Assembly (NCBI RefSeq): GCF_000959525.1
Contig: NZ_CP009832.1
Span: 682,001-746,000, forward strand
Length of the DNA stretch: 64,000 nucleotides
From: Burkholderia multivorans ATCC BAA-247
GTDB taxonomy: Bacteria; Pseudomonadota; Gammaproteobacteria; Burkholderiales; Burkholderiaceae
Direction: 5' to 3'
The position numbers and the translations under genes were made by a program. Under the pieces are notes generated by a model. That model was given only the letters and a program-made list of their open reading frames with translations. It did not search any database and was not told where the DNA came from. Below are positions 1 to 64,000 of this stretch, piece after piece. Numbering within the stretch: the first letter of the stretch is position 1; the number at the start of each line of letters is the position of its first letter.

Positions 1-399
1 ATTCAGCAGGTAGATCGCGACGTCCTTCGGGTTGTCGGTGAAGGTCTGCAAATGAATGTCCGAATGTGCGTTCGCGGTGCCGTTCAGCACCGCGCCCGTC
101 ACGTACGGATTGAATTCGGCGAGCCGGCGCATCCAGTCGAGCGCGATTTCGCGCAGGCGCCGCAGCTCGTCCGGCTGCGTATCGCTCTGGAACAGCGCCA
201 GGTATTCGCGCAGTTCTTCCTCGATCAGGTCGTTATCGGGCAGCCATTCGCCAGCCACGCGCGTGTCGCCGAGCAGCTGGCGCGCGGCCTTGCGTTTGGC
301 GCCGGCATAGTCGAGACCGTCCTCCGCGATCAGGCGCGCGGCGGACTGGGCGATTTCCTCGCGGACGCGCCGCGGATCGACAAGGGGTTTGCGAGACAT
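1..399 (-). CDS. Conserved hypothetical protein, 3' end outside window
   Basis: The reading frame is open from an ATG at 399 down to the window edge (133 codons seen, no stop). The protein starts MSRKPLVDPRRVREEIAQ. It has a helical N-terminus that loosely resembles a TetR-type helix-turn-helix, and an AVLNGTANAHSDIHLQ stretch that loosely recalls the G-S/T...D-x-D pattern of minimal nucleotidyltransferases. Neither resemblance is strong enough to name a function. It is divergent from mpl. A TATGAT hexamer on the minus strand (409-414) sits only about 10 bases before the ATG, so the mRNA may have a very short or no leader. The coding call is firm, the function unknown. Confidence 0.75.
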   Translation of the reverse strand, partial: MSRKPLVDPRRVREEIAQSAARLIAEDGLDYAGAKRKAARQLLGDTRVAGEWLPDNDLIEEELREYLALFQSDTQPDELRRLREIALDWMRRLAEFNPYVTGAVLNGTANAHSDIHLQTFTDNPKDVAIYLLN

Positions 400-508
400 G
401 ATCCGGCAATCATACTCGATCGCCGCGGCGCCCGACCGCGCTGCGGCCGCACGCCGCCCGGCGCGTGCCGCGGTGTGCGCCGGCGCCCGGTGCGCACGGG
501 GCGTCAGT

Positions 509-514
509 TACAAT
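509..514 (+). promoter_or_regulatory. Candidate -10 element for mpl
   Basis: TACAAT lies about 115 bases before the mpl ATG in the divergent gap between the partial minus-strand gene and mpl. It stands out in very GC-rich DNA. No good -35 hexamer was found at the usual distance, so this is a weak prediction. Confidence 0.35.
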
Positions 515-627
515 GACGCTCTTTGCGTCGCCTCGGCACGCGCGCGGCCGGCCACGCGGCCCGTGCGGCGCGACGCAGACCATCCTTTCCGAATCGACGG
601 CGCCAGGCGGCGCGAAAGCATTCATCT

Positions 628-2013
628 ATGCACATCCACATTCTCGGCATCTGCGGCACCTTCATGGGCGGTCTCGCCGTACTCGCGCGCGCGGCGGGGC
701 ATACGGTGACGGGTTGCGACGCGGGCGTCTATCCGCCGATGAGCACGCAGCTCGAGGCGCAGGGCATCACGCTGATCGAGGGCTACGGCGCCGACCAGAT
801 CGACCTGAAGCCGGATCTCTTCGTGATCGGCAACGTCGTCACGCGCGGCAATCCGCTGATGGAGGCGATCCTCGACCGCGGGCTGCCGTACGTGTCAGGC
901 CCGCAATGGCTCGGCGAGCACGTGCTCGCCGGCAAGTGGGTGCTCGCGGTCGCGGGCACGCACGGCAAGACCACGACGTCGTCGATGCTCGCGTGGCTGC
1001 TCGAGGACGCCGGGCTCGCCCCCGGTTTCCTGATCGGCGGCGTGCCGTTGAACTTCGGCGTGTCGGCGCGGCTTACCGATTCGAGCTTCTTCGTGATCGA
1101 GGCCGACGAATACGACACCGCATTCTTCGACAAGCGCTCGAAGTTCGTCCACTACCGGCCGCGCACCGCGGTGCTGAACAATCTCGAATTCGATCACGCC
1201 GACATCTTCCCCGATCTCGCCGCGATCGAGACGCAATTCCATCATCTCGTGCGCACCGTGCCGGGCGTCGGCCGGATCGTCACGAACGGCCGCTCGGATG
1301 CGCTCGAGCGCGTGCTCGCGCGCGGCTGCTGGAGCGAAGTCGAGCGCTTCGGCGTCGATGGCGGCTGGCAGGCGCTGCCGGCCGAGGACGGCGTGCCGGT
1401 CGACGAGCGCTTCGCGGTCTATTCGCATGCCGAGCGTGTCGGCGAAGTCGCATGGCAGGTGCAGGGCGAGCACAACCGCATGAACGCGCTCGCGGCGATC
1501 GCCGCCGCGCGCCACGTCGGGGTGCCGCCGGCCCAGGCCGCCGCGTCGCTCGCGTCGTTTCGCAACGTGAAGCGCCGCATGGAGGTGCGCGGCAGCGTCG
1601 ACGGCGTGACCGTCTACGACGACTTCGCGCACCATCCGACCGCGATCGAAACCACGATCGCCGGGCTTCGCGCACGCATCGGCCGTCAAAACAGCCGCAT
1701 TCTCGCGGTGCTCGAGCCACGCTCGAACACGATGAAGCTCGGCGTGATGAAGGCGCAGCTGCCGGCGAGCCTCGCCGATGCCGATCTCGTGTTCGGCTAC
1801 GGCGCGCCGAGCGGCCGCGACGCGCTCGGCTGGAATCTCGGCGACGCGCTTTCGCCGCTCGGCGACAAGGCGCGCGCGTTCGACGATCTCCATCTGCTCG
1901 TGAAGGCCGTCGCGGAAGCGGCGCGTCCCGGCGACCACGTGCTCGTGATGAGCAACGGCGGCTTCGGCGGCGTGCATCAGAAGCTGCTCGACGCGCTCGG
2001 GAGCCGTGCGTGA
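628..2013 (+). CDS. mpl: UDP-N-acetylmuramate:L-alanyl-gamma-D-glutamyl-meso-DAP ligase
   Basis: Cytoplasmic murein-recycling ligase: it joins the recovered tripeptide L-Ala-D-Glu-mDAP to UDP-MurNAc, so recycled peptide bypasses MurC, MurD and MurE. The protein (461 aa, usual for Mpl) begins MHIHILGICGTFMGG, the Mpl/MurC-type N-terminal dinucleotide-like motif. The Mur-ligase ATP loop AGTHGKTTTSS is near residue 108, followed by EADEYDTAFFDKR, NNLEFDHADIF and the C-terminal YDDFAHHPTAIE. The start at 628 was chosen because it begins directly at the conserved core; an upstream in-frame ATG at 523 adds 35 unconserved residues. The stop overlaps the next gene's GTG by four bases (GTGA), so the two are probably translationally coupled. 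Confidence 0.95.
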   Translation: MHIHILGICGTFMGGLAVLARAAGHTVTGCDAGVYPPMSTQLEAQGITLIEGYGADQIDLKPDLFVIGNVVTRGNPLMEAILDRGLPYVSGPQWLGEHVLAGKWVLAVAGTHGKTTTSSMLAWLLEDAGLAPGFLIGGVPLNFGVSARLTDSSFFVIEADEYDTAFFDKRSKFVHYRPRTAVLNNLEFDHADIFPDLAAIETQFHHLVRTVPGVGRIVTNGRSDALERVLARGCWSEVERFGVDGGWQALPAEDGVPVDERFAVYSHAERVGEVAWQVQGEHNRMNALAAIAAARHVGVPPAQAAASLASFRNVKRRMEVRGSVDGVTVYDDFAHHPTAIETTIAGLRARIGRQNSRILAVLEPRSNTMKLGVMKAQLPASLADADLVFGYGAPSGRDALGWNLGDALSPLGDKARAFDDLHLLVKAVAEAARPGDHVLVMSNGGFGGVHQKLLDALGSRA

Positions 2014-2579
2014 TCCTCTATCTGCACGGCTTCCGGTCGTCGCCCGCGTCGCAGAAGTCGCGGCTGCTCGCCGCGCGAATGGCCGAGCTCGGGCGCCTGG
2101 ACGAATGGCGGTGCCCGTCGCTGTCGGTGTCGCCGCTCGAGGCGGTCGCGCTCGCCGAAGCCGAAGCGGCCGGCGCGCGCGACGTGACCGTGATCGGCAG
2201 CTCGCTCGGCGGCTATTACGCGACGTGGCTCGCCGAAAAGCACGGCTGGAAAGCCGTGCTGCTGAACCCGGCGATCGTGCCGCAGCGCGATCTCGAACAG
2301 TATCTCGGCGAACAGCCGCTGTATCACGGCGGTGGCACGATCGTCGTCGAACGCCGCCATCTGCAGGAGCTCGACGCGTTGCGCGTGCCGGCGATCACGC
2401 GTCCCGAGCGCTACTATCTGTTCGCGGCGACGGGCGACGAAGTGCTCGACTACCGCGAGATGCTCGCCCACTACCGCGGCGCGAAAACGCGCGTGATCGA
2501 GGGCAGCGATCACGGCATCAGCGAATTTGCCGACTATGTCGACGACGTTCTCGCGTTTTGCGACGAAAAAGCGACATGA
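2010..2579 (+). CDS. YqiA-type alpha/beta-hydrolase esterase
   Basis: A 189-aa alpha/beta hydrolase of the YqiA/YcfP family, likely a small cytoplasmic esterase with unknown natural substrate. Visible signatures are the N-terminal ILYLHGFRSSPASQKS oxyanion-hole region, the nucleophile elbow GSSLGGYYATWLAEKHG (Ser in G-S-S-L-G-G), an acid residue in ATGDEVLDYREM, and the catalytic His in GSDHGISEFADY. The GTG start overlaps the mpl stop in a GTGA, the only start compatible with the conserved N-terminus. It follows mpl in what looks like an operon, which does not by itself reveal a substrate. Confidence 0.85.
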   Translation: MILYLHGFRSSPASQKSRLLAARMAELGRLDEWRCPSLSVSPLEAVALAEAEAAGARDVTVIGSSLGGYYATWLAEKHGWKAVLLNPAIVPQRDLEQYLGEQPLYHGGGTIVVERRHLQELDALRVPAITRPERYYLFAATGDEVLDYREMLAHYRGAKTRVIEGSDHGISEFADYVDDVLAFCDEKAT

Positions 2580-2660
2580 ACCGGCCGTGAGCCGGTCGAA
2601 TTCCCCAACATCATGCGGCGCCGTCTGCGCGGCGTCCGGCAGTCTGAACGAGAGTACTGA

Positions 2661-4733
2661 GTGAACGTTTTCTTCGAGGAATCGGGCAGTTTCAAGGCGG
2701 GCAGCGTGCTGTCGCGCCAGGGCGACGCGTTTCAGGTCGAGTTGCCCGGCGGGCGGCGCGCGAAAGTGCGCGCGAAGGACGTGCTGATCGAATTCGAGAA
2801 GCCGGCCGCGAGCGAGCTGATGCAGGAGGCCGATGCGGCCGCGCAGCAGATCGACCTGGATTTCCTGTGGGAATGCGCGCCGGCCGAGGAATTCGCGTAT
2901 ACGGCGCTCGCCGAAGAGTACTTCGGTGCGACGTACGGCCCGGTCGAACGCGCGGCGCTGGTGCTGCGGCTGCACGGCGCGCCCGTCTACTTCCGCCGCA
3001 AGGGGCGCGGCCAGTATCAGCGCGCGCCCGAAGAGCAGCTGAAGATGGCGCTCGCGTCGCTCGAGCGCAAGCGCCAGCAGGCCCTCGTTCAGGCCCAGTA
3101 CGAAGAGGAGCTCAAGGCCGGCAAGCTGCCGGACGCATTCGCCGGCAAGGTGCTCGGCCTGCTGACGCGCCCCGACAAGAACTCGATCGAATACAAGGCG
3201 CTCGAGGCGGCGGCCGGCGCGCGCGGCGTGTCGCCCGCGCGGCTGATGCTCGATTGCGGCGGGATCGCGTCGGCGCGGGCGCTGCACGAAGCGCGCTTTC
3301 TCGCGGAATTCTTCCCGCACGGCACCGGCTTTCCGCCCGTCACCGTCGGCAGCCTGCCCGACGACCTGCCGCGCGCGGACGTGCAGGCGTTCTCGATCGA
3401 CGACATCACGACGACCGAAATCGACGACGCGTTCTCGGTCGAGCATCTGTCCGACGGCCGCGTGCGGGTCGGCGTGCACATCGCGGCGCCGGCGCTCGGC
3501 ATCGTGCGCGGCGACGCGGTCGACGCGATCGCGCGGGCGCGCCTGTCGACCGTCTATATGCCGGGCGACAAGATCACGATGCTGCCGGACGACGTCGTCG
3601 ACGTCTTCACGCTGAAAGAGGGCGACTATCGCCCGGCGCTGTCGCTCTACATCATCGTCAATCGCGAGACGCAGGACATCGTCGCGAGCGAGACGCGCGC
3701 CGAGCTCGTGTTCGTGAAGAGCAATCTGCGCCACAACACGCTCGACGAACTCGTGACCGAAGAGTCGCTCGCGGCCGGCACCGGCGACTATCCGCACAAG
3801 GACGACATCGCGGTGCTGTGGCCGCTCGCGCAGGCGCTGTTCGAGAAACGCCAGGTCGCGCGCGCGGGTTACGGGCTGAAGCGCGAAGTACAGCGCAATA
3901 CCGACTACAACTTCTACGTCGAAGGCGAGCACGTGACGATCACGCCGCGCCGCCGCGGCTCGCCGCTCGACCTGATCGTGTCGGAGCTCGCGATCCTCGC
4001 GAATTCGACCTGGGGCGCGTTCCTGCACGACCACACGGTGCCGGGCATCTACCGGACGCAGCGCGGCTTCGGCGCGCCGGGTCCGAAGCGCACGCGGATG
4101 CAGACGACGGCCGCGCCGCACGAAGGGCTGGGCGTCGCGCAGTATGCGTGGAGCACGTCGCCGCTGCGCCGCTACGTCGACCTCGTCAACCAGTGGCAGC
4201 TGCTCGCCTGCGTGCAGCACGGCGTGACCGCGAAGCTGGCCGCGCCGTTCAAGCCGAAGGACGCCGATCTGTACGCGGTCGTACAGGGATTCGACGATAC
4301 CTACACGGCCTACGCGGATCATCAACGGCGGATGGAGTATTTCTGGTGCCTGCGCTGGCTCGCGCAGGAGCAGAAGAAGCAGGTCGTCGCGACCGTCGTG
4401 AAGGGCGATCTCGTGCGCCTCGAGGAAATCCCGCTGCTGCTGCACGTGCCGGCACTCGGCGTCCATGCGCGCGGCACGCGCGTGCTGCTCGAGGTAATGG
4501 CGCTCGACGAGCTGACGATCGAGGCGTCGGTGCGGCTGCTGCACGTGCTCGACGCGCCGGTCGTCACGAGCGGCGACGCGGCCGACGAAGACGACGAAGC
4601 CGGCGACGACACGCTGCTCGACGCGCAGGAAGCGTCCGCGCAGACCGAGGCCGAAGCGCTGGCCGAATCGGACGACGCAGCGCCGGGCGCCGATGCCGAC
4701 GCTGGCGCGTCGCAGCAGGAGCGCGCATCGTGA
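2661..4733 (+). CDS. RNase II family exoribonuclease (RNB domain)
   Basis: A 690-aa member of the RNase II/RNase R superfamily, expected to degrade single-stranded RNA processively 3' to 5'. The RNB catalytic core is seen at SIDDITTTEIDDAFSVE, with the clustered Asp residues that bind Mg2+, followed by VGVHIAAPALG. Another conserved block is SPLRRYVDLVNQWQ near the end of the RNB domain. The N-terminus lacks the canonical paired cold-shock domains of RNase R. The last 50 or so residues are an acidic, low-complexity tail rich in Asp, Glu and Ala, which looks disordered. It starts with GTG at 2661 after a GAGAGTACTGA leader and overlaps aroE by four bases. Whether it is RNase II, RNase R or a paralogue is not settled here. 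Confidence 0.88.
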   Translation: MNVFFEESGSFKAGSVLSRQGDAFQVELPGGRRAKVRAKDVLIEFEKPAASELMQEADAAAQQIDLDFLWECAPAEEFAYTALAEEYFGATYGPVERAALVLRLHGAPVYFRRKGRGQYQRAPEEQLKMALASLERKRQQALVQAQYEEELKAGKLPDAFAGKVLGLLTRPDKNSIEYKALEAAAGARGVSPARLMLDCGGIASARALHEARFLAEFFPHGTGFPPVTVGSLPDDLPRADVQAFSIDDITTTEIDDAFSVEHLSDGRVRVGVHIAAPALGIVRGDAVDAIARARLSTVYMPGDKITMLPDDVVDVFTLKEGDYRPALSLYIIVNRETQDIVASETRAELVFVKSNLRHNTLDELVTEESLAAGTGDYPHKDDIAVLWPLAQALFEKRQVARAGYGLKREVQRNTDYNFYVEGEHVTITPRRRGSPLDLIVSELAILANSTWGAFLHDHTVPGIYRTQRGFGAPGPKRTRMQTTAAPHEGLGVAQYAWSTSPLRRYVDLVNQWQLLACVQHGVTAKLAAPFKPKDADLYAVVQGFDDTYTAYADHQRRMEYFWCLRWLAQEQKKQVVATVVKGDLVRLEEIPLLLHVPALGVHARGTRVLLEVMALDELTIEASVRLLHVLDAPVVTSGDAADEDDEAGDDTLLDAQEASAQTEAEALAESDDAAPGADADAGASQQERAS

Positions 4734-5596
4734 GCGCGACCGCCCCGACGCGCGGTGCCGACCGCTACGTGGTATTCGGCAATCCGGTGGCGCACAGCAA
4801 GTCGCCGTTCATCCACGCGCAGTTCGCCGCGCAGACGGGCGAGGCGATCGACTATACGCACCGGCTCGCGCCGGTCGACGGCTTCGAGGCGGCCGTGCGC
4901 GCCTTCATCGCCGAAGGCGGGTGCGGCGCGAACGTGACGGTGCCGTTCAAGCTCGACGCGCATGCGCTCGCCGACACGCTGTCGCCGCGTGCGGCGGCGG
5001 CCGGCGCGGTCAATACGCTGCGCTTCGACGCAGACGGCCGCATCTACGGCGACAACACGGACGGCGTCGGCCTCGTGCGCGACATCGAGTCGAACCTCGG
5101 CGTGTCGCTCGCGGGCGCGCGCATCCTGCTGCTCGGCGCGGGCGGCGCGGCGCGCGGCGTGGTGCTGCCAATGCTCGACCGTGCGCCGCTGTCGATCACG
5201 ATCGTGAACCGCACGGCGAGCAAGGCCGAAGCGCTGGTCAGCCAGTTCATGCAGGCCGCGCACGACGCGGGCTGCACGCTCGCGGGCGGCGGGCCCGGCG
5301 AAGTACGCGCGCAGCCGTACGACGTGATCGTCAACGCGACGGCCGGCAGCCTCGACGCGGCGCTGCCCGAGTGCGACGCGGCCGCGTTCGGTGCGGGCAC
5401 ACTCGCGTACGACATGATGTACGGCGCGCAGCCGACCGTGTTCATGCAGCACGCGGCGTCGCTCGGTGCGCGCACGGCGGATGGGCTCGGCATGCTCGTC
5501 GAGCAGGCCGCCGAATCGTTCTTCGTGTGGCGCGGCGTGCGCCCGGACGGCGCGCCGGTGCTGGCCGCGCTGCGCCGCGCGCTCGCGGCGAACTGA
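4730..5596 (+). CDS. aroE: Shikimate dehydrogenase (NADP+)
   Basis: Catalyses NADPH-dependent reduction of 3-dehydroshikimate to shikimate in the aromatic amino acid pathway. The protein is 288 aa, normal for AroE. It shows the substrate-binding [14 protein letters not shown] motif near the N-terminus, the catalytic lysine in [25 protein letters not shown], and the nucleotide-binding GAGGAARG near residue 130. The GTG start at 4730 overlaps the RNB gene stop (GTGA). The next gene, mtgA, follows by 16 bases, so rnb-aroE-mtgA is probably one transcription unit. Confidence 0.95.
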
Positions 5597-5612
5597 ACGG
5601 CGCGAGCGGCAC

Positions 5613-6350
5613 GTGGTAGCGGTGACCGGTACGCAACGCACGCGCGTGGTCAGCCCGACGCGCTGGATCGTTTACGCGGGCGCGGTGTTCGCGGCCGCAT
5701 GGCTCGCGACGCAACTGTTCTACTTCGTGCAGATCGCACTGTGGTCGTTCGTGAATCCCGGTTCGACCGCGTTCATGCGTACCGACGCGTGGTGGCTGTC
5801 GCACGACACGCCGCCCGCGCAGATCCAGCATCAGTGGGTGCCGTACGACAAGATCTCGCGCAACCTGAAGCGCGCGATCATCGCGTCCGAGGACGCTACC
5901 TTCGCGACCAACAACGGCTACGACGTCGACGCGATTCTGCAGGCGTGGGAGAAGAACAAGGCGCGCGGCCGGATTGTCGCCGGCGGCTCGACGATCACGC
6001 AGCAGCTCGCGCGCAACCTGTTCCTGTCGCGCGAGAAGAGCTATATCCGTAAGGGGCAGGAGCTGATCATCACGTGGATGCTCGAAACGCTGCTCGACAA
6101 GGAGCGGATCTTCGAGATCTATCTGAACTCGGTCGAATGGGGGCGCGGCGTGTACGGCGCGGAGGCCGCCGCGCGCTATTACTACCGGATCCCGGCGAGC
6201 CGCCTCGGCGCGTGGCAGTCCGCGCGCCTCGCCGTCATGCTGCCGAAGCCGCGCTGGTTCGACGCGCATCGCGGTTCCGCGTATCAGGCGCAGCGCGCGG
6301 CGATCATCGCGCGCCGGATGGGCGCGGCCGAACTGCCGCAATCGGAGTAG
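5613..6350 (+). CDS. mtgA: Monofunctional peptidoglycan transglycosylase
   Basis: Polymerises lipid II into glycan strands at the inner membrane (glycosyltransferase family 51, no transpeptidase domain). The protein is about 245 aa, typical for MtgA. One N-terminal membrane anchor is seen ([20 protein letters not shown]). The GT51 core follows: [16 protein letters not shown] with the catalytic Glu, [16 protein letters not shown], and [21 protein letters not shown] chose the GTG at 5613; a second GTG at 5622 is also possible and would remove three residues. It closely follows aroE. Confidence 0.92.
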
Positions 6351-6799
6351 CAGACGTTCGCCGTGACGGTGGCGTCGCCGCACACCCGTTCATGTTGCTC
6401 GTCCTCCATTCATGCCTCGTTTGTGCGCCGCAGCGAATGCACGCCCGATTCGTTCCACGCCGCTTTCTCTAGATTAAACCGTCTATTTCGCGTTGCTGAG
6501 CAATGCAGGTCTTCATGCGCGTACATCGTCGCGTACCGGACGCGATGCACGCGATTTCGCCGCTCCGGCGACGCGCGCACGCGCCGCTGAAAGCGGGACG
6601 AAAACAGACGTTTCGGCATTCGAAGCGTGTCTGTAAGGTGTGCGCCGCAACGGCCGCTCGCGCGAATATTTCAAAATTTTTCAATGCTGACACGCTCGCG
6701 TATATTGGCCGGCACCGCGGCTGACCCGCCGCGCGAACGAGGTGGGGGGCGGCCCGACCGGCTGCTCGACATAACAACATCGAGAGAGGGAAGGCAACG
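6351..6799. other. 449-base intergenic gap, no gene supported
   Basis: The stretch between mtgA and the carboxypeptidase gene is visibly less GC-rich than its surroundings, especially 6465-6500 and 6665-6710. Short reading frames here (for example 6503-6724) have no ribosome binding site or recognisable protein. It probably carries the promoter of the gene at 6800, whose ribosome binding site GAGAGAGGGA is seen at 6782-6791. No terminator hairpin with a T-run was found. Confidence 0.5.
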
Positions 6800-8407
6800 A
6801 TGCCAGCAAGCCAAGCGAAGCTGTGGTTGGGAGTCGTGTTTTCTTCGCTGATCCTGACGGCCTGCAACGACGACGTCACGTCGTCCGTTGCCAGCGCCGG
6901 CGATTCAGCGCAGTCCGCCGCGCAGGCGGACAAGCCCTACGCCGATCCGAACAGCTATTCGTCGAATGCGAACGCGTCGCTCGATGCGTCCGCCGCGGTC
7001 GAGCAGGCCGCCGTCACGCATCATCAGATCACGCTGAACGGCCAGACGATCCGCTACACGGCCACGGCCGGCCATCTCGTCGCGCGCGATCCGCGCAGCG
7101 GCGCACCCGAGGCGTCGTTCTTCTATGTCGCCTACACGGCCGACAACCAGCCCGCCGCGAAACGGCCGGTCACGTTCCTCTACAACGGCGGCCCGGGCTC
7201 CGCATCGGTATGGCTGCATCTCGGCTCGTTCGGCCCGAAGCGGATCCAGACCGGCGACCCGAACGCGAACACCTCGACGTTTCCGTTCGTCGACAACGCG
7301 GAGAGCCTGCTCGACACGACCGATCTCGTGTTCGTCGACGCGATCGGCACCGGCTATTCCGAGGCGATCGCGCCGAACACGAACCAGACGTTCTGGGGCG
7401 TCGACCAGGACGCCGGCGCCTTTCGCGATTTCGTGACGCGCTACCTGAGCGTGAACCAGCGCAACGATTCGCCGAAATACCTGTTCGGCGAATCGTACGG
7501 CACGCCGCGTACCGACGTGCTCGCGAACCTGCTGGAGACGGCCGGCGTCAAGCTCGACGGGATCGTGCTGCAGTCGTCGATCCTCGACTACAACACGAAC
7601 TGCGACATGGCGAGCGATTACGTCGGCAACTCGAACAACGGCGCGAGCGCGGTGAGTTGCGCGGGCTTCGTGCCGTCGTACGGAACAGTCGGCGCGTACT
7701 ACCAGCTCGACAATCCGAATCCACCGAGCCTGCCGCCGTATGCGGACCAGATGCGCCTGCTGACGGCCGGCAGCTACGCGCCCGCCGTGAACGCGTATCT
7801 CGCGAACCATACGCCGCCGTTGCCGAGCCTCGTGACGACGATGACGAACGCGACCGGCGTGAAGGCGTCGCTGTGGAACGCCGACTTCAACGTCGTGCCG
7901 ACCTTCTTCGACAACAGCTTCCAGCTGTCGCTGCTTCCCGGCACGCTGATCGGCCGCTACGACGCGCGCGTGAACGTACCGATATCGAGCGCGCTCGCCG
8001 CCGACGGCGATCCGTCCAGCACCTACATCACGAAGCCGTTCACCGACACGATCGCAAGCTATCTGCCGAACGAGCTGAAGTACACGGCGAAGACCGCCTA
8101 TGCTGTCAGCAGCAACGCGATCAATACGTGGGACTGGAGCCACGACGGCCTTGCGATGCCGGACACGATTCCCGACCTCGCGGCGGCGCTGACGCTGAAT
8201 CCGGCGTTGAAGGTGCTGTCGCTGAACGGCTATCACGACATCGCGACGCCGTTCTACCAGACCGAGCTCGACCTCGCGCGGCTCGGCACGCAACCGAACC
8301 TGACGATCAAGGACTATCAGGGCGGACACATGGTCTATCTCGACGATACGTCGCGTCCGCAGGAGAAGGCGGATCTGGCGGCCTTCTACCGCACGGCCGC
8401 GCGCTGA
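6800..8407 (+). CDS. Lipoprotein, S10-type serine carboxypeptidase-like
   Basis: A 535-aa secreted protein with an N-terminal lipoprotein signal (SSLILTAC, Cys22 the likely lipidated residue), so it should be membrane-anchored outside the cytoplasm. The body has the serine carboxypeptidase (peptidase S10) signatures: TFLYNGGPGSASVWLHLG (about 125-142), the nucleophile in FGESYGTPRTD (Ser232), the acid in LNGYHDIATPF, and the His in YQGGHMVYLD. Family members release C-terminal amino acids from peptides; the substrate here is unknown. It stands alone with a strong ribosome binding site and is followed after 93 bases by an EF-hand protein. Catalytic residues appear intact, so activity is likely. 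Confidence 0.85.
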   Translation: MPASQAKLWLGVVFSSLILTACNDDVTSSVASAGDSAQSAAQADKPYADPNSYSSNANASLDASAAVEQAAVTHHQITLNGQTIRYTATAGHLVARDPRSGAPEASFFYVAYTADNQPAAKRPVTFLYNGGPGSASVWLHLGSFGPKRIQTGDPNANTSTFPFVDNAESLLDTTDLVFVDAIGTGYSEAIAPNTNQTFWGVDQDAGAFRDFVTRYLSVNQRNDSPKYLFGESYGTPRTDVLANLLETAGVKLDGIVLQSSILDYNTNCDMASDYVGNSNNGASAVSCAGFVPSYGTVGAYYQLDNPNPPSLPPYADQMRLLTAGSYAPAVNAYLANHTPPLPSLVTTMTNATGVKASLWNADFNVVPTFFDNSFQLSLLPGTLIGRYDARVNVPISSALAADGDPSSTYITKPFTDTIASYLPNELKYTAKTAYAVSSNAINTWDWSHDGLAMPDTIPDLAAALTLNPALKVLSLNGYHDIATPFYQTELDLARLGTQPNLTIKDYQGGHMVYLDDTSRPQEKADLAAFYRTAAR

Positions 8408-8500
8408 CGCGACACGCGGCCGGTGCGCGCGTCGGACGAATCGCGCCCGCACGCGCCATGCGGCCGGCCTCGACGACCTCATTCCAGACTGGAGCCTGAC

Positions 8501-8902
8501 ATGCAAAAACGTCTCATCGTCATCGCCGCGGCGCTCGCAGCAGCGGGCGTCGCGCTGTCCTCGGCCGCGTTCGCGCAGGCGAGCGACGCGGCCGCACCCG
8601 CCCGCGCACGGCAGGCGCAGCTCGGCGACCCGTACGTGCCGCCGGCCGCGCGCCGCCCGACCGCCGGCACGCAGACGACCGGCGCGGCGCTGCACGCGCA
8701 GGTCGTGCGCAAGCTCGCGCGGCAGTTCAGCGCGGCCGACACGCAGAACACCGGTTCGATCACCGAAGCGCAGGCGCGCGCGGCGGGGCTCGGCTACGTC
8801 GCGAACCATTTCCGGCAGATCGACGCGAGCGGCAGCGGCCGCGTGTCGTTCAGCGACGTGCAGCGCTACATGCAGACGCGTAGCGAGAGCGGACAGCAGT
8901 AG
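8501..8902 (+). CDS. Secreted EF-hand calcium-binding protein
   Basis: A 133-aa protein with a cleavable signal peptide (MQKRLIVIAAALAAAGVALS...AFAQ, cleavage near residue 26) and two EF-hand loops. Loop one starts at Asp80 (DTQNTGSITEAQ) and loop two at Asp108 (DASGSGRVSFSD). In both, the twelfth position is not the usual Glu (Gln and Asp respectively), so calcium affinity may be modest. The middle is Ala/Arg/Pro-rich and likely disordered. The ATG at 8501 was chosen because the signal peptide starts exactly there. The role is unknown; it may be cotranscribed with the carboxypeptidase-like gene. Confidence 0.8.
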   Translation: MQKRLIVIAAALAAAGVALSSAAFAQASDAAAPARARQAQLGDPYVPPAARRPTAGTQTTGAALHAQVVRKLARQFSAADTQNTGSITEAQARAAGLGYVANHFRQIDASGSGRVSFSDVQRYMQTRSESGQQ

Positions 8903-9155
8903 GCGATCGATCGCGACCGTGCGCGACGCGCGCGGCGGCAAACCGGGGGCGGAACCTGCGGTGCACGCGGATTTCGCCCCCGCGCACATCGGCGCCGCAC
9001 GCATCGAACGTCGACGGCCGATCGACCGTTTTTCTCATTATCTGGGCAGCGCATTCAAATATTGGAGGTGGATGCGTACGCTCCTACAATCCGAAGCACA
9101 TCGACAGCTTCGGACCCGCACCGCGCGGCGCCCGACGCATACGGAGACACCTTCC

Positions 9156-9260
9156 ATGACGTTTGCCGGGCGCTTTCCTCGGTGCTTCGCGCGCCGCGTT
9201 GCCGCGGCCGGGCTCGTGCCCGGCGCGCAGGACGCGGTTTCACCGATCCCGTTGAAGTAG
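9156..9260 (+). CDS. Possible 34-residue leader peptide before the IclR gene
   Basis: A short frame starts at ATG 9156 with GGAGAC ten bases upstream and ends in TAG ten bases before the IclR start codon. The product would be MTFAGRFPRCFARRVAAAGL followed by 14 more residues. The downstream IclR start has a poor ribosome binding site of its own, so translational coupling is conceivable. There is no similarity evidence; it may be chance in GC-rich DNA. The rest of 8903-9269 shows only a GGAGG at about 9064, without a convincing gene. Confidence 0.2.
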   Translation: MTFAGRFPRCFARRVAAAGLVPGAQDAVSPIPLK

Positions 9261-9269
9261 CCCCGTCCC

Positions 9270-10169
9270 ATGACCAAGATGCCCGACTCCCTCGCCCTCG
9301 ACGCCCGACGCGCGACGCCGGACGATGCGCCGCTCAGCGACAGCATCGGCGCGACCAGCACGCCGCTCGATCTCGCCGCGCAGCAGGCCGGCACGCAGAC
9401 GCTGTTGCGCGGCCTCGCGATTCTCGAAGCGATCGCGAACGGCGCGCGCGACATGCGCGCGATCGGCGCCGCGCTCGGCACGACGCGCAGCACCACGCAT
9501 CGCCTCGTCAGCAGCCTCGTGCAGGCCCGCTATCTGCGCCAGGTGCAGGGCGGCTATCTACTGGGGCCGAAGCTGATCGAACTCGGCACGATCGCACTCG
9601 AGCAGATGCCGCTGACCGCCGTTGCGCGGCCGCATCTCGAGGCGCTTGCCGAAGCGACGCTCGACACGATTCATCTCGGCGTGCGCGACGGCGACGACGT
9701 GCTGTACATCGACAAGATTCCCGGCACGCGCGGGCTCGAGATGCGCTCGCGCGTCGGCCACCGGATGCCGCTCGCCTCGACCGGCATCGGCAAGGCGATG
9801 ATGCTCGACCTCGCGCCGGAGACGTGGCGCACGCTGTTCGAGGCCGCGCGGCGCGCGCTCGCCGGTGTCAGCTTCAAGCCCGACAACCGGCCCGACTCGG
9901 CGGCGTTCCTGCAGCGGATGGCGCACTACGCGGCCGGCGGCTACACGTTCGACCTCGAGGAGAACGAGGCGTCGATCCGCTGCGTGGCGGCGCCGATCCG
10001 CGACGCGTCGGGTGCGATCGTCGCGGCGGTGTCGGTCGCGAGCACGATTCCGTACATGCCGCACGACCGGATGGACGAACTGATTCCGCTCGTGCAGCGC
10101 GAAGCGCGAGCCATTTCCGCGGAGCTGGGCTGGAGCCCGCCGCAGGGTACCCGCAGGATCAAACGATGA
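9270..10169 (+). CDS. IclR-family transcriptional regulator of the sugar cluster
   Basis: A 299-aa IclR-type regulator. It has an N-terminal winged helix (TLLRGLAILEAIANGARDMR, then GTTRSTTHRLVSSL as the recognition helix, about residues 45-80) and a C-terminal effector domain (LGVRDGDDVLYIDKIPG, MPLASTGIGKAMM, GYTFDLEENEASIRCVAAPI, SVASTIPYMP). The first 40 or so residues are an extra unconserved leader. It overlaps dgoK by ATGA, so it most likely controls this cluster, with a sugar acid or keto-deoxy acid as the plausible effector. Family members of this type regulate galactonate and gluconate catabolism. Effector and operator were not identified. Confidence 0.9.
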   Translation: MTKMPDSLALDARRATPDDAPLSDSIGATSTPLDLAAQQAGTQTLLRGLAILEAIANGARDMRAIGAALGTTRSTTHRLVSSLVQARYLRQVQGGYLLGPKLIELGTIALEQMPLTAVARPHLEALAEATLDTIHLGVRDGDDVLYIDKIPGTRGLEMRSRVGHRMPLASTGIGKAMMLDLAPETWRTLFEAARRALAGVSFKPDNRPDSAAFLQRMAHYAAGGYTFDLEENEASIRCVAAPIRDASGAIVAAVSVASTIPYMPHDRMDELIPLVQREARAISAELGWSPPQGTRRIKR

Positions 10170-11191
10170 CGAATCCGACCCGGACCGTTCCGGATGCCGC
10201 CGGCGCCGCAGCGTCGCTGATCGCGCTCGACTGGGGCACGACGTCGCTGCGCGCCTATCTGTACGATGCGCGCGGCGCGTTGCTCGACACGCGCAGCCGC
10301 GCGGCGGGCGTGATGCATGTGCCGGGCGGCAGTGCGCACGCATTCGACGCGGCGTTCGAGGATGCGTGCGGCGACTGGCTCGACCGCGCGGGCGCCGTGC
10401 CGGTGCTCGCGGCCGGCATGGTCGGCAGCGCGCAGGGCTGGCGCGAGGCGCCGTACGTCGCGGTGCCGGCCGGCGCCGACGCGCTCGTCGCGGGTCTCGT
10501 CACGGTGACGACCGCGCGCGGCGCGACCGTGTCGATCGTGCCGGGCGTGATCGCGACGGGCGAGCTGCCCGACGTGATGCGCGGCGAAGAAACGCAGATC
10601 GTCGGCGCGCTCGCGGCCGATCCGACGCTTGATGCCGATCGTTCAGGGCTCCTGATCGGGTTGCCGGGCACCCATGCGAAATGGGCGTGGGTCAACGGCG
10701 GCCTCATCGAGCGATTCCAGACCTTCATGACGGGCGAGCTGTTTGCCGCGCTGCGCGACCACACGATTCTCGGCCGCACGATGCGCGCGCCGGCGTCGCC
10801 GGATCGCGCCGCGTTCGAGCGCGGCGTGACGGTTGCACGCGACGCGCAGCACACCGGGCTGCTCGGCACGATTTTCAGCACGCGCACGCTCGGCCTGACC
10901 GAGCGTCTCGCGCCCGATGCGCAGGGCGACTATCTGTCCGGGCTGTTGATCGGCCATGAGCTGAACGCGCTCGACGCGATGCTCGCCGAACGCGGCGCGA
11001 CGCTCGCGAACCAGCCGCTGCTGCTGATCGGCGACGACCGGCTGTGCGCGCGCTACGTCGACGCGCTGCACGTGTTCGGCTGCATGCACGCACGCGTCGT
11101 CGCGCACGCGACCGAGCGCGGGCTGTGGCAGATCGCGTCGCGCGCGGGGCTCGTGCACACGGACGGCGAACCCGTATGCGCCGGCCACTGA
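10166..11191 (+). CDS. dgoK: 2-dehydro-3-deoxygalactonokinase
   Basis: Phosphorylates 2-keto-3-deoxy-D-galactonate with ATP to the 6-phosphate, which DgoA then cleaves. The 341-aa protein starts its conserved core at IALDWGTTSLRAYLYD (about residue 18), the phosphate-binding loop of this DgoK family. Other conserved blocks are AGMVGSAQGWREAPYV, GEETQIVGAL, LIGLPGTHAKWAWV and FMTGELFAAL. The ATG overlaps the stop of the regulator gene. It sits directly upstream of dgoA, the usual arrangement for the De Ley-Doudoroff galactose route. Confidence 0.92.
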   Translation: MTNPTRTVPDAAGAAASLIALDWGTTSLRAYLYDARGALLDTRSRAAGVMHVPGGSAHAFDAAFEDACGDWLDRAGAVPVLAAGMVGSAQGWREAPYVAVPAGADALVAGLVTVTTARGATVSIVPGVIATGELPDVMRGEETQIVGALAADPTLDADRSGLLIGLPGTHAKWAWVNGGLIERFQTFMTGELFAALRDHTILGRTMRAPASPDRAAFERGVTVARDAQHTGLLGTIFSTRTLGLTERLAPDAQGDYLSGLLIGHELNALDAMLAERGATLANQPLLLIGDDRLCARYVDALHVFGCMHARVVAHATERGLWQIASRAGLVHTDGEPVCAGH

Positions 11192-11219
11192 ACCGAACCG
11201 ATTGCGGAGGAATGTAACG

Positions 11220-11897
11220 ATGTCGTCCGACCTGACGCTGCCCGCGCCGTACACGCCGCATGCCGGCCTGATGCGCGCGTTCGACGCGTGCCCGCTGATC
11301 GCAATCCTGCGCGGCATCACGCCGGCCGAAGCGGTCGAGCACGGCCGCGCGCTGTACGACGCCGGCTTCCGGCTCGTCGAGGTGCCGCTCAATTCGCCGG
11401 CGCCGTTCGATAGCATCGCCGCGCTGCGCCGCGCGTTGCCGGACGACGCCATCGTCGGCGCGGGCACCGTGCTGCGCGCCGAATACGTGGACCGCGTGCA
11501 GGACGCAGGCGGTGCGCTGATCGTGATGCCGCATGCGGATACCGCGGTGATACGCCGTGCCCGCGAGCGCGGCCTCGCCTGCGCGCCGGGCGTCGCGACG
11601 CCGACCGAAGCGTTCGCGGCGCTCGCCAACGGCGCCGACGTGCTGAAGATGTTTCCGGCCGAGCAGCTCGGCACGGCGGTCGTGAAGGCATGGCGCGCGG
11701 TGATCGATCGCGCGGTGCCGCTCGTGCCGGTCGGCGGGATCGCACCCGACAACATGCAGCCGTTCCTCGCGGCCGGCGCGAACGGTTTCGGGCTCGGCTC
11801 CGCGCTCTACCGGCCGGGCCAGTCGGCCGATACGACGGCCGCCAATGCACGCGCGTTCCAGGCCGGCCTGCGCGCGGCGCGCGACGGAGCCGCATGA
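11220..11897 (+). CDS. dgoA: 2-dehydro-3-deoxy-6-phosphogalactonate aldolase
   Basis: Class I aldolase that splits KDPGal into pyruvate and glyceraldehyde 3-phosphate. The protein (225 aa) shows CPLIAILRGITPAEA, the Glu-containing substrate motif RLVEVPLNSPAPFDSI, VGAGTVL, and the Schiff-base lysine in DVLKMFPAEQLG. VPVGGIAPDN follows near the C-terminus. The ATG at 11220 has GGAGG nine bases upstream and was preferred to ATG 11202. Its stop overlaps the next gene's start (ATGA). A second aldolase of the same superfamily (eda) lies at 52213; the two differ around the substrate pocket. Confidence 0.93.
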   Translation: MSSDLTLPAPYTPHAGLMRAFDACPLIAILRGITPAEAVEHGRALYDAGFRLVEVPLNSPAPFDSIAALRRALPDDAIVGAGTVLRAEYVDRVQDAGGALIVMPHADTAVIRRARERGLACAPGVATPTEAFAALANGADVLKMFPAEQLGTAVVKAWRAVIDRAVPLVPVGGIAPDNMQPFLAAGANGFGLGSALYRPGQSADTTAANARAFQAGLRAARDGAA

Positions 11898-12676
11898 TGA
11901 ACCGGCTGGCGGGCAAGGTCGCGATGGTTACCGGCGCGGCGCGCGGCATCGGCGCGGCAATCGCGCGCGCATTTGCCGGCGAGGGCGCGCGCGTCGCGCT
12001 CGTCGACGTCGATTTCGCGCAGGCCGAGCATACGGCCGCGGCGATTGCGCGCGACGTCGAGGGTGCACGCGTGCTGCCGCTGCATGCGGACGTCACGCAG
12101 CAGGGCTCGGTACGCGACGCGCTCGCGCAGGCGGAAGCGGCGCTCGGCGCGCTCGACGTGCTCGTGAACAACGCGGGCATCAACGTGTTCGCCGATCCGC
12201 TGACGATGTCGGACGACGACTGGCGCCGCTGCTTCGCGGTCGATCTCGACGGGGTCTGGCACGGCTGCCGCGCGGCGCTGCCGGGCATGGTCGAGCGCGG
12301 GCGCGGCAGCATCGTGAACATCGCGTCGACGCATGCGTTCCGGATCATCCCGGGCTGTTTTCCGTACCCGGTCGCGAAGCACGGCGTGCTTGGCCTCACG
12401 CGCGCGCTCGGCATCGAATACGCGGCGCGCAACGTGCGCGTGAACGCGATCGCGCCGGGCTACATCGAGACGCAGCTCACGCGCGACTGGTGGGACGCGC
12501 AGCCCGATCCGGCCGCCGCGCGCGCCGAGACGCTCGCGCTGCAGCCGATGAAGCGGATCGGCCGGCCCGAAGAAGTCGCGATGACCGCGGTGTTCCTCGC
12601 GTCCGACGAGGCGCCGTTCATCAATGCCGCGTGCATCACCGTCGACGGCGGGCGCGCGGCGCTGTACCACGACTGA
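11894..12676 (+). CDS. SDR oxidoreductase, likely sugar 1-dehydrogenase
   Basis: A 260-aa classical short-chain dehydrogenase with a Rossmann nucleotide loop (MVTGAARGIGAAIA), the NNAGINV motif, a catalytic Ser in NIASTHAF and the Tyr-x-x-x-Lys in YPVAKHG. The C-terminal PEEVAMTAVFLASDEA and VDGG are typical. An Asp closing the second strand (VDVD) favours NAD+ over NADP+. Translational overlap with dgoA implies a role in the same pathway, probably oxidation of galactose, arabinose or a derived alcohol or lactone precursor. The exact substrate cannot be read from sequence. Confidence 0.85.
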   Translation: MMNRLAGKVAMVTGAARGIGAAIARAFAGEGARVALVDVDFAQAEHTAAAIARDVEGARVLPLHADVTQQGSVRDALAQAEAALGALDVLVNNAGINVFADPLTMSDDDWRRCFAVDLDGVWHGCRAALPGMVERGRGSIVNIASTHAFRIIPGCFPYPVAKHGVLGLTRALGIEYAARNVRVNAIAPGYIETQLTRDWWDAQPDPAAARAETLALQPMKRIGRPEEVAMTAVFLASDEAPFINAACITVDGGRAALYHD

Positions 12677-12783
12677 ACTGAAGCAACGATTCGACAGACC
12701 GCACGTGCGCCGGCCGCGCGCACGCTGCGTCGACACCAACAAGCGGCCGCATCCTGTTCGATGAAGACAAGGAGACACTGGAG

Positions 12784-13779
12784 ATGAAACGCAGAACGTT
12801 CGTCACGCTGGCCGCTGCGGCCGCGGTGGTGATGGGGAGCCCGATCGCGCACGCGGCCGATCCGGTGAAGATCGGCTTTCTCGTGAAGCAGCCGGAAGAG
12901 CCCTGGTTCCAGGACGAGTGGAAGTTCGCGGAGATCGCCGCGAAGGACAAGGGCTTCACGCTCGTGAAGATCGGCGCGCCGTCGGGCGAGAAGGTGATGA
13001 GCGCGATCGACAACCTCGCCGCGCAGAAGGCGCAGGGCTTCATCATCTGCACGCCCGACGTGAAGCTCGGGCCGGGCATCGTCGCGAAGGCGAAGTCGCA
13101 CAACCTGAAGATGATGACGGTCGACGACCGCCTCGTCGACGGCGCGGGCAAGCCGATCGAAGCGGTGCCGCACATGGGGATCTCGGCGTACAACATCGGC
13201 AAGCAGGTCGGCGAGGGTATCGCGGCCGAGATCAAGAAGCGTGGCTGGGACATGAAGGACGTCGGCGCGATCGACATCACGTACGAGCAGCTGCCGACCG
13301 CGCACGACCGCACGACGGGTGCGACCGATGCGCTTGTCGCCGCCGGTTTTCCGAAGGCGAACGTGATCGCGGCGCCGCAGGCGAAGACCGACACCGAGAA
13401 CGCGTTCAACGCGGCGAACATCGCGCTCACGAAAAATCCGCAGTTCAAGCACTGGGTCGCCTACGGCCTGAACGACGAGGCCGTGCTCGGCGCCGTGCGC
13501 GCGGCCGAAGGGCGCGGCTTCAAGGCGGACAACATGATCGGCATCGGCATCGGCGGCTCCGACTCCGCGCTGAACGAGTTCAAGAAACCGCAGCCGACCG
13601 GCTTCTTCGGCACCGTCATCATCAGCCCGAAGCGCCACGGCGAGGAAACCTCCGAGCTGATGTACACGTGGATCACGCAGGGCAAGGCGCCGCCGCCGCT
13701 GACGCTCACCACCGGCATGCTCGCGACGCGCGACAACGTGACGAAGGTGCGCGAGCAGATGGGACTCGCATCGAAGTAA
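12784..13779 (+). CDS. araF: Periplasmic sugar-binding protein, AraF type
   Basis: A 331-aa solute-binding protein with a signal peptide ([20 protein letters not shown]...AHA). The mature N-terminus [21 protein letters not shown] closely matches the remembered E. coli L-arabinose-binding protein AraF. Further AraF-like stretches are [25 protein letters not shown] and [14 protein letters not shown]. It delivers L-arabinose, and in AraF-type proteins also D-galactose or D-fucose, to AraGH. GGAG lies just before the ATG. The 107 bases between the SDR gene and araF may hold a promoter; no clear one was seen. Confidence 0.92.
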
Positions 13780-13855
13780 CGGGCGCCGCGCGGCCGTCGC
13801 AGCGATGCGGCGGCGCGCGGTCCATCGATCATGCAAGTGGAAGTGGAGAAGCGAC

Positions 13856-15367
13856 GTGTCAGCGGCACTGCGTTTTGACAATATCGGCAAGGTATTTCCC
13901 GGCGTACGCGCGCTCGACGGCATCTCGTTCGACGTGCACGCCGGCGAGGTGCACGGCCTGATGGGCGAGAACGGCGCGGGCAAGTCGACGCTGCTGAAGA
14001 TTCTCGGCGGCGAATATCAGCCCGATGCGGGCAGCGTGCTGGTCGACGGCCGGCCCGTGCATTTTCCGAATGCGGCGGCATCGATCGCGGCCGGCATCGC
14101 GGTGATTCACCAGGAGCTGCAGTACGTGCCCGACCTGACGGTCGCGGAAAACCTGCTGCTCGGCCGCCTGCCGAACGCGTTCGGCTGGGTGAGAAAGGGC
14201 GACGCGAAGCGCTACGTGCGCGAGCGGCTCGCCGCGATGGGCGTCGATCTGGATCCGGCTGCGAAGCTCGGTCGGCTGTCGATCGCGCAGCGGCAGATGG
14301 TCGAGATCTGCAAGGCGCTGATGCGCAACGCGCGCGTGATCGCGCTCGACGAGCCGACGAGCTCGCTGTCGCACCGCGAGACCGAAGTGCTGTTCAAGCT
14401 TGTCGACGACTTGCGCGCGCAGGGCCGTGCGCTGATCTACATCTCGCACCGCATGGACGAGATCTACCGGCTGTGCGACGCCTGCACGATCTTCCGCGAC
14501 GGCCGCAAGATCGCGTCGCACGCATCGCTTGCCGACGTGCCGCGCGAGCGGCTCGTCGCCGAGATGGTCGGGCGCGAGATCTCGGACATCTATCACTACG
14601 CGCCGCGCGCGCTCGGCGACGTGCGGTTCTCGGTCGAAGGCATCGAGGGCCCCGCGCTGCGCGAGCCGGCGAGCTTCTCGGTGCGTGCGGGCGAGATCGT
14701 CGGCTTCTTCGGGCTCGTCGGCGCGGGCCGCAGCGAACTGATGCGGCTCGTGTACGGCGCCGACCGCCGCCGCGCGGGCGCGCTGACGCTCGACGGCAAG
14801 CGCATCGACGTGAAGCGCACCGGCGACGCGATCCGTCACGGGATCGTGCTGTGCCCGGAAGACCGCAAGGAAGAAGGGATCATCGCGATGGCGTCGGTCG
14901 CGGAGAACATCAACATCAGCTGCCGCCGCCATTCGCTGCGCGCCGGGCTCTTCATCGATCGCAAGACCGAGAACGACACGGCCGACCGCTTCATCCAGCG
15001 GCTGAAGATCAAGACGCCGAACCGCCGGCAGAAGATCCGCTTCCTGTCGGGCGGCAACCAGCAGAAGGCGATCCTCTCGCGCTGGCTCGCCGAGCCCGAC
15101 CTGAAGGTCGTGATCCTCGACGAGCCGACGCGCGGCATCGATGTCGGCGCGAAGCACGAGATCTACGACGTGATCTATCGGCTCGCGGAACGCGGCTGCG
15201 CGATCGTGATGGTGTCGTCGGAGCTGCCGGAAGTGCTCGGCGTGTCCGACCGCATCGTCGTGATGCGCGAAGGCCGCATCGCGGGTGAGCTGCCGCGCGC
15301 GCAGGCGAACGAGCACGCGGTGCTGAGCCTCGCGCTGCCGCAGGCGAGCGCGGTGCAGGCCGCGTGA
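13856..15367 (+). CDS. araG: Sugar ABC transporter ATPase, AraG type
   Basis: A 503-aa protein with two fused ABC domains, as in AraG/MglA/RbsA. Domain one has Walker [12 protein letters not shown], signature [15 protein letters not shown] and Walker [13 protein letters not shown]. Domain two has a degenerate Walker A ([11 protein letters not shown]), as is normal for this family, signature [15 protein letters not shown] and Walker [13 protein letters not shown]. The GTG at 13856 has GGAGAAG upstream and gives the standard length; an in-frame ATG at 13805 adds 17 unconserved residues. It powers import by AraH. Confidence 0.92.
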
Positions 15368-15441
15368 CGCCGCCGGGCGCCGGATTCGAATCGATAGCGC
15401 GCGGCGCAGGGCCGCGCGATGCAGGAGCAGGAGACACAACC

Positions 15442-16458
15442 ATGCAAGTCAACGAAAACCTCGCCAGCGCAGCCGTGAAGCCGTCGGCCGACGCGCTGGT
15501 GCCGCAGCAGAGCGACCGCCAGAAATGGTGGCAGCAGCTCACCGAATACAGCTTGATCGCGATCTTCGCGGTGATGTTCGTCACGATGTCGCTGACGGTC
15601 GATCACTTCTTCTCGATCGACAACATGCTCGGCCTCGCGCTGTCGATCTCGCAGATCGGGATGGTCGCGTGCACGATGATGTTCTGTCTCGCGTCGCGCG
15701 ACTTCGACTTGTCGATCGGCTCGACCGTCGCGTTCTCGGGCGTGCTCTGCGCGATGGTGCTGAACGCGACCGACAACACGTTCGTCGCGATCGTCGCGGC
15801 GGTCGCGGCCGGCGCCGCGATCGGCTTCGTCAACGGCGCGGTGATCGCCTACCTGCGGATCAACGCGCTGATCACGACGCTCGCGACGATGGAGATCGTG
15901 CGCGGGCTCGGCTTCATCGTGTCGAAGGGGCAGGCGGTCGGCGTGTCGTCGGATACCTTCATCGCGCTCGGCGGCCTCACGCTGTTCGGCGTATCGCTGC
16001 CGATCTGGGTCACGCTGCTGTGCTTCATCGTGTTCGGCGTGCTGCTGAACCAGACCGTGTACGGCCGCAACACGCTCGCGATCGGCGGCAATCCGGAAGC
16101 GTCGCGGCTCGCCGGGATCAACGTCGAACGCACGCGCGTCTACATCTTCCTGATCCAGGGTGCGGTGACCGCGCTCGCGGGCGTGATCCTCGCATCGCGG
16201 ATCACGTCGGGCCAGCCGAACGCCGCGCAGGGCTTCGAGCTGAACGTGATTTCGGCGTGCGTGCTCGGCGGCGTGTCGCTGATGGGCGGCCGCGCGACGA
16301 TCTCGGGCGTCGTGATCGGCGTGCTGATCATGGGCACCGTCGAGAACGTGATGAACCTGCTGAACATCGACGCGTTCTATCAGTACCTGGTGCGCGGCGC
16401 GATCCTGCTCGCGGCCGTGCTGCTCGACCAGCTGAAGAACCGCGGCGCACGCGACTGA
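15442..16458 (+). CDS. araH: Sugar ABC transporter permease, AraH type
   Basis: A 338-aa inner-membrane permease of the BPD_transp_2 family with about 8-10 hydrophobic segments, starting at YSLIAIFAVMFVTMSLTV. The family EAA-like loop is seen at NTLAIGGNPEASRLAGINV. The C-terminus has GFELNVISACVLGGVSLMGG and ISGVVIGVLIMG. The ATG at 15442 follows GGAGCAGGAG. It completes the araFGH importer, lying 75 bases after araG. Confidence 0.92.
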   Translation: MQVNENLASAAVKPSADALVPQQSDRQKWWQQLTEYSLIAIFAVMFVTMSLTVDHFFSIDNMLGLALSISQIGMVACTMMFCLASRDFDLSIGSTVAFSGVLCAMVLNATDNTFVAIVAAVAAGAAIGFVNGAVIAYLRINALITTLATMEIVRGLGFIVSKGQAVGVSSDTFIALGGLTLFGVSLPIWVTLLCFIVFGVLLNQTVYGRNTLAIGGNPEASRLAGINVERTRVYIFLIQGAVTALAGVILASRITSGQPNAAQGFELNVISACVLGGVSLMGGRATISGVVIGVLIMGTVENVMNLLNIDAFYQYLVRGAILLAAVLLDQLKNRGARD

Positions 16459-16480
16459 ACCGCCTACACGGAGACGCTGC

Positions 16481-17275
16481 ATGACCACCGATTCTTCCGC
16501 GCGCGACGCGCATGCGAACTATGCGCACTATCCGAGCCTCGTCGATCGCGCGGTGCTGATCACCGGCGGTGCGACCGGCATCGGCGCGTCGTTCGTCGAG
16601 CACTTCGCGCAGCAGGGCGCGCGCGTCGCGTTCGTCGACCTCGATGCGGACGCGGGTCGCGCGCTCGCCGATCGTCTCGGCGGCGCACGCCACGCGCCGC
16701 TGTTCCTGCCGTGCGACCTGACCGACATCGAGGCGCTGCGTCGCGCGATCGACACGATCCGTACGCAGATCGGCGCGATCGCGGTGCTCGTGAACAATGC
16801 GGCGAACGATGTGCGGCATGCGATCGCCGACGTGACGCCCGCGTCGTTCGACGCCGGCATCGCGGTGAACCTGCGGCACCAGTTCTTCGCTGCGCAGGCC
16901 GTGATCGACGACATGAAACGGCTCGGCGGCGGTGCGATCATCAACCTCGGCTCGATCAGCTGGATGCTGAAGAACGGCGGCTATCCGGTGTACGTGATGG
17001 CGAAGGCGGCCGTGCAGGGCCTCACGCGCGGGCTCGCGCGCGATCTCGGCCCGTTCGGGATTCGCGTGAATTCGCTGGTGCCCGGCTGGGTGATGACCGA
17101 CAAGCAGCGCCGGCTCTGGCTCGACGACGCGGGCCGCGCCGCAATCAAGGCCGGCCAGTGCCTCGAGGCGGAGTTGCTGCCGGCCGATCTCGCGCGCATG
17201 GCGCTGTTCCTCGCGGCCGACGACAGCCGGATGATCACCGCGCAGGACGTGATCGTCGACGGCGGGTGGGCCTGA
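16481..17275 (+). CDS. SDR sugar 1-dehydrogenase (second copy-type)
   Basis: A 264-aa short-chain dehydrogenase with ITGGATGIGASFVEHF (nucleotide loop), VDLDADAG (Asp favouring NAD+), NNAANDVRHA, the Ser in NLGSISWM and Y-x-x-x-K as YVMAKAA. NAANDxRH and NLRHQFF resemble D-xylose, L-arabinose and galactose 1-dehydrogenases of oxidative (non-phosphorylating) sugar pathways. It lies 22 bases after the permease, so imported aldose is probably oxidised here to the lactone. It is clearly different in sequence from the SDR at 11894, so the two likely act on different substrates or steps. Confidence 0.85.
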   Translation: MTTDSSARDAHANYAHYPSLVDRAVLITGGATGIGASFVEHFAQQGARVAFVDLDADAGRALADRLGGARHAPLFLPCDLTDIEALRRAIDTIRTQIGAIAVLVNNAANDVRHAIADVTPASFDAGIAVNLRHQFFAAQAVIDDMKRLGGGAIINLGSISWMLKNGGYPVYVMAKAAVQGLTRGLARDLGPFGIRVNSLVPGWVMTDKQRRLWLDDAGRAAIKAGQCLEAELLPADLARMALFLAADDSRMITAQDVIVDGGWA

Positions 17276-17345
17276 CCGTCGCGCGGCCCGCGTAGCGGCC
17301 GCCCATCGAGCGCATCGTTTCATCGACGAACGAAAGGAGCTGATC

Positions 17346-18407
17346 ATGACCGCCACGTCCTCGCGCGCATCGTCGTCCACCAGCCAGTCGCGCCGCGCGC
17401 GCCTTGCGGCCGCCGCGCAGCCGGTCAGCGCCGGGCCGCAGACCGCCGTGTTCGCGCGCGGCGTCGGCGCCGCGCATGCGGCGGCCGTCACGCTGTCGAA
17501 TGCGGCGCTGCGGGTCGACGTGCTGCCGCATCTCGGCGGCGGCATCGCGCGCTTCGACTGGCGGCGCGACGACGGCGCGCTCGTGCCGGTGTTTCGCCGC
17601 TGCGCGCAGCCGGAAACCGCGACGGACCCGAACGAGCTCGCCTGCTATTCGCTGCTGCCGTACTCGAACCGGATCGGCGGCGCGCGCTTCGAATGCGACG
17701 GACGCAGCATCGCGGTGCCGCGCAACCGGCTCGACGAGCCGCTGCCGATTCACGGCGACGGCTGGCTCTCGTGCTGGCAGGTCGACGATGCGACCGACAC
17801 GTCGCTGCGGCTGACGCTCGACCGCCGCAGCGGTGCGCCGTACGCGTTCCGCGCGGTCCAGTCGTTCGAGCTCGACGATGCGACGCTGACGATCGCGCTG
17901 ACGATCGAGAACGCGGGCCGCACGCGGCTGCCGTTCGGGCTCGGCGTGCATCCGTTCATCGTGCGCGACGACGCGACCGAACTGGCGGCCGCGGCGGGCG
18001 GCCTGTGGCTGTCCGGCGCGGATTTTCTGCCGGTGCGCCACGTGAGCGTGCCGCCTGCGTGGCAGTTCGGCGTCGCTTATCCGCTGCCGGCGACGCTCGT
18101 CAATCACGCGTTCACGGGCTGGGGCGGCCATGCGACGGTGAGCTGGCCGCGTCGCGGCATCACGCTGACGGTCGCGGCCGATGCCGACGCGTATGTGCTC
18201 TATACGCCGCCCGGCGCGGATTTCTTCTGCTTCGAGCCGGTCGATCATCCGATCAATGCGGTGAACCTGCCGGGCGGCGCGGCGGCGCACGGGATGACGT
18301 TGCTCGCGCCCGGCGAGCGGCTGACGCGGCGCTTCGCGTTCAGCGTCGCACGCAGCGACGCGCGCACCGGCGCCGTCGCGCGCGAGGGTGGTCGGCGACG
18401 CGGGTAA
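17346..18407 (+). CDS. Aldose 1-epimerase (mutarotase) family protein
   Basis: A 353-aa GalM-like protein that interconverts the alpha and beta anomers of free aldoses. Seen are [14 protein letters not shown], the catalytic-type His in [16 protein letters not shown] and [14 protein letters not shown], with the conserved Glu near the C-terminus. The first 45 residues are Ser/Ala/Arg-rich and not conserved, so translation could start further in, but GGAG (17336-17339) supports ATG 17346. It is the last gene of the sugar cluster and would supply the anomer needed by the dehydrogenase. Confidence 0.88.
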
Positions 18408-18410
18408 AAT
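18405..18410 (+). promoter_or_regulatory. Candidate pyrF -10 element overlapping the mutarotase stop
   Basis: TAAAAT begins on the TAA stop of the mutarotase gene and lies 38 bases before the pyrF ATG. No clear -35 was seen in the GC-rich sequence upstream. It separates pyrF from the sugar operon. Confidence 0.4.
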
Positions 18411-18447
18411 ACGCGGTCTACCAACGGTTTGCCGCGAGTATCCGCCC

Positions 18448-19275
18448 ATGTCTTCCCCGCTTACTTTCCTCGATTCGCTGCGCGCCGCGTGGCAACGCAC
18501 GAATTCGCTGCTGTGCGTCGGCCTCGATCCCGAGCCGTCGCGCTTTCCCGCGCAGTTCGACGGCCAGCCCGACGCGATCTTCGAATTCTGCCGGCAGATC
18601 GTCGATGCGACCGCGCCGTACGCGAGCGCATTCAAGCCGCAGATCGCGTATTTCGCCGCGCATCGCGCGGAGGATCAGCTCGAGCGCCTGATCGCGCACA
18701 TCCATCTGCAGCATCCCGGCCTGCCCGTGATCCTCGACGCGAAGCGCGGCGACATCGGCAGCACGGCCGAGCAGTACGCGCGCGAGGCGTTCGAGCGCTA
18801 CCGCGCGGACGCCGTGACCGTGAACCCGTACATGGGCTTCGATTCGGTCGAGCCGTATTTCGAACACGAGGGCAAGGGCGTGATCGTGCTGTGTCGTACG
18901 TCGAATCCGGGCGGCTCCGACCTGCAGTTCCTCGACACCAACGGCCGGCCGCTGTACCAGGTCGTCGCCGATCTCGCGGCGAACCGGTGGAACGCGAAGA
19001 GCGGCCAGCTCGGCCTCGTCGTCGGCGCGACGTTCCCGAAGGAGATCGAGATCGTGCGCGGGATCGTCGGCGACATGCCGCTGCTGATTCCCGGCATCGG
19101 CGCGCAGGGCGGCGACGTCCAGGCGACGGTGAACGCGGGCCGTACGGCCGACGGTACGGGCATGATGATCAACTCGTCGCGCGCGATCCTCTACGCGAGC
19201 AGCGGCGACGATTTCGCCGAAGCCGCGGCGCTCGCCGCGCAGAAGACGCGCGACGCGATCAACGCGTATCGCTGA
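18448..19275 (+). CDS. pyrF: Orotidine-5'-phosphate decarboxylase
   Basis: Converts OMP to UMP, the last step of de novo UMP synthesis. At 275 aa this is the longer form (PyrF subfamily 2). The catalytic Asp-x-Lys-x-x-Asp set is seen in [30 protein letters not shown] near the N-terminus and [16 protein letters not shown] near the C-terminus form the phosphate-binding parts. The ATG at 18448 was chosen since the conserved core begins soon after; in-frame upstream sequence overlaps the previous gene. Confidence 0.94.
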
Positions 19276-19463
19276 TGCAGCCGCGCCCGCGCATGCGGGC
19301 GCTCCGCCTCCGGCGCGGCGCTGCCGCGTCGTCCCCGCCGCGCCGCCGTGGCGCGCGCGGACAACTTCCCGTCGTTTCCGCACTGCATGCGCGCGCGTCA
19401 ATCGCGCGATGCTGCCGCTTGTCATCGATCCGTCATCACAATGTCAAGAAAAGGAGCGACGCC

Positions 19464-20522
19464 ATGCCGAAGCTGTATTCACGACTTCTGACCGCGCTTG
19501 CCGCATCGCTCTGCATGACGTTCGCGCATGCGGCCGATCTCGCACACTGGCCGGCCGACAGCGCGAAGGCGCTGAACGCGATGATCGCCGCGCACGCGCA
19601 TCGCGGCGACTACGCGGTGTTCGATGCCGACAACACGACGTACCGCTACGACCTCGAGGAGTCGCTGTTGCCGTACCTCGAGCATCGCGGCGTGCTGACG
19701 CGCGACACGCTCGACGCGTCGCTGAAGCTGATTCCGTTCAAGGATTCCGCCGACTACAAGGAATCGCTGACGAGCTACTACTACCGGCTCTGCGAGATCG
19801 ACGATCTCGTTTGCTACCCGTGGATTGCGCAGGCGTTCGCGGGGCTGTCGCTCGCCGACCTGAAGCGCCACATCGACGCGATGCTCGCCGACGGCAAGCC
19901 GATCCCGATCCGCTACTGGCAGGGCGACAAGGTCGTCGACGGTACGGCGAACCCGCCGCGCTTCTTCCGCGGGATGCAGGAGCTCTACAACGCGCTGCGC
20001 GAGAACGGCATCGAGGTGTACGTCATGACGGCCGCGCACGAAGAGCTGGCGCGGCTCGTGCTGTCCGACCCGAAGTACGGCTACAACGTGAAGCCCGAGA
20101 ACGTGATCGGCGTGACGACGCTGCTGCGCAATCCGGCGACCGGCGCGCTCACGACGTCGCGGCTGCAGATCAAGGCCGGCAAGTACGACGAAGCCGCGAA
20201 CCGCAATCTCGTGATCACGCCGTTCCTGATGAACCCGATGACGTGGTACGAGGGCAAGCTCGGTTCGATCGTCGGCTGGATCGACCAGTGGAAGAAGCCG
20301 GTGCTCGTCGCGGGCGACACGCCCGCGTCCGACGGCTACATGCTGCTGAACGCGACCGACGTCGCGCGCGGCGGCGTGCGCGTCTGGGTCGACAAGAAGG
20401 ACAAGCAGATGGCGCAGATCCGCGCATGGTCCGACGAATCGGCCGCGAAGCAGAAGGCGCTCGGCCTGCCGGTGACGGCCGATCGCAACTGGATCGTCGT
20501 GAAGCCCGACGCGATCCAGTAA
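19464..20522 (+). CDS. Periplasmic HAD phosphatase, phosphorylcholine phosphatase-like
   Basis: A 352-aa exported haloacid-dehalogenase-type phosphatase. The signal peptide is MPKLYSRLLTALAASLCMTF...AHA. HAD motif I is FDADNTTYRYD (nucleophile Asp in D-A-D-N-T), motif II is the Thr of VMTAAHEEL, and motif IV is GDTPASDGYM. These match, from memory, the DMDNT / SAA / GDTPDSD motifs of Pseudomonas aeruginosa phosphorylcholine phosphatase PchP. A role in dephosphorylating phosphorylcholine is therefore reasonable but inferred. AAGGAGCG precedes the ATG. It appears monocistronic. Confidence 0.8.
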   Translation: MPKLYSRLLTALAASLCMTFAHAADLAHWPADSAKALNAMIAAHAHRGDYAVFDADNTTYRYDLEESLLPYLEHRGVLTRDTLDASLKLIPFKDSADYKESLTSYYYRLCEIDDLVCYPWIAQAFAGLSLADLKRHIDAMLADGKPIPIRYWQGDKVVDGTANPPRFFRGMQELYNALRENGIEVYVMTAAHEELARLVLSDPKYGYNVKPENVIGVTTLLRNPATGALTTSRLQIKAGKYDEAANRNLVITPFLMNPMTWYEGKLGSIVGWIDQWKKPVLVAGDTPASDGYMLLNATDVARGGVRVWVDKKDKQMAQIRAWSDESAAKQKALGLPVTADRNWIVVKPDAIQ

Positions 20523-20558
20523 GCGGCACGCGCGCAGCGGCGCACGGCCGCGCGCGCG

Positions 20559-21059
20559 TCAGCCCTCGCGTTCGTCGAGCAGCTTCAGCAGCCCGCGCAG
20601 CGCATGCGCGGCCGCCTGCGTGCGGATCTGCTCGCGATCGCCCTTGAATACGAGCGTTTCGACGTCGGTATGAAGCCGGTTGCTCCATGCGAACGACACG
20701 GTGCCGACCGGTTTTTTCTCGCTGCCGCCTGCGGGGCCCGCAATGCCGGTGACGGACAGCGCGACCTGCGCGCGGCTGTTGCGCAGCGCGCCTTCGGCCA
20801 TCGCGCGCGCGACCGGCTCGCTGACCGCGCCGTGCTTCTCGATCAGATCGGGCGGCACGCCGATCATCTCGCTTTTGGCCTGATTCGAATATGTGACGAA
20901 GCCGCGCTCGAACCACTGGCTGCTGCCGGAGATGTCGGTGATGGCCGCGGCGATCAGGCCGCCGGTGCAGGATTCGGCGGTGGCGAGCATCAGGTGCTCG
21001 TCACGCAGCTTGTTGCCTGCGCGGATCGCAAGCTGATGGACGACGGAATCGGTAGGCAT
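20559..21059 (-). CDS. pncC: CinA C-terminal domain protein, nicotinamide-nucleotide amidase
   Basis: A 166-aa protein consisting only of the CinA C-terminal domain. It carries the signature LATAESCTGGLIAAAITDI, then FVTYSNQAKSEMIGV and the GIAGPAGGSEKKPVGTV block. E. coli PncC deamidates NMN to nicotinic acid mononucleotide for NAD recycling; this activity is inferred from family membership. It lies 30 bases after pgpA on the same strand, forming a thiL-pgpA-pncC unit. Confidence 0.9.
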   Translation of the reverse strand: MPTDSVVHQLAIRAGNKLRDEHLMLATAESCTGGLIAAAITDISGSSQWFERGFVTYSNQAKSEMIGVPPDLIEKHGAVSEPVARAMAEGALRNSRAQVALSVTGIAGPAGGSEKKPVGTVSFAWSNRLHTDVETLVFKGDREQIRTQAAAHALRGLLKLLDEREG

Positions 21060-21089
21060 GCGCGTCTGGAAACGGAAGTCGGTAATCGG

Positions 21090-21638
21090 TCAGCCGACGA
21101 GCGAGCGCCACAGCGCGATCACGAGCAGCGTCATGAACGCGGCGACCAGATCGTCGACCATGATGCCGAGCCCGCCGCTCAGGCGACGGTCGAAATGGCG
21201 GATCGGCGGCGGCTTCACCATGTCGAAGAAGCGGAACACGACGAACGCCCACAGCTGGCCGACGAACGTCGCCGGCGTGACGAACAGCATCACGAGCCAG
21301 ATCGCGACGATCTCGTCCCAGACGACGGCGCCCGGATCGGCGACGCCCATTCTGCGCGCGGTGAAGCCCGTGATCGCAATGCCCGCGACGAACGCGAGCG
21401 CGATCAGCAACCACCATTCGGGCACGGTCAGATAGCGGTTCAGCGCGACGAACGCGAGCCAGCCGAACAGCGAGCCGAACGTGCCGGGCATGAACGGCGC
21501 GAGACCGCTGCCGAAGCCGAGCGACACGATGTGCGCGGGATGCGACAGCATGAAGCGCGCGCTCGCGCGCTGCGGCGCGCGGGGCGCCGTGCCGGTGTCG
21601 GGCGCGGCTTGCGGCGCGGGCGTCGGATCAGTCTGCAT
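21090..21638 (-). CDS. pgpA: Phosphatidylglycerophosphatase A
   Basis: Inner-membrane phosphatase that makes phosphatidylglycerol from its phosphate. The 182-aa protein has an unconserved first 30 residues, then the PgpA core: HIVSLGFGSGLAPFMPGTFGS, ADPGAVVWDEIVAIW and FVVFRFFDMVKPPPI with the conserved Asp residues. DDLVAAFMTLL is the last membrane segment. Its start overlaps the 3' end of thiL by 11 bases, which indicates coupled expression. Confidence 0.93.
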   Translation of the reverse strand: MQTDPTPAPQAAPDTGTAPRAPQRASARFMLSHPAHIVSLGFGSGLAPFMPGTFGSLFGWLAFVALNRYLTVPEWWLLIALAFVAGIAITGFTARRMGVADPGAVVWDEIVAIWLVMLFVTPATFVGQLWAFVVFRFFDMVKPPPIRHFDRRLSGGLGIMVDDLVAAFMTLLVIALWRSLVG

Positions 21639-22626
21639 GGAAATGGTCGAAGCCGTGCAACGTGAGGGCGAGAGGCGCGCCGGCGGCGTCGTGCCACGCG
21701 ATCGCGGGGCGCTCCGACGGTGCGGACAACGCGCGTATTGTACCGATACGCGTGACCGCGACGCCCGCCTTCGCGCCGGCCGCCGCGACGGCCGCGCGGG
21801 CGGACGCGGGCGCGGTGAAGCAGAGCTCGTAGTCGTCGCCGCCCGCGAGCGTGCAGCGACGCTGCACGTCGGCCGGCAGCGTCGCGAGCGCGGCCGAGCG
21901 CGGCACCGCGTCGGCGTCGATGTCGGCGCACACGTTCGAGCGCGTCAGGATGTGCTGCAGATCGCCGGCGAGGCCGTCTGAAATGTCGAGCGCCGCATGG
22001 GCGACGCCGGCGAGTGCGACGCCGAGCGCGACGCGCGGCTCGGGCCGCTCGAGCGCCTCCCGGAACGCGGCCGCCGCGTCGGCGCCGGCCGCCCATTCGC
22101 CGCGCGCGACACCGAGCCCGGCGCGTGCATCGCCGAGCGTGCCCGACACCCAGACGTCGTCGCCGTCGCGCGCGGCGTCGCGGCGCAGCGCGGCGTCGGG
22201 CGCGACTTCGCCGAACACGGTCACGCACAGATTCAACGGCCCGCTCGTCGTGTCGCCGCCGATCAGCTCGCAGCCGTAGCGCTCGGCCAGCGCGAACAGC
22301 CCGTTGCTGAATGCTTCGAGCCATGCGGCATCGGCGCGCGGCAGCGCGCACGCGAGCGTGAACGCGCGCGGCTCGGCGCCCATCGCCGCCAGGTCCGACA
22401 AATTGACCGCGAGCGTCTTGTGGCCGAGCGCCTCGGGCGCGACGTCCGGGAAGAAGTGCCGGCCCTCGACGAGCATATCCGTCGAAATGGCCAGCAATTT
22501 TCCGGAACGCGGCGCGATCAGCGCGCAATCGTCGCCGATGCCGAGGGTCGACGCGCGTGCGCCGCGGGCCGCGCGGCGCGCGAAGAAGCGATCGATCAGC
22601 GAAAACTCGGACAGGGCGTCTGGCAC
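21628..22626 (-). CDS. thiL: Thiamine-monophosphate kinase
   Basis: Makes thiamine diphosphate from thiamine monophosphate and ATP. The protein has the ThiL N-terminus EFSLIDRFF, then GIGDDCALIAP, the Mg/ATP-binding ISTDMLVEGRHFFPD, GHKTLAVNLSDLAAMGA and LIGGDTTSGPL. AHAALDISDGLAGDLQHIL and GGDDYELCFTA complete the family pattern. I chose GTG 22626, six residues before EFSLI as in E. coli; a GTG at 22692 would add 22 unconserved residues. It is divergent from maeB. Confidence 0.92.
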   Translation of the reverse strand: MPDALSEFSLIDRFFARRAARGARASTLGIGDDCALIAPRSGKLLAISTDMLVEGRHFFPDVAPEALGHKTLAVNLSDLAAMGAEPRAFTLACALPRADAAWLEAFSNGLFALAERYGCELIGGDTTSGPLNLCVTVFGEVAPDAALRRDAARDGDDVWVSGTLGDARAGLGVARGEWAAGADAAAAFREALERPEPRVALGVALAGVAHAALDISDGLAGDLQHILTRSNVCADIDADAVPRSAALATLPADVQRRCTLAGGDDYELCFTAPASARAAVAAAGAKAGVAVTRIGTIRALSAPSERPAIAWHDAAGAPLALTLHGFDHFHAD

Positions 22627-22758
22627 GGCGAATGGACCCGAAGCGGTTGAAGGAACGGCATTGTACGGGGCGAACGGCAGCGGTTCCTGCACCGTTCAGT
22701 ACATTTTTGTCGCGGCTGTTGCACCCGAATCGACGGTCAGAGGGCGGTCGATTGGCGC

Positions 22759-22764
22759 TACAAT
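22759..22764 (+). promoter_or_regulatory. Candidate maeB -10 element
   Basis: TACAAT sits about 40 bases before the maeB ATG in the thiL-maeB divergent region. The -35 region is not obvious. AT-rich runs between 22700 and 22800 support this as the promoter zone. Confidence 0.4.
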
Positions 22765-22804
22765 GCCGTCGAACAGTCATTCTAATCCGCACGTCACCAG
22801 ACAC

Positions 22805-25105
<2,301 letters not shown>

Positions 25106-25164
25106 GCGCACACGCGCGGTGCCGGCAGACCGGTGCCGCGCGGCAGGCGAAAACGTCAACAATC

Positions 25165-25312
25165 GAAAAAAAGGCGTGCCCGCAACGGGCACGCCGCCGG
25201 GCATCGTGCAAGCGCACATCCCGCAGTCAACATCAGCATCTCCCTACCCTCGACGGTGTGCGCGGCAAGGAGGCAGGACTCGCCGCGCGGGAGATGCCGC
25301 GCTCATTTTATC
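25165..25312 (-). ncRNA. Candidate minus-strand small RNA
   Basis: This gene-free stretch has the layout of a small RNA gene read leftward. It begins in an AT-rich zone (25301-25350) containing TAAAAT/TAGGAT hexamers and a dyad TTTTATC-N8-GATAAAA (25306-25327). The body can fold with a 9-bp perfect stem (25289-25297 with 25236-25244) enclosing a 7-bp stem (25282-25288 with 25260-25266). It ends in a strong hairpin and T-run (next entry). No matching protein is encoded. I do not recognise a known RNA family. Confidence 0.45.
25166..25195 (-). terminator. Intrinsic terminator on the minus strand
   Basis: GGCGTGCCCG-CAA-CGGGCACGCC forms a perfect 10-bp stem (25173-25195). On the minus strand it is followed at once by a run of T (the A-run at 25166-25172 on plus). 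On the plus strand there is no T-run after it, so it is poorly suited to end maeB and better suited to a minus-strand transcript. Confidence 0.75.
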
Positions 25313-25476
25313 CTATGTAAGATAAAAATGACGAATATTCGGTAAAAAATACGCGATTCGACAGGAAGGCGCGCTTTCGATTCCCAAACGAACATTGATT
25401 CGGGCGGACAATAGCGCTACGCTAACGCCTTTGCTGGTCGTTCAACTATTTGATTTAACAGCGGGAACCCCGGTTC

Positions 25477-25908
25477 ATGGCACGCAAGTGGCTCCGCAAC
25501 GGCGCGCTCGCGTCCGTCTTCGCGATGTTCGCGATGGGTATCGTCGGCACGCCGACGGGCAGTCTGGTTTCCGCCGCCTACGCACGGCAGACCGTTTCGG
25601 CCGATGTGGCCGCCGGCGGGTTCGATACGATCCCGACCGCCCGTCTGCCGCGCGAGGCCGTGACCACGCTCGGCCTGATCGCTGCGGGCGGTCCCTATCC
25701 GTACGATAAAGACGGCATCGTGTTCGGCAACCGTGAGCGGATCCTGCCGAAGGCGAAGCGCGGCTACTACCACGAGTACACGGTGCCGACGCCGCGCGCG
25801 CGCAATCGCGGCGCGCGCCGGATCGTCTGCGGCGGGCCATTGCGGCGGATCGACAACTGTTATTACACGGACGACCACTACAACAGTTTTAAACGTATTG
25901 TTGAATGA
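25477..25908 (+). CDS. Secreted guanyl-specific ribonuclease (barnase/RNase Sa type)
   Basis: A 143-aa RNase of the N1/T1/barnase superfamily. The N-terminus is a hydrophobic export signal (about 10-35). The catalytic domain shows GGPYPYDKDGIVFGNRERILP, the general-base Glu in YHEYTVPTP (Glu100), the Arg in RGARRIVCGG and the His in DDHYNSFKRI (His134). These are the Glu-Arg-His set of this family, so an active enzyme is expected. It would cleave RNA after guanosine. The gene for a barstar-type inhibitor follows within 8 bases, giving a toxin-immunity style pair. Confidence 0.88.
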   Translation: MARKWLRNGALASVFAMFAMGIVGTPTGSLVSAAYARQTVSADVAAGGFDTIPTARLPREAVTTLGLIAAGGPYPYDKDGIVFGNRERILPKAKRGYYHEYTVPTPRARNRGARRIVCGGPLRRIDNCYYTDDHYNSFKRIVE

Positions 25909-25915
25909 CTTCGGG

Positions 25916-26491
25916 ATGAACGGCATGAGCGACTCCATCTACGCGCACGATACGGCGGCGGCGGAACTGTTCGCGGCCGGCGACGGCAATCTGTTTCAGC
26001 GCGTCATGCAACTGCGCGCGACGGCACAGGCCGGCGCCGCGCCGGTCCAACAGGAATCTGCCGATCCGGGGCTTTCATCGAACGAGGAGCCTATGAGCCT
26101 TTTCACGACCGTGCGACCCAATCTCGTGCAGTCGATCCGCGCATTTCGCGTTCAGGATCTCGCCGACGAAGCCGCCCGGCTCGGCCAGCATTTCCTCTAT
26201 GCGTATTGCGGCGCCGCGCAGTCGAAGCAGGAAGTGATGGAGACGATCGCGACGTCGTTCCTGTTCCCGAAGCACTTCGGCAAGAATTACGACGCGCTGT
26301 ACGACTGCCTGACCGACCTCGTCGCCAAGGCCGGTGCGCAGCCGGGCTTCGTGATCGTGCTCGAAGGGCTGCCGATCGCACAGAAATTCGACAAGGAAGG
26401 GCGCGAAACGCTGCTCGACGTCTTCCGCGAGGCCGCCGAGTTCTGGGCCGAGCGCAAGGTCGCGTTCCGCGTGTTCTATTCGTTCGCATAA
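25916..26491 (+). CDS. Barstar-family ribonuclease inhibitor
   Basis: Barstar-like protein expected to bind and block the RNase encoded just upstream. The barstar core lies in the C-terminal 100 residues: FPKHFGKNYDALYDCLTDL carries the acidic helix that plugs the RNase active site in barstar. From ATG 25916 the product is 191 aa, about twice the usual barstar. An in-frame ATG at 26093 has a much better ribosome binding site (GAGGAG, spacing 4-5) and would give 132 aa. The extra N-terminus has coding character but no recognised motif, so both starts may be used. Confidence 0.85.
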   Translation: MNGMSDSIYAHDTAAAELFAAGDGNLFQRVMQLRATAQAGAAPVQQESADPGLSSNEEPMSLFTTVRPNLVQSIRAFRVQDLADEAARLGQHFLYAYCGAAQSKQEVMETIATSFLFPKHFGKNYDALYDCLTDLVAKAGAQPGFVIVLEGLPIAQKFDKEGRETLLDVFREAAEFWAERKVAFRVFYSFA

Positions 26492-26536
26492 GCGGCGAAC
26501 CATCCGCTATCTGCCGGTATCCGCCGGCATCTGCAG

Positions 26537-26562
26537 AAAAGCCCGCGTCAGCGGGCTTTTTC
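26537..26562. terminator. Bidirectional terminator between barstar and rsmE
   Basis: AAAAGCCCGC-GTCA-GCGGGCTTTTT is a perfect stem with T-runs on both strands. It lies between the convergent barstar and rsmE genes and would stop transcription from either side. Confidence 0.9.
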
Positions 26563-26595
26563 GCATCCGGCGCTCGCGTGCGGCGGGGCGCTGCG

Positions 26596-27363
26596 TTACC
26601 AGCCGCCCCAGCGCGCGGCGAGGGCGGCCAGGACGGCCGCGCCGGCCGTCTCGGTGCGCAGCACGCGCGGGCCGAGCGACAGCGCCGTGAAGCCGCGTGC
26701 CCGCGCGGCCGCTTCCTCCTCCGGCGAGAGGCCGCCTTCGGGCCCGATCAACAGCGTGACCGGCGCCGCGGGCGGCGCGTCGGGCAGCGACGCGAACGGG
26801 ATGCTCGCACGCGGCGACAGCAGCAGCCGCAGCTCGCCGTCGACGGGCGCCGGCGCCAGGCCGTCGAGCCATGCGGCGAATGCGCGCACCGCAGCGACGT
26901 CGGGCACGCGGTTGCGGCCGCACTGTTCGCACGACGCGCGCACGACACCGCGCCAGTGCGCGACGCGCTTTTCCGCGCGCTCGCCGGACAGCTTCACGAC
27001 GCCGCGGGCCGTCGACAGCGGCACGACGGCCGCGACACCGAGTTCGACTGCCTTCTCGATCACCCAGTCCATCTTGTCGCCGCCCGCGATGCCCTGCGCG
27101 AGCGTCACGCGGTACGGCGGCTCGGCTTCGGCGGGATCGAAGGCGTCGATTTGCGCGAGCGCACCGCGCTTGTCGATCTCGACGAGCCGCGCGCGATACT
27201 GGCCGCCCGTGCCGTCGAACAGCGCGAGCGGATCGCCGGGCTGCAGCCGCAGTACCTGCGCGTGGCGCGCGACGTCGGCGGGCAGCGCGAGCGTCGCGTC
27301 CGCGCGCAACGCGGTGTCGACGAAAAAGCGCGGCACGGCCGCGGTCGTGCTGGCTTCGCTCAT
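26596..27363 (-). CDS. rsmE: 16S rRNA (uracil-1498-N3)-methyltransferase
   Basis: SPOUT-type RNA methyltransferase that methylates U1498 of 16S rRNA with SAM. The 255-aa protein has an N-terminal PUA-like part (PRFFVDTAL, HAQVLRLQPGDPLALFDGTGG) and the C-terminal trefoil knot: LLIGPEGGLSPEEE then LSLGPRVLRTETAGAAVLAAL. The ATG at 27363 overlaps the stop of the VOC gene (ATGA). The two are therefore coupled. Confidence 0.94.
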   Translation of the reverse strand: MSEASTTAAVPRFFVDTALRADATLALPADVARHAQVLRLQPGDPLALFDGTGGQYRARLVEIDKRGALAQIDAFDPAEAEPPYRVTLAQGIAGGDKMDWVIEKAVELGVAAVVPLSTARGVVKLSGERAEKRVAHWRGVVRASCEQCGRNRVPDVAAVRAFAAWLDGLAPAPVDGELRLLLSPRASIPFASLPDAPPAAPVTLLIGPEGGLSPEEEAAARARGFTALSLGPRVLRTETAGAAVLAALAARWGGW

Positions 27364-27776
27364 GCTTCGAGCCGGCGCGCGAGCGCCCAGCGGTAGCCGT
27401 CGAGATCCTCGATCTGCGCGAACCGGTCGCCCCAGAACTGGTCCTGCGGCGCGGTCAGCGACTTCGCGCCCGCGTCGAGCGCGCGCTGCCACGTCGCATC
27501 GACGTCGTCGACGTACAGATAGAACGACTGCGGCGCGATCGCGTTCGCGCTTTTCGGCGTGCGCGCGGTCGAGCCGAACGCGCCCTCGGGCGCGAACATC
27601 ACGATCAGCTGGCCGCGATAGACCATCTCGACGTGCATGATCGCGCCGTCCTCGTCGAGCACGTCGCGCAGCGCGAAGCCGAATGCGGCCGTGAAGAAAT
27701 CGATCGACGCGCGCGCATTGCGCACGGTCAGGTAAGGCGTCAACCAAGGCACGTCGGCCGGACGTGGATCGGTCAT
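27360..27776 (-). CDS. VOC-superfamily (glyoxalase/bleomycin resistance fold) protein
   Basis: A 138-aa protein with the paired beta-alpha-beta-beta-beta pattern of the vicinal oxygen chelate fold: LTPYLTVRNARASIDFFTAAFGF at the N-terminus and FYLYVDDVDATWQRALDAGA in the second half, ending DLDGYRWALARRLE. Such proteins include the PhnB/YdcJ-like group with unassigned function. It is cotranscribed with rsmE. The substrate is unknown. Confidence 0.85.
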   Translation of the reverse strand: MTDPRPADVPWLTPYLTVRNARASIDFFTAAFGFALRDVLDEDGAIMHVEMVYRGQLIVMFAPEGAFGSTARTPKSANAIAPQSFYLYVDDVDATWQRALDAGAKSLTAPQDQFWGDRFAQIEDLDGYRWALARRLEA

Positions 27777-27879
27777 CAAGCAATCTCCTGTCGTTCGGGG
27801 GAGGCGGCGCGAGCGTGCACCGGTTCGCTGCGCGCGTTGGCGCATCGCGCGAAGCGGCGCGCGCGTGCGAAGCGTACGC

Positions 27880-28737
27880 TCAGCGGCGAGCGCCCAGTGT
27901 ATCGCGCAGCGCGCGCGGCAGCGCAAAAAGGGCCGCATGCAGCCGCGCATCGTAGTAGCGCAGGCCTTCGATGCGGCGCGCGGCGAGCCGTTCGTCGATG
28001 TCGTGCGCGAACAGCGCGGCCGCGTCGAGCGTGTCGCTCGCAATCGCCATCAGCCATTGCGAGCCGTACAGCGGCACGTGCGCGGAGAGCGGATCGACGA
28101 CCGCGAAGCTCGCGCGCAGATCCTCGAGCAGCGCGGCGATCCGCGCGGCATGGAACAGCGGCGAGCCGAGATGCATCGACACCGCGCCGCGCGGCGTCAG
28201 GATGCGCTTGAGCCGTGCGTAGAACGCGCGCGTATAGAGGCCGGCGGCCGGCGAATCGGGCGGCGTCAGATCGAACACGACGAGATCGAAATGCTCGACC
28301 GTCGATTCGACGAAATGGGCGGCATCGCCGATCACGAGTTCGACGCGCGGGTCGTCCAGCGCGCCCTGATGGACGTCGTCGAGATAGCGGCGCGCCATGC
28401 CGACGACTTCGTCGTCGAGCTCGGCGACGACGATCCGTTCGATGCATGCATGCTTGAGCAGCTGGCGCGCGGCGCCGCCGTCGCCGCCGCCGAGCACGAG
28501 CGCCTTTTTCGGCGCCGGGTGCGCGAGCGCGGCCGGATGCGTCATGCACTCGTGGTAGACGTACTCGTCGCCGACGGACGTCATCGGCCGCCCGTCGAGC
28601 GTGAACAGCCGGCCGAGCTGCGCGGTTTCCCAGACTTCGATCTGCTGGTGCGCGGACGCGACGCGCGCAAGGCGGCGCGCATTCGGAAAGCCGTAGGTGG
28701 CGTCGGGTGTCGGATGAAAGAGGAGGGTCGTGCTCAC
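27880..28737 (-). CDS. Spermidine synthase-like methyltransferase-fold protein
   Basis: A 285-aa protein with the spermidine synthase fold: EVWETAQLGRLFTLDGRPMT, then the S-adenosyl-binding loop ALVLGGGDGGAARQLLKH, the acidic VVAELDDEVV and DPRVELVIGDAAHFV. The catalytic-site segment reads FDLTPPDSPAAGLYT rather than the usual DSTDPxGPA, so the amine substrate or even the reaction may differ from SpeE. Similar genes near tkt in Burkholderia are usually called spermidine synthase. The GTG at 28737 has GGGCGG-type context only. It is divergent from tkt. Confidence 0.75.
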   Translation of the reverse strand: MSTTLLFHPTPDATYGFPNARRLARVASAHQQIEVWETAQLGRLFTLDGRPMTSVGDEYVYHECMTHPAALAHPAPKKALVLGGGDGGAARQLLKHACIERIVVAELDDEVVGMARRYLDDVHQGALDDPRVELVIGDAAHFVESTVEHFDLVVFDLTPPDSPAAGLYTRAFYARLKRILTPRGAVSMHLGSPLFHAARIAALLEDLRASFAVVDPLSAHVPLYGSQWLMAIASDTLDAAALFAHDIDERLAARRIEGLRYYDARLHAALFALPRALRDTLGARR

Positions 28738-28997
28738 GGGCGGGCCGCGCGAGGCGGGCAGTTCCAACGCCTGAATTATAGGAGGCGCGCGCTTTCGCGG
28801 AAAACCGTGCCGGAACAAGCCGATGCGCCGGGGAAATCCCGGCCCATCTGTTAAAATGACGAGCTTTGCAGCCCCGTCCGTAGGCTCCGTCCGCTTCGCG
28901 TCCGTCAGGCGCCGCACTGCGCGCCGGGAACGGTCGATGCGTGAGCTTCCGGATGCCGCCGTGCTCCCGTTTTCTCGACTCGTTCTCCGGACTCGAC

Positions 28998-31025
28998 ATG
29001 ACGACTTCGTCTCCCGCCTCCACCACCCTGATGGCCAACGCGATCCGTGCGCTCGCGATGGACGCCGTCCAGCAAGCGAACTCCGGTCACCCGGGCATGC
29101 CGATGGGCATGGCCGAAATCGGCGTGGCGCTCTGGTCGCGCCACCTGAAGCACAACCCGACGAACCCGCACTGGGCGGATCGCGACCGTTTCGTGCTGTC
29201 GAACGGTCACGGCTCGATGCTGCTGTACTCGCTGCTGCACCTGACCGGCTACGACCTGCCGATCGAAGAGCTGAAGAACTTCCGCCAGCTGCACTCGAAG
29301 ACGCCGGGCCACCCCGAATACGGCATCACGCCGGGCGTCGAGACGACCACCGGCCCGCTCGGCCAGGGTCTCGCGAACGCGGTCGGCATGGCGCTCGGCG
29401 AAGCGCTGATGGCCGACGAGTTCAACCGTCCGGACGCGAAGATCGTCGATCACTACACGTACGTGTTCCTCGGCGACGGCTGCCTGATGGAAGGCATCTC
29501 GCACGAGGCCTGCTCGCTCGCCGGCACGCTGAAGCTGAACAAGCTGATCGCGCTGTACGACGACAACGGCATCTCGATCGACGGCGACGTCGTCAACTGG
29601 TTCCACGACGACACGCCGAAGCGCTTCGAAGCGTACGGCTGGAACGTGATCGCGAACGTGAACGGCCATGACGTCGATGCCGTCGACGCGGCCATCGCGA
29701 AGGCGAAGCAGTCGGACAAGCCGACGCTGATCTGTTGCAAGACGGTGATCGGCAAGGGCGCGGCGACGAAGGCGGGCGGCCACGACGTGCACGGCGCGGC
29801 GCTCGGCGCGGAAGAAATCGCGAAGACGCGCGAAGCGCTCGGCTGGAAGTGGGAGCCGTTCGTGATTCCGCAGGAAGTCTATGCGGCATGGGACGCGAAG
29901 GAAGCCGGCAAGCGTGCCGAAGCGGCGTGGAACGACGCGTTCGCGCAGTATCGCGCGAAGTATCCGCAGGAAGCGGCCGAATTCGAGCGCCGCATGGCGA
30001 ACCAGCTGCCGGCCGACTGGGCCGAGAAGGCGAAGGCGATCGTCGCGGGCGCGAACGAGCGCGCCGAGACGGTGGCGACGCGCAAGGCATCGCAGCAGGC
30101 GATCGAAGGGCTGGCCGCGGTGCTGCCGGAACTGCTCGGCGGCTCGGCCGACCTGACCGGTTCGAACCTGACGAACTGGAAGGCCTCGAAGGCCGTGCGC
30201 GCGAATCCGGAAGGCGCGGGCGTGCTGCTCGGCAACCACATCAACTACGGCGTGCGCGAGTTCGGCATGAGCGCCGCGATCAACGGCCTCGCGCTGCACG
30301 GCGGCCACAAGCCGTTCGGCGGCACGTTCCTGACGTTCTCCGACTACAGCCGCAACGCGCTGCGCGTGGCCGCGCTGATGAAGGTGCCGTCGATCTTCGT
30401 GTTCACGCACGATTCGATCGGCCTCGGCGAAGACGGCCCGACGCACCAGTCGGTCGAGCACGTGTCGAGCCTGCGCCTGATTCCGCACCTCGACGTGTGG
30501 CGTCCGGCCGATACGGTCGAAACCGCCGTCGCATGGACGCACGCGGTCGCGGCCCATCGTCCGTCGGCGCTGATCTTCAGCCGCCAGAACCTCGCGTTCA
30601 ATCCGCGCACCGACGCCCAGATCGCGAACATCGAGAAGGGCGGCTACGTGCTGAAGGACTGGGACGAGGAAGTCGTCGCGCGCAAGATCATCCTGATCGC
30701 GACGGGCTCCGAGGTCGAACTCGCGATGAAGGCCGTCGAGCCGCTCGCGCAGCAAGGAATCGCCGCGCGCGTCGTGTCGATGCCGGCGACCACCGTGTTC
30801 GACCGCCAGGATGCCGAATACAAGGAACGCGTGCTGCCGCACGGCGTGCGTCGCGTCGCGATCGAAGCGGGCGTAACCGATTTCTGGCGCAAGTACGTCG
30901 GCCTCGAAGGCGGCGTCGTCGGGATCGACACGTTCGGCGAATCGGCACCGGCCGGCGTGCTGTTCAAGTATTTCGGTTTCACCGTCGACCACGTCGTCGA
31001 CACCGTGAAGGCCGTGCTCGCCTAA
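28998..31025 (+). CDS. tkt: Transketolase
   Basis: Thiamine-diphosphate enzyme moving two-carbon units between pentose and hexose phosphates. The 675-aa protein has [21 protein letters not shown] at the N-terminus, the ThDP/Mg motif [18 protein letters not shown], and the pyrimidine-domain motif around [15 protein letters not shown] and FSRQNLAF. The ATG at 28998 begins the conserved region; in-frame ATG 28941 upstream adds 19 unconserved residues. A TAAAAT at 28852-28857 is a possible -10. It is followed after 93 bases by gapA, so central carbon genes are grouped. Confidence 0.96.
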
Positions 31026-31040
31026 GCAATCAACACATTC

Positions 31041-31070
31041 GCGACGCGCGCCGCCCCTCGCGCGCGTCGC
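31041..31070 (+). repeat. Perfect hairpin between tkt and gapA
   Basis: GCGACGCGCG (31041-31050) pairs fully with CGCGCGTCGC (31061-31070) across a 10-base loop. No T-run follows, so it is not a classic terminator. It may stabilise or process a tkt-gapA transcript. Confidence 0.5.
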
Positions 31071-31118
31071 ACGTGAAGCTGCACGAAACGAATTTTTTCA
31101 GCCATCAGGAGATAGACC

Positions 31119-32129
31119 ATGACGATTCGCGTCGCAATCAACGGCTACGGCCGCATCGGCCGCAACACGCTGCGCGCGTTTTATGAAAACGGCAAGAAGC
31201 ACGATCTCGAGATCGTCGCGATCAACGACCTCGGCGATGCGAAGACGAACGCGCACCTGACGCAGTACGACACCGCGCACGGCAAGTTCCCGGGCGAAGT
31301 GTCGGTCGACGGCGACTACCTCGTCGTGAACGGCGACAAGATCCGCGTGCTCGCGAACCGCAATCCGGCCGAACTGCCGTGGGGCGAGCTCGGCGTCGAC
31401 GTCGTGATGGAGTGCACGGGCTTCTTCACGTCGAAGGAAAAGGCGAGCGCACACCTGAAGGGCGGCGCGAAGAAGGTGATCATCTCGGCGCCGGGCGGCA
31501 AGGACGTCGACGCGACGATCGTCTACGGCGTGAACCACAACGTGCTGAAGGCCGAGCACACGGTGATCTCGAACGCATCGTGCACGACGAACTGCCTCGC
31601 GCCGCTCGTCAAGCCGCTGAACGACAAGATCGGCCTCGAAACCGGCCTGATGACGACGATCCACGCCTACACGAACGACCAAGTGCTGACCGACGTCTAT
31701 CACGAAGACCTGCGCCGCGCGCGTTCGGCCACGCACAGCCAGATCCCGACCAAGACGGGTGCGGCGTCGGCGGTCGGCCTCGTGCTGCCGGAACTGAACG
31801 GCAAGCTCGACGGCTACGCGATCCGCGTCCCGACGATCAACGTATCGATCGTCGATCTGTCGTTCATCGCGAAGCGCGACACGACGGTCGAGGAAGTGAA
31901 CGCGATCATGAAGGAAGCATCGGAAGGCGCACTGAAGGGCATCCTCGGCTACAACGACGCGCCGCTGGTGTCGGTCGACTTCAACCACAACCCGGCTTCG
32001 TCGACGTTCGACGCGACGCTGACGAAGGTGTCGGGCCGCCTCGTGAAGGTGTCGAGCTGGTACGACAACGAGTGGGGTTTCTCGAACCGCATGCTCGATA
32101 CGGCAGTCGCGTTCGCGAACGCGAAGTAA
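31119..32129 (+). CDS. gapA: Glyceraldehyde-3-phosphate dehydrogenase, type I
   Basis: NAD-dependent conversion of glyceraldehyde 3-phosphate to 1,3-bisphosphoglycerate. The 336-aa protein has the nucleotide loop NGYGRIGR (8-15), Asp in AINDLGD, and the active-site [12 protein letters not shown] with Cys155. The catalytic His lies in TIHAYTNDQ and the C-terminus has [23 protein letters not shown] precedes the ATG. It is highly codon-biased, which suggests strong expression. Confidence 0.97.
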
Positions 32130-32175
32130 GTATCGCGTCGCGCGCCGCCGTTATGCGGCGGCGTGTGCGCCATGC

Positions 32176-32207
32176 AAGCCCGGTCCGGTTTTCCGGCCGG
32201 GCTTTTT
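32176..32207 (+). terminator. gapA terminator
   Basis: AAGCCCGG pairs with CCGGGCTT and an inner CCGG-TTTT-CCGG extends the hairpin, followed by TTTTTT. It lies 47 bases after the gapA stop. Confidence 0.9.
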
Positions 32208-32294
32208 TGTTCGGTGTGGATTTCGGTAGGGCGTGTCGGGGAATGTGTCCAACGTTCGATGCGGCCGCTACGGAAATGTCGCTGGAGGCGAGTG

Positions 32295-32969
32295 ATGCAA
32301 TTCGCACGCGAACTAACTCCGTCGGCTGATATCTGCTCGTCAATGAAGCATCGTCTCGTCTATCTGTTGAATGTCGGACAGCGCCGGCTGCAACGGTGGT
32401 CGCAAATGCGTGCGGCCGCGGGCGGCGTCACTGCAGCCCAGGCAGGGCTGCTGTTTTTTCTGGGCGAGCACAACGGCGCGCTCATGAGCGAGGCCGGTGC
32501 CGCGCTGGATCTCGGCGCGCCGGGAATGAGCGGTCTTGCCGACCTGACCGAAAAGGCGGGATTGATCGAGCGTCGCGCGGACGAGACGGCCGGCCGCGCT
32601 TCGCGCCTGTGGCTGACGGAGGCCGGACGTGCCGCGCGCCAGCGATCGAAGCGTCGCACGAAGGACTTGAACGCCAAACTGACCGCCCCGTTGACCGATT
32701 TCGAGAAACGGGAAGTGCCGCTTCGGGCGGCAAGCGACGCCCGCCGAAACGCGCGAAGCGCTTTCCCCCAACCCCGACCCACCCGCCACACGCCCCGCAC
32801 CCGATCACATCACTGCGCGACCTCGCGCGCGCCGACGCGCTGCGACGCGAGCCACACCGCAACCAGCACGCCGCCGAGCACGCCGCCCGCCGCGCACACG
32901 CCGCGCCATCCGTCGAGGCCATACGCGACGCTCGCCGCGAACGACCCGAGCGCGCCGCCGACGAAATAG
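32295..32969 (+). CDS. MarR-family regulator with aberrant 3' end
   Basis: From ATG 32295 (AGGCGAGTG upstream) the first 140 residues form a MarR-type winged helix: HRLVYLLNVGQRRLQRW, VTAAQAGLLFFLGEHNG, LGAPGMSGLADLTEKAGLIERRADETAGR and LWLTEAGRAARQ. After about residue 140 (32714) the expected short C-terminal helix is lost, and the frame runs on through low-complexity Arg/Pro/Thr sequence to 32969. That is 160 bases into the opposite-strand MFS gene. Two other frames are also open there. It looks as if small indels destroyed the natural end. The DNA-binding part is intact, so partial function is possible. Confidence 0.6.
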   Translation: MQFARELTPSADICSSMKHRLVYLLNVGQRRLQRWSQMRAAAGGVTAAQAGLLFFLGEHNGALMSEAGAALDLGAPGMSGLADLTEKAGLIERRADETAGRASRLWLTEAGRAARQRSKRRTKDLNAKLTAPLTDFEKREVPLRAASDARRNARSAFPQPRPTRHTPRTRSHHCATSRAPTRCDASHTATSTPPSTPPAAHTPRHPSRPYATLAANDPSAPPTK

Positions 32970-34009
32970 CTCGTCAGGTAGATCGTCGTCACGCGGCTGC
33001 GCGCGTCGCCGGCGAGTGCGTAGATCACGCTCTGATTCGAGATGTGCATGCCCTGGACGCCGACGTCGAGCAACAGAATGCCGGCGATCAGCGCGGCGAG
33101 CGAATGCGCACCGGCGGCGATCGGCGCGAACGAGGCGAGCACGGCGGCCGCGAAGAGTCCCGTTGCCGCGTTGCCGTGACCGCGATCGACGAGCCGGCCA
33201 GCCGACGTCGCCGCCAGCGCGCCCACCGCGCCGACGATGCCGAACAGGCCGATCCGGCCTTCGCTGTAGCCGTAGGGCGGCTGGCTGAGCAGGAACGTGA
33301 GGCCCGTCCACAGCAGGCTGAAGCACGCGAACACGAGCGCGCCGTATGCCGAGCGCAGCGCGATCAGCGGTTGCGCGCGCACGAGCGCGGCAAGCGATTT
33401 CATCAGCGCCGGATAGTCGAGTCGTGCGTCGCGGCGATCCTTCGGCAGCTTCACGGCCAGCACGACCGTCAGCGCGAGCACCATCGCAGCGGCGATCGCG
33501 TAGACCGCGCGCCAGCCGAACCAGTCGGCGATCGCGCCCGCGGCGACGCGCGCAAGCAGGATGCCGAGCAGCAGCCCGCTCATCACGGTGCCGACCGCGC
33601 GGCCGCGCGTGCGCGCATCGGCGAGCGACGCGGCGAACGGCACGAGCAGCTGCGTCGAGCAGGTGACGAAACCGAGCGCGACGTTCGCGGCGACGAACAT
33701 CGCAAACTGCGTACTCAACGCGACGCCGACCAGCGCAACGACGTTCAGCGCAAGTAGCCGCACGATCAGCGTGTGGCGGTTCAGCGCGTCGCCGAGCGGC
33801 ACGATCAGCAGCAGGCTCGCCGCGTAGCCGATCTGCGTCAGCGTGACGAGATAGCCGAGCTCGGCCGGTGCGCGGCCGAAACTGTGCGCGATCGCGGCGA
33901 GCAGCGGCTGCGCGTAGTAGATGTTGCCGATGACGATGCCGCACGCGCAGGCGAACAGCAGCGTCATGCCGCGTGTCAGCGGCGTATGGGAATCGGAAGA
34001 CGGTTTCAT
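32810..34009 (-). CDS. MFS transporter, probable drug or metabolite exporter
   Basis: A 399-aa major facilitator superfamily protein with about 12 hydrophobic segments, starting GMTLLFACACGIVIGNIYYAQPLL. The family motif A is seen at PLGDALNRHTLIVR. This N-terminal type (NIYYAQPLLAAIA) is common among exporters of the YgaY/YdhP-like group. The ATG at 34007-34009 was chosen; upstream in-frame residues are Arg-rich and lie in the promoter region. It is divergent from a LysR gene, which is the usual arrangement for a regulator and its target. Confidence 0.85.
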   Translation of the reverse strand: MKPSSDSHTPLTRGMTLLFACACGIVIGNIYYAQPLLAAIAHSFGRAPAELGYLVTLTQIGYAASLLLIVPLGDALNRHTLIVRLLALNVVALVGVALSTQFAMFVAANVALGFVTCSTQLLVPFAASLADARTRGRAVGTVMSGLLLGILLARVAAGAIADWFGWRAVYAIAAAMVLALTVVLAVKLPKDRRDARLDYPALMKSLAALVRAQPLIALRSAYGALVFACFSLLWTGLTFLLSQPPYGYSEGRIGLFGIVGAVGALAATSAGRLVDRGHGNAATGLFAAAVLASFAPIAAGAHSLAALIAGILLLDVGVQGMHISNQSVIYALAGDARSRVTTIYLTSYFVGGALGSFAASVAYGLDGWRGVCAAGGVLGGVLVAVWLASQRVGAREVAQ

Positions 34010-34232
34010 GGTCGCAAAAAAAGCGGCGGCCGGCGGCGCTGGCCGTCGGCGGCGCGGGTCAAGGGAACGGCGGAGCCGCTTGCGGCGCAACCGATGCGGC
34101 GGCCGGCCACGGAGACCGCAGACCTCGCGCATTGCGCACACGAAGCGGCCGAGCGCTGCACAGCTGCGCCGGGCCGCCCCGGGGCGCGACGGCGAGTGCG
34201 TCGCGCGGAGCGGATGTGCGTATGATGCGGAA

Positions 34233-34259
34233 ATCGAGTCATAGCGTCCAAGACTCGAT
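34233..34259. promoter_or_regulatory. Long dyad in the MFS-LysR gap
   Basis: ATCGAGTC (34233-34240) and GACTCGAT (34252-34259) form a perfect 8-bp inverted repeat separated by 11 bases. Such spacing suits a LysR-type recognition site between divergent promoters. The likely binder is the adjacent LysR protein; this is inference from position. Confidence 0.55.
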
Positions 34260-34272
34260 CCTTATACGATGC

Positions 34273-34287
34273 ATTGGTAAAACCAAT
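34273..34287. promoter_or_regulatory. FadR/GntR-type operator upstream of the LysR gene
   Basis: ATTGGTAAAACCAAT is a perfect 6-bp inverted repeat with a 3-base spacer, the TGGT-N3-ACCA form bound by FadR-subfamily GntR regulators (PdhR, LldR, GlcC). It ends 12 bases before the LysR ATG. A similar site lies before dctA. Confidence 0.6.
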
Positions 34288-34299
34288 ACTTGAGCCGCC

Positions 34300-35199
34300 A
34301 TGCTGCTTCGTCACATCCGCTATTTCCTGGCCGTCGCCGAGCAGGGCAGTTTCACGCGCGCGGCCGATGCGCTGCATGTGTCGCAGCCGACGCTGTCGCA
34401 GCAGATTCGCCAGCTCGAGGAAACGCTCGGCGTGCCGTTGTTCGACCGCTCGGGCCGCACGGTGCGGCTCACCGAATTCGGCGACGTCTACGCGAAGCAC
34501 GCACGCGCGGCGCTGCACGCGCTCGACGCGGGCGCGCGTGCGCTGCACGATGCGGCCGATCTCGCGACCGGCTCGCTGCGGCTCGCGATGATGCCGACCT
34601 TCGCGGCCTATCTGAGCGGCTCGCTCGTCGACGCGTTTCATGCCGCGTATCCGAACGTCGTGCTGACGATCGACGCGATGCCGCAGGCGCGCATGGAGGC
34701 GCTGCTCGTCGAAGACCGCCTCGATGCGGGCTTCGCGTTCGTGCCGGCGCGCGCGCCGGAGATCGACGCGCTGCCGCTCTGGGACGAATCGCTCGCGTTC
34801 GTGACCGCGCGCACGCATCGGCTCGCGCGCCGTCGCCGCGCGCTCACGCCGGCCGAGCTGAGCGGCGAGCCGCTGGTGTTGCTGAGCCGCGCCTTTGCGA
34901 CGCGCGAGCGCATCGACCGCTATTTCGTCGAGCATCGCGCGCAGCCGCGGATCGCGATCGAGACGAACACGGTCAGCGCGGTGCTCGAACTCGTGCGACG
35001 CGGACGGCTCGCGACCGTGCTGCCCGACGCGGTCGCGCGCGGCAGCGACGAGCTGTGCGCGCTGCCGGTCGACCCGCCGCTGCCGACGCGCACGGCCGCG
35101 CTGCTCACGCGCAAGGGCGCCTATCGCAGCGTCGCGGCGCGCGCGTTCATCGAGTGCGCGCTCGCGTATCGCGTGCCGTCGCCGGCGTCGAGGGTGTAG
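34300..35199 (+). CDS. LysR-family transcriptional regulator
   Basis: A 299-aa LTTR. The N-terminal helix-turn-helix is MLLRHIRYFLAVAEQGSFTR then ADALHVSQPTLSQQIRQLEE. The C-terminal periplasmic-binding-protein-like effector domain begins near GSLRLAMMPTFAAYLSG. It is closest in style to the CynR/CbbR-like group (LRHIRYFLAVAEQGSFTRAA). It faces the MFS gene across 290 bases with a clear dyad between them, so it probably controls that transporter. It ends 7 bases before the convergent GntR gene. Confidence 0.9.
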   Translation: MLLRHIRYFLAVAEQGSFTRAADALHVSQPTLSQQIRQLEETLGVPLFDRSGRTVRLTEFGDVYAKHARAALHALDAGARALHDAADLATGSLRLAMMPTFAAYLSGSLVDAFHAAYPNVVLTIDAMPQARMEALLVEDRLDAGFAFVPARAPEIDALPLWDESLAFVTARTHRLARRRRALTPAELSGEPLVLLSRAFATRERIDRYFVEHRAQPRIAIETNTVSAVLELVRRGRLATVLPDAVARGSDELCALPVDPPLPTRTAALLTRKGAYRSVAARAFIECALAYRVPSPASRV

Positions 35200-35206
35200 G
35201 CGGCGC

Positions 35207-35899
35207 TTACGCGCCCGGTGTCGGGAAAAAGATGCCCGCGCGCTGCGCGGCATTCGAGATGTGCGTTTCGATCGCGGTGCCGGCCGCGGCCGCGTCGCGC
35301 GCACTGAGCGCATCGACGATCGCGCGATGCTCGTGCCAGGTCGACAGCAGCAGCTCGCGCCGGTAGAACGGCATGCGCTGGCTTTCCTTCATGATGTCCG
35401 CACTGCTGCGCAGGACCGATTCGATCGCCGCATTGCCGGCCAGATGGATGATGCGCATGTGGAACTCGAAGTCGAGCTGCGACGCGTCCTCGAGCGCGTT
35501 CTCGGTCAGCGCGACGTGCAGATCGGCGAGATTGTCTTCGAACCACGCGATGTCGTCGTCGCTGACGACGCGCGCGGCCATCCGCGCGGCGAAGCCTTCG
35601 AGCGCGTAGCGCATCTGGTACGTGTCGGGCGGCGACGACTGTTCGGCGAACTGCCACGCATGGGCGGTGGTCGCGCGCGCGCTTTCGACATACACGCCCT
35701 TGCCGGCGCGAATGCGCAGCATGCCGAGCGCTTCGAGCGTCGACAGCGCCTCGCGCAACGACGCACGACTGATCTCCAGCTCCTCGGAGAGCTGCCGCTG
35801 GGCCGGCAGCAGGCTGCCGACCGGATACACGCCTGCCTCGATCCGGTCGCGGATCGTCGCGATGGCGGCGTCGGTCACGGTATGCGGAACGTTTTTCAT
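35207..35899 (-). CDS. GntR-family (FadR subfamily) transcriptional regulator
   Basis: A 230-aa regulator with the GntR winged helix (IATIRDRIEAGVYPVGSLLPAQRQLSEELEISRASLREAL cut by position: residues about 12-52) and an all-helical FCD effector domain with metal-ligand-like residues (FEFHMRIIHLAGN, WHEHRAIVDALSARD, ETHI). The ATG at 35899 starts the conserved N-terminus. FadR-subfamily members with FCD domains usually sense small carboxylic acids. It is divergent from dctA and upstream of the allantoin genes, and a GGT-N3-ACC dyad precedes its own gene. Control of dctA, alc and allA is a good inference. Confidence 0.9.
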   Translation of the reverse strand: MKNVPHTVTDAAIATIRDRIEAGVYPVGSLLPAQRQLSEELEISRASLREALSTLEALGMLRIRAGKGVYVESARATTAHAWQFAEQSSPPDTYQMRYALEGFAARMAARVVSDDDIAWFEDNLADLHVALTENALEDASQLDFEFHMRIIHLAGNAAIESVLRSSADIMKESQRMPFYRRELLLSTWHEHRAIVDALSARDAAAAGTAIETHISNAAQRAGIFFPTPGA

Positions 35900-35912
35900 G
35901 AGGTGAACGATG

Positions 35913-35927
35913 GCCGGTCTGACCGGC
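35913..35927. promoter_or_regulatory. GntR-type dyad in front of the GntR gene
   Basis: GCCGGTCTGACCGGC is a perfect 6-bp inverted repeat around 3 bases, keeping the GGT-N3-ACC core. It starts 14 bases upstream of the GntR start codon, where it would suit autoregulation. Confidence 0.5.
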
Positions 35928-36042
35928 ATTGTAAACCGCGCCGGCGCCGCGCATCCGCGGCTACGGGAAAGCCACGACACGGCCGGTTTTCCGCGTCGCA
36001 CCAGTTCGGGTGCGGGGCGGGAAATCCCTATTTTGACGAGCC

Positions 36043-36071
36043 TTGACGCGACTATATCGGCTTCCTACTAT
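36043..36071 (+). promoter_or_regulatory. Sigma-70-type promoter of dctA
   Basis: TTGACG (36043-36048) and TACTAT (36066-36071) are separated by exactly 17 bases. This is the best-formed promoter in the window. Transcription would start near 36078, a few bases before the operator at 36085. Confidence 0.65.
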
Positions 36072-36084
36072 CGACCATAACATC

Positions 36085-36099
36085 ACTGGTCTTACCAGT
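36085..36099. promoter_or_regulatory. FadR/GntR-type operator downstream of the dctA promoter
   Basis: ACTGGTCTTACCAGT is a perfect 6-bp inverted repeat with a 3-base spacer. Its position just after the predicted start site suggests a block on transcription, relieved by an inducer of the neighbouring GntR protein. Confidence 0.65.
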
Positions 36100-36138
36100 A
36101 TGAACAGACGAAACTGCAACCCATCTCGGGAGAGCGCC

Positions 36139-37458
36139 GTGTCAAAGTTCCTCAATTCGCTGTTTGGTCGAGTCGTGATCGCACTGATCCTCGGGGTCGC
36201 GCTCGGCGCGTTCTTCCCGCATTTCGCCGAGTCGCTGAAACCGCTCGGCGACGGTTTTCTGAAGCTCATCAAGATGGTGATCGGGCCGATCGTGTTCTGC
36301 GTCGTGGTGAGCGGGATGGCCAATGCGGGCGACCTGAAGAAGGTCGGCCGCGTCGGCTTGAAGGCCGTCGTCTACTTCGAGGTGATGACGACGCTCGCGC
36401 TCGGCATCGGGCTCGTCCTCGCCTGGCTCACGCGGCCGGGCGAGGGGATGAACATCAACCTGCACTCGCTCGACGCGTCGTCGCTCGCGTCGTACGCGAA
36501 GAACGCAGAGAGCCTGAAGGACACGGCCGGCTTCCTGATGAAGATCATCCCCGACACCGCCATCGACGCATTCGCGAAGGGCGACATCCTGCAGATCCTC
36601 GTGTTCGCGGTGCTGTTCGGCTCGGCGCTGTCGCTCCTCGGCGACAAGGCCAAGCGCGTGAACGGGCTGATCGAGGAGCTGTCGCACGTGTTCTTCCGCG
36701 TGATCGGCTTCATCATCAAGCTCGCGCCGCTCGGCGTGCTCGGCGCGATCGCGTTTACGACCGGCAAGTACGGCGTCGCATCGCTGAAGCAGCTCGGCTA
36801 TCTCGTCGCGGTGTTCTACGTGAGCTGCGCGGTGTTCGTCACGGTCGTGCTCGGCATCGTGATGCGGCTCGCCGGCTTCTCGGTGTTCAAGCTGATCCGC
36901 TACCTGCGCGAGGAACTGTCGATCGTGCTCGGCACGGCTTCGTCGGACGCGGTGCTGCCGCAGGTGATGCGCAAGCTCGAGTACATGGGCGTCAAGGATT
37001 CGACCGTCGGCCTCGTGATCCCGACCGGCTATTCGTTCAACCTCGACGGCTTCTCGATCTATCTGACGCTCGCGGTGCTGTTCATCGCGCAGGCGACCAA
37101 CACGCCGCTGTCGGCGCACGATTTGATCGTGGTCCTGATCGTGTCGATGATCACGTCGAAGGGCGCGCACGGGATTCCGGGCTCGGCGATCGTGATTCTC
37201 GCGGCGACGCTGTCCGCGATTCCGGCGATTCCGGTGCTGGGCCTCGTGCTGATCCTGCCGGTCGACTGGTTCGTCGGGATCGCCCGCGCGCTGACGAACC
37301 TGATCGGCAACTGCGTCGCGACGGTCGTGGTCGCGGTGTGGGAGAACGACATCGACCGCGCACGTGCGAAGCGCGTGCTGAACCGCGAGCTGCGCTACGT
37401 GCCGGCCGAGGAGGACGGCGCGACGCCGGTCGCCGGCGACCAGGCTCACGCGCTCTGA
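36139..37458 (+). CDS. dctA: C4-dicarboxylate transporter, DctA type
   Basis: Sodium/proton-coupled symporter of the DAACS family for succinate, fumarate, malate and related acids. From GTG 36139 the protein is 439 aa, close to E. coli DctA. It shows VSKFLNSLFGRVVIALILGV at the start, FLKLIKMVIGPIVFCVVVSG, the re-entrant-loop serine motif VLGTASSDAVLP, and GLVIPTGYSFNLDG. ATG 36043 lies inside the promoter, so it is not the start. Its regulator here seems to be the divergent GntR protein rather than a DctBD pair, which is absent. Since purine-ring catabolism genes follow, a role in taking up related acids is conceivable. Confidence 0.9.
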   Translation: MSKFLNSLFGRVVIALILGVALGAFFPHFAESLKPLGDGFLKLIKMVIGPIVFCVVVSGMANAGDLKKVGRVGLKAVVYFEVMTTLALGIGLVLAWLTRPGEGMNINLHSLDASSLASYAKNAESLKDTAGFLMKIIPDTAIDAFAKGDILQILVFAVLFGSALSLLGDKAKRVNGLIEELSHVFFRVIGFIIKLAPLGVLGAIAFTTGKYGVASLKQLGYLVAVFYVSCAVFVTVVLGIVMRLAGFSVFKLIRYLREELSIVLGTASSDAVLPQVMRKLEYMGVKDSTVGLVIPTGYSFNLDGFSIYLTLAVLFIAQATNTPLSAHDLIVVLIVSMITSKGAHGIPGSAIVILAATLSAIPAIPVLGLVLILPVDWFVGIARALTNLIGNCVATVVVAVWENDIDRARAKRVLNRELRYVPAEEDGATPVAGDQAHAL

Positions 37459-37647
37459 GCGCCGCGCGGCGGTCTGCCCCGGACCGTCCGCGCACGTTGC
37501 AACCGGCCGGCGCAGCGATGCGCCGGCATTTCATCAGGACGGCGGGCAACGGAGGCGGGCAAGCGTGACGCGCCCGCCGCACCGGCCTGCTTCGCCAGGC
37601 TGGCGCGCGCGGCGACGCGCGACGTGCAGCCGATAATTGGAGACGAC

Positions 37648-38655
37648 ATGGCAGCCCCCATTCTCGACCCGAACGCGCCGGCCTTCACGCGGCGCTACAT
37701 GAATCTCGCCGATCCGCGCCTGGGCGCCGCTGCGCTGTTCGCGAGCGACGAATTCTTCGCGCCGAAGGAGCGCATGCTGAACCCCGAGCCGGCCGTGTTC
37801 ATCCCCGGCAAGTACGACGATCACGGCAAGTGGATGGACGGCTGGGAGACGCGCCGCAAGCGCACGACCGGTCACGATTTCTGCGTCGTGCGGCTCGCGC
37901 GGCCGGGCGTGATCCACGGCGTCGACCTCGATACGAGCCACTTCACCGGCAATTTCCCGCCGGCCGCGTCGATCGACGCCTGCTTCGCGGACGGCGACAC
38001 GCCGTCGGACGACGCCGAATGGCACACCATCGTGGCCGCGACGACGCTGCAGGGCAACGCGCATCACTACGTCGAGGTCGCCGATGCGCGGCCGTACACG
38101 CATCTGCGCGTGAACCTGTATCCGGACGGCGGGCTCGCGCGGCTGCGCGTATACGGGCAGCCGCAGCGCGACTGGAGCCGCGTGCCTGCAGGCGAACCGG
38201 TCGATCTGGCCGCGATCGAGAACGGCGCCTATCTGGTCGCCGCGAACAACCAGCACTTCGGTGCCGCCTCGCAGATGCTGATGCCGGGGCGCGGCGCGAA
38301 CATGGGCGACGGCTGGGAGACGCGGCGCCGCCGCGAGCCCGGCAACGACTGGGCGATCGTCGCGCTGGCGCGGCCGGGCATCATCCGGCGCGTCGAAGTC
38401 GATACCGCGTTCTTCAAGGGCAACTTCCCGGACCGCTGTTCGCTGCAGGCCGCGCACGTCACGGGCGGCACCGACGATTCGCTGGTCACGCAGGCGATGT
38501 TCTGGCCCGAACTGCTCGGCGAGCAGAAGCTGTCGATGGACAGCGTGCACACGTTCGACGATCTCGCGGCGCTCGGCCCCGTCACGCACGTGCGCTTCAA
38601 CATCTTCCCGGACGGCGGCGTGTCGCGGCTGCGTCTGTGGGGCGAACCGGCCTGA
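37648..38655 (+). CDS. alc: Allantoicase
   Basis: Hydrolyses allantoate to ureidoglycolate and urea in purine degradation. The 335-aa protein contains two repeated allantoicase domains. The repeat is visible as [29 protein letters not shown] cut short here (near residues 63-91) and [24 protein letters not shown] in the second half, and as [16 protein letters not shown] and [18 protein letters not shown] 37648 with GGAGAC upstream was chosen over ATG 37624. It is followed by allA after 13 bases. Confidence 0.93.
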
Positions 38656-38668
38656 CGAGGGAGTGGCG

Positions 38669-39193
38669 ATGAGCAGCTTGCATACTCTGCGCGTCGAGCG
38701 TCTGACCCGCGAAGCATTTGCGCCGTTCGGCGACGTGATCGCACTCGAAGGCGCCCGGCATTTCCCGATCAACGGCGGCACGACCGAGCGCTTCCACGAT
38801 CTCGCGAACATCGACGTCTGCGCGGACGGCGGCCGTCCGCTCGTCAGCGTGTTTCGCGCGCAGCCGCGTGCGCTGCCCGTCGCGCTCACGCTGATGGAGC
38901 GCCATCCGCACGGCAGCCAGGCGTTCATTCCGCTGGCGGCGGTGTCGCGCTACGCGGTCGTCGTCGCGCCGGCCGGCGAGTTCCGGCCCGACGCGATGCG
39001 CGCGTTCCTCGCGGAAGGCTGGCAGGGCGTCAACTATGCGAAAGGCGTGTGGCACCATCCGCTGCTCGCGCTCGATGCCGTCAGCGACTTCGTGATCGTC
39101 GATCGCGGCGGCCCGCAGCCGAACTGCGACGAGATCCCGCTCGACGGCGCCTGGGCGCTCGAATTCGAGCCGGCTTGCGCGGGCGCGCTCTGA
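38669..39193 (+). CDS. allA: Ureidoglycolate lyase
   Basis: Splits ureidoglycolate into glyoxylate and urea, the step after allantoicase. The 174-aa cupin-fold protein has RLTREAFAPFGDVIAL, TERFHDLANIDV, LMERHPHGSQAFIPL and YAKGVWHHPLLAL, all typical of AllA. GAGGGA precedes ATG 38669; a GTG at 38663 is also in frame. Glyoxylate and urea are the products of the alc-allA pair. Confidence 0.93.
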   Translation: MSSLHTLRVERLTREAFAPFGDVIALEGARHFPINGGTTERFHDLANIDVCADGGRPLVSVFRAQPRALPVALTLMERHPHGSQAFIPLAAVSRYAVVVAPAGEFRPDAMRAFLAEGWQGVNYAKGVWHHPLLALDAVSDFVIVDRGGPQPNCDEIPLDGAWALEFEPACAGAL

Positions 39194-39220
39194 CGCGCGC
39201 GGCGGCCGAACGGCCGCCGG

Positions 39221-39261
39221 AAAAACAGACGGCCCGGGCGGCGACATGCCGGCCGGGCCGT
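39221..39261 (-). terminator. fur terminator
   Basis: On the minus strand, ACGGCCCGG...CCGGGCCGT (39229-39237 with 39253-39261) is followed by CTGTTTTT. It lies 24 bases beyond the fur stop. A second GC stem at 39201-39218 lacks a T-run. Confidence 0.75.
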
Positions 39262-39284
39262 GTGCGCATCGGCGCTGCTGTCGG

Positions 39285-39713
39285 TCAGTGCTTGCGGTGC
39301 GGGCAGTTTTCGGTGGTGCACGACCCGTACATCGCAAGCGAGTGCTCCTGGAGGCGGAAACCGCGCTCCTTCGCGATCGCCTGCTGGCGGCTTTCGATTT
39401 CGGCGTCGAAGAACTCCTCGACGCGCCCGCAGTCGAGGCAGACGAGGTGGTCGTGGTGCGAGCCTTCGTTCAGCTCGAACACGGCCTTGCCGGATTCGAA
39501 GTTGCTGCGCGACAGCAGGCCGGCCTGCTCGAACTGCGTGAGCACGCGATAGACGGTGGCGAGCCCGATGTCGAGCTGCTCGTTGAGCAGGTTGCGGTAG
39601 ACGTCTTCGGCGGTCAGGTGCCGCACGGGGCTCTGCTGGAAGATCTCGAGAATCTTGAGGCGCGGTAGGGTGGCCTTTAGCCCGATATTCTTGAGATCCG
39701 TCGGATTGGTCAT
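39285..39713 (-). CDS. fur: Ferric uptake regulator Fur
   Basis: Iron-dependent repressor of uptake genes. The 142-aa protein has the N-terminal winged helix ([49 protein letters not shown]) and the dimerisation/metal domain with [20 protein letters not shown] and the C-terminal ENCPHRKH. The metal-binding His and Cys residues are intact. It is divergent from bamE, as in other betaproteobacteria. No convincing Fur box was seen in the gap. Confidence 0.96.
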
Positions 39714-39731
39714 GGCTAGGCGTCCCTAGAG

Positions 39732-39737
39732 TACAAT
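39732..39737 (+). promoter_or_regulatory. Candidate bamE -10 element
   Basis: TACAAT lies 119 bases before the chosen bamE start in the fur-bamE gap. The upstream -35 region overlaps the fur start and is not obvious. Confidence 0.35.
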
Positions 39738-39855
39738 GCAGGGCTTCAATGTTACCGGCTTTTCGCCGTTCCAGAAACACGCGCGGCCTGCGACGCGGGC
39801 CAGCACGGTGAGGGAAATGATTCCAGAATCTCTTTCGCACTTTCAGAGGAGCCGC

Positions 39856-40638
39856 ATGCGGAGTGCCATCATCGCTGCCGCCGCCGTTGCCGCGCTGGCT
39901 GGTTGTTCGTCGTACGACAGCGTGACGCAGCGCATCGCGCAGAGCATCACGCCTTATCGGATCACCGTCGTGCAAGGCAACTTCGTGTCGCAGGAGAAGG
40001 CCGCGCAACTGCAGACCGGCATGACGCGCGAGCAGGTCCGCGCGCTGCTCGGCACGCCGCTGCTGACGGACATGTTCCACGCCGACCGCTGGGATTACCT
40101 GTTCTACTTCAAGCGCGGCTCGACGTCGGTCGTCCAGCAGCGCGATCTCGTGCTGACGTTCTCGGGCGATCGCCTCGCGAGCTGGACCGGTGCCGAGAAT
40201 CTGCCGTCCGAGCTCGATCTGCTCGCCGACATCGACGGCGACCGCCGCGGCAAGAAAGCGGCGAAGGACAAGGCGGCCGCCGCCGCGGCCGCGAGCGGCG
40301 CGAGTGCGGTCACGACGGCAAGCGCGCCGACGTCGGTCGGCGAGGTCGTCGATCAGGATGCGAACGCGCGGGCGGCGCGCGCGGCTAACCGCGCGACCAA
40401 TCAGGTCTCCGGCCAGGGCTCCGCTACGCGGCACTTCACGCCGTCCGCGCAGGCATCGGGCGGTGCGCCGGTGCCGGGCGGCCAGCCGCCGGGCGCCGTG
40501 CCGGCGATCCAGCCGCAGTTCCAGTTCCATCGGCCTCCGCAGCCGAACGTCTCGAACGAAGCGGCGCCGCCGGTCGGCCCGCAAGGGTCCGACACGCTGC
40601 AGAACCAGCCGCTCACCGCACCCGCGCAGTCGCAGTAA
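39856..40638 (+). CDS. bamE: Outer membrane assembly lipoprotein BamE
   Basis: Lipoprotein subunit of the BAM complex that inserts beta-barrel proteins. From ATG 39856 (GAGGAG five bases upstream) it starts with a lipoprotein signal, MRSAIIAAAAVAALAGC, Cys17. The SmpA/OmlA domain follows: GNFVSQEKAAQLQTGMTREQV, ALLGTPLLTDMFHADRWDYLF and LVLTFSGDRL. The usual BamE is about 110-180 aa; here it has a long C-terminal extension rich in Ala, Gln and Pro (from about residue 125), likely disordered. Upstream ATG 39817 would hide the signal sequence and was rejected. Confidence 0.92.
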   Translation: MRSAIIAAAAVAALAGCSSYDSVTQRIAQSITPYRITVVQGNFVSQEKAAQLQTGMTREQVRALLGTPLLTDMFHADRWDYLFYFKRGSTSVVQQRDLVLTFSGDRLASWTGAENLPSELDLLADIDGDRRGKKAAKDKAAAAAAASGASAVTTASAPTSVGEVVDQDANARAARAANRATNQVSGQGSATRHFTPSAQASGGAPVPGGQPPGAVPAIQPQFQFHRPPQPNVSNEAAPPVGPQGSDTLQNQPLTAPAQSQ

Positions 40639-40703
40639 GCGGCGCGCGCGTGCAACCGGGGCGGCCCGCGCCGCCTGCCTTTAGACCTGTCGTGTAGAAA
40701 GCC

Positions 40704-41501
40704 ATGAAGATTGCGATTGCCGGCGCATCGGGCCGGATGGGCCGGATGCTGATCGAAGCCGTTCTCAACGATGCCGACGCGCAGCTCGTCGGCGCGCTCG
40801 ACCGCGCCGGCTCGCCGTCGCTCGGTCAGGACGCGGGCGCGTTCCTCGGCAAGGATACCGGCGTCAAGCTGACCGACGACATCGACGCGGTGTTCGCGCA
40901 GGCCGACTATCTGATCGACTTCACGCGTCCGGAAGGCACGCTCGCGCACGTCGAGGCCGCGCTGCGCCACGACGTGAAGCTCGTGATCGGCACGACCGGC
41001 TTCACGGCGGAGCAGAAGGCCGTGCTTCATGCGGCCGCCGAGAAAGTCGCGATCGTGTTCGCGGCCAACATGAGCGTCGGCGTCAACGTCACGCTGAAGC
41101 TGCTCGAATTCGCGGCGAAGCACTTCTCGCACGGCTACGACATCGAAATCATCGAGGCGCACCACCGCCACAAGGTCGACGCGCCGTCGGGCACCGCGCT
41201 GATGATGGGCGAAGCCGTCGCCGGCGCACTCGGCCGCTCGCTCGACGACTGCGCGGTGTACGGGCGCCACGGTGTGACGGGCGAACGCGATCCGTCGACG
41301 ATCGGCTTCGCGGCCGTGCGCGGCGGCGACATCGTCGGCGATCACACGGTGCTGTTCGCCGGCATCGGCGAGCGGATCGAGATTACCCACAAGTCGTCGA
41401 GCCGCGTGTCGTACGCGCAGGGCGCGCTGCGTGCCGTGCGCTTCCTGTCGGCGCGCGATACGGGCCTGTTCGACATGCAGGACGTGCTCGGCCTGCGCTG
41501 A
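40704..41501 (+). CDS. dapB: 4-hydroxy-tetrahydrodipicolinate reductase
   Basis: NAD(P)H-dependent reductase in lysine and diaminopimelate synthesis. The 265-aa protein has the nucleotide loop [33 protein letters not shown] and the active-site [29 protein letters not shown] near the C-terminus is conserved. It stands 65 bases after bamE. Confidence 0.96.
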
Positions 41502-41518
41502 CGCGACGGGGAACCCCG

Positions 41519-42187
41519 ATGGCCATTCCCACCGGCGTTGTCCACTACCTCGAAAGCGGCGATGCGATCACGCACGCCGTCGCCTACGTGCTGCTGGCGA
41601 TGTCGATCGCCAGCTGGTGCTTCCTCTTGATGAAGGCATGGCTGCTCGTGCGCGCGAAGCGGCAGGGGCCACGTGCGCTCGCGGCGTTCTGGCGCGCGTC
41701 GTCGCTCGAGTCGGGCATCGCCGCCCTGGCCGGTGCCGATCGCGAGCGCGTGTTCGTGCCGCTCGCGGAGGCCGCGCGCGACGCGGCCGACGAACATGAG
41801 CCGGCCGCGCTGGCCGCGCGCGTCGAGCGCAGCGAACGCGTGCTGCGCGCGCTGCGTCATGCGATGCTGCGCTCGCAGCGGCGCCTCGAATTCGGTCAGG
41901 TGCTGCTCGCGTCGATCGGCAGCACGGCGCCGTTCGTCGGGCTGCTCGGCACCGTATGGGGCATCTACCATGCGCTCGGCAGCATCGCCGCGAGCGGGCA
42001 GGCGCAGATCGAGAACGTCGCGGGGCCGGTCGGCGAAGCGCTGATCATGACCGCGTTCGGGCTCGTCGTCGCGATTCCGGCCGTGCTCGCGTACAACATC
42101 CTCGGGCGGCTCGTCCGGCAACTCGCCGAGGAACTCGACGGCTTCGCGCGCGATCTGCACGTGTTCGTCTGCGCGCAGCCCGCGTGA
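41519..42187 (+). CDS. exbB: MotA/TolQ/ExbB proton channel protein
   Basis: A 222-aa inner-membrane protein with three membrane segments (VLLAMSIASWCFLLMKAWLL, LGQVLLASIGSTAPFVGLLG region, and ALIMTAFGLVVAIPAVLAYNIL). The family motif GLLGTVWGIYHALGSIA is present. With ExbD it forms a proton-driven motor for TonB- or Tol-type energy transfer. No tonB gene is adjacent, so ExbB versus TolQ is a best guess. It lies 17 bases after dapB. Confidence 0.88.
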   Translation: MAIPTGVVHYLESGDAITHAVAYVLLAMSIASWCFLLMKAWLLVRAKRQGPRALAAFWRASSLESGIAALAGADRERVFVPLAEAARDAADEHEPAALAARVERSERVLRALRHAMLRSQRRLEFGQVLLASIGSTAPFVGLLGTVWGIYHALGSIAASGQAQIENVAGPVGEALIMTAFGLVVAIPAVLAYNILGRLVRQLAEELDGFARDLHVFVCAQPA

Positions 42188-42211
42188 CGCCCGCTTCCCG
42201 GAGGAACGCTC

Positions 42212-42673
42212 ATGGCATTCGGCGGACTCGAGCACCACAAGACGTCCGCGCCGATGGCGGAGATCAACATGACGCCGCTGATCGACGTGATGCTCGTGCT
42301 GCTCGTCATCTTCATCATCACCGCGCCGCTGATGACGCACGCGATCCGGCTCGACTTGCCGAAGGTCGCGGCAAGCGTCGCGCGCGACACGCCGCAGTCG
42401 GTCACGCTGTCGATCGACGATGCGGGCAAGCTGTACTGGAACGACACGCCGATCGCGCTCGAGGCGCTGCCCGCGCGCTTCCGGCAGGCCGCCGCGAGCG
42501 CTGCGCCGCCCGAGCTGCGGCTGCGCGCGTCGCGCGCGACGCGCTACGACGTGATCGCGCAGGTGATGGGCGCCGCGCAGGCCGCGGGCCTCACGCGAAT
42601 CGGCTTCGTCACCGACATGCCGCCCGCCGGCACCGCAGGGCCGGCCGCGCCCGCTGCGCCGGCCGCGCACTGA
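42212..42673 (+). CDS. exbD: ExbD/TolR family biopolymer transport protein
   Basis: A 153-aa protein with one N-terminal membrane segment carrying the essential Asp (MAEINMTPLIDVMLVLLVIFIITAP cut by position, about residues 16-40). The periplasmic domain follows, with VTLSIDDAGKLYWND. The last 20 residues are Ala/Pro-rich. GGAGG precedes the ATG. It pairs with the exbB gene upstream. Confidence 0.9.
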   Translation: MAFGGLEHHKTSAPMAEINMTPLIDVMLVLLVIFIITAPLMTHAIRLDLPKVAASVARDTPQSVTLSIDDAGKLYWNDTPIALEALPARFRQAAASAAPPELRLRASRATRYDVIAQVMGAAQAAGLTRIGFVTDMPPAGTAGPAAPAAPAAH

Positions 42674-42753
42674 CGCCGCCCGCAGCGCTCGTGGCCGTCG
42701 CGGCCGCGATGCGCGATGCCCGCGACACCGGCCTTACGCGCCGGCGCGGGCGG

Positions 42754-45542
<2,789 letters not shown>

Positions 45543-45580
45543 CGGCCGCCGGCCGTCGGGCGTACACAGAAGGAGCGAAG

Positions 45581-46132
45581 GTGATCCGCAGATCGTTTTT
45601 GATGCTCGTCGGCAGCGCGGTCGCGCTGTCCGCATGCGGTTTCCAGTTGCGCGGCCAGCAGGACTACGCGTTCAAGCACCTGCTGATCGCCGGTGCGCCG
45701 GCGCCGGTGTCGGCGCGGCTCACGCGCCTCGTCGAGGGCGGCAGCGACACGAAGATCGTCAAGTCTATCGACGATGCCGATGCCGTGCTGCGCATGTGGG
45801 AGTCGCGCGGCCAGAACACGCTGACGCTGAACCAGTACGGTTCCGCGCAGGAATATGCGCTGTTCTACACGCTGAACTACACGCTGACGAGCAAGGACGG
45901 CACCGTGCTGATTCCGCCGAGCGCGATCGCGCTGAACCGCGCGATGACGTACAGCGACCAGTACACGAACGCGAAGGCGCAGGAAGCGGACATCCTGTAC
46001 GCGGACATGCAGAACGACGCGGTCGATCAGCTGATGCGCCGCCTCGCGATCGTGCATTCGCTGACGCCGCGTCCGGAAGACGTGGTGCCGGGCGTCGCGC
46101 CGCGCGCGCCGCTGCCGCCGCCGCCGCTTTGA
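45581..46132 (+). CDS. lptE: LPS-assembly lipoprotein LptE
   Basis: Outer-membrane lipoprotein that plugs LptD for LPS export. From GTG 45581 (AAGGAGCG upstream) the 183-aa protein has the signal VIRRSFLMLVGSAVALSAC with Cys19, then GFQLRGQQDYAF, the typical LptE start. The tail is Pro-rich. It lies 38 bases after leuS, the conserved order in proteobacteria. Confidence 0.93.
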   Translation: MIRRSFLMLVGSAVALSACGFQLRGQQDYAFKHLLIAGAPAPVSARLTRLVEGGSDTKIVKSIDDADAVLRMWESRGQNTLTLNQYGSAQEYALFYTLNYTLTSKDGTVLIPPSAIALNRAMTYSDQYTNAKAQEADILYADMQNDAVDQLMRRLAIVHSLTPRPEDVVPGVAPRAPLPPPPL

Positions 46133-46150
46133 TCCCCGCCGCACGCACCG

Positions 46151-47245
46151 ATGCAATTGCGACTTGATGCACTGGAGCCGCACCTCGCGAAGGGGTTGGC
46201 CGGGCTCTACACCGTCTACGGCGACGAGCCGCTGCTCGCGCAGGAGGCGTGCGACCGCATTCGCGCGGCCGCGCGCGCGGCCGGCTTCACCGAGCGTTCG
46301 GTGCATACGGTCGAGCGCGGCTTCGACTGGAGCGTGCTGCTCGGCGCGACGCAGGCGATGTCGCTGTTCGGCGAGCGCCAGCTGATCGAGCTGCGTATTC
46401 CGTCGGGCAAGCCGGGCAAGGAAGGGGCCGACGCGCTGAAGGCGCTGGCGGCCGCCGACAATCCCGATGCGCTGATGCTCGTCACGCTGCCGCGTCTGGA
46501 TGCGGCCACGCAGAAGTCCGCGTGGTTCACCGCGCTGCAGAACGGTGGCGTCGCGCTGAAGATCGATCCGGTCGACCGCGCGCAGCTGCCGAACTGGATC
46601 GGCCAGCGTCTCGCGATGCAGGGGCAGCGCGTCGCGCCCGGCGACGACGGCCGGCGCGCACTGCAGTTCATCGCCGAGCGCGTCGAGGGCAACCTGCTCG
46701 CGGCGCATCAGGAAATCCAGAAGCTCGGGCTGCTCTATCCGCAGGGCGTGCTGTCGTTCGAGCAGGTGCACGATGCCGTGCTGAACGTTGCGCGCTACGA
46801 CGTGTTCAAGCTGAACGAAGCGATGCTTGCCGGCGACGCCGCGCGGCTCGCGCGGATGATCGACGGGCTCAAGGGCGAGGGCGAGGCGATCGTGCTCGTG
46901 ATGTGGGCCGTCGTCGAGGAGTTGCGCACGCTGCTGCGGATCAAGCGCGGCACCGCGGCCGGCAAGCCGCTCGCGACGCTGCTGCGCGAGAACCGCGTAT
47001 GGGGCCCGCGCGAGCGGCTGATCGGTCCGGCGCTGAACCGCGTGTCCGAAGCCGTGCTCGAAAAGGCGCTCGCGTTTGCCGCGAAGCTCGACCGGCAGGT
47101 CAAGGGTCTCGCCGCCGTGACGCCCGGCCGCCGCACGCACGACGATCCGCCGCCCGATCCGTGGGACGGGCTGTTTCAGCTTGCGATGACGGTCGCCGGG
47201 CCGCAGCACGAGCGACCGCCGACCGCGGGTCGCGTGCGGCGTTAG
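46151..47245 (+). CDS. holA: DNA polymerase III delta subunit
   Basis: Clamp-loader subunit that opens the sliding clamp. The 364-aa protein has [21 protein letters not shown] at the start, [20 protein letters not shown] and [20 protein letters not shown], matching the HolA pattern. The C-terminal 40 residues are basic and Pro-rich and go beyond the usual length. It follows lptE by 18 bases. Confidence 0.94.
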
Positions 47246-47393
47246 GTCCCGTTCCGGGCCTCAGCGTACGCATCGCAACCCGCTTACAATGCTCCGAAGC
47301 TGGCGCAGCCTGCCCGCTGCCGCACCGGGCGCCGCGCCACGCCAGCCCCACGAATTCATGCCGCGCCACGCGGCTCGCTTCTCGAGTCACACG

Positions 47394-48665
47394 ATGGACA
47401 TCGATCAGTACATGACCGACCTGGGCCGCCGCGCCCGGCACGCGTCGCGCGCGATGGCGCGCGCCAGCACCGCCGCGAAGAACGCGGCGCTCGAGGCCGT
47501 CGCGCGCGCGATCGAGCGCGATGCGCAGGCGCTGAAGGACGCGAACGCGCGCGACGTCGCGCGGGCGCGCGAAAAGGGGCTCGATGCGGCGTTCGTCGAT
47601 CGGCTGACGCTGTCCGACAAGGCACTGAAGACGATGGTCGAAGGGCTGCGCCAGGTCGCGTCGCTGCCGGACCCGATCGGCGAGATCGGCAATCTGAAGT
47701 ACCGTCCGAGCGGGATCCAGGTCGGTCAGATGCGCGTGCCGCTCGGCGTGATCGGGATCATCTACGAGTCGCGCCCGAACGTGACGATCGACGCGGCCGC
47801 ACTGTGCCTGAAATCGGGCAATGCGACGATCCTGCGCGGTGGCTCGGAAGCGCTCGAATCGAACACCGCGCTCGCGAAACTGATCGGCGAAGGGCTCGCG
47901 GCGGCCGGGCTGCCGCACGATGCGGTGCAGGTCGTCGAGACGGCCGATCGCGCGGCCGTCGGCAAGCTGATCACGATGACCGAATACGTCGACGTGATCG
48001 TGCCGCGCGGCGGCAAGAGCCTGATCGAGCGGCTGATCAACGAAGCGCGCGTGCCGATGATCAAGCACCTCGACGGCATCTGCCACGTCTACGTCGACGA
48101 TCGCGCGGATCTCGACAAGGCGCTGACCGTCTGCGACAACGCGAAGACGCACCGCTACGGCACCTGCAATACGATGGAGACGCTGCTCGTCGCGAGCGGC
48201 ATCGCGGCGAAGGTGCTGCCGCCGCTCGGCAAGCTGTATCGCGACAAGCAGGTCGAGCTGCGCGTCGATGCGGCCGCGCGCGCGGTGCTCGCCGATGCGG
48301 GCGTCGGCCCGCTCGTCGACGCGACCGAAGAAGACTGGCACACCGAATATCTCGCGCCGGTGCTCGCGATCAAGATCGTCGACGGGCTCGATGCGGCGAT
48401 CGAGCACATCAACCATTACGGCTCGCATCATACCGATGCGATCGTCACCGAGGATCACGACCGTGCGATGCGCTTCCTGCGTGAAGTCGATTCGGCGAGC
48501 GTGATGGTCAACGCGTCGACGCGGTTCGCGGACGGCTTCGAGTTCGGCCTCGGCGCCGAGATCGGCATCTCGAACGACAAGCTGCACGCGCGCGGCCCCG
48601 TCGGCCTCGAAGGGCTGACGTCGCTGAAGTACGTGGTGCTGGGGCACGGCGAAGGCCGGCAGTAA
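47394..48665 (+). CDS. proA: Gamma-glutamyl phosphate reductase
   Basis: NADPH-dependent second step of proline synthesis. The 423-aa protein has the signature [25 protein letters not shown] cut short here (about 121-145), the active Cys in [13 protein letters not shown], and [14 protein letters not shown] near the end. ATG 47394 gives the standard start; in-frame ATG 47289 upstream adds 35 unconserved residues. Confidence 0.96.
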
Positions 48666-48686
48666 CGCGAAGCGAGGCGCAAACCG

Positions 48687-49109
48687 ATGGCGATGCTCTG
48701 GATCAAGACCTTCCATATCGTTCTGATCGCCGCGTGGTTCGCGGGCCTGTTCTATCTGCCGCGCATCTACGTGAACCTCGCGATGGAAACCGATCCGGCC
48801 GCGGTGCGCCGGCTGCTGCTGATGGCGCGCAAGCTGTTTCGCTTCATGACGTTCATTGCGGTGCCGGCGCTCGCATGCGGCTTGTGGCTCTGGCTCGTGA
48901 TCGGCATCGGACAGGGGCAAGGCTGGATTCACGCGAAGGTGACGGTCGTGCTGCTGCTGATCGTCTATCACGCGTACTGCGGGCATCTGCTGAAGGTGTT
49001 CGAGCGCGGCGAGAACCGTCGCACCGACAAGTGGTATCGCGTGTTCAACGAACTGCCGGTGCTCGGCATGCTGGCTGCGGTCGCGCTGGTCGTGATCAAG
49101 CCGTTCTGA
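48687..49109 (+). CDS. hemJ: HemJ/CopD-type membrane protein, likely protoporphyrinogen oxidase
   Basis: A 140-aa protein with four hydrophobic segments. It has the HemJ-like N-terminus WIKTFHIVLIAAWFAGLFYLPRI (His at residue 10) and WIHAKVTVVLLLIVYHAYCGH with the conserved Lys. HemJ oxidises protoporphyrinogen IX in haem synthesis. The assignment rests on these motifs; copper-related annotation of the same family (CopD) is an alternative. It is probably cotranscribed with proA. Confidence 0.8.
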   Translation: MAMLWIKTFHIVLIAAWFAGLFYLPRIYVNLAMETDPAAVRRLLLMARKLFRFMTFIAVPALACGLWLWLVIGIGQGQGWIHAKVTVVLLLIVYHAYCGHLLKVFERGENRRTDKWYRVFNELPVLGMLAAVALVVIKPF

Positions 49110-49140
49110 GCGGCGCAGGCCGACGATACGCGGCAAGCGC

Positions 49141-49170
49141 ACGGCGCCCTTCGGGGCGCCGTTTGTTTTT
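49141..49170 (+). terminator. Terminator after hemJ
   Basis: ACGGCGCCC-TTCG-GGGCGCCGT is followed by TTGTTTTT. It lies 31 bases after hemJ and faces the convergent hexR gene. Confidence 0.88.
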
Positions 49171-49190
49171 GCGTCGTGCGCGGCGAGCCC

Positions 49191-50039
49191 TCAGTCCTTC
49201 GCGCCGTCGTCGATCCGGCGGCGCGTGATCGCTTCCTTCGCGCGGCCGACGCGTTCCATCAGCGCCGGCCCGCGCGACAGCGCGACGCCGACCGCGAGGA
49301 TGTCGCCGATCGCGAGGTGCGACATGCGCGACGTCATCGGCGAAAACACGTCGGTTTCCTCCGCGATGTTCGATGCGAGGCTGACGGTCGCGAGCTTCGC
49401 GAGCGGCGAGTGGCTGTGCGTGATCGCGACGACCTTCGCGCCGCACGCGAGCGCCGCACGCGCCGCGTCGACGATGTCGCGCGTGCGGCCCGTGTTCGAG
49501 ATTGCGACGACGACGTCCTGCGGGCCGAGCAGCGCGGCCGACATCGAGAACGTGTGCGGATCCGAATACGCGACGCTCGGCACGCCGAGCCGGAAGAACT
49601 TGTGCTGGATGTCCTGCGCGGCGATGCCCGAGCCGCCCGCACCGTAGAACTCGATGCGCGACGCATTCGACAGCAGCGCGATCGCCTCGGCGACGCTGCC
49701 GGCCGACAGGCTGTTGCGCACCTCGATCAGCGCGCCGATCGTGCGATCGAACACCTTGCCGATGATGCCGGGCGCCGGCTCGTCGGGTTCGACGTCGCGA
49801 TAGACCGACGACACGCCGGGCGCGACGCTCTGCGCGAGCCGGATCTTGAACTCACGAAAGCCGCTGCAGCCGAGTGCCTGGCAGAAGCGCGCGATCGTCG
49901 GCTGGCTGACGCCCGCGCGTGCCGACAGCTCGGTCATCGCGAGGTCGAGCACCTCGCGCGGCGCGGCGAGAATGTAGTCGGCGAGCTTGCGCTCGGACGG
50001 GCGCAGTTCGGCGCGGATCGCTTCGATACGGGGCAACAT
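49191..50039 (-). CDS. hexR: HexR-type RpiR-family regulator
   Basis: A 282-aa regulator with an N-terminal RpiR helix-turn-helix (LRPSERKLADYILAAP, LSARAGVSQPTIARFCQALG) and a C-terminal SIS sugar-phosphate domain (IEFYGAGGSGIAAQDIQHKF, AISNTGRTRDIVDAAR). HexR proteins are released from DNA by 2-keto-3-deoxy-6-phosphogluconate. Its position divergent from edd-eda, with two palindromes in between, fits this role well. Confidence 0.93.
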   Translation of the reverse strand: MLPRIEAIRAELRPSERKLADYILAAPREVLDLAMTELSARAGVSQPTIARFCQALGCSGFREFKIRLAQSVAPGVSSVYRDVEPDEPAPGIIGKVFDRTIGALIEVRNSLSAGSVAEAIALLSNASRIEFYGAGGSGIAAQDIQHKFFRLGVPSVAYSDPHTFSMSAALLGPQDVVVAISNTGRTRDIVDAARAALACGAKVVAITHSHSPLAKLATVSLASNIAEETDVFSPMTSRMSHLAIGDILAVGVALSRGPALMERVGRAKEAITRRRIDDGAKD

Positions 50040-50091
50040 GGGGCAGAGGCAGGAAATCGGGTTCGGATGAGCGAGTGTATCGCAGTCGAAT

Positions 50092-50106
50092 TGTAGAAAA
50101 TCTACA
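50092..50106. promoter_or_regulatory. HexR operator next to hexR
   Basis: TGTAGAAAATCTACA is a perfect palindrome with the TGTA...TACA ends of HexR sites. It lies 53 bases upstream of the hexR start, fitting autoregulation. Confidence 0.8.
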
Positions 50107-50234
50107 TGAAAATGCTAGCGGAAACCGCACGGTTTGCCGCGAGAGGCGATCATCTGGATAAGGGTTTTCACTAATATGGTATTGGCTCTTAGCGGGAATG
50201 CGCGTTGCACGACGACGAAACCGCATTGCGCGTG

Positions 50235-50249
50235 TGTAGTTTTTCTACT
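50235..50249. promoter_or_regulatory. HexR operator next to edd
   Basis: TGTAGTTTTTCTACT is a near-perfect palindrome of the same type as 50092-50106. It lies 82 bases before edd, in its likely promoter region. Confidence 0.8.
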
Positions 50250-50330
50250 AGACTGCGTTCGTTCGGTCGACGCATCGACCGTCCCCACGATTCCAACCGC
50301 CGGCGCGGCCGGCATACAGGAGCGCCCAGC

Positions 50331-52187
50331 ATGACGTCGCTGCATCCCACTCTGGCGAAAGTCACCGAACGCGTGATCGCCCGCAGCCAATCGACCCGTT
50401 CCGCCTATCTGCAGCGCATCGACGGCGCGCAAGGCAAGTTCCCGGCGCGCGGCGCGCTGTCGTGCGCGAACCTCGCGCACGGCTTCGCGGGTCTCGAGGG
50501 CAGCGACAAATTCGCGATCAAGGCGATTCGCGAGCCGAATATCGGCATCGTTTCGTCGTACAACGAGATGCTGTCCGCGCATGCGCCGTACAAGGACTTC
50601 CCCGACATCATCAAGGCCGCCGCGCGCGAGAACGGCGGCGTCGCGCAGTTCGCGGGCGGCGTGCCGGCGATGTGCGACGGCATCACGCAGGGCAATCCGG
50701 GGATGGAGCTGTCGCTGTTCTCGCGCGAGGCCATCGCGATGGGCACGGCAATCGCGCTCACGCACAACATGTTCGACGCGGCGCTGTGCCTCGGCATCTG
50801 CGACAAGATCGTGCCGGGCCTGCTGATCGGCGCGCTGCAGTTCGGCCACTTGCCGACGATCTTCGTGCCGGCCGGCCCGATGACGAGCGGCCTGTCGAAC
50901 GACGACAAGGCGAAGATCCGCCAGCAATTCGCGACGGGCCAGGTCGGCCGCGACGCGCTGCTCGAAGCCGAGTCGGCCGCCTATCACGGTCACGGCACCT
51001 GCACGTTCTACGGCACGGCGAACAGCAATCAGATGCTGATGGAGCTGATGGGGCTGCATCTGCCGGGCGCCGCGTTCATCCATCCGCACACGCCGTTGCG
51101 CGACGCGCTGACGGCCGAAGCCGCGCGCCGCGTGCTCGATCTGACCGTCGAGCGCGGCCAGTACACGCCGATCGGCCACGTGATCGACGAGAAGGCGATC
51201 GTCAACGGCATCGTCGCGCTGCTCGCGACCGGCGGCTCGACCAACCATACGCTACACCTCGTCGCGATCGCGCGCGCGGCTGGCGTGCTGATCGACTGGA
51301 ACGACTTCGACGAACTGTCGGCCGCCGTGCCGCTGCTCGCGAAGATCTACCCGAACGGCAAGGCCGACGTGAACCATTTCCACGCGGCAGGCGGCGTCGC
51401 GTTCCTCGTGCGCAATCTGCTCGAAGGCGGCCTGCTGCACGAAGACGTGACGACGGTCGCCGGCAAGGGGCTGTCGCACTACACGAAGGAGCCGAAGCTG
51501 ATCGACGGCAAGCTGACGTGGGTCGACGGCGCGGCCGAGAGCCACGACACGAAGGTGCTGCGCAGCATTCGCGATCCGTTCCAGCCGGACGGCGGCCTGC
51601 GTCTGATGCAGGGCCGGCTGGGCCGCGGCGTGATCAAGATTTCGGCCGTCGCGCCCGAGCACCGCAAGGTGAAGGCGCCGGCGATCGTGTTCGACTCGCA
51701 GGAAGCGGTGCAGGAGGCGTTCGATCGCGGCGAGCTGAAGCGCGATTTCGTCGCGGTCGTGCGTTTCCAGGGTGCGCGTGCGAACGGCATGCCGGAGCTG
51801 CATCGTTTGACGCCGCTGCTCGGCGTGCTGCAGGATCAGGGCTTCCACGTCGCGCTCGTCACCGACGGGCGCATGTCGGGCGCGTCGGGCAAGGTGCCGG
51901 CCGTGATCCATCTGTCGCCGGAAGCGCTGCTCGGCGGCCCGATCGGCAAGGTGAAGACGGGCGACCTGCTCGTGATCGATGCGGAAGCCGGCGTGCTCGA
52001 CATCGAGGTCGACGCCGCCGAATGGGAGGCGCGCCCCGTCGCGCAGCCGCAGCATCAGGCCGACAACGAGGTCGGGTTCGGGCGCGAGCTGTTCGGCGTG
52101 TTCCGCGCGGCGGCCGCGCCGGCCGAGCAGGGCGCATCGGTTTTCGGGACGCTGGTCGGCGAAACGGCCGCCCGCGTCGCCGCATGA
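50331..52187 (+). CDS. edd: 6-phosphogluconate dehydratase
   Basis: Entner-Doudoroff dehydratase forming KDPG. The 618-aa IlvD/Edd-family protein shows [20 protein letters not shown], the cluster-binding Cys in [19 protein letters not shown] and the Cys in [35 protein letters not shown] and [16 protein letters not shown] are further signatures. ATG 50331 has CAGGAG upstream. It is followed by eda after 25 bases. Confidence 0.96.
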
Positions 52188-52212
52188 ATTTCCAGATCAA
52201 GGAGTGTTATCG

Positions 52213-52839
52213 ATGAAGACGATTGCCGAAATCGTGAAGCTGGGCCCCGTCATTCCGGTGCTCGCGTTCGACTCGGTCGAGCAGGGCGAGCATGTGTCGC
52301 GTGCGCTGCACGCGGGCGGCGTGAAGGTGCTCGAGATCACGCTGCGCACGCCGGCCGGCCTCGAGGCGATCCAGCGCGCGAGCCAGCTCGCGGACGACAT
52401 CGTCGTCGGCGTCGGCACGATCACGAAGCCCGAGCACTGCGCGCAGGCGAAGCGCGCGGGCGCGAAGTTCGGCGTCTCGCCGGGCCTGACGAAGGAACTG
52501 CACCTCGCGTCGCTCGACGCGGACCTGCCGCTGCTGCCGGGCGTCATGACGCCGAGCGACATCATCCAGGCGCTCGAATTCGGCTACGAGATCGTCAAGT
52601 TCTTCCCCGCGCAACAGGCGGGCGGCGTGCCGATGCTGCAGGCATTCCACGGCCCGTTCCCGACGCTCAAGTTCTGCCCGACGGGCGGCATCACGGCCGA
52701 TACCGCGCCGACTTTCCTGAAACAGCCGAACGTCGTGTGCGTCGGCGGCTCGTGGCTCACGCCGAAGGCGGCACTTGCCGCGCAGGACTGGGCCGAAGTC
52801 ACGCGTCTCGCGCAAGCCGCCAGCCAGCTGCCGCGCTAA
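52213..52839 (+). CDS. eda: KDPG aldolase
   Basis: Splits KDPG into pyruvate and glyceraldehyde 3-phosphate. The 208-aa protein has [17 protein letters not shown], the Glu motif [27 protein letters not shown] and the Schiff-base Lys in [26 protein letters not shown] follows. AAGGAG precedes the ATG. Together with edd, gntP and gntK it makes a complete gluconate-to-triose block. Confidence 0.96.
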
Positions 52840-52863
52840 GACTTGCATCCGGTGACCGTCCAA

Positions 52864-52908
52864 CCCTCGGTAAACGAGCGCTTAGTGCTTGTTTTACCGA
52901 GGGTTTTT
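52864..52908 (+). terminator. edd-eda terminator
   Basis: CCCTCGGTAAA pairs with TTTACCGAGGG around a partly paired middle, followed by TTTTT. It lies 25 bases after eda. Confidence 0.88.
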
Positions 52909-52915
52909 GCTGATG

Positions 52916-52925
52916 GAACCGGTTC
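52916..52925. promoter_or_regulatory. LacI-type palindrome before gntP
   Basis: GAACCGGTTC is a perfect 10-bp palindrome with the central CCGG of GntR/LacI-family gluconate operators. It precedes an AT-rich stretch (52938-52960). A matching LacI-type gntR gene is not in this window. Confidence 0.45.
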
Positions 52926-53060
52926 TATCCGCGGGGCGTAAAGATAAGTAAAATTCAGCGTCCTGACGGGGTGGGAACCCCCCGTGTATCGGAGACCTGC
53001 ATAGCCGGGCATACTCGCTACCACTCGCCCGGTTTCGAACAATCCAAGGAGGAGTGCCAC

Positions 53061-54422
53061 ATGGGGGCTGTCCAAGGCAGCATGCTGCTCGTATTCACGC
53101 TGATCGCGATCGCCGCGCTGATCCTGATGATCGCGCGCTTCAAGATCTACCCGTTCCTGGTGCTGATCATCGTGTCGCTCGGCCTCGGTCTGGCCGTCGG
53201 CATGCCGATGGACAAGATCGTCAAGTCGTTCGAGACGGGCACGGGCGGCACGCTCGGCCATATCGCGATCGTCGTCGGCCTCGGTACGATGCTCGGCAAG
53301 ATGATGGCCGAATCGGGCGGCGCCGAGCGGATCGCGACCACGCTGATCGACTGGTTCGGCGAGAAGAACATCCACTGGGCGATGATGTTCGTCGCGATCA
53401 TCGTCGGTCTGCCGGTGTTCTTCGAAGTCGGCTTCGTGCTGCTGATCCCGATCGCGTTCAACGTCGCCAAGCGTACCGGCAAGTCGCTGCTCGTCGTCGG
53501 CCTGCCGATGGTGGCGGGCCTGTCCGTCGTGCACGGGCTGATTCCGCCGCACCCGGCCGCGCTGCTGGCCGTTCAGCAATACGGCGCCGATATCGGCAAG
53601 ACGATCGCGTTCGGTCTGATCGTCGGCGTGCCGACCGCGATCATCGCCGGTCCGCTGTTCGCGCTGACCATTTCGAAGTTCGTGAAGCTCGCCGAAAACA
53701 ATCCGCTCGCGTCGCAGTTCGTCGATACGCGTGCCGGCGGCCGCGAGCGTCCGCTGCCGGGCTTCGGCATCACGCTGTTCACGATTCTCCTGCCGGTCGT
53801 GCTGATGCTCGTCGGCAGCTGGGCCGATCTGGTGTTCGCGCCGAAGTCGCTGCCGAACAACCTGCTGCGCTTTGCCGGCAATTCGGACGTCGCGCTGCTG
53901 ATCGCCGTGCTCGTGAGCTTCTTCACGTTCGGCAAGCTGCAGGGCTTCAATCGCGACCAGATCCAGAAGTTCTGCGGCGAGTGTCTCGCGCCGATCGCCG
54001 GCATCACGCTGATCGTGGGCGCGGGCGGCGGCTTCGGCGGCGTCCTGCGCGACAGCGGGATTTCGCAGCAGATCGTCGAAACCGCGAAGCACGCGCACCT
54101 GTCGCCGCTGCTGCTCGGCTGGTTCGTCGCCGCGCTGATGCGTCTCGCGACGGGCTCGGCGACGGTCGCGATGACGACCGCATGCGGCATCGTCGCGCCG
54201 ATCGCGGCCGCGGCCGGCACGACGGTGAGCCCGGAGCTGCTCGTGCTCGCCACGGGGTCGGGCTCCCTGATCTTCTCGCACGTGAACGATGGCGGTTTCT
54301 GGCTGATCAAGGAATACTTCGGGATGACGGTCGGTCAGACGTTCAAGACGTGGTCGTTGCTGGAAACGATCATCTCGGTGCTCGGCCTCGGCTTCACGTT
54401 GCTGCTGAGCATGGTTCTGTAA
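53061..54422 (+). CDS. gntP: Gluconate:H+ symporter, GntP family
   Basis: A 453-aa inner-membrane permease with about 12 hydrophobic segments. Family motifs are FETGTGGTLGHIAIVVGLG, VGLPVFFEVGFVLLIPIAF, GLIPPHPAALLAV and FSHVNDGGFWLIKEYFGM. A perfect AGGAGG lies before ATG 53061; in-frame ATG 52971 would put a polar 30-residue leader in front. It feeds gluconate to GntK. Confidence 0.94.
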   Translation: MGAVQGSMLLVFTLIAIAALILMIARFKIYPFLVLIIVSLGLGLAVGMPMDKIVKSFETGTGGTLGHIAIVVGLGTMLGKMMAESGGAERIATTLIDWFGEKNIHWAMMFVAIIVGLPVFFEVGFVLLIPIAFNVAKRTGKSLLVVGLPMVAGLSVVHGLIPPHPAALLAVQQYGADIGKTIAFGLIVGVPTAIIAGPLFALTISKFVKLAENNPLASQFVDTRAGGRERPLPGFGITLFTILLPVVLMLVGSWADLVFAPKSLPNNLLRFAGNSDVALLIAVLVSFFTFGKLQGFNRDQIQKFCGECLAPIAGITLIVGAGGGFGGVLRDSGISQQIVETAKHAHLSPLLLGWFVAALMRLATGSATVAMTTACGIVAPIAAAAGTTVSPELLVLATGSGSLIFSHVNDGGFWLIKEYFGMTVGQTFKTWSLLETIISVLGLGFTLLLSMVL

Positions 54423-54435
54423 CAAGGGGTAGTCA

Positions 54436-54939
54436 ATGATTTTGATCGCAATGGGCGTGTCGGGCGCGGGCAAATCGCGAATCGGCGAAATGCTGGCGCA
54501 ACGCCTGTCGTGCAGCTATACCGACGGCGACGCGTTTCACAGCGCCGCCAACAAGGAGAAGATGCACCACGGGATTCCGTTGACCGACGACGACCGCTGG
54601 CCGTGGCTGCGCGCGATCCGCGCGGCCATCGAGGAAAAGCAGCGGGCCGGCGAGACGGCCGTCTTCACGTGCTCGTCGCTGAAGCGGTCGTACCGCGACG
54701 TGCTGCGCGGGCACGACACGGACGTGCGATTCGTGTATCTGAAGGGTTCGTTCGAGGTCTTGCGCGAGCGTCTGAAGACACGCACCGGCCATTTCTTCGA
54801 TCCGTCGCTGCTGCAGAGCCAGCTCGACACGCTCGAGGAGCCGGGCCCGGACGAAGCGATCGAGGTCAGCATCGAGCTGACGCCCGAACAGATCGTCGAT
54901 CAGGTGATCGCAAAGATGGGCACCGCGCAGCAGCATTGA
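54436..54939 (+). CDS. gntK: Gluconokinase
   Basis: Phosphorylates gluconate to 6-phosphogluconate, the substrate of Edd. The 167-aa protein has the P-loop MGVSGAGKSRIG (6-17), DGDAFHSAANKEKM, PLTDDDRWPWL and TCSSLKRSYRDVLR. It starts 13 bases after gntP. Confidence 0.95.
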   Translation: MILIAMGVSGAGKSRIGEMLAQRLSCSYTDGDAFHSAANKEKMHHGIPLTDDDRWPWLRAIRAAIEEKQRAGETAVFTCSSLKRSYRDVLRGHDTDVRFVYLKGSFEVLRERLKTRTGHFFDPSLLQSQLDTLEEPGPDEAIEVSIELTPEQIVDQVIAKMGTAQQH

Positions 54940-54990
54940 GGGCAGGGCGGGACGCACGTTCCACTGACACCGCTCGATATGCCGCTGATG

Positions 54991-55034
54991 AAGGGCCGAG
55001 TCCTGTTTGCGTACAGGGCTCGGCCCTTTTTAGT
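54991..55034 (+). terminator. gntPK terminator
   Basis: AAGGGCCGAG-TCCTGT pairs with ACAGGG-CTCGGCCCTT around a short loop, followed by T residues. It lies about 50 bases after gntK. Confidence 0.9.
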
Positions 55035-55144
55035 TGGTGGGCCCGTAGCCGATCAGCGCTTCCGTGCGCTTATTCCAGCCTCATAGCACTTCGGCGATAT
55101 GGAGCCCGCACCAAGGGCATTCCGCGCTTCAGCGCGGATCTGCC

Positions 55145-55816
55145 TCAAACCGCCTCACCTTTCCCGGCAGCGCCGCCGCCTGCCTGACGCGCAATCCCGT
55201 CGAGCAGAACCTCGACCATCGTCTCGTGCACCACCGCCGGATCGAGCGCCGCATAAAGCGGCGCGGCCGCCTTGACCAGCGGATACCCCGTATCCGACAG
55301 CGCGTCCATTTCCGCGAGCTCGATGTCGTTCGCGGGCCGCGTGAGGCCGCCGGCCTCGGCCGCTGCAAGCCCGATCACGCTCGCATACCAGCCGACGCAC
55401 ACGGTCGGGCGCGCGTTCGCCGCGACGCCGGCGTCGGCGAGCGCGCGGTGCACGGCCTCGACATGCGCGAGATCGGCGGGCCCCGTGCTCATATGCCGCT
55501 GCAGCAGCCCGAACGCGACCGGATGGCGCAGCGCCAGCGCACGGTATTGGCGCGCGAGGTCGCGCAGCCGGTCGCGCCACGGCAGCGCGTCGTCGAGCGG
55601 CACGAGCGCACGCGACAGCGCGTTCGCGATCGCGCGGTTCAGCCCTTCCTTCGACTTGAAGTGATACAGCACGCTCATCGGATCGCAGCCGATCGACTGC
55701 GCGAGCTTGCGCACGCTGAACGCGGCTTCGCCGACCGTTTCGAGCAGCGCAAGCGCGGCCGCGACGATCGCTTCCTTGTCGAGGCCGCGCGGGCCTGGGG
55801 CGGATTTGTCCTTCAT
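55145..55816 (-). CDS. TetR-family transcriptional regulator
   Basis: A 223-aa regulator with an N-terminal TetR helix-turn-helix (IVAAALALLETVGEAAFSVRKLAQ, then GCDPMSVLYHFKSKEGL) and a TetR_C-type C-terminal helical domain. ATG 55816 begins 12 residues before the conserved helix; a GTG at 55837 is possible. Two palindromes lie just upstream, so it probably represses itself. The divergent neighbour, an FAD amine oxidase, is its likely target. Confidence 0.9.
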   Translation of the reverse strand: MKDKSAPGPRGLDKEAIVAAALALLETVGEAAFSVRKLAQSIGCDPMSVLYHFKSKEGLNRAIANALSRALVPLDDALPWRDRLRDLARQYRALALRHPVAFGLLQRHMSTGPADLAHVEAVHRALADAGVAANARPTVCVGWYASVIGLAAAEAGGLTRPANDIELAEMDALSDTGYPLVKAAAPLYAALDPAVVHETMVEVLLDGIARQAGGGAAGKGEAV

Positions 55817-55868
55817 CGGAGCAATGCAGCCGCGCACGGCGCGCGGCTGAAAGGTTGACGAAAGCTGA

Positions 55869-55902
55869 TTCTACACTGTAGAATTATTTCTGCGGTGTAG
55901 AA
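55869..55902. promoter_or_regulatory. Tandem TetR-type operators
   Basis: TTCTACACTGTAGAA (55869-55883) is a perfect 7-bp inverted repeat around one base. TTCTGCGGTGTAGAA (55888-55902) is a degenerate second copy, 19 bases away centre to centre. The AT-rich spacer suggests overlapping promoters. They lie just upstream of the TetR gene. Confidence 0.7.
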
Positions 55903-56093
55903 ATTGGGTGTCCCGGCACCTTTCAATGCGTGCGTTTCGCACGGTCCGGGATCCAGGCGGCCACGCGCGTGGCCGCCGTCAACACGGGCCGCTGCGCCCC
56001 GTTTCTCGTTGACACCCAAGTGGAACCGGCTGCCCCACCCGCGAAGCCCGAACGGCTCTTCGACTGGCGGCCCAAGACCATGCAAGTGCGAAC

Positions 56094-57512
56094 ATGACTT
56101 CCATTCCCTCGCTGCTCGAGCGCGAATCGCGTTTCGAAGCCACGCAACTGAATATCGAAAAAGACAACTGGAACTGGTGCGACCCGGCACGCTACGCCGG
56201 CGAACGCCCGGCGAACTGGTACGAGGCATCGCTGTCCCGCTGGGACAACGCGGCGCCGCTCGCGCACGATGCAGTGTGCGACGTGCTCGTGATCGGCGCC
56301 GGTCTGCTCGGCGCGTCGGCCGCGCTGCATCTCGCGGAGGCGGGCGTCGACACGATCCTCGTCGACAAGCATCACGTCGGCTCGGCCGCGTCCGGCCGCA
56401 ACGGCGGCCAGCTGACGCCCGGCCTCGCGCGCTGGGAAGCGGCCGACATGATCGAGCGTCTCGCGCATGAGGACGCGAAGCGGCTGTGGCGTTTCGCATC
56501 GTCGGAATCGATGGCGCTGATCGATGCGATCGCCGCGCGCTACGCGCTCGACCTCGATCGCGGGCGCGGCCACGTGACGGCCGCCGTTCATCCCGGCCAC
56601 ATGAGCGCGCTGCTCGACGGCGCGGATGCGCGCCGTCATCTCGGCGACGCGAGCGTGACGCTCGTCGGCAAGCATCAGCTGCACGACGAATACGTGCGCT
56701 CGCCGCTCTATCACGGCGCGGCGATCGATGCGCTCGGCGGCCAGCTTCATCCGCTCGCGCTCGTGCGCGGCCTCGTCTACGGCTTTCGTGCCAACGGCGG
56801 CGCGCTGTACGAATGCACGGAGGTGCTCGAACTCGACGAAACGCCCGCGGGCGTCGTCGCGACGACGCCGGGCGGCACGATCACCGCGCGCAAGGGTGTC
56901 GTGCTCGCGCTGCACAACACGACGTTCCGGCTGTTCGACGACGGCGCGGCGACGACCGTGCCGTTCTTCACGTACGTGAGCGTGACGGCGCCGCTCGAGG
57001 TCGACGTCGCGTCCCTGATGCCGGCCGGCATGCCGGTGTACGACACGCAGTTCCAGATCGACTACTACCGGCCGGTGCGCGGCAACCGGCTGCTGTTCGG
57101 CGGGCAGGGCACCGGCACCTGCTGGCCGCAGCACGATGCGAACGCGTATCTGATCACGCGATTGAATGCGGTGTTTCCGCAATACGACGGCCGGTTCGCG
57201 CTCGACTACAGCTGGAGCGGCGTCAGCGACTTCACGCTGAACGGCGCGACCGACAGCCGCAAGACCGAGGGCCGCGTGCCGGTGTACATGGTGCAGGGCT
57301 GGAGCGGGCACGGCGTCGCGCAGACGGTGCGGATCGGCAAGGCGATCTGCGACGACTTCGTCGGCCGCAACGACGACTTCTCGATGCTGACCGGCATCGA
57401 CCATCGCGAGATTCCGCTCGGCCGTCAGCTGTCGCCGGTTGCGATTCCGGCCGCAAAGGCGGCGATGAGCGTGATGAGCGCGCTGAATCCGGGGAAGATG
57501 ATCTCGTTCTGA
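56094..57512 (+). CDS. FAD-dependent amine oxidase, gamma-glutamylputrescine oxidase-like
   Basis: A 472-aa DAO-family flavoprotein. The FAD loop is VLVIGAGLLGASAALHLAEAG (about 64-84), followed by HVGSAASGRNGGQLTPG and, near the end, MVQGWSGHGVAQTVRIGKAI. The N-terminal WYEASLSRW resembles PuuB (gamma-glutamylputrescine oxidase) and related enzymes that oxidise secondary amines. The start at 56094 gives the usual length. Expected role: catabolism of an amine such as a putrescine derivative, under TetR control; the substrate is not proven. Confidence 0.85.
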   Translation: MTSIPSLLERESRFEATQLNIEKDNWNWCDPARYAGERPANWYEASLSRWDNAAPLAHDAVCDVLVIGAGLLGASAALHLAEAGVDTILVDKHHVGSAASGRNGGQLTPGLARWEAADMIERLAHEDAKRLWRFASSESMALIDAIAARYALDLDRGRGHVTAAVHPGHMSALLDGADARRHLGDASVTLVGKHQLHDEYVRSPLYHGAAIDALGGQLHPLALVRGLVYGFRANGGALYECTEVLELDETPAGVVATTPGGTITARKGVVLALHNTTFRLFDDGAATTVPFFTYVSVTAPLEVDVASLMPAGMPVYDTQFQIDYYRPVRGNRLLFGGQGTGTCWPQHDANAYLITRLNAVFPQYDGRFALDYSWSGVSDFTLNGATDSRKTEGRVPVYMVQGWSGHGVAQTVRIGKAICDDFVGRNDDFSMLTGIDHREIPLGRQLSPVAIPAAKAAMSVMSALNPGKMISF

Positions 57513-58053
57513 AGAAACGTATGTCTCGAGCATAGCGGGACAGCCCGCCGTAGGGACGTGAAGGTGCGAGAGCGGTGGAAATGGTGTAATGTGCGTCCGC
57601 TCCGTGATCATGCAAGATGTCCACTGTGGCCGCTGTGGTGGCCCGTCAGGGGCGAGCGACGTGACTTCGACGTATTACTTGCACTGTAGTGTTCTGGTCG
57701 GCGCCAGTTGAGAAGCTCGAGCGCACCATGCGTTTCTGTATAGGGGCTTCTCACGGTTGTTCTGCGTCGTCGTCGGTGATATCGCGGCAAGTTCATGTCT
57801 GAGAGTGAAGCTGCAACCCTCCAGCACTAAGTCGCTCTGCCACATGTGCAAGTGCGCATCGAACGGGAAACCTTTGAAGCGATAGCTCCGGTGCGATGGA
57901 GGAGGGAGCCGCGGTTGCTTTGGGACCGGTGTGCATGGTAAGTCGTGTAGTTCGCGACCAAGTCTCGCGTTGACCAAACGGCCAGTCTCTGGGCCTCCGA
58001 GGGCGGGTTAAAATCGCAGAGAATTCCAACATGCAAGACACACTCGGGGAAAA
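57513..58053. other. 541-base low-GC gap before the island operon
   Basis: GC content falls here and codon-like structure is lost, marking the left edge of the foreign segment. Two overlapping minus-strand frames (57675-57977 and 57827-58036) read fairly natural stretches such as RLAVWSTRDLVANYTTYH and YRFKGFPFDAHLHMWQ in different frames. These may be a frame-broken remnant. No ribosome binding site or named family was recognised. A TTAAAAT at 58009-58015 may belong to the operon promoter. Confidence 0.5.
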
Positions 58054-58458
58054 ATGGAAAACTACGCGGATGCTGCCGGACGTCACTGGGGTGATGGTCT
58101 CCTACTTGAGCGCGAAAGTCGCCTGGAGAATGCGGATCAATTGTACGGAATTGCTGCTGAATGTGCGATCAAGGCAGCCCTCGTCGCGTCTGCTGGCAAT
58201 TGTGCCTCGAATGGTCTTGCAAAAGCTTACAAGGCGCATATCGATGAGCTATGGGACAAGGTATCGGCGAATGCCATTCCAAGACATCTCGCTGCGCTTC
58301 CCCCGCTCCTGAAGATGGATAACCCATACTCGGACTGGAAGATTGATCAACGCTATGCCCGTAATGGCACTGTTACTGCAGATGCACTTGAGCGTCATAA
58401 GATGATGGCCAAGCGTCTGGTATCAGCGGTCGGCGTAGTTGGAACAAGGACGAAGTGA
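58054..58458 (+). CDS. Small HEPN-like protein, first gene of island operon
   Basis: A 134-aa mainly helical protein. YGIAAECAIKAAL (31-43) resembles the second helix of HEPN-domain proteins, and SDWKIDQRYARNGTVTADALERH (93-115) fits the final HEPN helices. The classical RNase motif Arg-x(4-6)-His is not obvious: R100-Y101 is followed by a Gly/Thr stretch and H115 is too far away. It may be a HEPN without nuclease activity or a divergent one. The stop is one base before the next start. The start has only a weak GGGG upstream. Codon use is unlike the chromosome. HEPN assignment is from pattern memory. Confidence 0.6.
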   Translation: MENYADAAGRHWGDGLLLERESRLENADQLYGIAAECAIKAALVASAGNCASNGLAKAYKAHIDELWDKVSANAIPRHLAALPPLLKMDNPYSDWKIDQRYARNGTVTADALERHKMMAKRLVSAVGVVGTRTK

Positions 58459-58459
58459 G

Positions 58460-59779
58460 ATGGCAAAGTTTGATGATGTGATCGGCATTGCGCTTGGACT
58501 TGTGAGGAAGTCAGTTGCCGGTGCACAGCCCATTCACATGGTTAGAGACACCAATGGCGCCCTGGTTGTCGTCCTACCCGATAACGCCGTTCCGGAGCAG
58601 CGGTGGAGTGAACTCGGACAGGAATTAGATTCTGCTCTTAAGCCGTATAGTCCCGGGGCAAGGCGGGTTTTGCTCTCCGCGTCGGATGTCTTGGAGCCTG
58701 CCGACGTATTTGATTCTCCGGACAAGGTGCCGGTGGAAGGGGAGCCCAACACGTGGCTGATCGATAGATTGATTACCAATCAAGATTGGTTGCGCCCTCC
58801 TTTGATTGCTGTGCCCCCGCTACCAGTTTTGGTTGCATTTAGCGTCAAAGGTGGAGTTGGGCGAACAACGGCTCTCGCTATGCTTTCGTGGTATTTGGCG
58901 CGCCAAGGCAAGGATGTTTTGGTTGTAGACCTCGATCTGGAGGCTCCAGGGATTGGGGAGCTATTGCTTTCAGAAATGCCGTCTTATGGGCTCGTTGACT
59001 GGCTTATAGAGTCCGCTAACACCGAGGACGGCGAGATGTCGCTCGACGAGTGTATCGGTATAAGTCCTATTGGCGACGATACCGCCGGCCGTGTACGAGT
59101 CCTTCCTGCATATGGGTTGGATAGTAAGGCATACATTGCCAAACTCGGGCGTATTTATGCACCGTCTATTGACAGTGAAGGTGTAGTTATAGGGTTGGCC
59201 GAGAGACTCGCGAAGCTATTGCATACAATCAATGGGTTGATGGAGCGCCCGGAAGTTGTGTTAATGGATGTCCGTGCCGGCCTCCATGATATAGGTTCAG
59301 CTGCAGTTACTCGATTGGGCGCGGAAGTGCTCTTTTTTGCGCGAAATGATTCGCAGAACTGGTGGGCGTATCGTCAACTATTTGATCACTTGAAGCACGC
59401 TCGAACCGTTGAAAACGGAATGGGTGACGACGATGATCTTCGCTGGCGCCTTAAGATGGTGGCTGCACAGACTGAACCTCGAGAGGACGTGAAGCGCGGT
59501 TGGATTAGTTCGTCTTATGACGTGTGGAATGAGTTCTATGACGACGAAACAGCGGGCGGGAATTCTGATTTCCAACCTGAGGTGTTCGATCGTTTCAGTG
59601 AGGAGGCTCCTCACTACCCATTATTTATTAGTCACGATCCGGCAGTACGTTCGTTTGTACTTAATGATGTTGCTTTGAGGCCCGATTGGTCTTATGTCGT
59701 TGGAGTGTTCGGTGATTTTTTCAAAGGCGCCGAGGATCGACTTTGGTCAACTTCCGCCGAAAAAAAGGATAGCCAGTGA
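58460..59779 (+). CDS. ParA/MinD-like ATPase with KGGVGR P-loop
   Basis: A 439-aa ATPase. The first 120 residues are a separate domain of unknown role. The deviant Walker A reads FSVKGGVGRTTALAML (about 127-142), with Arg where most ParA/MinD proteins have Lys, followed by VLVVDLDLEAPGIGELL (153-169) and a Walker B-like VVLMDVRAGLHDIG (266-279). The signature lysine (Lys130) is kept. After residue 300 comes an aromatic and acidic region (QNWWAYRQLFDHL, DDDDLRWRL, WNEFYDDE). It starts one base after the HEPN-like gene and shares GTGA with the next gene. I do not know a function; the KGGVGR type recurs in mobile, defence-like loci. Confidence 0.75.
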   Translation: MAKFDDVIGIALGLVRKSVAGAQPIHMVRDTNGALVVVLPDNAVPEQRWSELGQELDSALKPYSPGARRVLLSASDVLEPADVFDSPDKVPVEGEPNTWLIDRLITNQDWLRPPLIAVPPLPVLVAFSVKGGVGRTTALAMLSWYLARQGKDVLVVDLDLEAPGIGELLLSEMPSYGLVDWLIESANTEDGEMSLDECIGISPIGDDTAGRVRVLPAYGLDSKAYIAKLGRIYAPSIDSEGVVIGLAERLAKLLHTINGLMERPEVVLMDVRAGLHDIGSAAVTRLGAEVLFFARNDSQNWWAYRQLFDHLKHARTVENGMGDDDDLRWRLKMVAAQTEPREDVKRGWISSSYDVWNEFYDDETAGGNSDFQPEVFDRFSEEAPHYPLFISHDPAVRSFVLNDVALRPDWSYVVGVFGDFFKGAEDRLWSTSAEKKDSQ

Positions 59780-61251
59780 GTCTCAAGTCATACCAATTTG
59801 ATGCGTCAGCGATACGAAATGCACTGACTCGGATCGAGGATACGTCGCAGGAAAATCTAGTTCCGCCACCGCTGAGCACGATGTACTTGCCGCCGGCACA
59901 CGCGAAGGCGTTGAGTTTGAGCGCGAGTGTCGTCGTAGGACTTCGCGGAACAGGTAAGAGTTACTGGACTGCGGTGCTCAATAGTAAGGTTCATCGTGAT
60001 CAGGCTGCCCGAGCGGGGCGTTTGCCAGAGCTATTACGTACTGACGTTGCGGTTGGGTTCGCGCTTGACCCGAGCAGTCAAGATTTTCCGTCTACTGCAA
60101 CGCTGTCTAAATTGATTCAATCGGGAGTATCGCCGGATGATGTTTGGCAGACGGTCGTACTTGTCCATGCACTACGTGCTGCAAACCGCCAATCGCTGAC
60201 ACATGGAGCATGGGAAACTGCGATTCGATGGTTTGCGGGAAATCGAGATGAAGGATTAGCGTTGCTCGCGGAGTGCGACAGAGAAATTCAAGAGTCCGGG
60301 CGAGTACTGCTGGTTCTTTTTGATGCGCTCGATCGAGTTGGGTCTGACTGGTACGAAATAAGGCAATACCTCCAATCATTGCTGAAATTTTGTCTTCAAT
60401 GTCGATCTCGTCGCGCTATTCGTCTGAAGATATTTCTTCGGCCGGACATGGAGGAAGATGAAGAGGTCTGGAATTTTGTCGACAGCTCAAAGCTGCGAGC
60501 TAATCGGGTTGAGATATCGTGGCGTGCCATGGATTTGTTCGGCCTTATTCTACTTTATTTGGCCAACGATCAATATGTTGGAGACGATTTTCGGGCCGAG
60601 ACGTCACGCGTTTCCGATGTTGAATGGCAGGAGGTTGATGATATCTATCAACTTCCGAGAACGCTAGGCGCAAATGAGCAACCCGCAAGAGCAATAATCG
60701 AAGCCATCACAGGTCCATGGATGGGGACCAGCGCAAAGCGAGGATATGTTTATACGTGGATTCCGACACACCTCGCGGATGCGAAGGGTCGCTTGAGTCC
60801 GCGTAGTTTTTTGTTGGCATTTCGTGAGGCGGCTGAGTGGACAGAGCAGCATGAATCAGACAACGAGCGCGCGCTTAATTTCAATGGAATACACCAAGGC
60901 GTTACAAAGGCATCGGAAATACGAGTAGGCGAAATTTCAGAGGATTACCCATGGGTTCGTCCGCTGCTTGAGGCGGCGCGAGGTCTTACGGTGCCATGTG
61001 AAATTTCCGATTTAACGGGATATTGGAAAAGAGATCGCATGGCCCAATTTCGTCGAGCAGTCGCGGAAAAATTGCCGCCACGTAGATATGGAACCGACCC
61101 GCTTCGAAAGGAAACTACAGACGCACTTATTGAGGATCTCGTTGAATTAGCGATTTTGTATCGTACGGAAGATGATCGACTTAATATTCCTGATATTTTT
61201 CGTGTAGGATTCGGTATCAGGCGAAAGGGCGGGGTAAGGCCCCCTAAGTAA
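59776..61251 (+). CDS. Second P-loop ATPase of the island operon
   Basis: A 491-aa protein with Walker A VVGLRGTGKSYWTAVL (53-68) and Walker B RVLLVLFDALDRVGSDW (176-192), the hhhhD-A-L-D/E form seen in STAND and KAP-type ATPases. A helical central region (WYEIRQYLQSLLKFC) and LKIFLRPDMEEDEE follow. The C-terminal half (ATHLADAKGRLSPRSFLLAFREA region) resembles an ORC-like or winged-helix part, ending in basic residues. GTG 59776 overlaps the previous stop. No nuclease or membrane domain was recognised. Function is unknown; the context suggests a partner of the other two proteins. Confidence 0.75.
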   Translation: MSLKSYQFDASAIRNALTRIEDTSQENLVPPPLSTMYLPPAHAKALSLSASVVVGLRGTGKSYWTAVLNSKVHRDQAARAGRLPELLRTDVAVGFALDPSSQDFPSTATLSKLIQSGVSPDDVWQTVVLVHALRAANRQSLTHGAWETAIRWFAGNRDEGLALLAECDREIQESGRVLLVLFDALDRVGSDWYEIRQYLQSLLKFCLQCRSRRAIRLKIFLRPDMEEDEEVWNFVDSSKLRANRVEISWRAMDLFGLILLYLANDQYVGDDFRAETSRVSDVEWQEVDDIYQLPRTLGANEQPARAIIEAITGPWMGTSAKRGYVYTWIPTHLADAKGRLSPRSFLLAFREAAEWTEQHESDNERALNFNGIHQGVTKASEIRVGEISEDYPWVRPLLEAARGLTVPCEISDLTGYWKRDRMAQFRRAVAEKLPPRRYGTDPLRKETTDALIEDLVELAILYRTEDDRLNIPDIFRVGFGIRRKGGVRPPK

Positions 61252-61284
61252 TTCTAAAGCGGAAGTTTTTCAAGAAGGGGGCCC

Positions 61285-61317
61285 GCCCGATGTAACTTAA
61301 TACATCGGGCGTTTTTT
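61285..61317 (+). terminator. Terminator of the island operon
   Basis: GCCCGATGTA pairs with TACATCGGGC around ACTTAA, then G and TTTTTT. The T-run is only on the plus strand, so it ends the three-gene operon and not purB. Confidence 0.9.
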
Positions 61318-61331
61318 GCGGCGCTGAATGG

Positions 61332-63835
<2,504 letters not shown>

Positions 63836-63953
63836 GGCCGTCGGCTGACGGCGCGCTTGCAGCGGCTGACTGCACGCTGACCGCCGGGCACGTCCGCGCG
63901 GCCGCGCAGGATTTTTCGCGCGCGCAAAGCACGGCCGATCGCGGCCGTTCTTG

Positions 63954-63976
63954 CGCAAATCGACCGCGGATTTGCG
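63954..63976. promoter_or_regulatory. Dyad near the right edge
   Basis: CGCAAAT (63954-63960) and ATTTGCG (63970-63976) are an inverted repeat with nine bases between, in the AT-richer end of the window. An ATG at 63990 may start the next gene, but only 11 bases of it are present, so no gene is called. Confidence 0.4.
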
Positions 63977-64000
63977 AAAAATCGCGATCATGCAAGAAAC

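What the first reader, a model, noticed from the sequence alone, without database searches (positions are those of the whole stretch)
58054..61317. Undescribed three-gene operon: HEPN-like protein plus two P-loop ATPases on a low-GC island
Seen directly: three genes with gaps of +1 and -4 bases, closed by a strong terminator, in DNA of clearly lower GC and different codon use than purB and the amine oxidase on either side. Gene 1 resembles a HEPN protein, gene 2 has a ParA/MinD-like loop with Lys130 and Arg at the last P-loop basic position (KGGVGR), gene 3 has Walker A VGLRGTGKS and Walker B LLVLFDALDRV. HEPN proteins are known effectors in toxin-antitoxin and phage-defence systems, and STAND/KAP-like ATPases are common sensors. 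Inference: gene 1 is effector or adaptor, genes 2 and 3 sense or transduce, giving phage defence or abortive infection. Strict operon structure and island context suggest the three work together.
Basis: partly seen in the sequence, partly recalled or inferred. Interest (0 to 1): 0.85.

Follow-up and report, generated by a model that had tools for sequence, protein, structure and literature searches.

The report
HEPN–ATPase phage-defence trio, horizontally acquired
A Burkholderia chromosome carries a gained three-gene cassette, probably a self-sacrificing anti-virus alarm made of a predicted RNA-cutting protein and two ATP-driven switches; it belongs to a listed but untested defence candidate, and some of its relatives sit inside other bacterial immune systems.

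Summary
In detail: three tight genes (gaps +1, -4) on a 3.77 kb, 52% GC insert in 68% GC DNA; 25 of 29 relatives read have the empty site. It is not undescribed: all three proteins match PADLOC's candidate PDC-M28 A, B and C nearly end to end; no paper found here tests it. New here: gene 1 has a predicted HEPN fold of the AbiV/AF0298 kind, with R-x4-6-H missing but Arg, Glu-x3-Lys and an alternative His invariant in 55 of 55 aligned sequences. Gene 2 is a KGGVGR-variant MinD/ParA-type ATPase (Arg in 101 of 101). Gene 3 has a STAND/Orc-Cdc6 fold. Gene order is kept in 88 of 91 copies. In 11 of 114 related loci the trio sits in BREX type 1 or 2, a BREX-related system or a type I restriction operon, in separate clades. 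Best reading: abortive phage defence in which the two ATPases sense infection and release a HEPN RNase, perhaps as a PrrC-like guard. Function is inferred, not shown. The 'operon terminator' is the older oxidase/purB terminator, and no wider island was found.

The parts
57513..61283 (.). Horizontally acquired insert between the amine-oxidase stop codon and the old oxidase/purB terminator hairpin; 3.77 kb, 52.1% GC
   Evidence: Empty site in genus relatives; GC. No terminal direct repeats and no integrase-sized ORF besides the trio.
58054..58458 (+). Gene 1: HEPN-fold protein, AbiV/AF0298-like, 134 aa; predicted RNase effector
58159..58173 (+). Gene 1 Glu36-x3-Lys40 motif in helix 2
   Evidence: Invariant in 55 of 55 aligned sequences, the window's included.
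58237..58239 (+). Gene 1 His62, candidate alternative catalytic His after helix 2
   Evidence: 55 of 55; an equivalent alternative His is described for AbiV and AF0298 in PMC3710099.
58351..58356 (+). Gene 1 Arg100-Tyr101, likely position of the Arg of the canonical R-x4-6-H; the His is missing
   Evidence: R100 and Y101 55 of 55; His at the canonical spacing in 8 of 55.
58460..59779 (+). Gene 2: KGGVGR-variant SIMIBI (MinD/ParA-like) ATPase, 439 aa
   Evidence: NCBIfam NF047398 169.1 bits, cut-off 90; PADLOC PDC-M28B 6.8e-127.
58847..58864 (+). Gene 2 deviant Walker A KGGVGR (Lys130, Arg135)
   Evidence: Arg135 101 of 101, Lys130 100 of 101 rows.
59776..61251 (+). Gene 3: STAND/Orc-Cdc6-type ATPase, 491 aa
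59935..59961 (+). Gene 3 Walker A VGLRGTGKS
   Evidence: G55, G58, G60, K61 116 of 116 rows.
60307..60336 (+). Gene 3 Walker B LLVLFDALDR
   Evidence: D183 116 of 116; D186 109 of 116, the other 7 Glu.
61284..61317 (+). Terminator-like hairpin and T run; ancestral oxidase/purB terminator, now downstream of gene 3

Best explanation
It is a complete, probably mobile anti-phage module of the PADLOC candidate type PDC-M28, acting by abortive infection. Gene 3, a STAND/Orc-Cdc6-type ATPase, probably senses an infection signal and changes state or oligomerises with ATP. Gene 2, a KGGVGR-variant MinD/ParA-type ATPase that is sometimes fused to gene 3, is the nucleotide switch that couples it to gene 1. 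Gene 1, an AbiV-like HEPN protein, is held silent and, when released, cuts or blocks RNA and stops translation. Shown by computation: gene identities, conserved motifs, predicted folds, conserved order and fusions, horizontal gain at this site, and embedding of some relatives in BREX and restriction operons. Inferred: defence activity, RNase activity, who senses what, and complex formation.
For: All three PDC-M28 models match. Order and strand are kept in 88 of 91 copies with at least 2.3 kb upstream, including 3 gene 2-gene 3 fusions. Pairwise distances of the three proteins correlate over 80 loci (r 0.79-0.91; shuffled maximum 0.13). HEPN fold with the AbiV/AF0298 pattern. Pfam HEPN_AbiV is seen in 26 of 55 family members at E up to 1, best 2.7e-5. 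STAND fold with CED-4/Dark, NLR and Avs3 matches. Relatives lie inside BREX-2 (L017, L019, L021, L072, L104, and L102 where the contig ends after the trio), BREX-1 (L044), DUF1156-methylase/PLD-helicase loci (L042, L151, L152) and a type I restriction operon (L153). On the gene 3 tree the BREX label needs 4 changes, at least 3 forced. Ten relatives lie on viral contigs; the 10 neighbour proteins I chose from five of those loci all match phage families.
Against: No wet test of this trio was found. The canonical HEPN motif is missing and the alternative site is unproven here. Gene 1 of the window has no Pfam hit of its own, and its best Foldseek E-value is only 0.19. 103 of 114 related loci were not found embedded in the systems tested, and the window copy stands alone. 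The tree's changes may include losses, not only gains. Two PADLOC candidates of the same series, PDC-M63AB and PDC-S04, showed no defence when tested by others (PMC12409345, passages). No separate ligand-sensing domain was recognised in gene 3.
Confidence: 0.6

Rival explanations
1. Defence system, but gene 1 is a non-catalytic HEPN adaptor or RNA binder; the harmful step comes from the ATPases or from partner systems such as BREX.
For: R-x4-6-H is present in only 8 of 55 aligned sequences. PMC3710099 describes some HEPN domains without the motif as likely RNA binders.
Against: His62, Arg100, Glu36 and Lys40 are invariant and fit the alternative site proposed for AbiV-type HEPN proteins. A PDB entry title calls AbiV an RNase. 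No other nuclease was recognised in the operon.
Confidence: 0.2
2. Toxin-antitoxin or addiction module: HEPN toxin neutralised by the ParA-like ATPase, kept because it stabilises plasmids and islands.
For: A HEPN (MAE_18760 family) plus ParA/Soj ATPase dyad has been postulated to be a toxin-antitoxin pair (PMC3710099). Relatives of gene 3 occur in 21 plasmid records.
Against: The third gene is nearly always kept. Embedding inside BREX and restriction operons fits defence better. The HEPN family differs: MAE_18760 is listed as keeping R-x4-6-H.
Confidence: 0.12
3. Housekeeping, partition or regulatory operon with no immune role.
For: Gene 2 has a MinD/ParA-like ATPase domain. The window copy lies between ordinary metabolic genes.
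Against: Patchy distribution (full-length gene 3 in 1 of 65 genus genomes; any match in 11 of 369 class genomes), foreign composition, and prophage, plasmid, BREX and restriction contexts of relatives.
Confidence: 0.05

Closest known systems
PADLOC candidate PDC-M28 (A, B, C)
   Same: All three proteins match nearly end to end, in the same number of genes.
   Different: No difference found. The library gives no description of it, and no paper naming it was found; of 14 papers that name PADLOC and such candidates I looked at passages of three.
AbiV and AF0298-type HEPN proteins
   Same: HEPN fold, Arg kept, canonical His missing, alternative His after helix 2, Glu-x3-Lys.
   Different: The window protein itself does not hit the AbiV Pfam model. 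Its partners are two P-loop ATPases.
PrrC in the PrrI type I restriction operon
   Same: HEPN with ATPase control, embedded in a restriction operon; as described in PMC3710099 (passages), PrrC fires when the phage disables restriction. Relative L153 sits between hsdS and hsdM.
   Different: PrrC is one protein with an ABC ATPase; here there are three proteins with SIMIBI and STAND ATPases. The window copy has no restriction partner beside it.
MAE_18760 HEPN plus ParA/Soj ATPase dyad
   Same: HEPN gene with a ParA-like ATPase gene (PMC3710099, passages).
   Different: That HEPN is listed as keeping R-x4-6-H and the unit is a pair; here the HEPN is of another kind and a STAND ATPase is added.
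STAND NTPases (CED-4, NLRs, Avs)
   Same: Predicted fold and P-loop motifs of gene 3.
   Different: No fused effector and no recognised C-terminal repeat region in gene 3.

Membership tests
PDC-M28 (PADLOC) | Component A model | tested here: met
   131.1 bits, E 9.3e-39, residues 2-127
PDC-M28 (PADLOC) | Component B model | tested here: met
   422.2 bits, E 6.8e-127, residues 1-430
PDC-M28 (PADLOC) | Component C model | tested here: met
   560 bits, E 1.1e-168, residues 9-490
PDC-M28 (PADLOC) | Anti-phage activity | not testable with these tools
   Candidate only; no paper naming it found
HEPN superfamily | HEPN helical fold | tested here: met
HEPN RNases, canonical | R-x4-6-H motif | tested here: not met
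   No His at the spacing after Arg100 in the window protein; 8 of 55 aligned sequences have it
AbiV/AF0298-type HEPN | Arg kept, canonical His absent, conserved His N-terminal to it, Glu-x3-Lys | tested here: met
   E36, K40, H62, R100 55 of 55; description in PMC3710099. Whether these residues meet in space was not measured
AbiV (Pfam PF18728) | Profile match of the window protein | tested here: not met
   0 Pfam families for P0001; 26 of 55 family members match at E up to 1, best 2.7e-5
KGGVGR-motif AAA ATPase (NF047398) | Curated score cut-off | tested here: met
   169.1 bits against 90
Sll1717 ATPase family (NF047389) | Curated score cut-off | tested here: not met
   65.9 bits against 75
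STAND/Orc-Cdc6 ATPases | Fold of the ATPase module and P-loop motifs | tested here: met
STAND sensors such as NLR or Avs | C-terminal repeat or ligand-binding region, fused effector | tested here: inconclusive
   No other domain in Pfam and matches span residues 10-481, but the C-terminal part was not folded or searched alone
PrrC/RloC | HEPN fused to ABC ATPase | tested here: not met
   Separate genes; ATPases are SIMIBI and STAND types
MAE_18760 HEPN-ParA pair | HEPN with intact R-x4-6-H beside a ParA-like gene | tested here: not met
   Motif absent; family description from PMC3710099

The most novel reading that the evidence does not exclude
The trio is a portable guard: a three-protein, apoptosome-like device in which a STAND ATPase and a KGGVGR switch hold an AbiV-type HEPN RNase in check and fire it when a phage disables or overwhelms a DNA-modification defence (BREX, BREX-related, type I restriction). 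It would be an independently evolved, modular counterpart of PrrC that has been plugged into at least four kinds of host systems and also works alone, as here.
Probability: 0.33. Interest if true: 0.78.

Novelty: new member of a known kind. Interest (0 to 1): 0.5.

Why it matters
It turns an anonymous library entry (PDC-M28) into a testable model with named residues: an AbiV-type HEPN RNase run by a STAND ATPase and a KGGVGR ATPase. If the guard reading holds, it would show that cells repeatedly bolt the same suicide module onto different restriction and BREX systems, and it would help explain how such systems cope with phage inhibitors. The free-standing copies, as in this window, would be the simplest forms to study.

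Tried and rejected
Undescribed operon: rejected, because PADLOC lists it. Defence hotspot between the oxidase and purB: no evidence. In 29 relatives read, 25 show the oxidase directly followed by purB. In L123, L133 and L136 no oxidase match was found there and purB lies beside the gluconate kinase/permease genes. L127 has only a short oxidase match at the usual place; its wider stretch (L148) was fetched but not read. Integrase-driven insertion: no integrase-sized ORF besides the trio and no terminal repeats; two small minus-strand ORFs of 97 and 100 aa in and around the upstream 540 bp were not searched. Promoter: the consensus scan found none upstream of gene 1. Dedicated terminator: rejected. 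Canonical HEPN RNase: rejected (8 of 55; with three allowed spacings that rate is about what chance gives). E. coli relatives: none of 5,426 genomes at DNA level with the Enterobacter copy as query, so protein-level relatives are not excluded. Phage collection by tblastn with gene 3: none. Methylase motif near the trio: weak, 4 of 284 near against 2 of 318 far ORFs. PADLOC scan of 86 of 319 neighbouring ORFs: 83 families matched, 25 shown, none in more than 2 of 86 members. Further PADLOC scans of neighbours that I picked gave no hit for L066 (2 proteins), L074, L083, L088, L092, L098 and L105. Solved structures by sequence: none for gene 3 at E up to 1, none below E 0.26 for gene 1. Literature: KGGVGR with ATPase 0 papers, PDC-M28 0, Sll1717 with ATPase 0; listings showed no paper on this trio by title. 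In the parts of the 2026 BREX survey that I saw (PMC12839542: outline, passages, section 22 and section 35 part 1) the trio is not described. Passages of PMC13092281, PMC7159879 and PMC12584637 do not mention it. The tree was built with the quick method only.
Full report
Observation. The composition contrast is strong: GC3 is 0.50, 0.51 and 0.45 in the three genes against 0.86-0.92 in five neighbouring genes. The insert has 52.1% GC against a 67.9% median for 3.2 kb windows of the 64 kb.

How it got there. purB is found in 65 of 65 genus genomes. In the same 65 genomes gene 3 is found full length only in the window's own genome, with one weak partial match elsewhere; in a class-wide sample 11 of 369 genomes, the own one included, have any match, three of them weak and partial. 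Of 29 relatives whose purB flank was read, 25 have the oxidase gene directly before purB, with a short spacer that holds a hairpin in all 25. The insert therefore runs from just after the oxidase stop (57513) to just before that hairpin (about 61283), 3.77 kb. No integrase-sized ORF or terminal repeat marks the insert. In the three relatives without the oxidase, purB lies beside gluconate genes and no other insertion was seen. The DNA is foreign but no larger island was found. The nearest relatives are on a Burkholderia glumae plasmid typed as conjugative (gene 3 81% identical), a Paraburkholderia plasmid (71%) and a Bordetella contig (70%).

What it is. PADLOC-DB has models for exactly this trio: PDC-M28A, B and C match at 9e-39, 7e-127 and 1e-168 over nearly the whole proteins. 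It is therefore a catalogued candidate, not an unknown. A text search for PDC-M28 found no paper. A 2026 archaeal survey says that these candidates were identified by a guilt-by-embedding approach and that most await validation (PMC12988326, passages). Two others of the series failed when tested (PMC12409345, passages).

Gene 2. It scores 169.1 bits against the NCBIfam KGGVGR-variant ATPase model, cut-off 90. The signature Lys130 is kept in 100 of 101 rows and the last basic position of the P-loop is Arg in 101 of 101; Asp157, Asp159 and Pro163 are kept in 101 of 101. Solved relatives by sequence include ArsA, Soj, ParA and MinD, aligned over the P-loop region.

The three belong together. Among 91 gene 3 copies in L015-L116 with at least 2.3 kb upstream, 85 have genes 1 and 2 in the same order, 3 have gene 1 followed by a gene 2-gene 3 fusion (L026, L057, L086), 1 has gene 2 only (L049) and 2 have neither (L024, L070); a more sensitive look found no gene 1 in L049. 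Genes 2 and 3 overlap in 73 of 86 unfused pairs, but ORFs were taken from the first possible start, which inflates overlaps. Protein distances correlate between the genes over 80 loci (r 0.79, 0.80, 0.91; shuffled maximum 0.13). Shared ancestry contributes to this, so it does not prove interaction. Fusions and tight order make a physical complex likely.

Context of relatives. In 11 of 114 related loci (six pairs of the 114 are duplicates or near-copies) the trio lies in another defence operon on the same strand, mostly with tight spacing. Six are in type 2 BREX (L017, L019, L021, L072, L102, L104); at L102 the contig ends after the trio, so only the pglW-pglX side is seen. One is in type 1 BREX, between pglX and pglZ-brxL (L044). 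Three lie between a DUF1156 methylase and a PLD helicase (L042; L151, the wider fetch of L005; L152, the wider fetch of L007); DUF499 and DUF3780-type genes precede them at L042 and L152, while at L151 a Ppl-type and a Schlafen-type gene are seen instead. I read these as type 2 BREX-related systems after headings and passages of PMC12839542. One is in a type I restriction operon, between hsdS and hsdM (L153, the wider fetch of L009). Five more lie beside restriction, helicase, methylase or pPIWI genes: L025, L026, L035, L070 (a lone gene 3) and L082. On the gene 3 tree the seven BREX loci need four changes, at least three forced by well-supported branches; such changes may be gains or losses, and 21 of 500 shuffles were as low (quick method). 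By eye on that tree L042 lies in a clade apart from that of L005 and L007. In the remaining 103 loci no such embedding was found with the queries used; many stretches are short, and only four of the unnamed-genome loci were fetched wider, so the 11 is a lower bound. Ten proteins that I chose near five of the viral-contig copies all match phage families (NinB, CII-like, antiterminator Q, major head protein, replication genes and others), so prophages carry it too.

The window copy. It has no recognised restriction or BREX gene beside it. Its genome has one type I methylase-like match 0.45 Mb away, with a model that also rings in 11 of 14 control genomes, and no match to the single PglX and DUF1156-methylase models tried. 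So here it acts alone or watches something at a distance.

How it probably works. The published parallel is PrrC: a HEPN RNase controlled by its own ATPase domain and by the restriction complex in whose operon it lies, and released when phage T4 disables that complex (PMC3710099, passages). The trio has the same logic with other parts: HEPN effector, SIMIBI switch, STAND sensor. I put about 0.6 on abortive phage defence with gene 1 as RNase effector, 0.2 on defence with a non-catalytic gene 1, 0.12 on an addiction module and 0.05 on a non-immune role. The guard form of the model has about 0.33.

Verdict. A sound observation and a mostly sound interpretation, of a kind already listed but, as far as the searches here show, unstudied. 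Its value lies in the named residues, the fold assignments and the repeated embedding, which together make the candidate testable.

Noticed in passing
window 61284-61317: The hairpin with T run is the ancestral oxidase/purB terminator, changed in sequence from its relatives.
   Followed up: yes
L070:3572-11452: A lone gene 3 follows a DinG-type and a pPIWI_RE gene in what looks like a pPIWI three-gene defence locus; genes 1 and 2 are absent.
   Followed up: partly
L045 (Pseudomonas lopnurensis): Two complete trios on opposite strands within 8 kb, facing each other.
   Followed up: no
L026, L057, L086, L012: Natural fusions of gene 2 and gene 3, 804-931 aa as read (L012 is cut by the end of the stretch); L026 lies beside a type I restriction gene.
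   Followed up: partly
L024 (Streptomyces alboflavus plasmid): Gene 3 relative without genes 1 and 2, a possible solo form.
   Followed up: partly
L060:783-2648: A TrwB/TraD-like coupling protein near the trio, hinting at a conjugative element in Thiorhodococcus.
   Followed up: no
L151:1872-3212: A Schlafen/AlbA-type protein just upstream of the DUF1156 methylase that precedes the trio.
   Followed up: no
L155 (own genome C3:1194167-1195291): A type I methylase-like gene in the window's own genome, about 0.45 Mb from the trio.
   Followed up: no
L040:1697-3042: Gene 2 is split into two open frames in this contig (break or sequencing error); left as it is.
   Followed up: no
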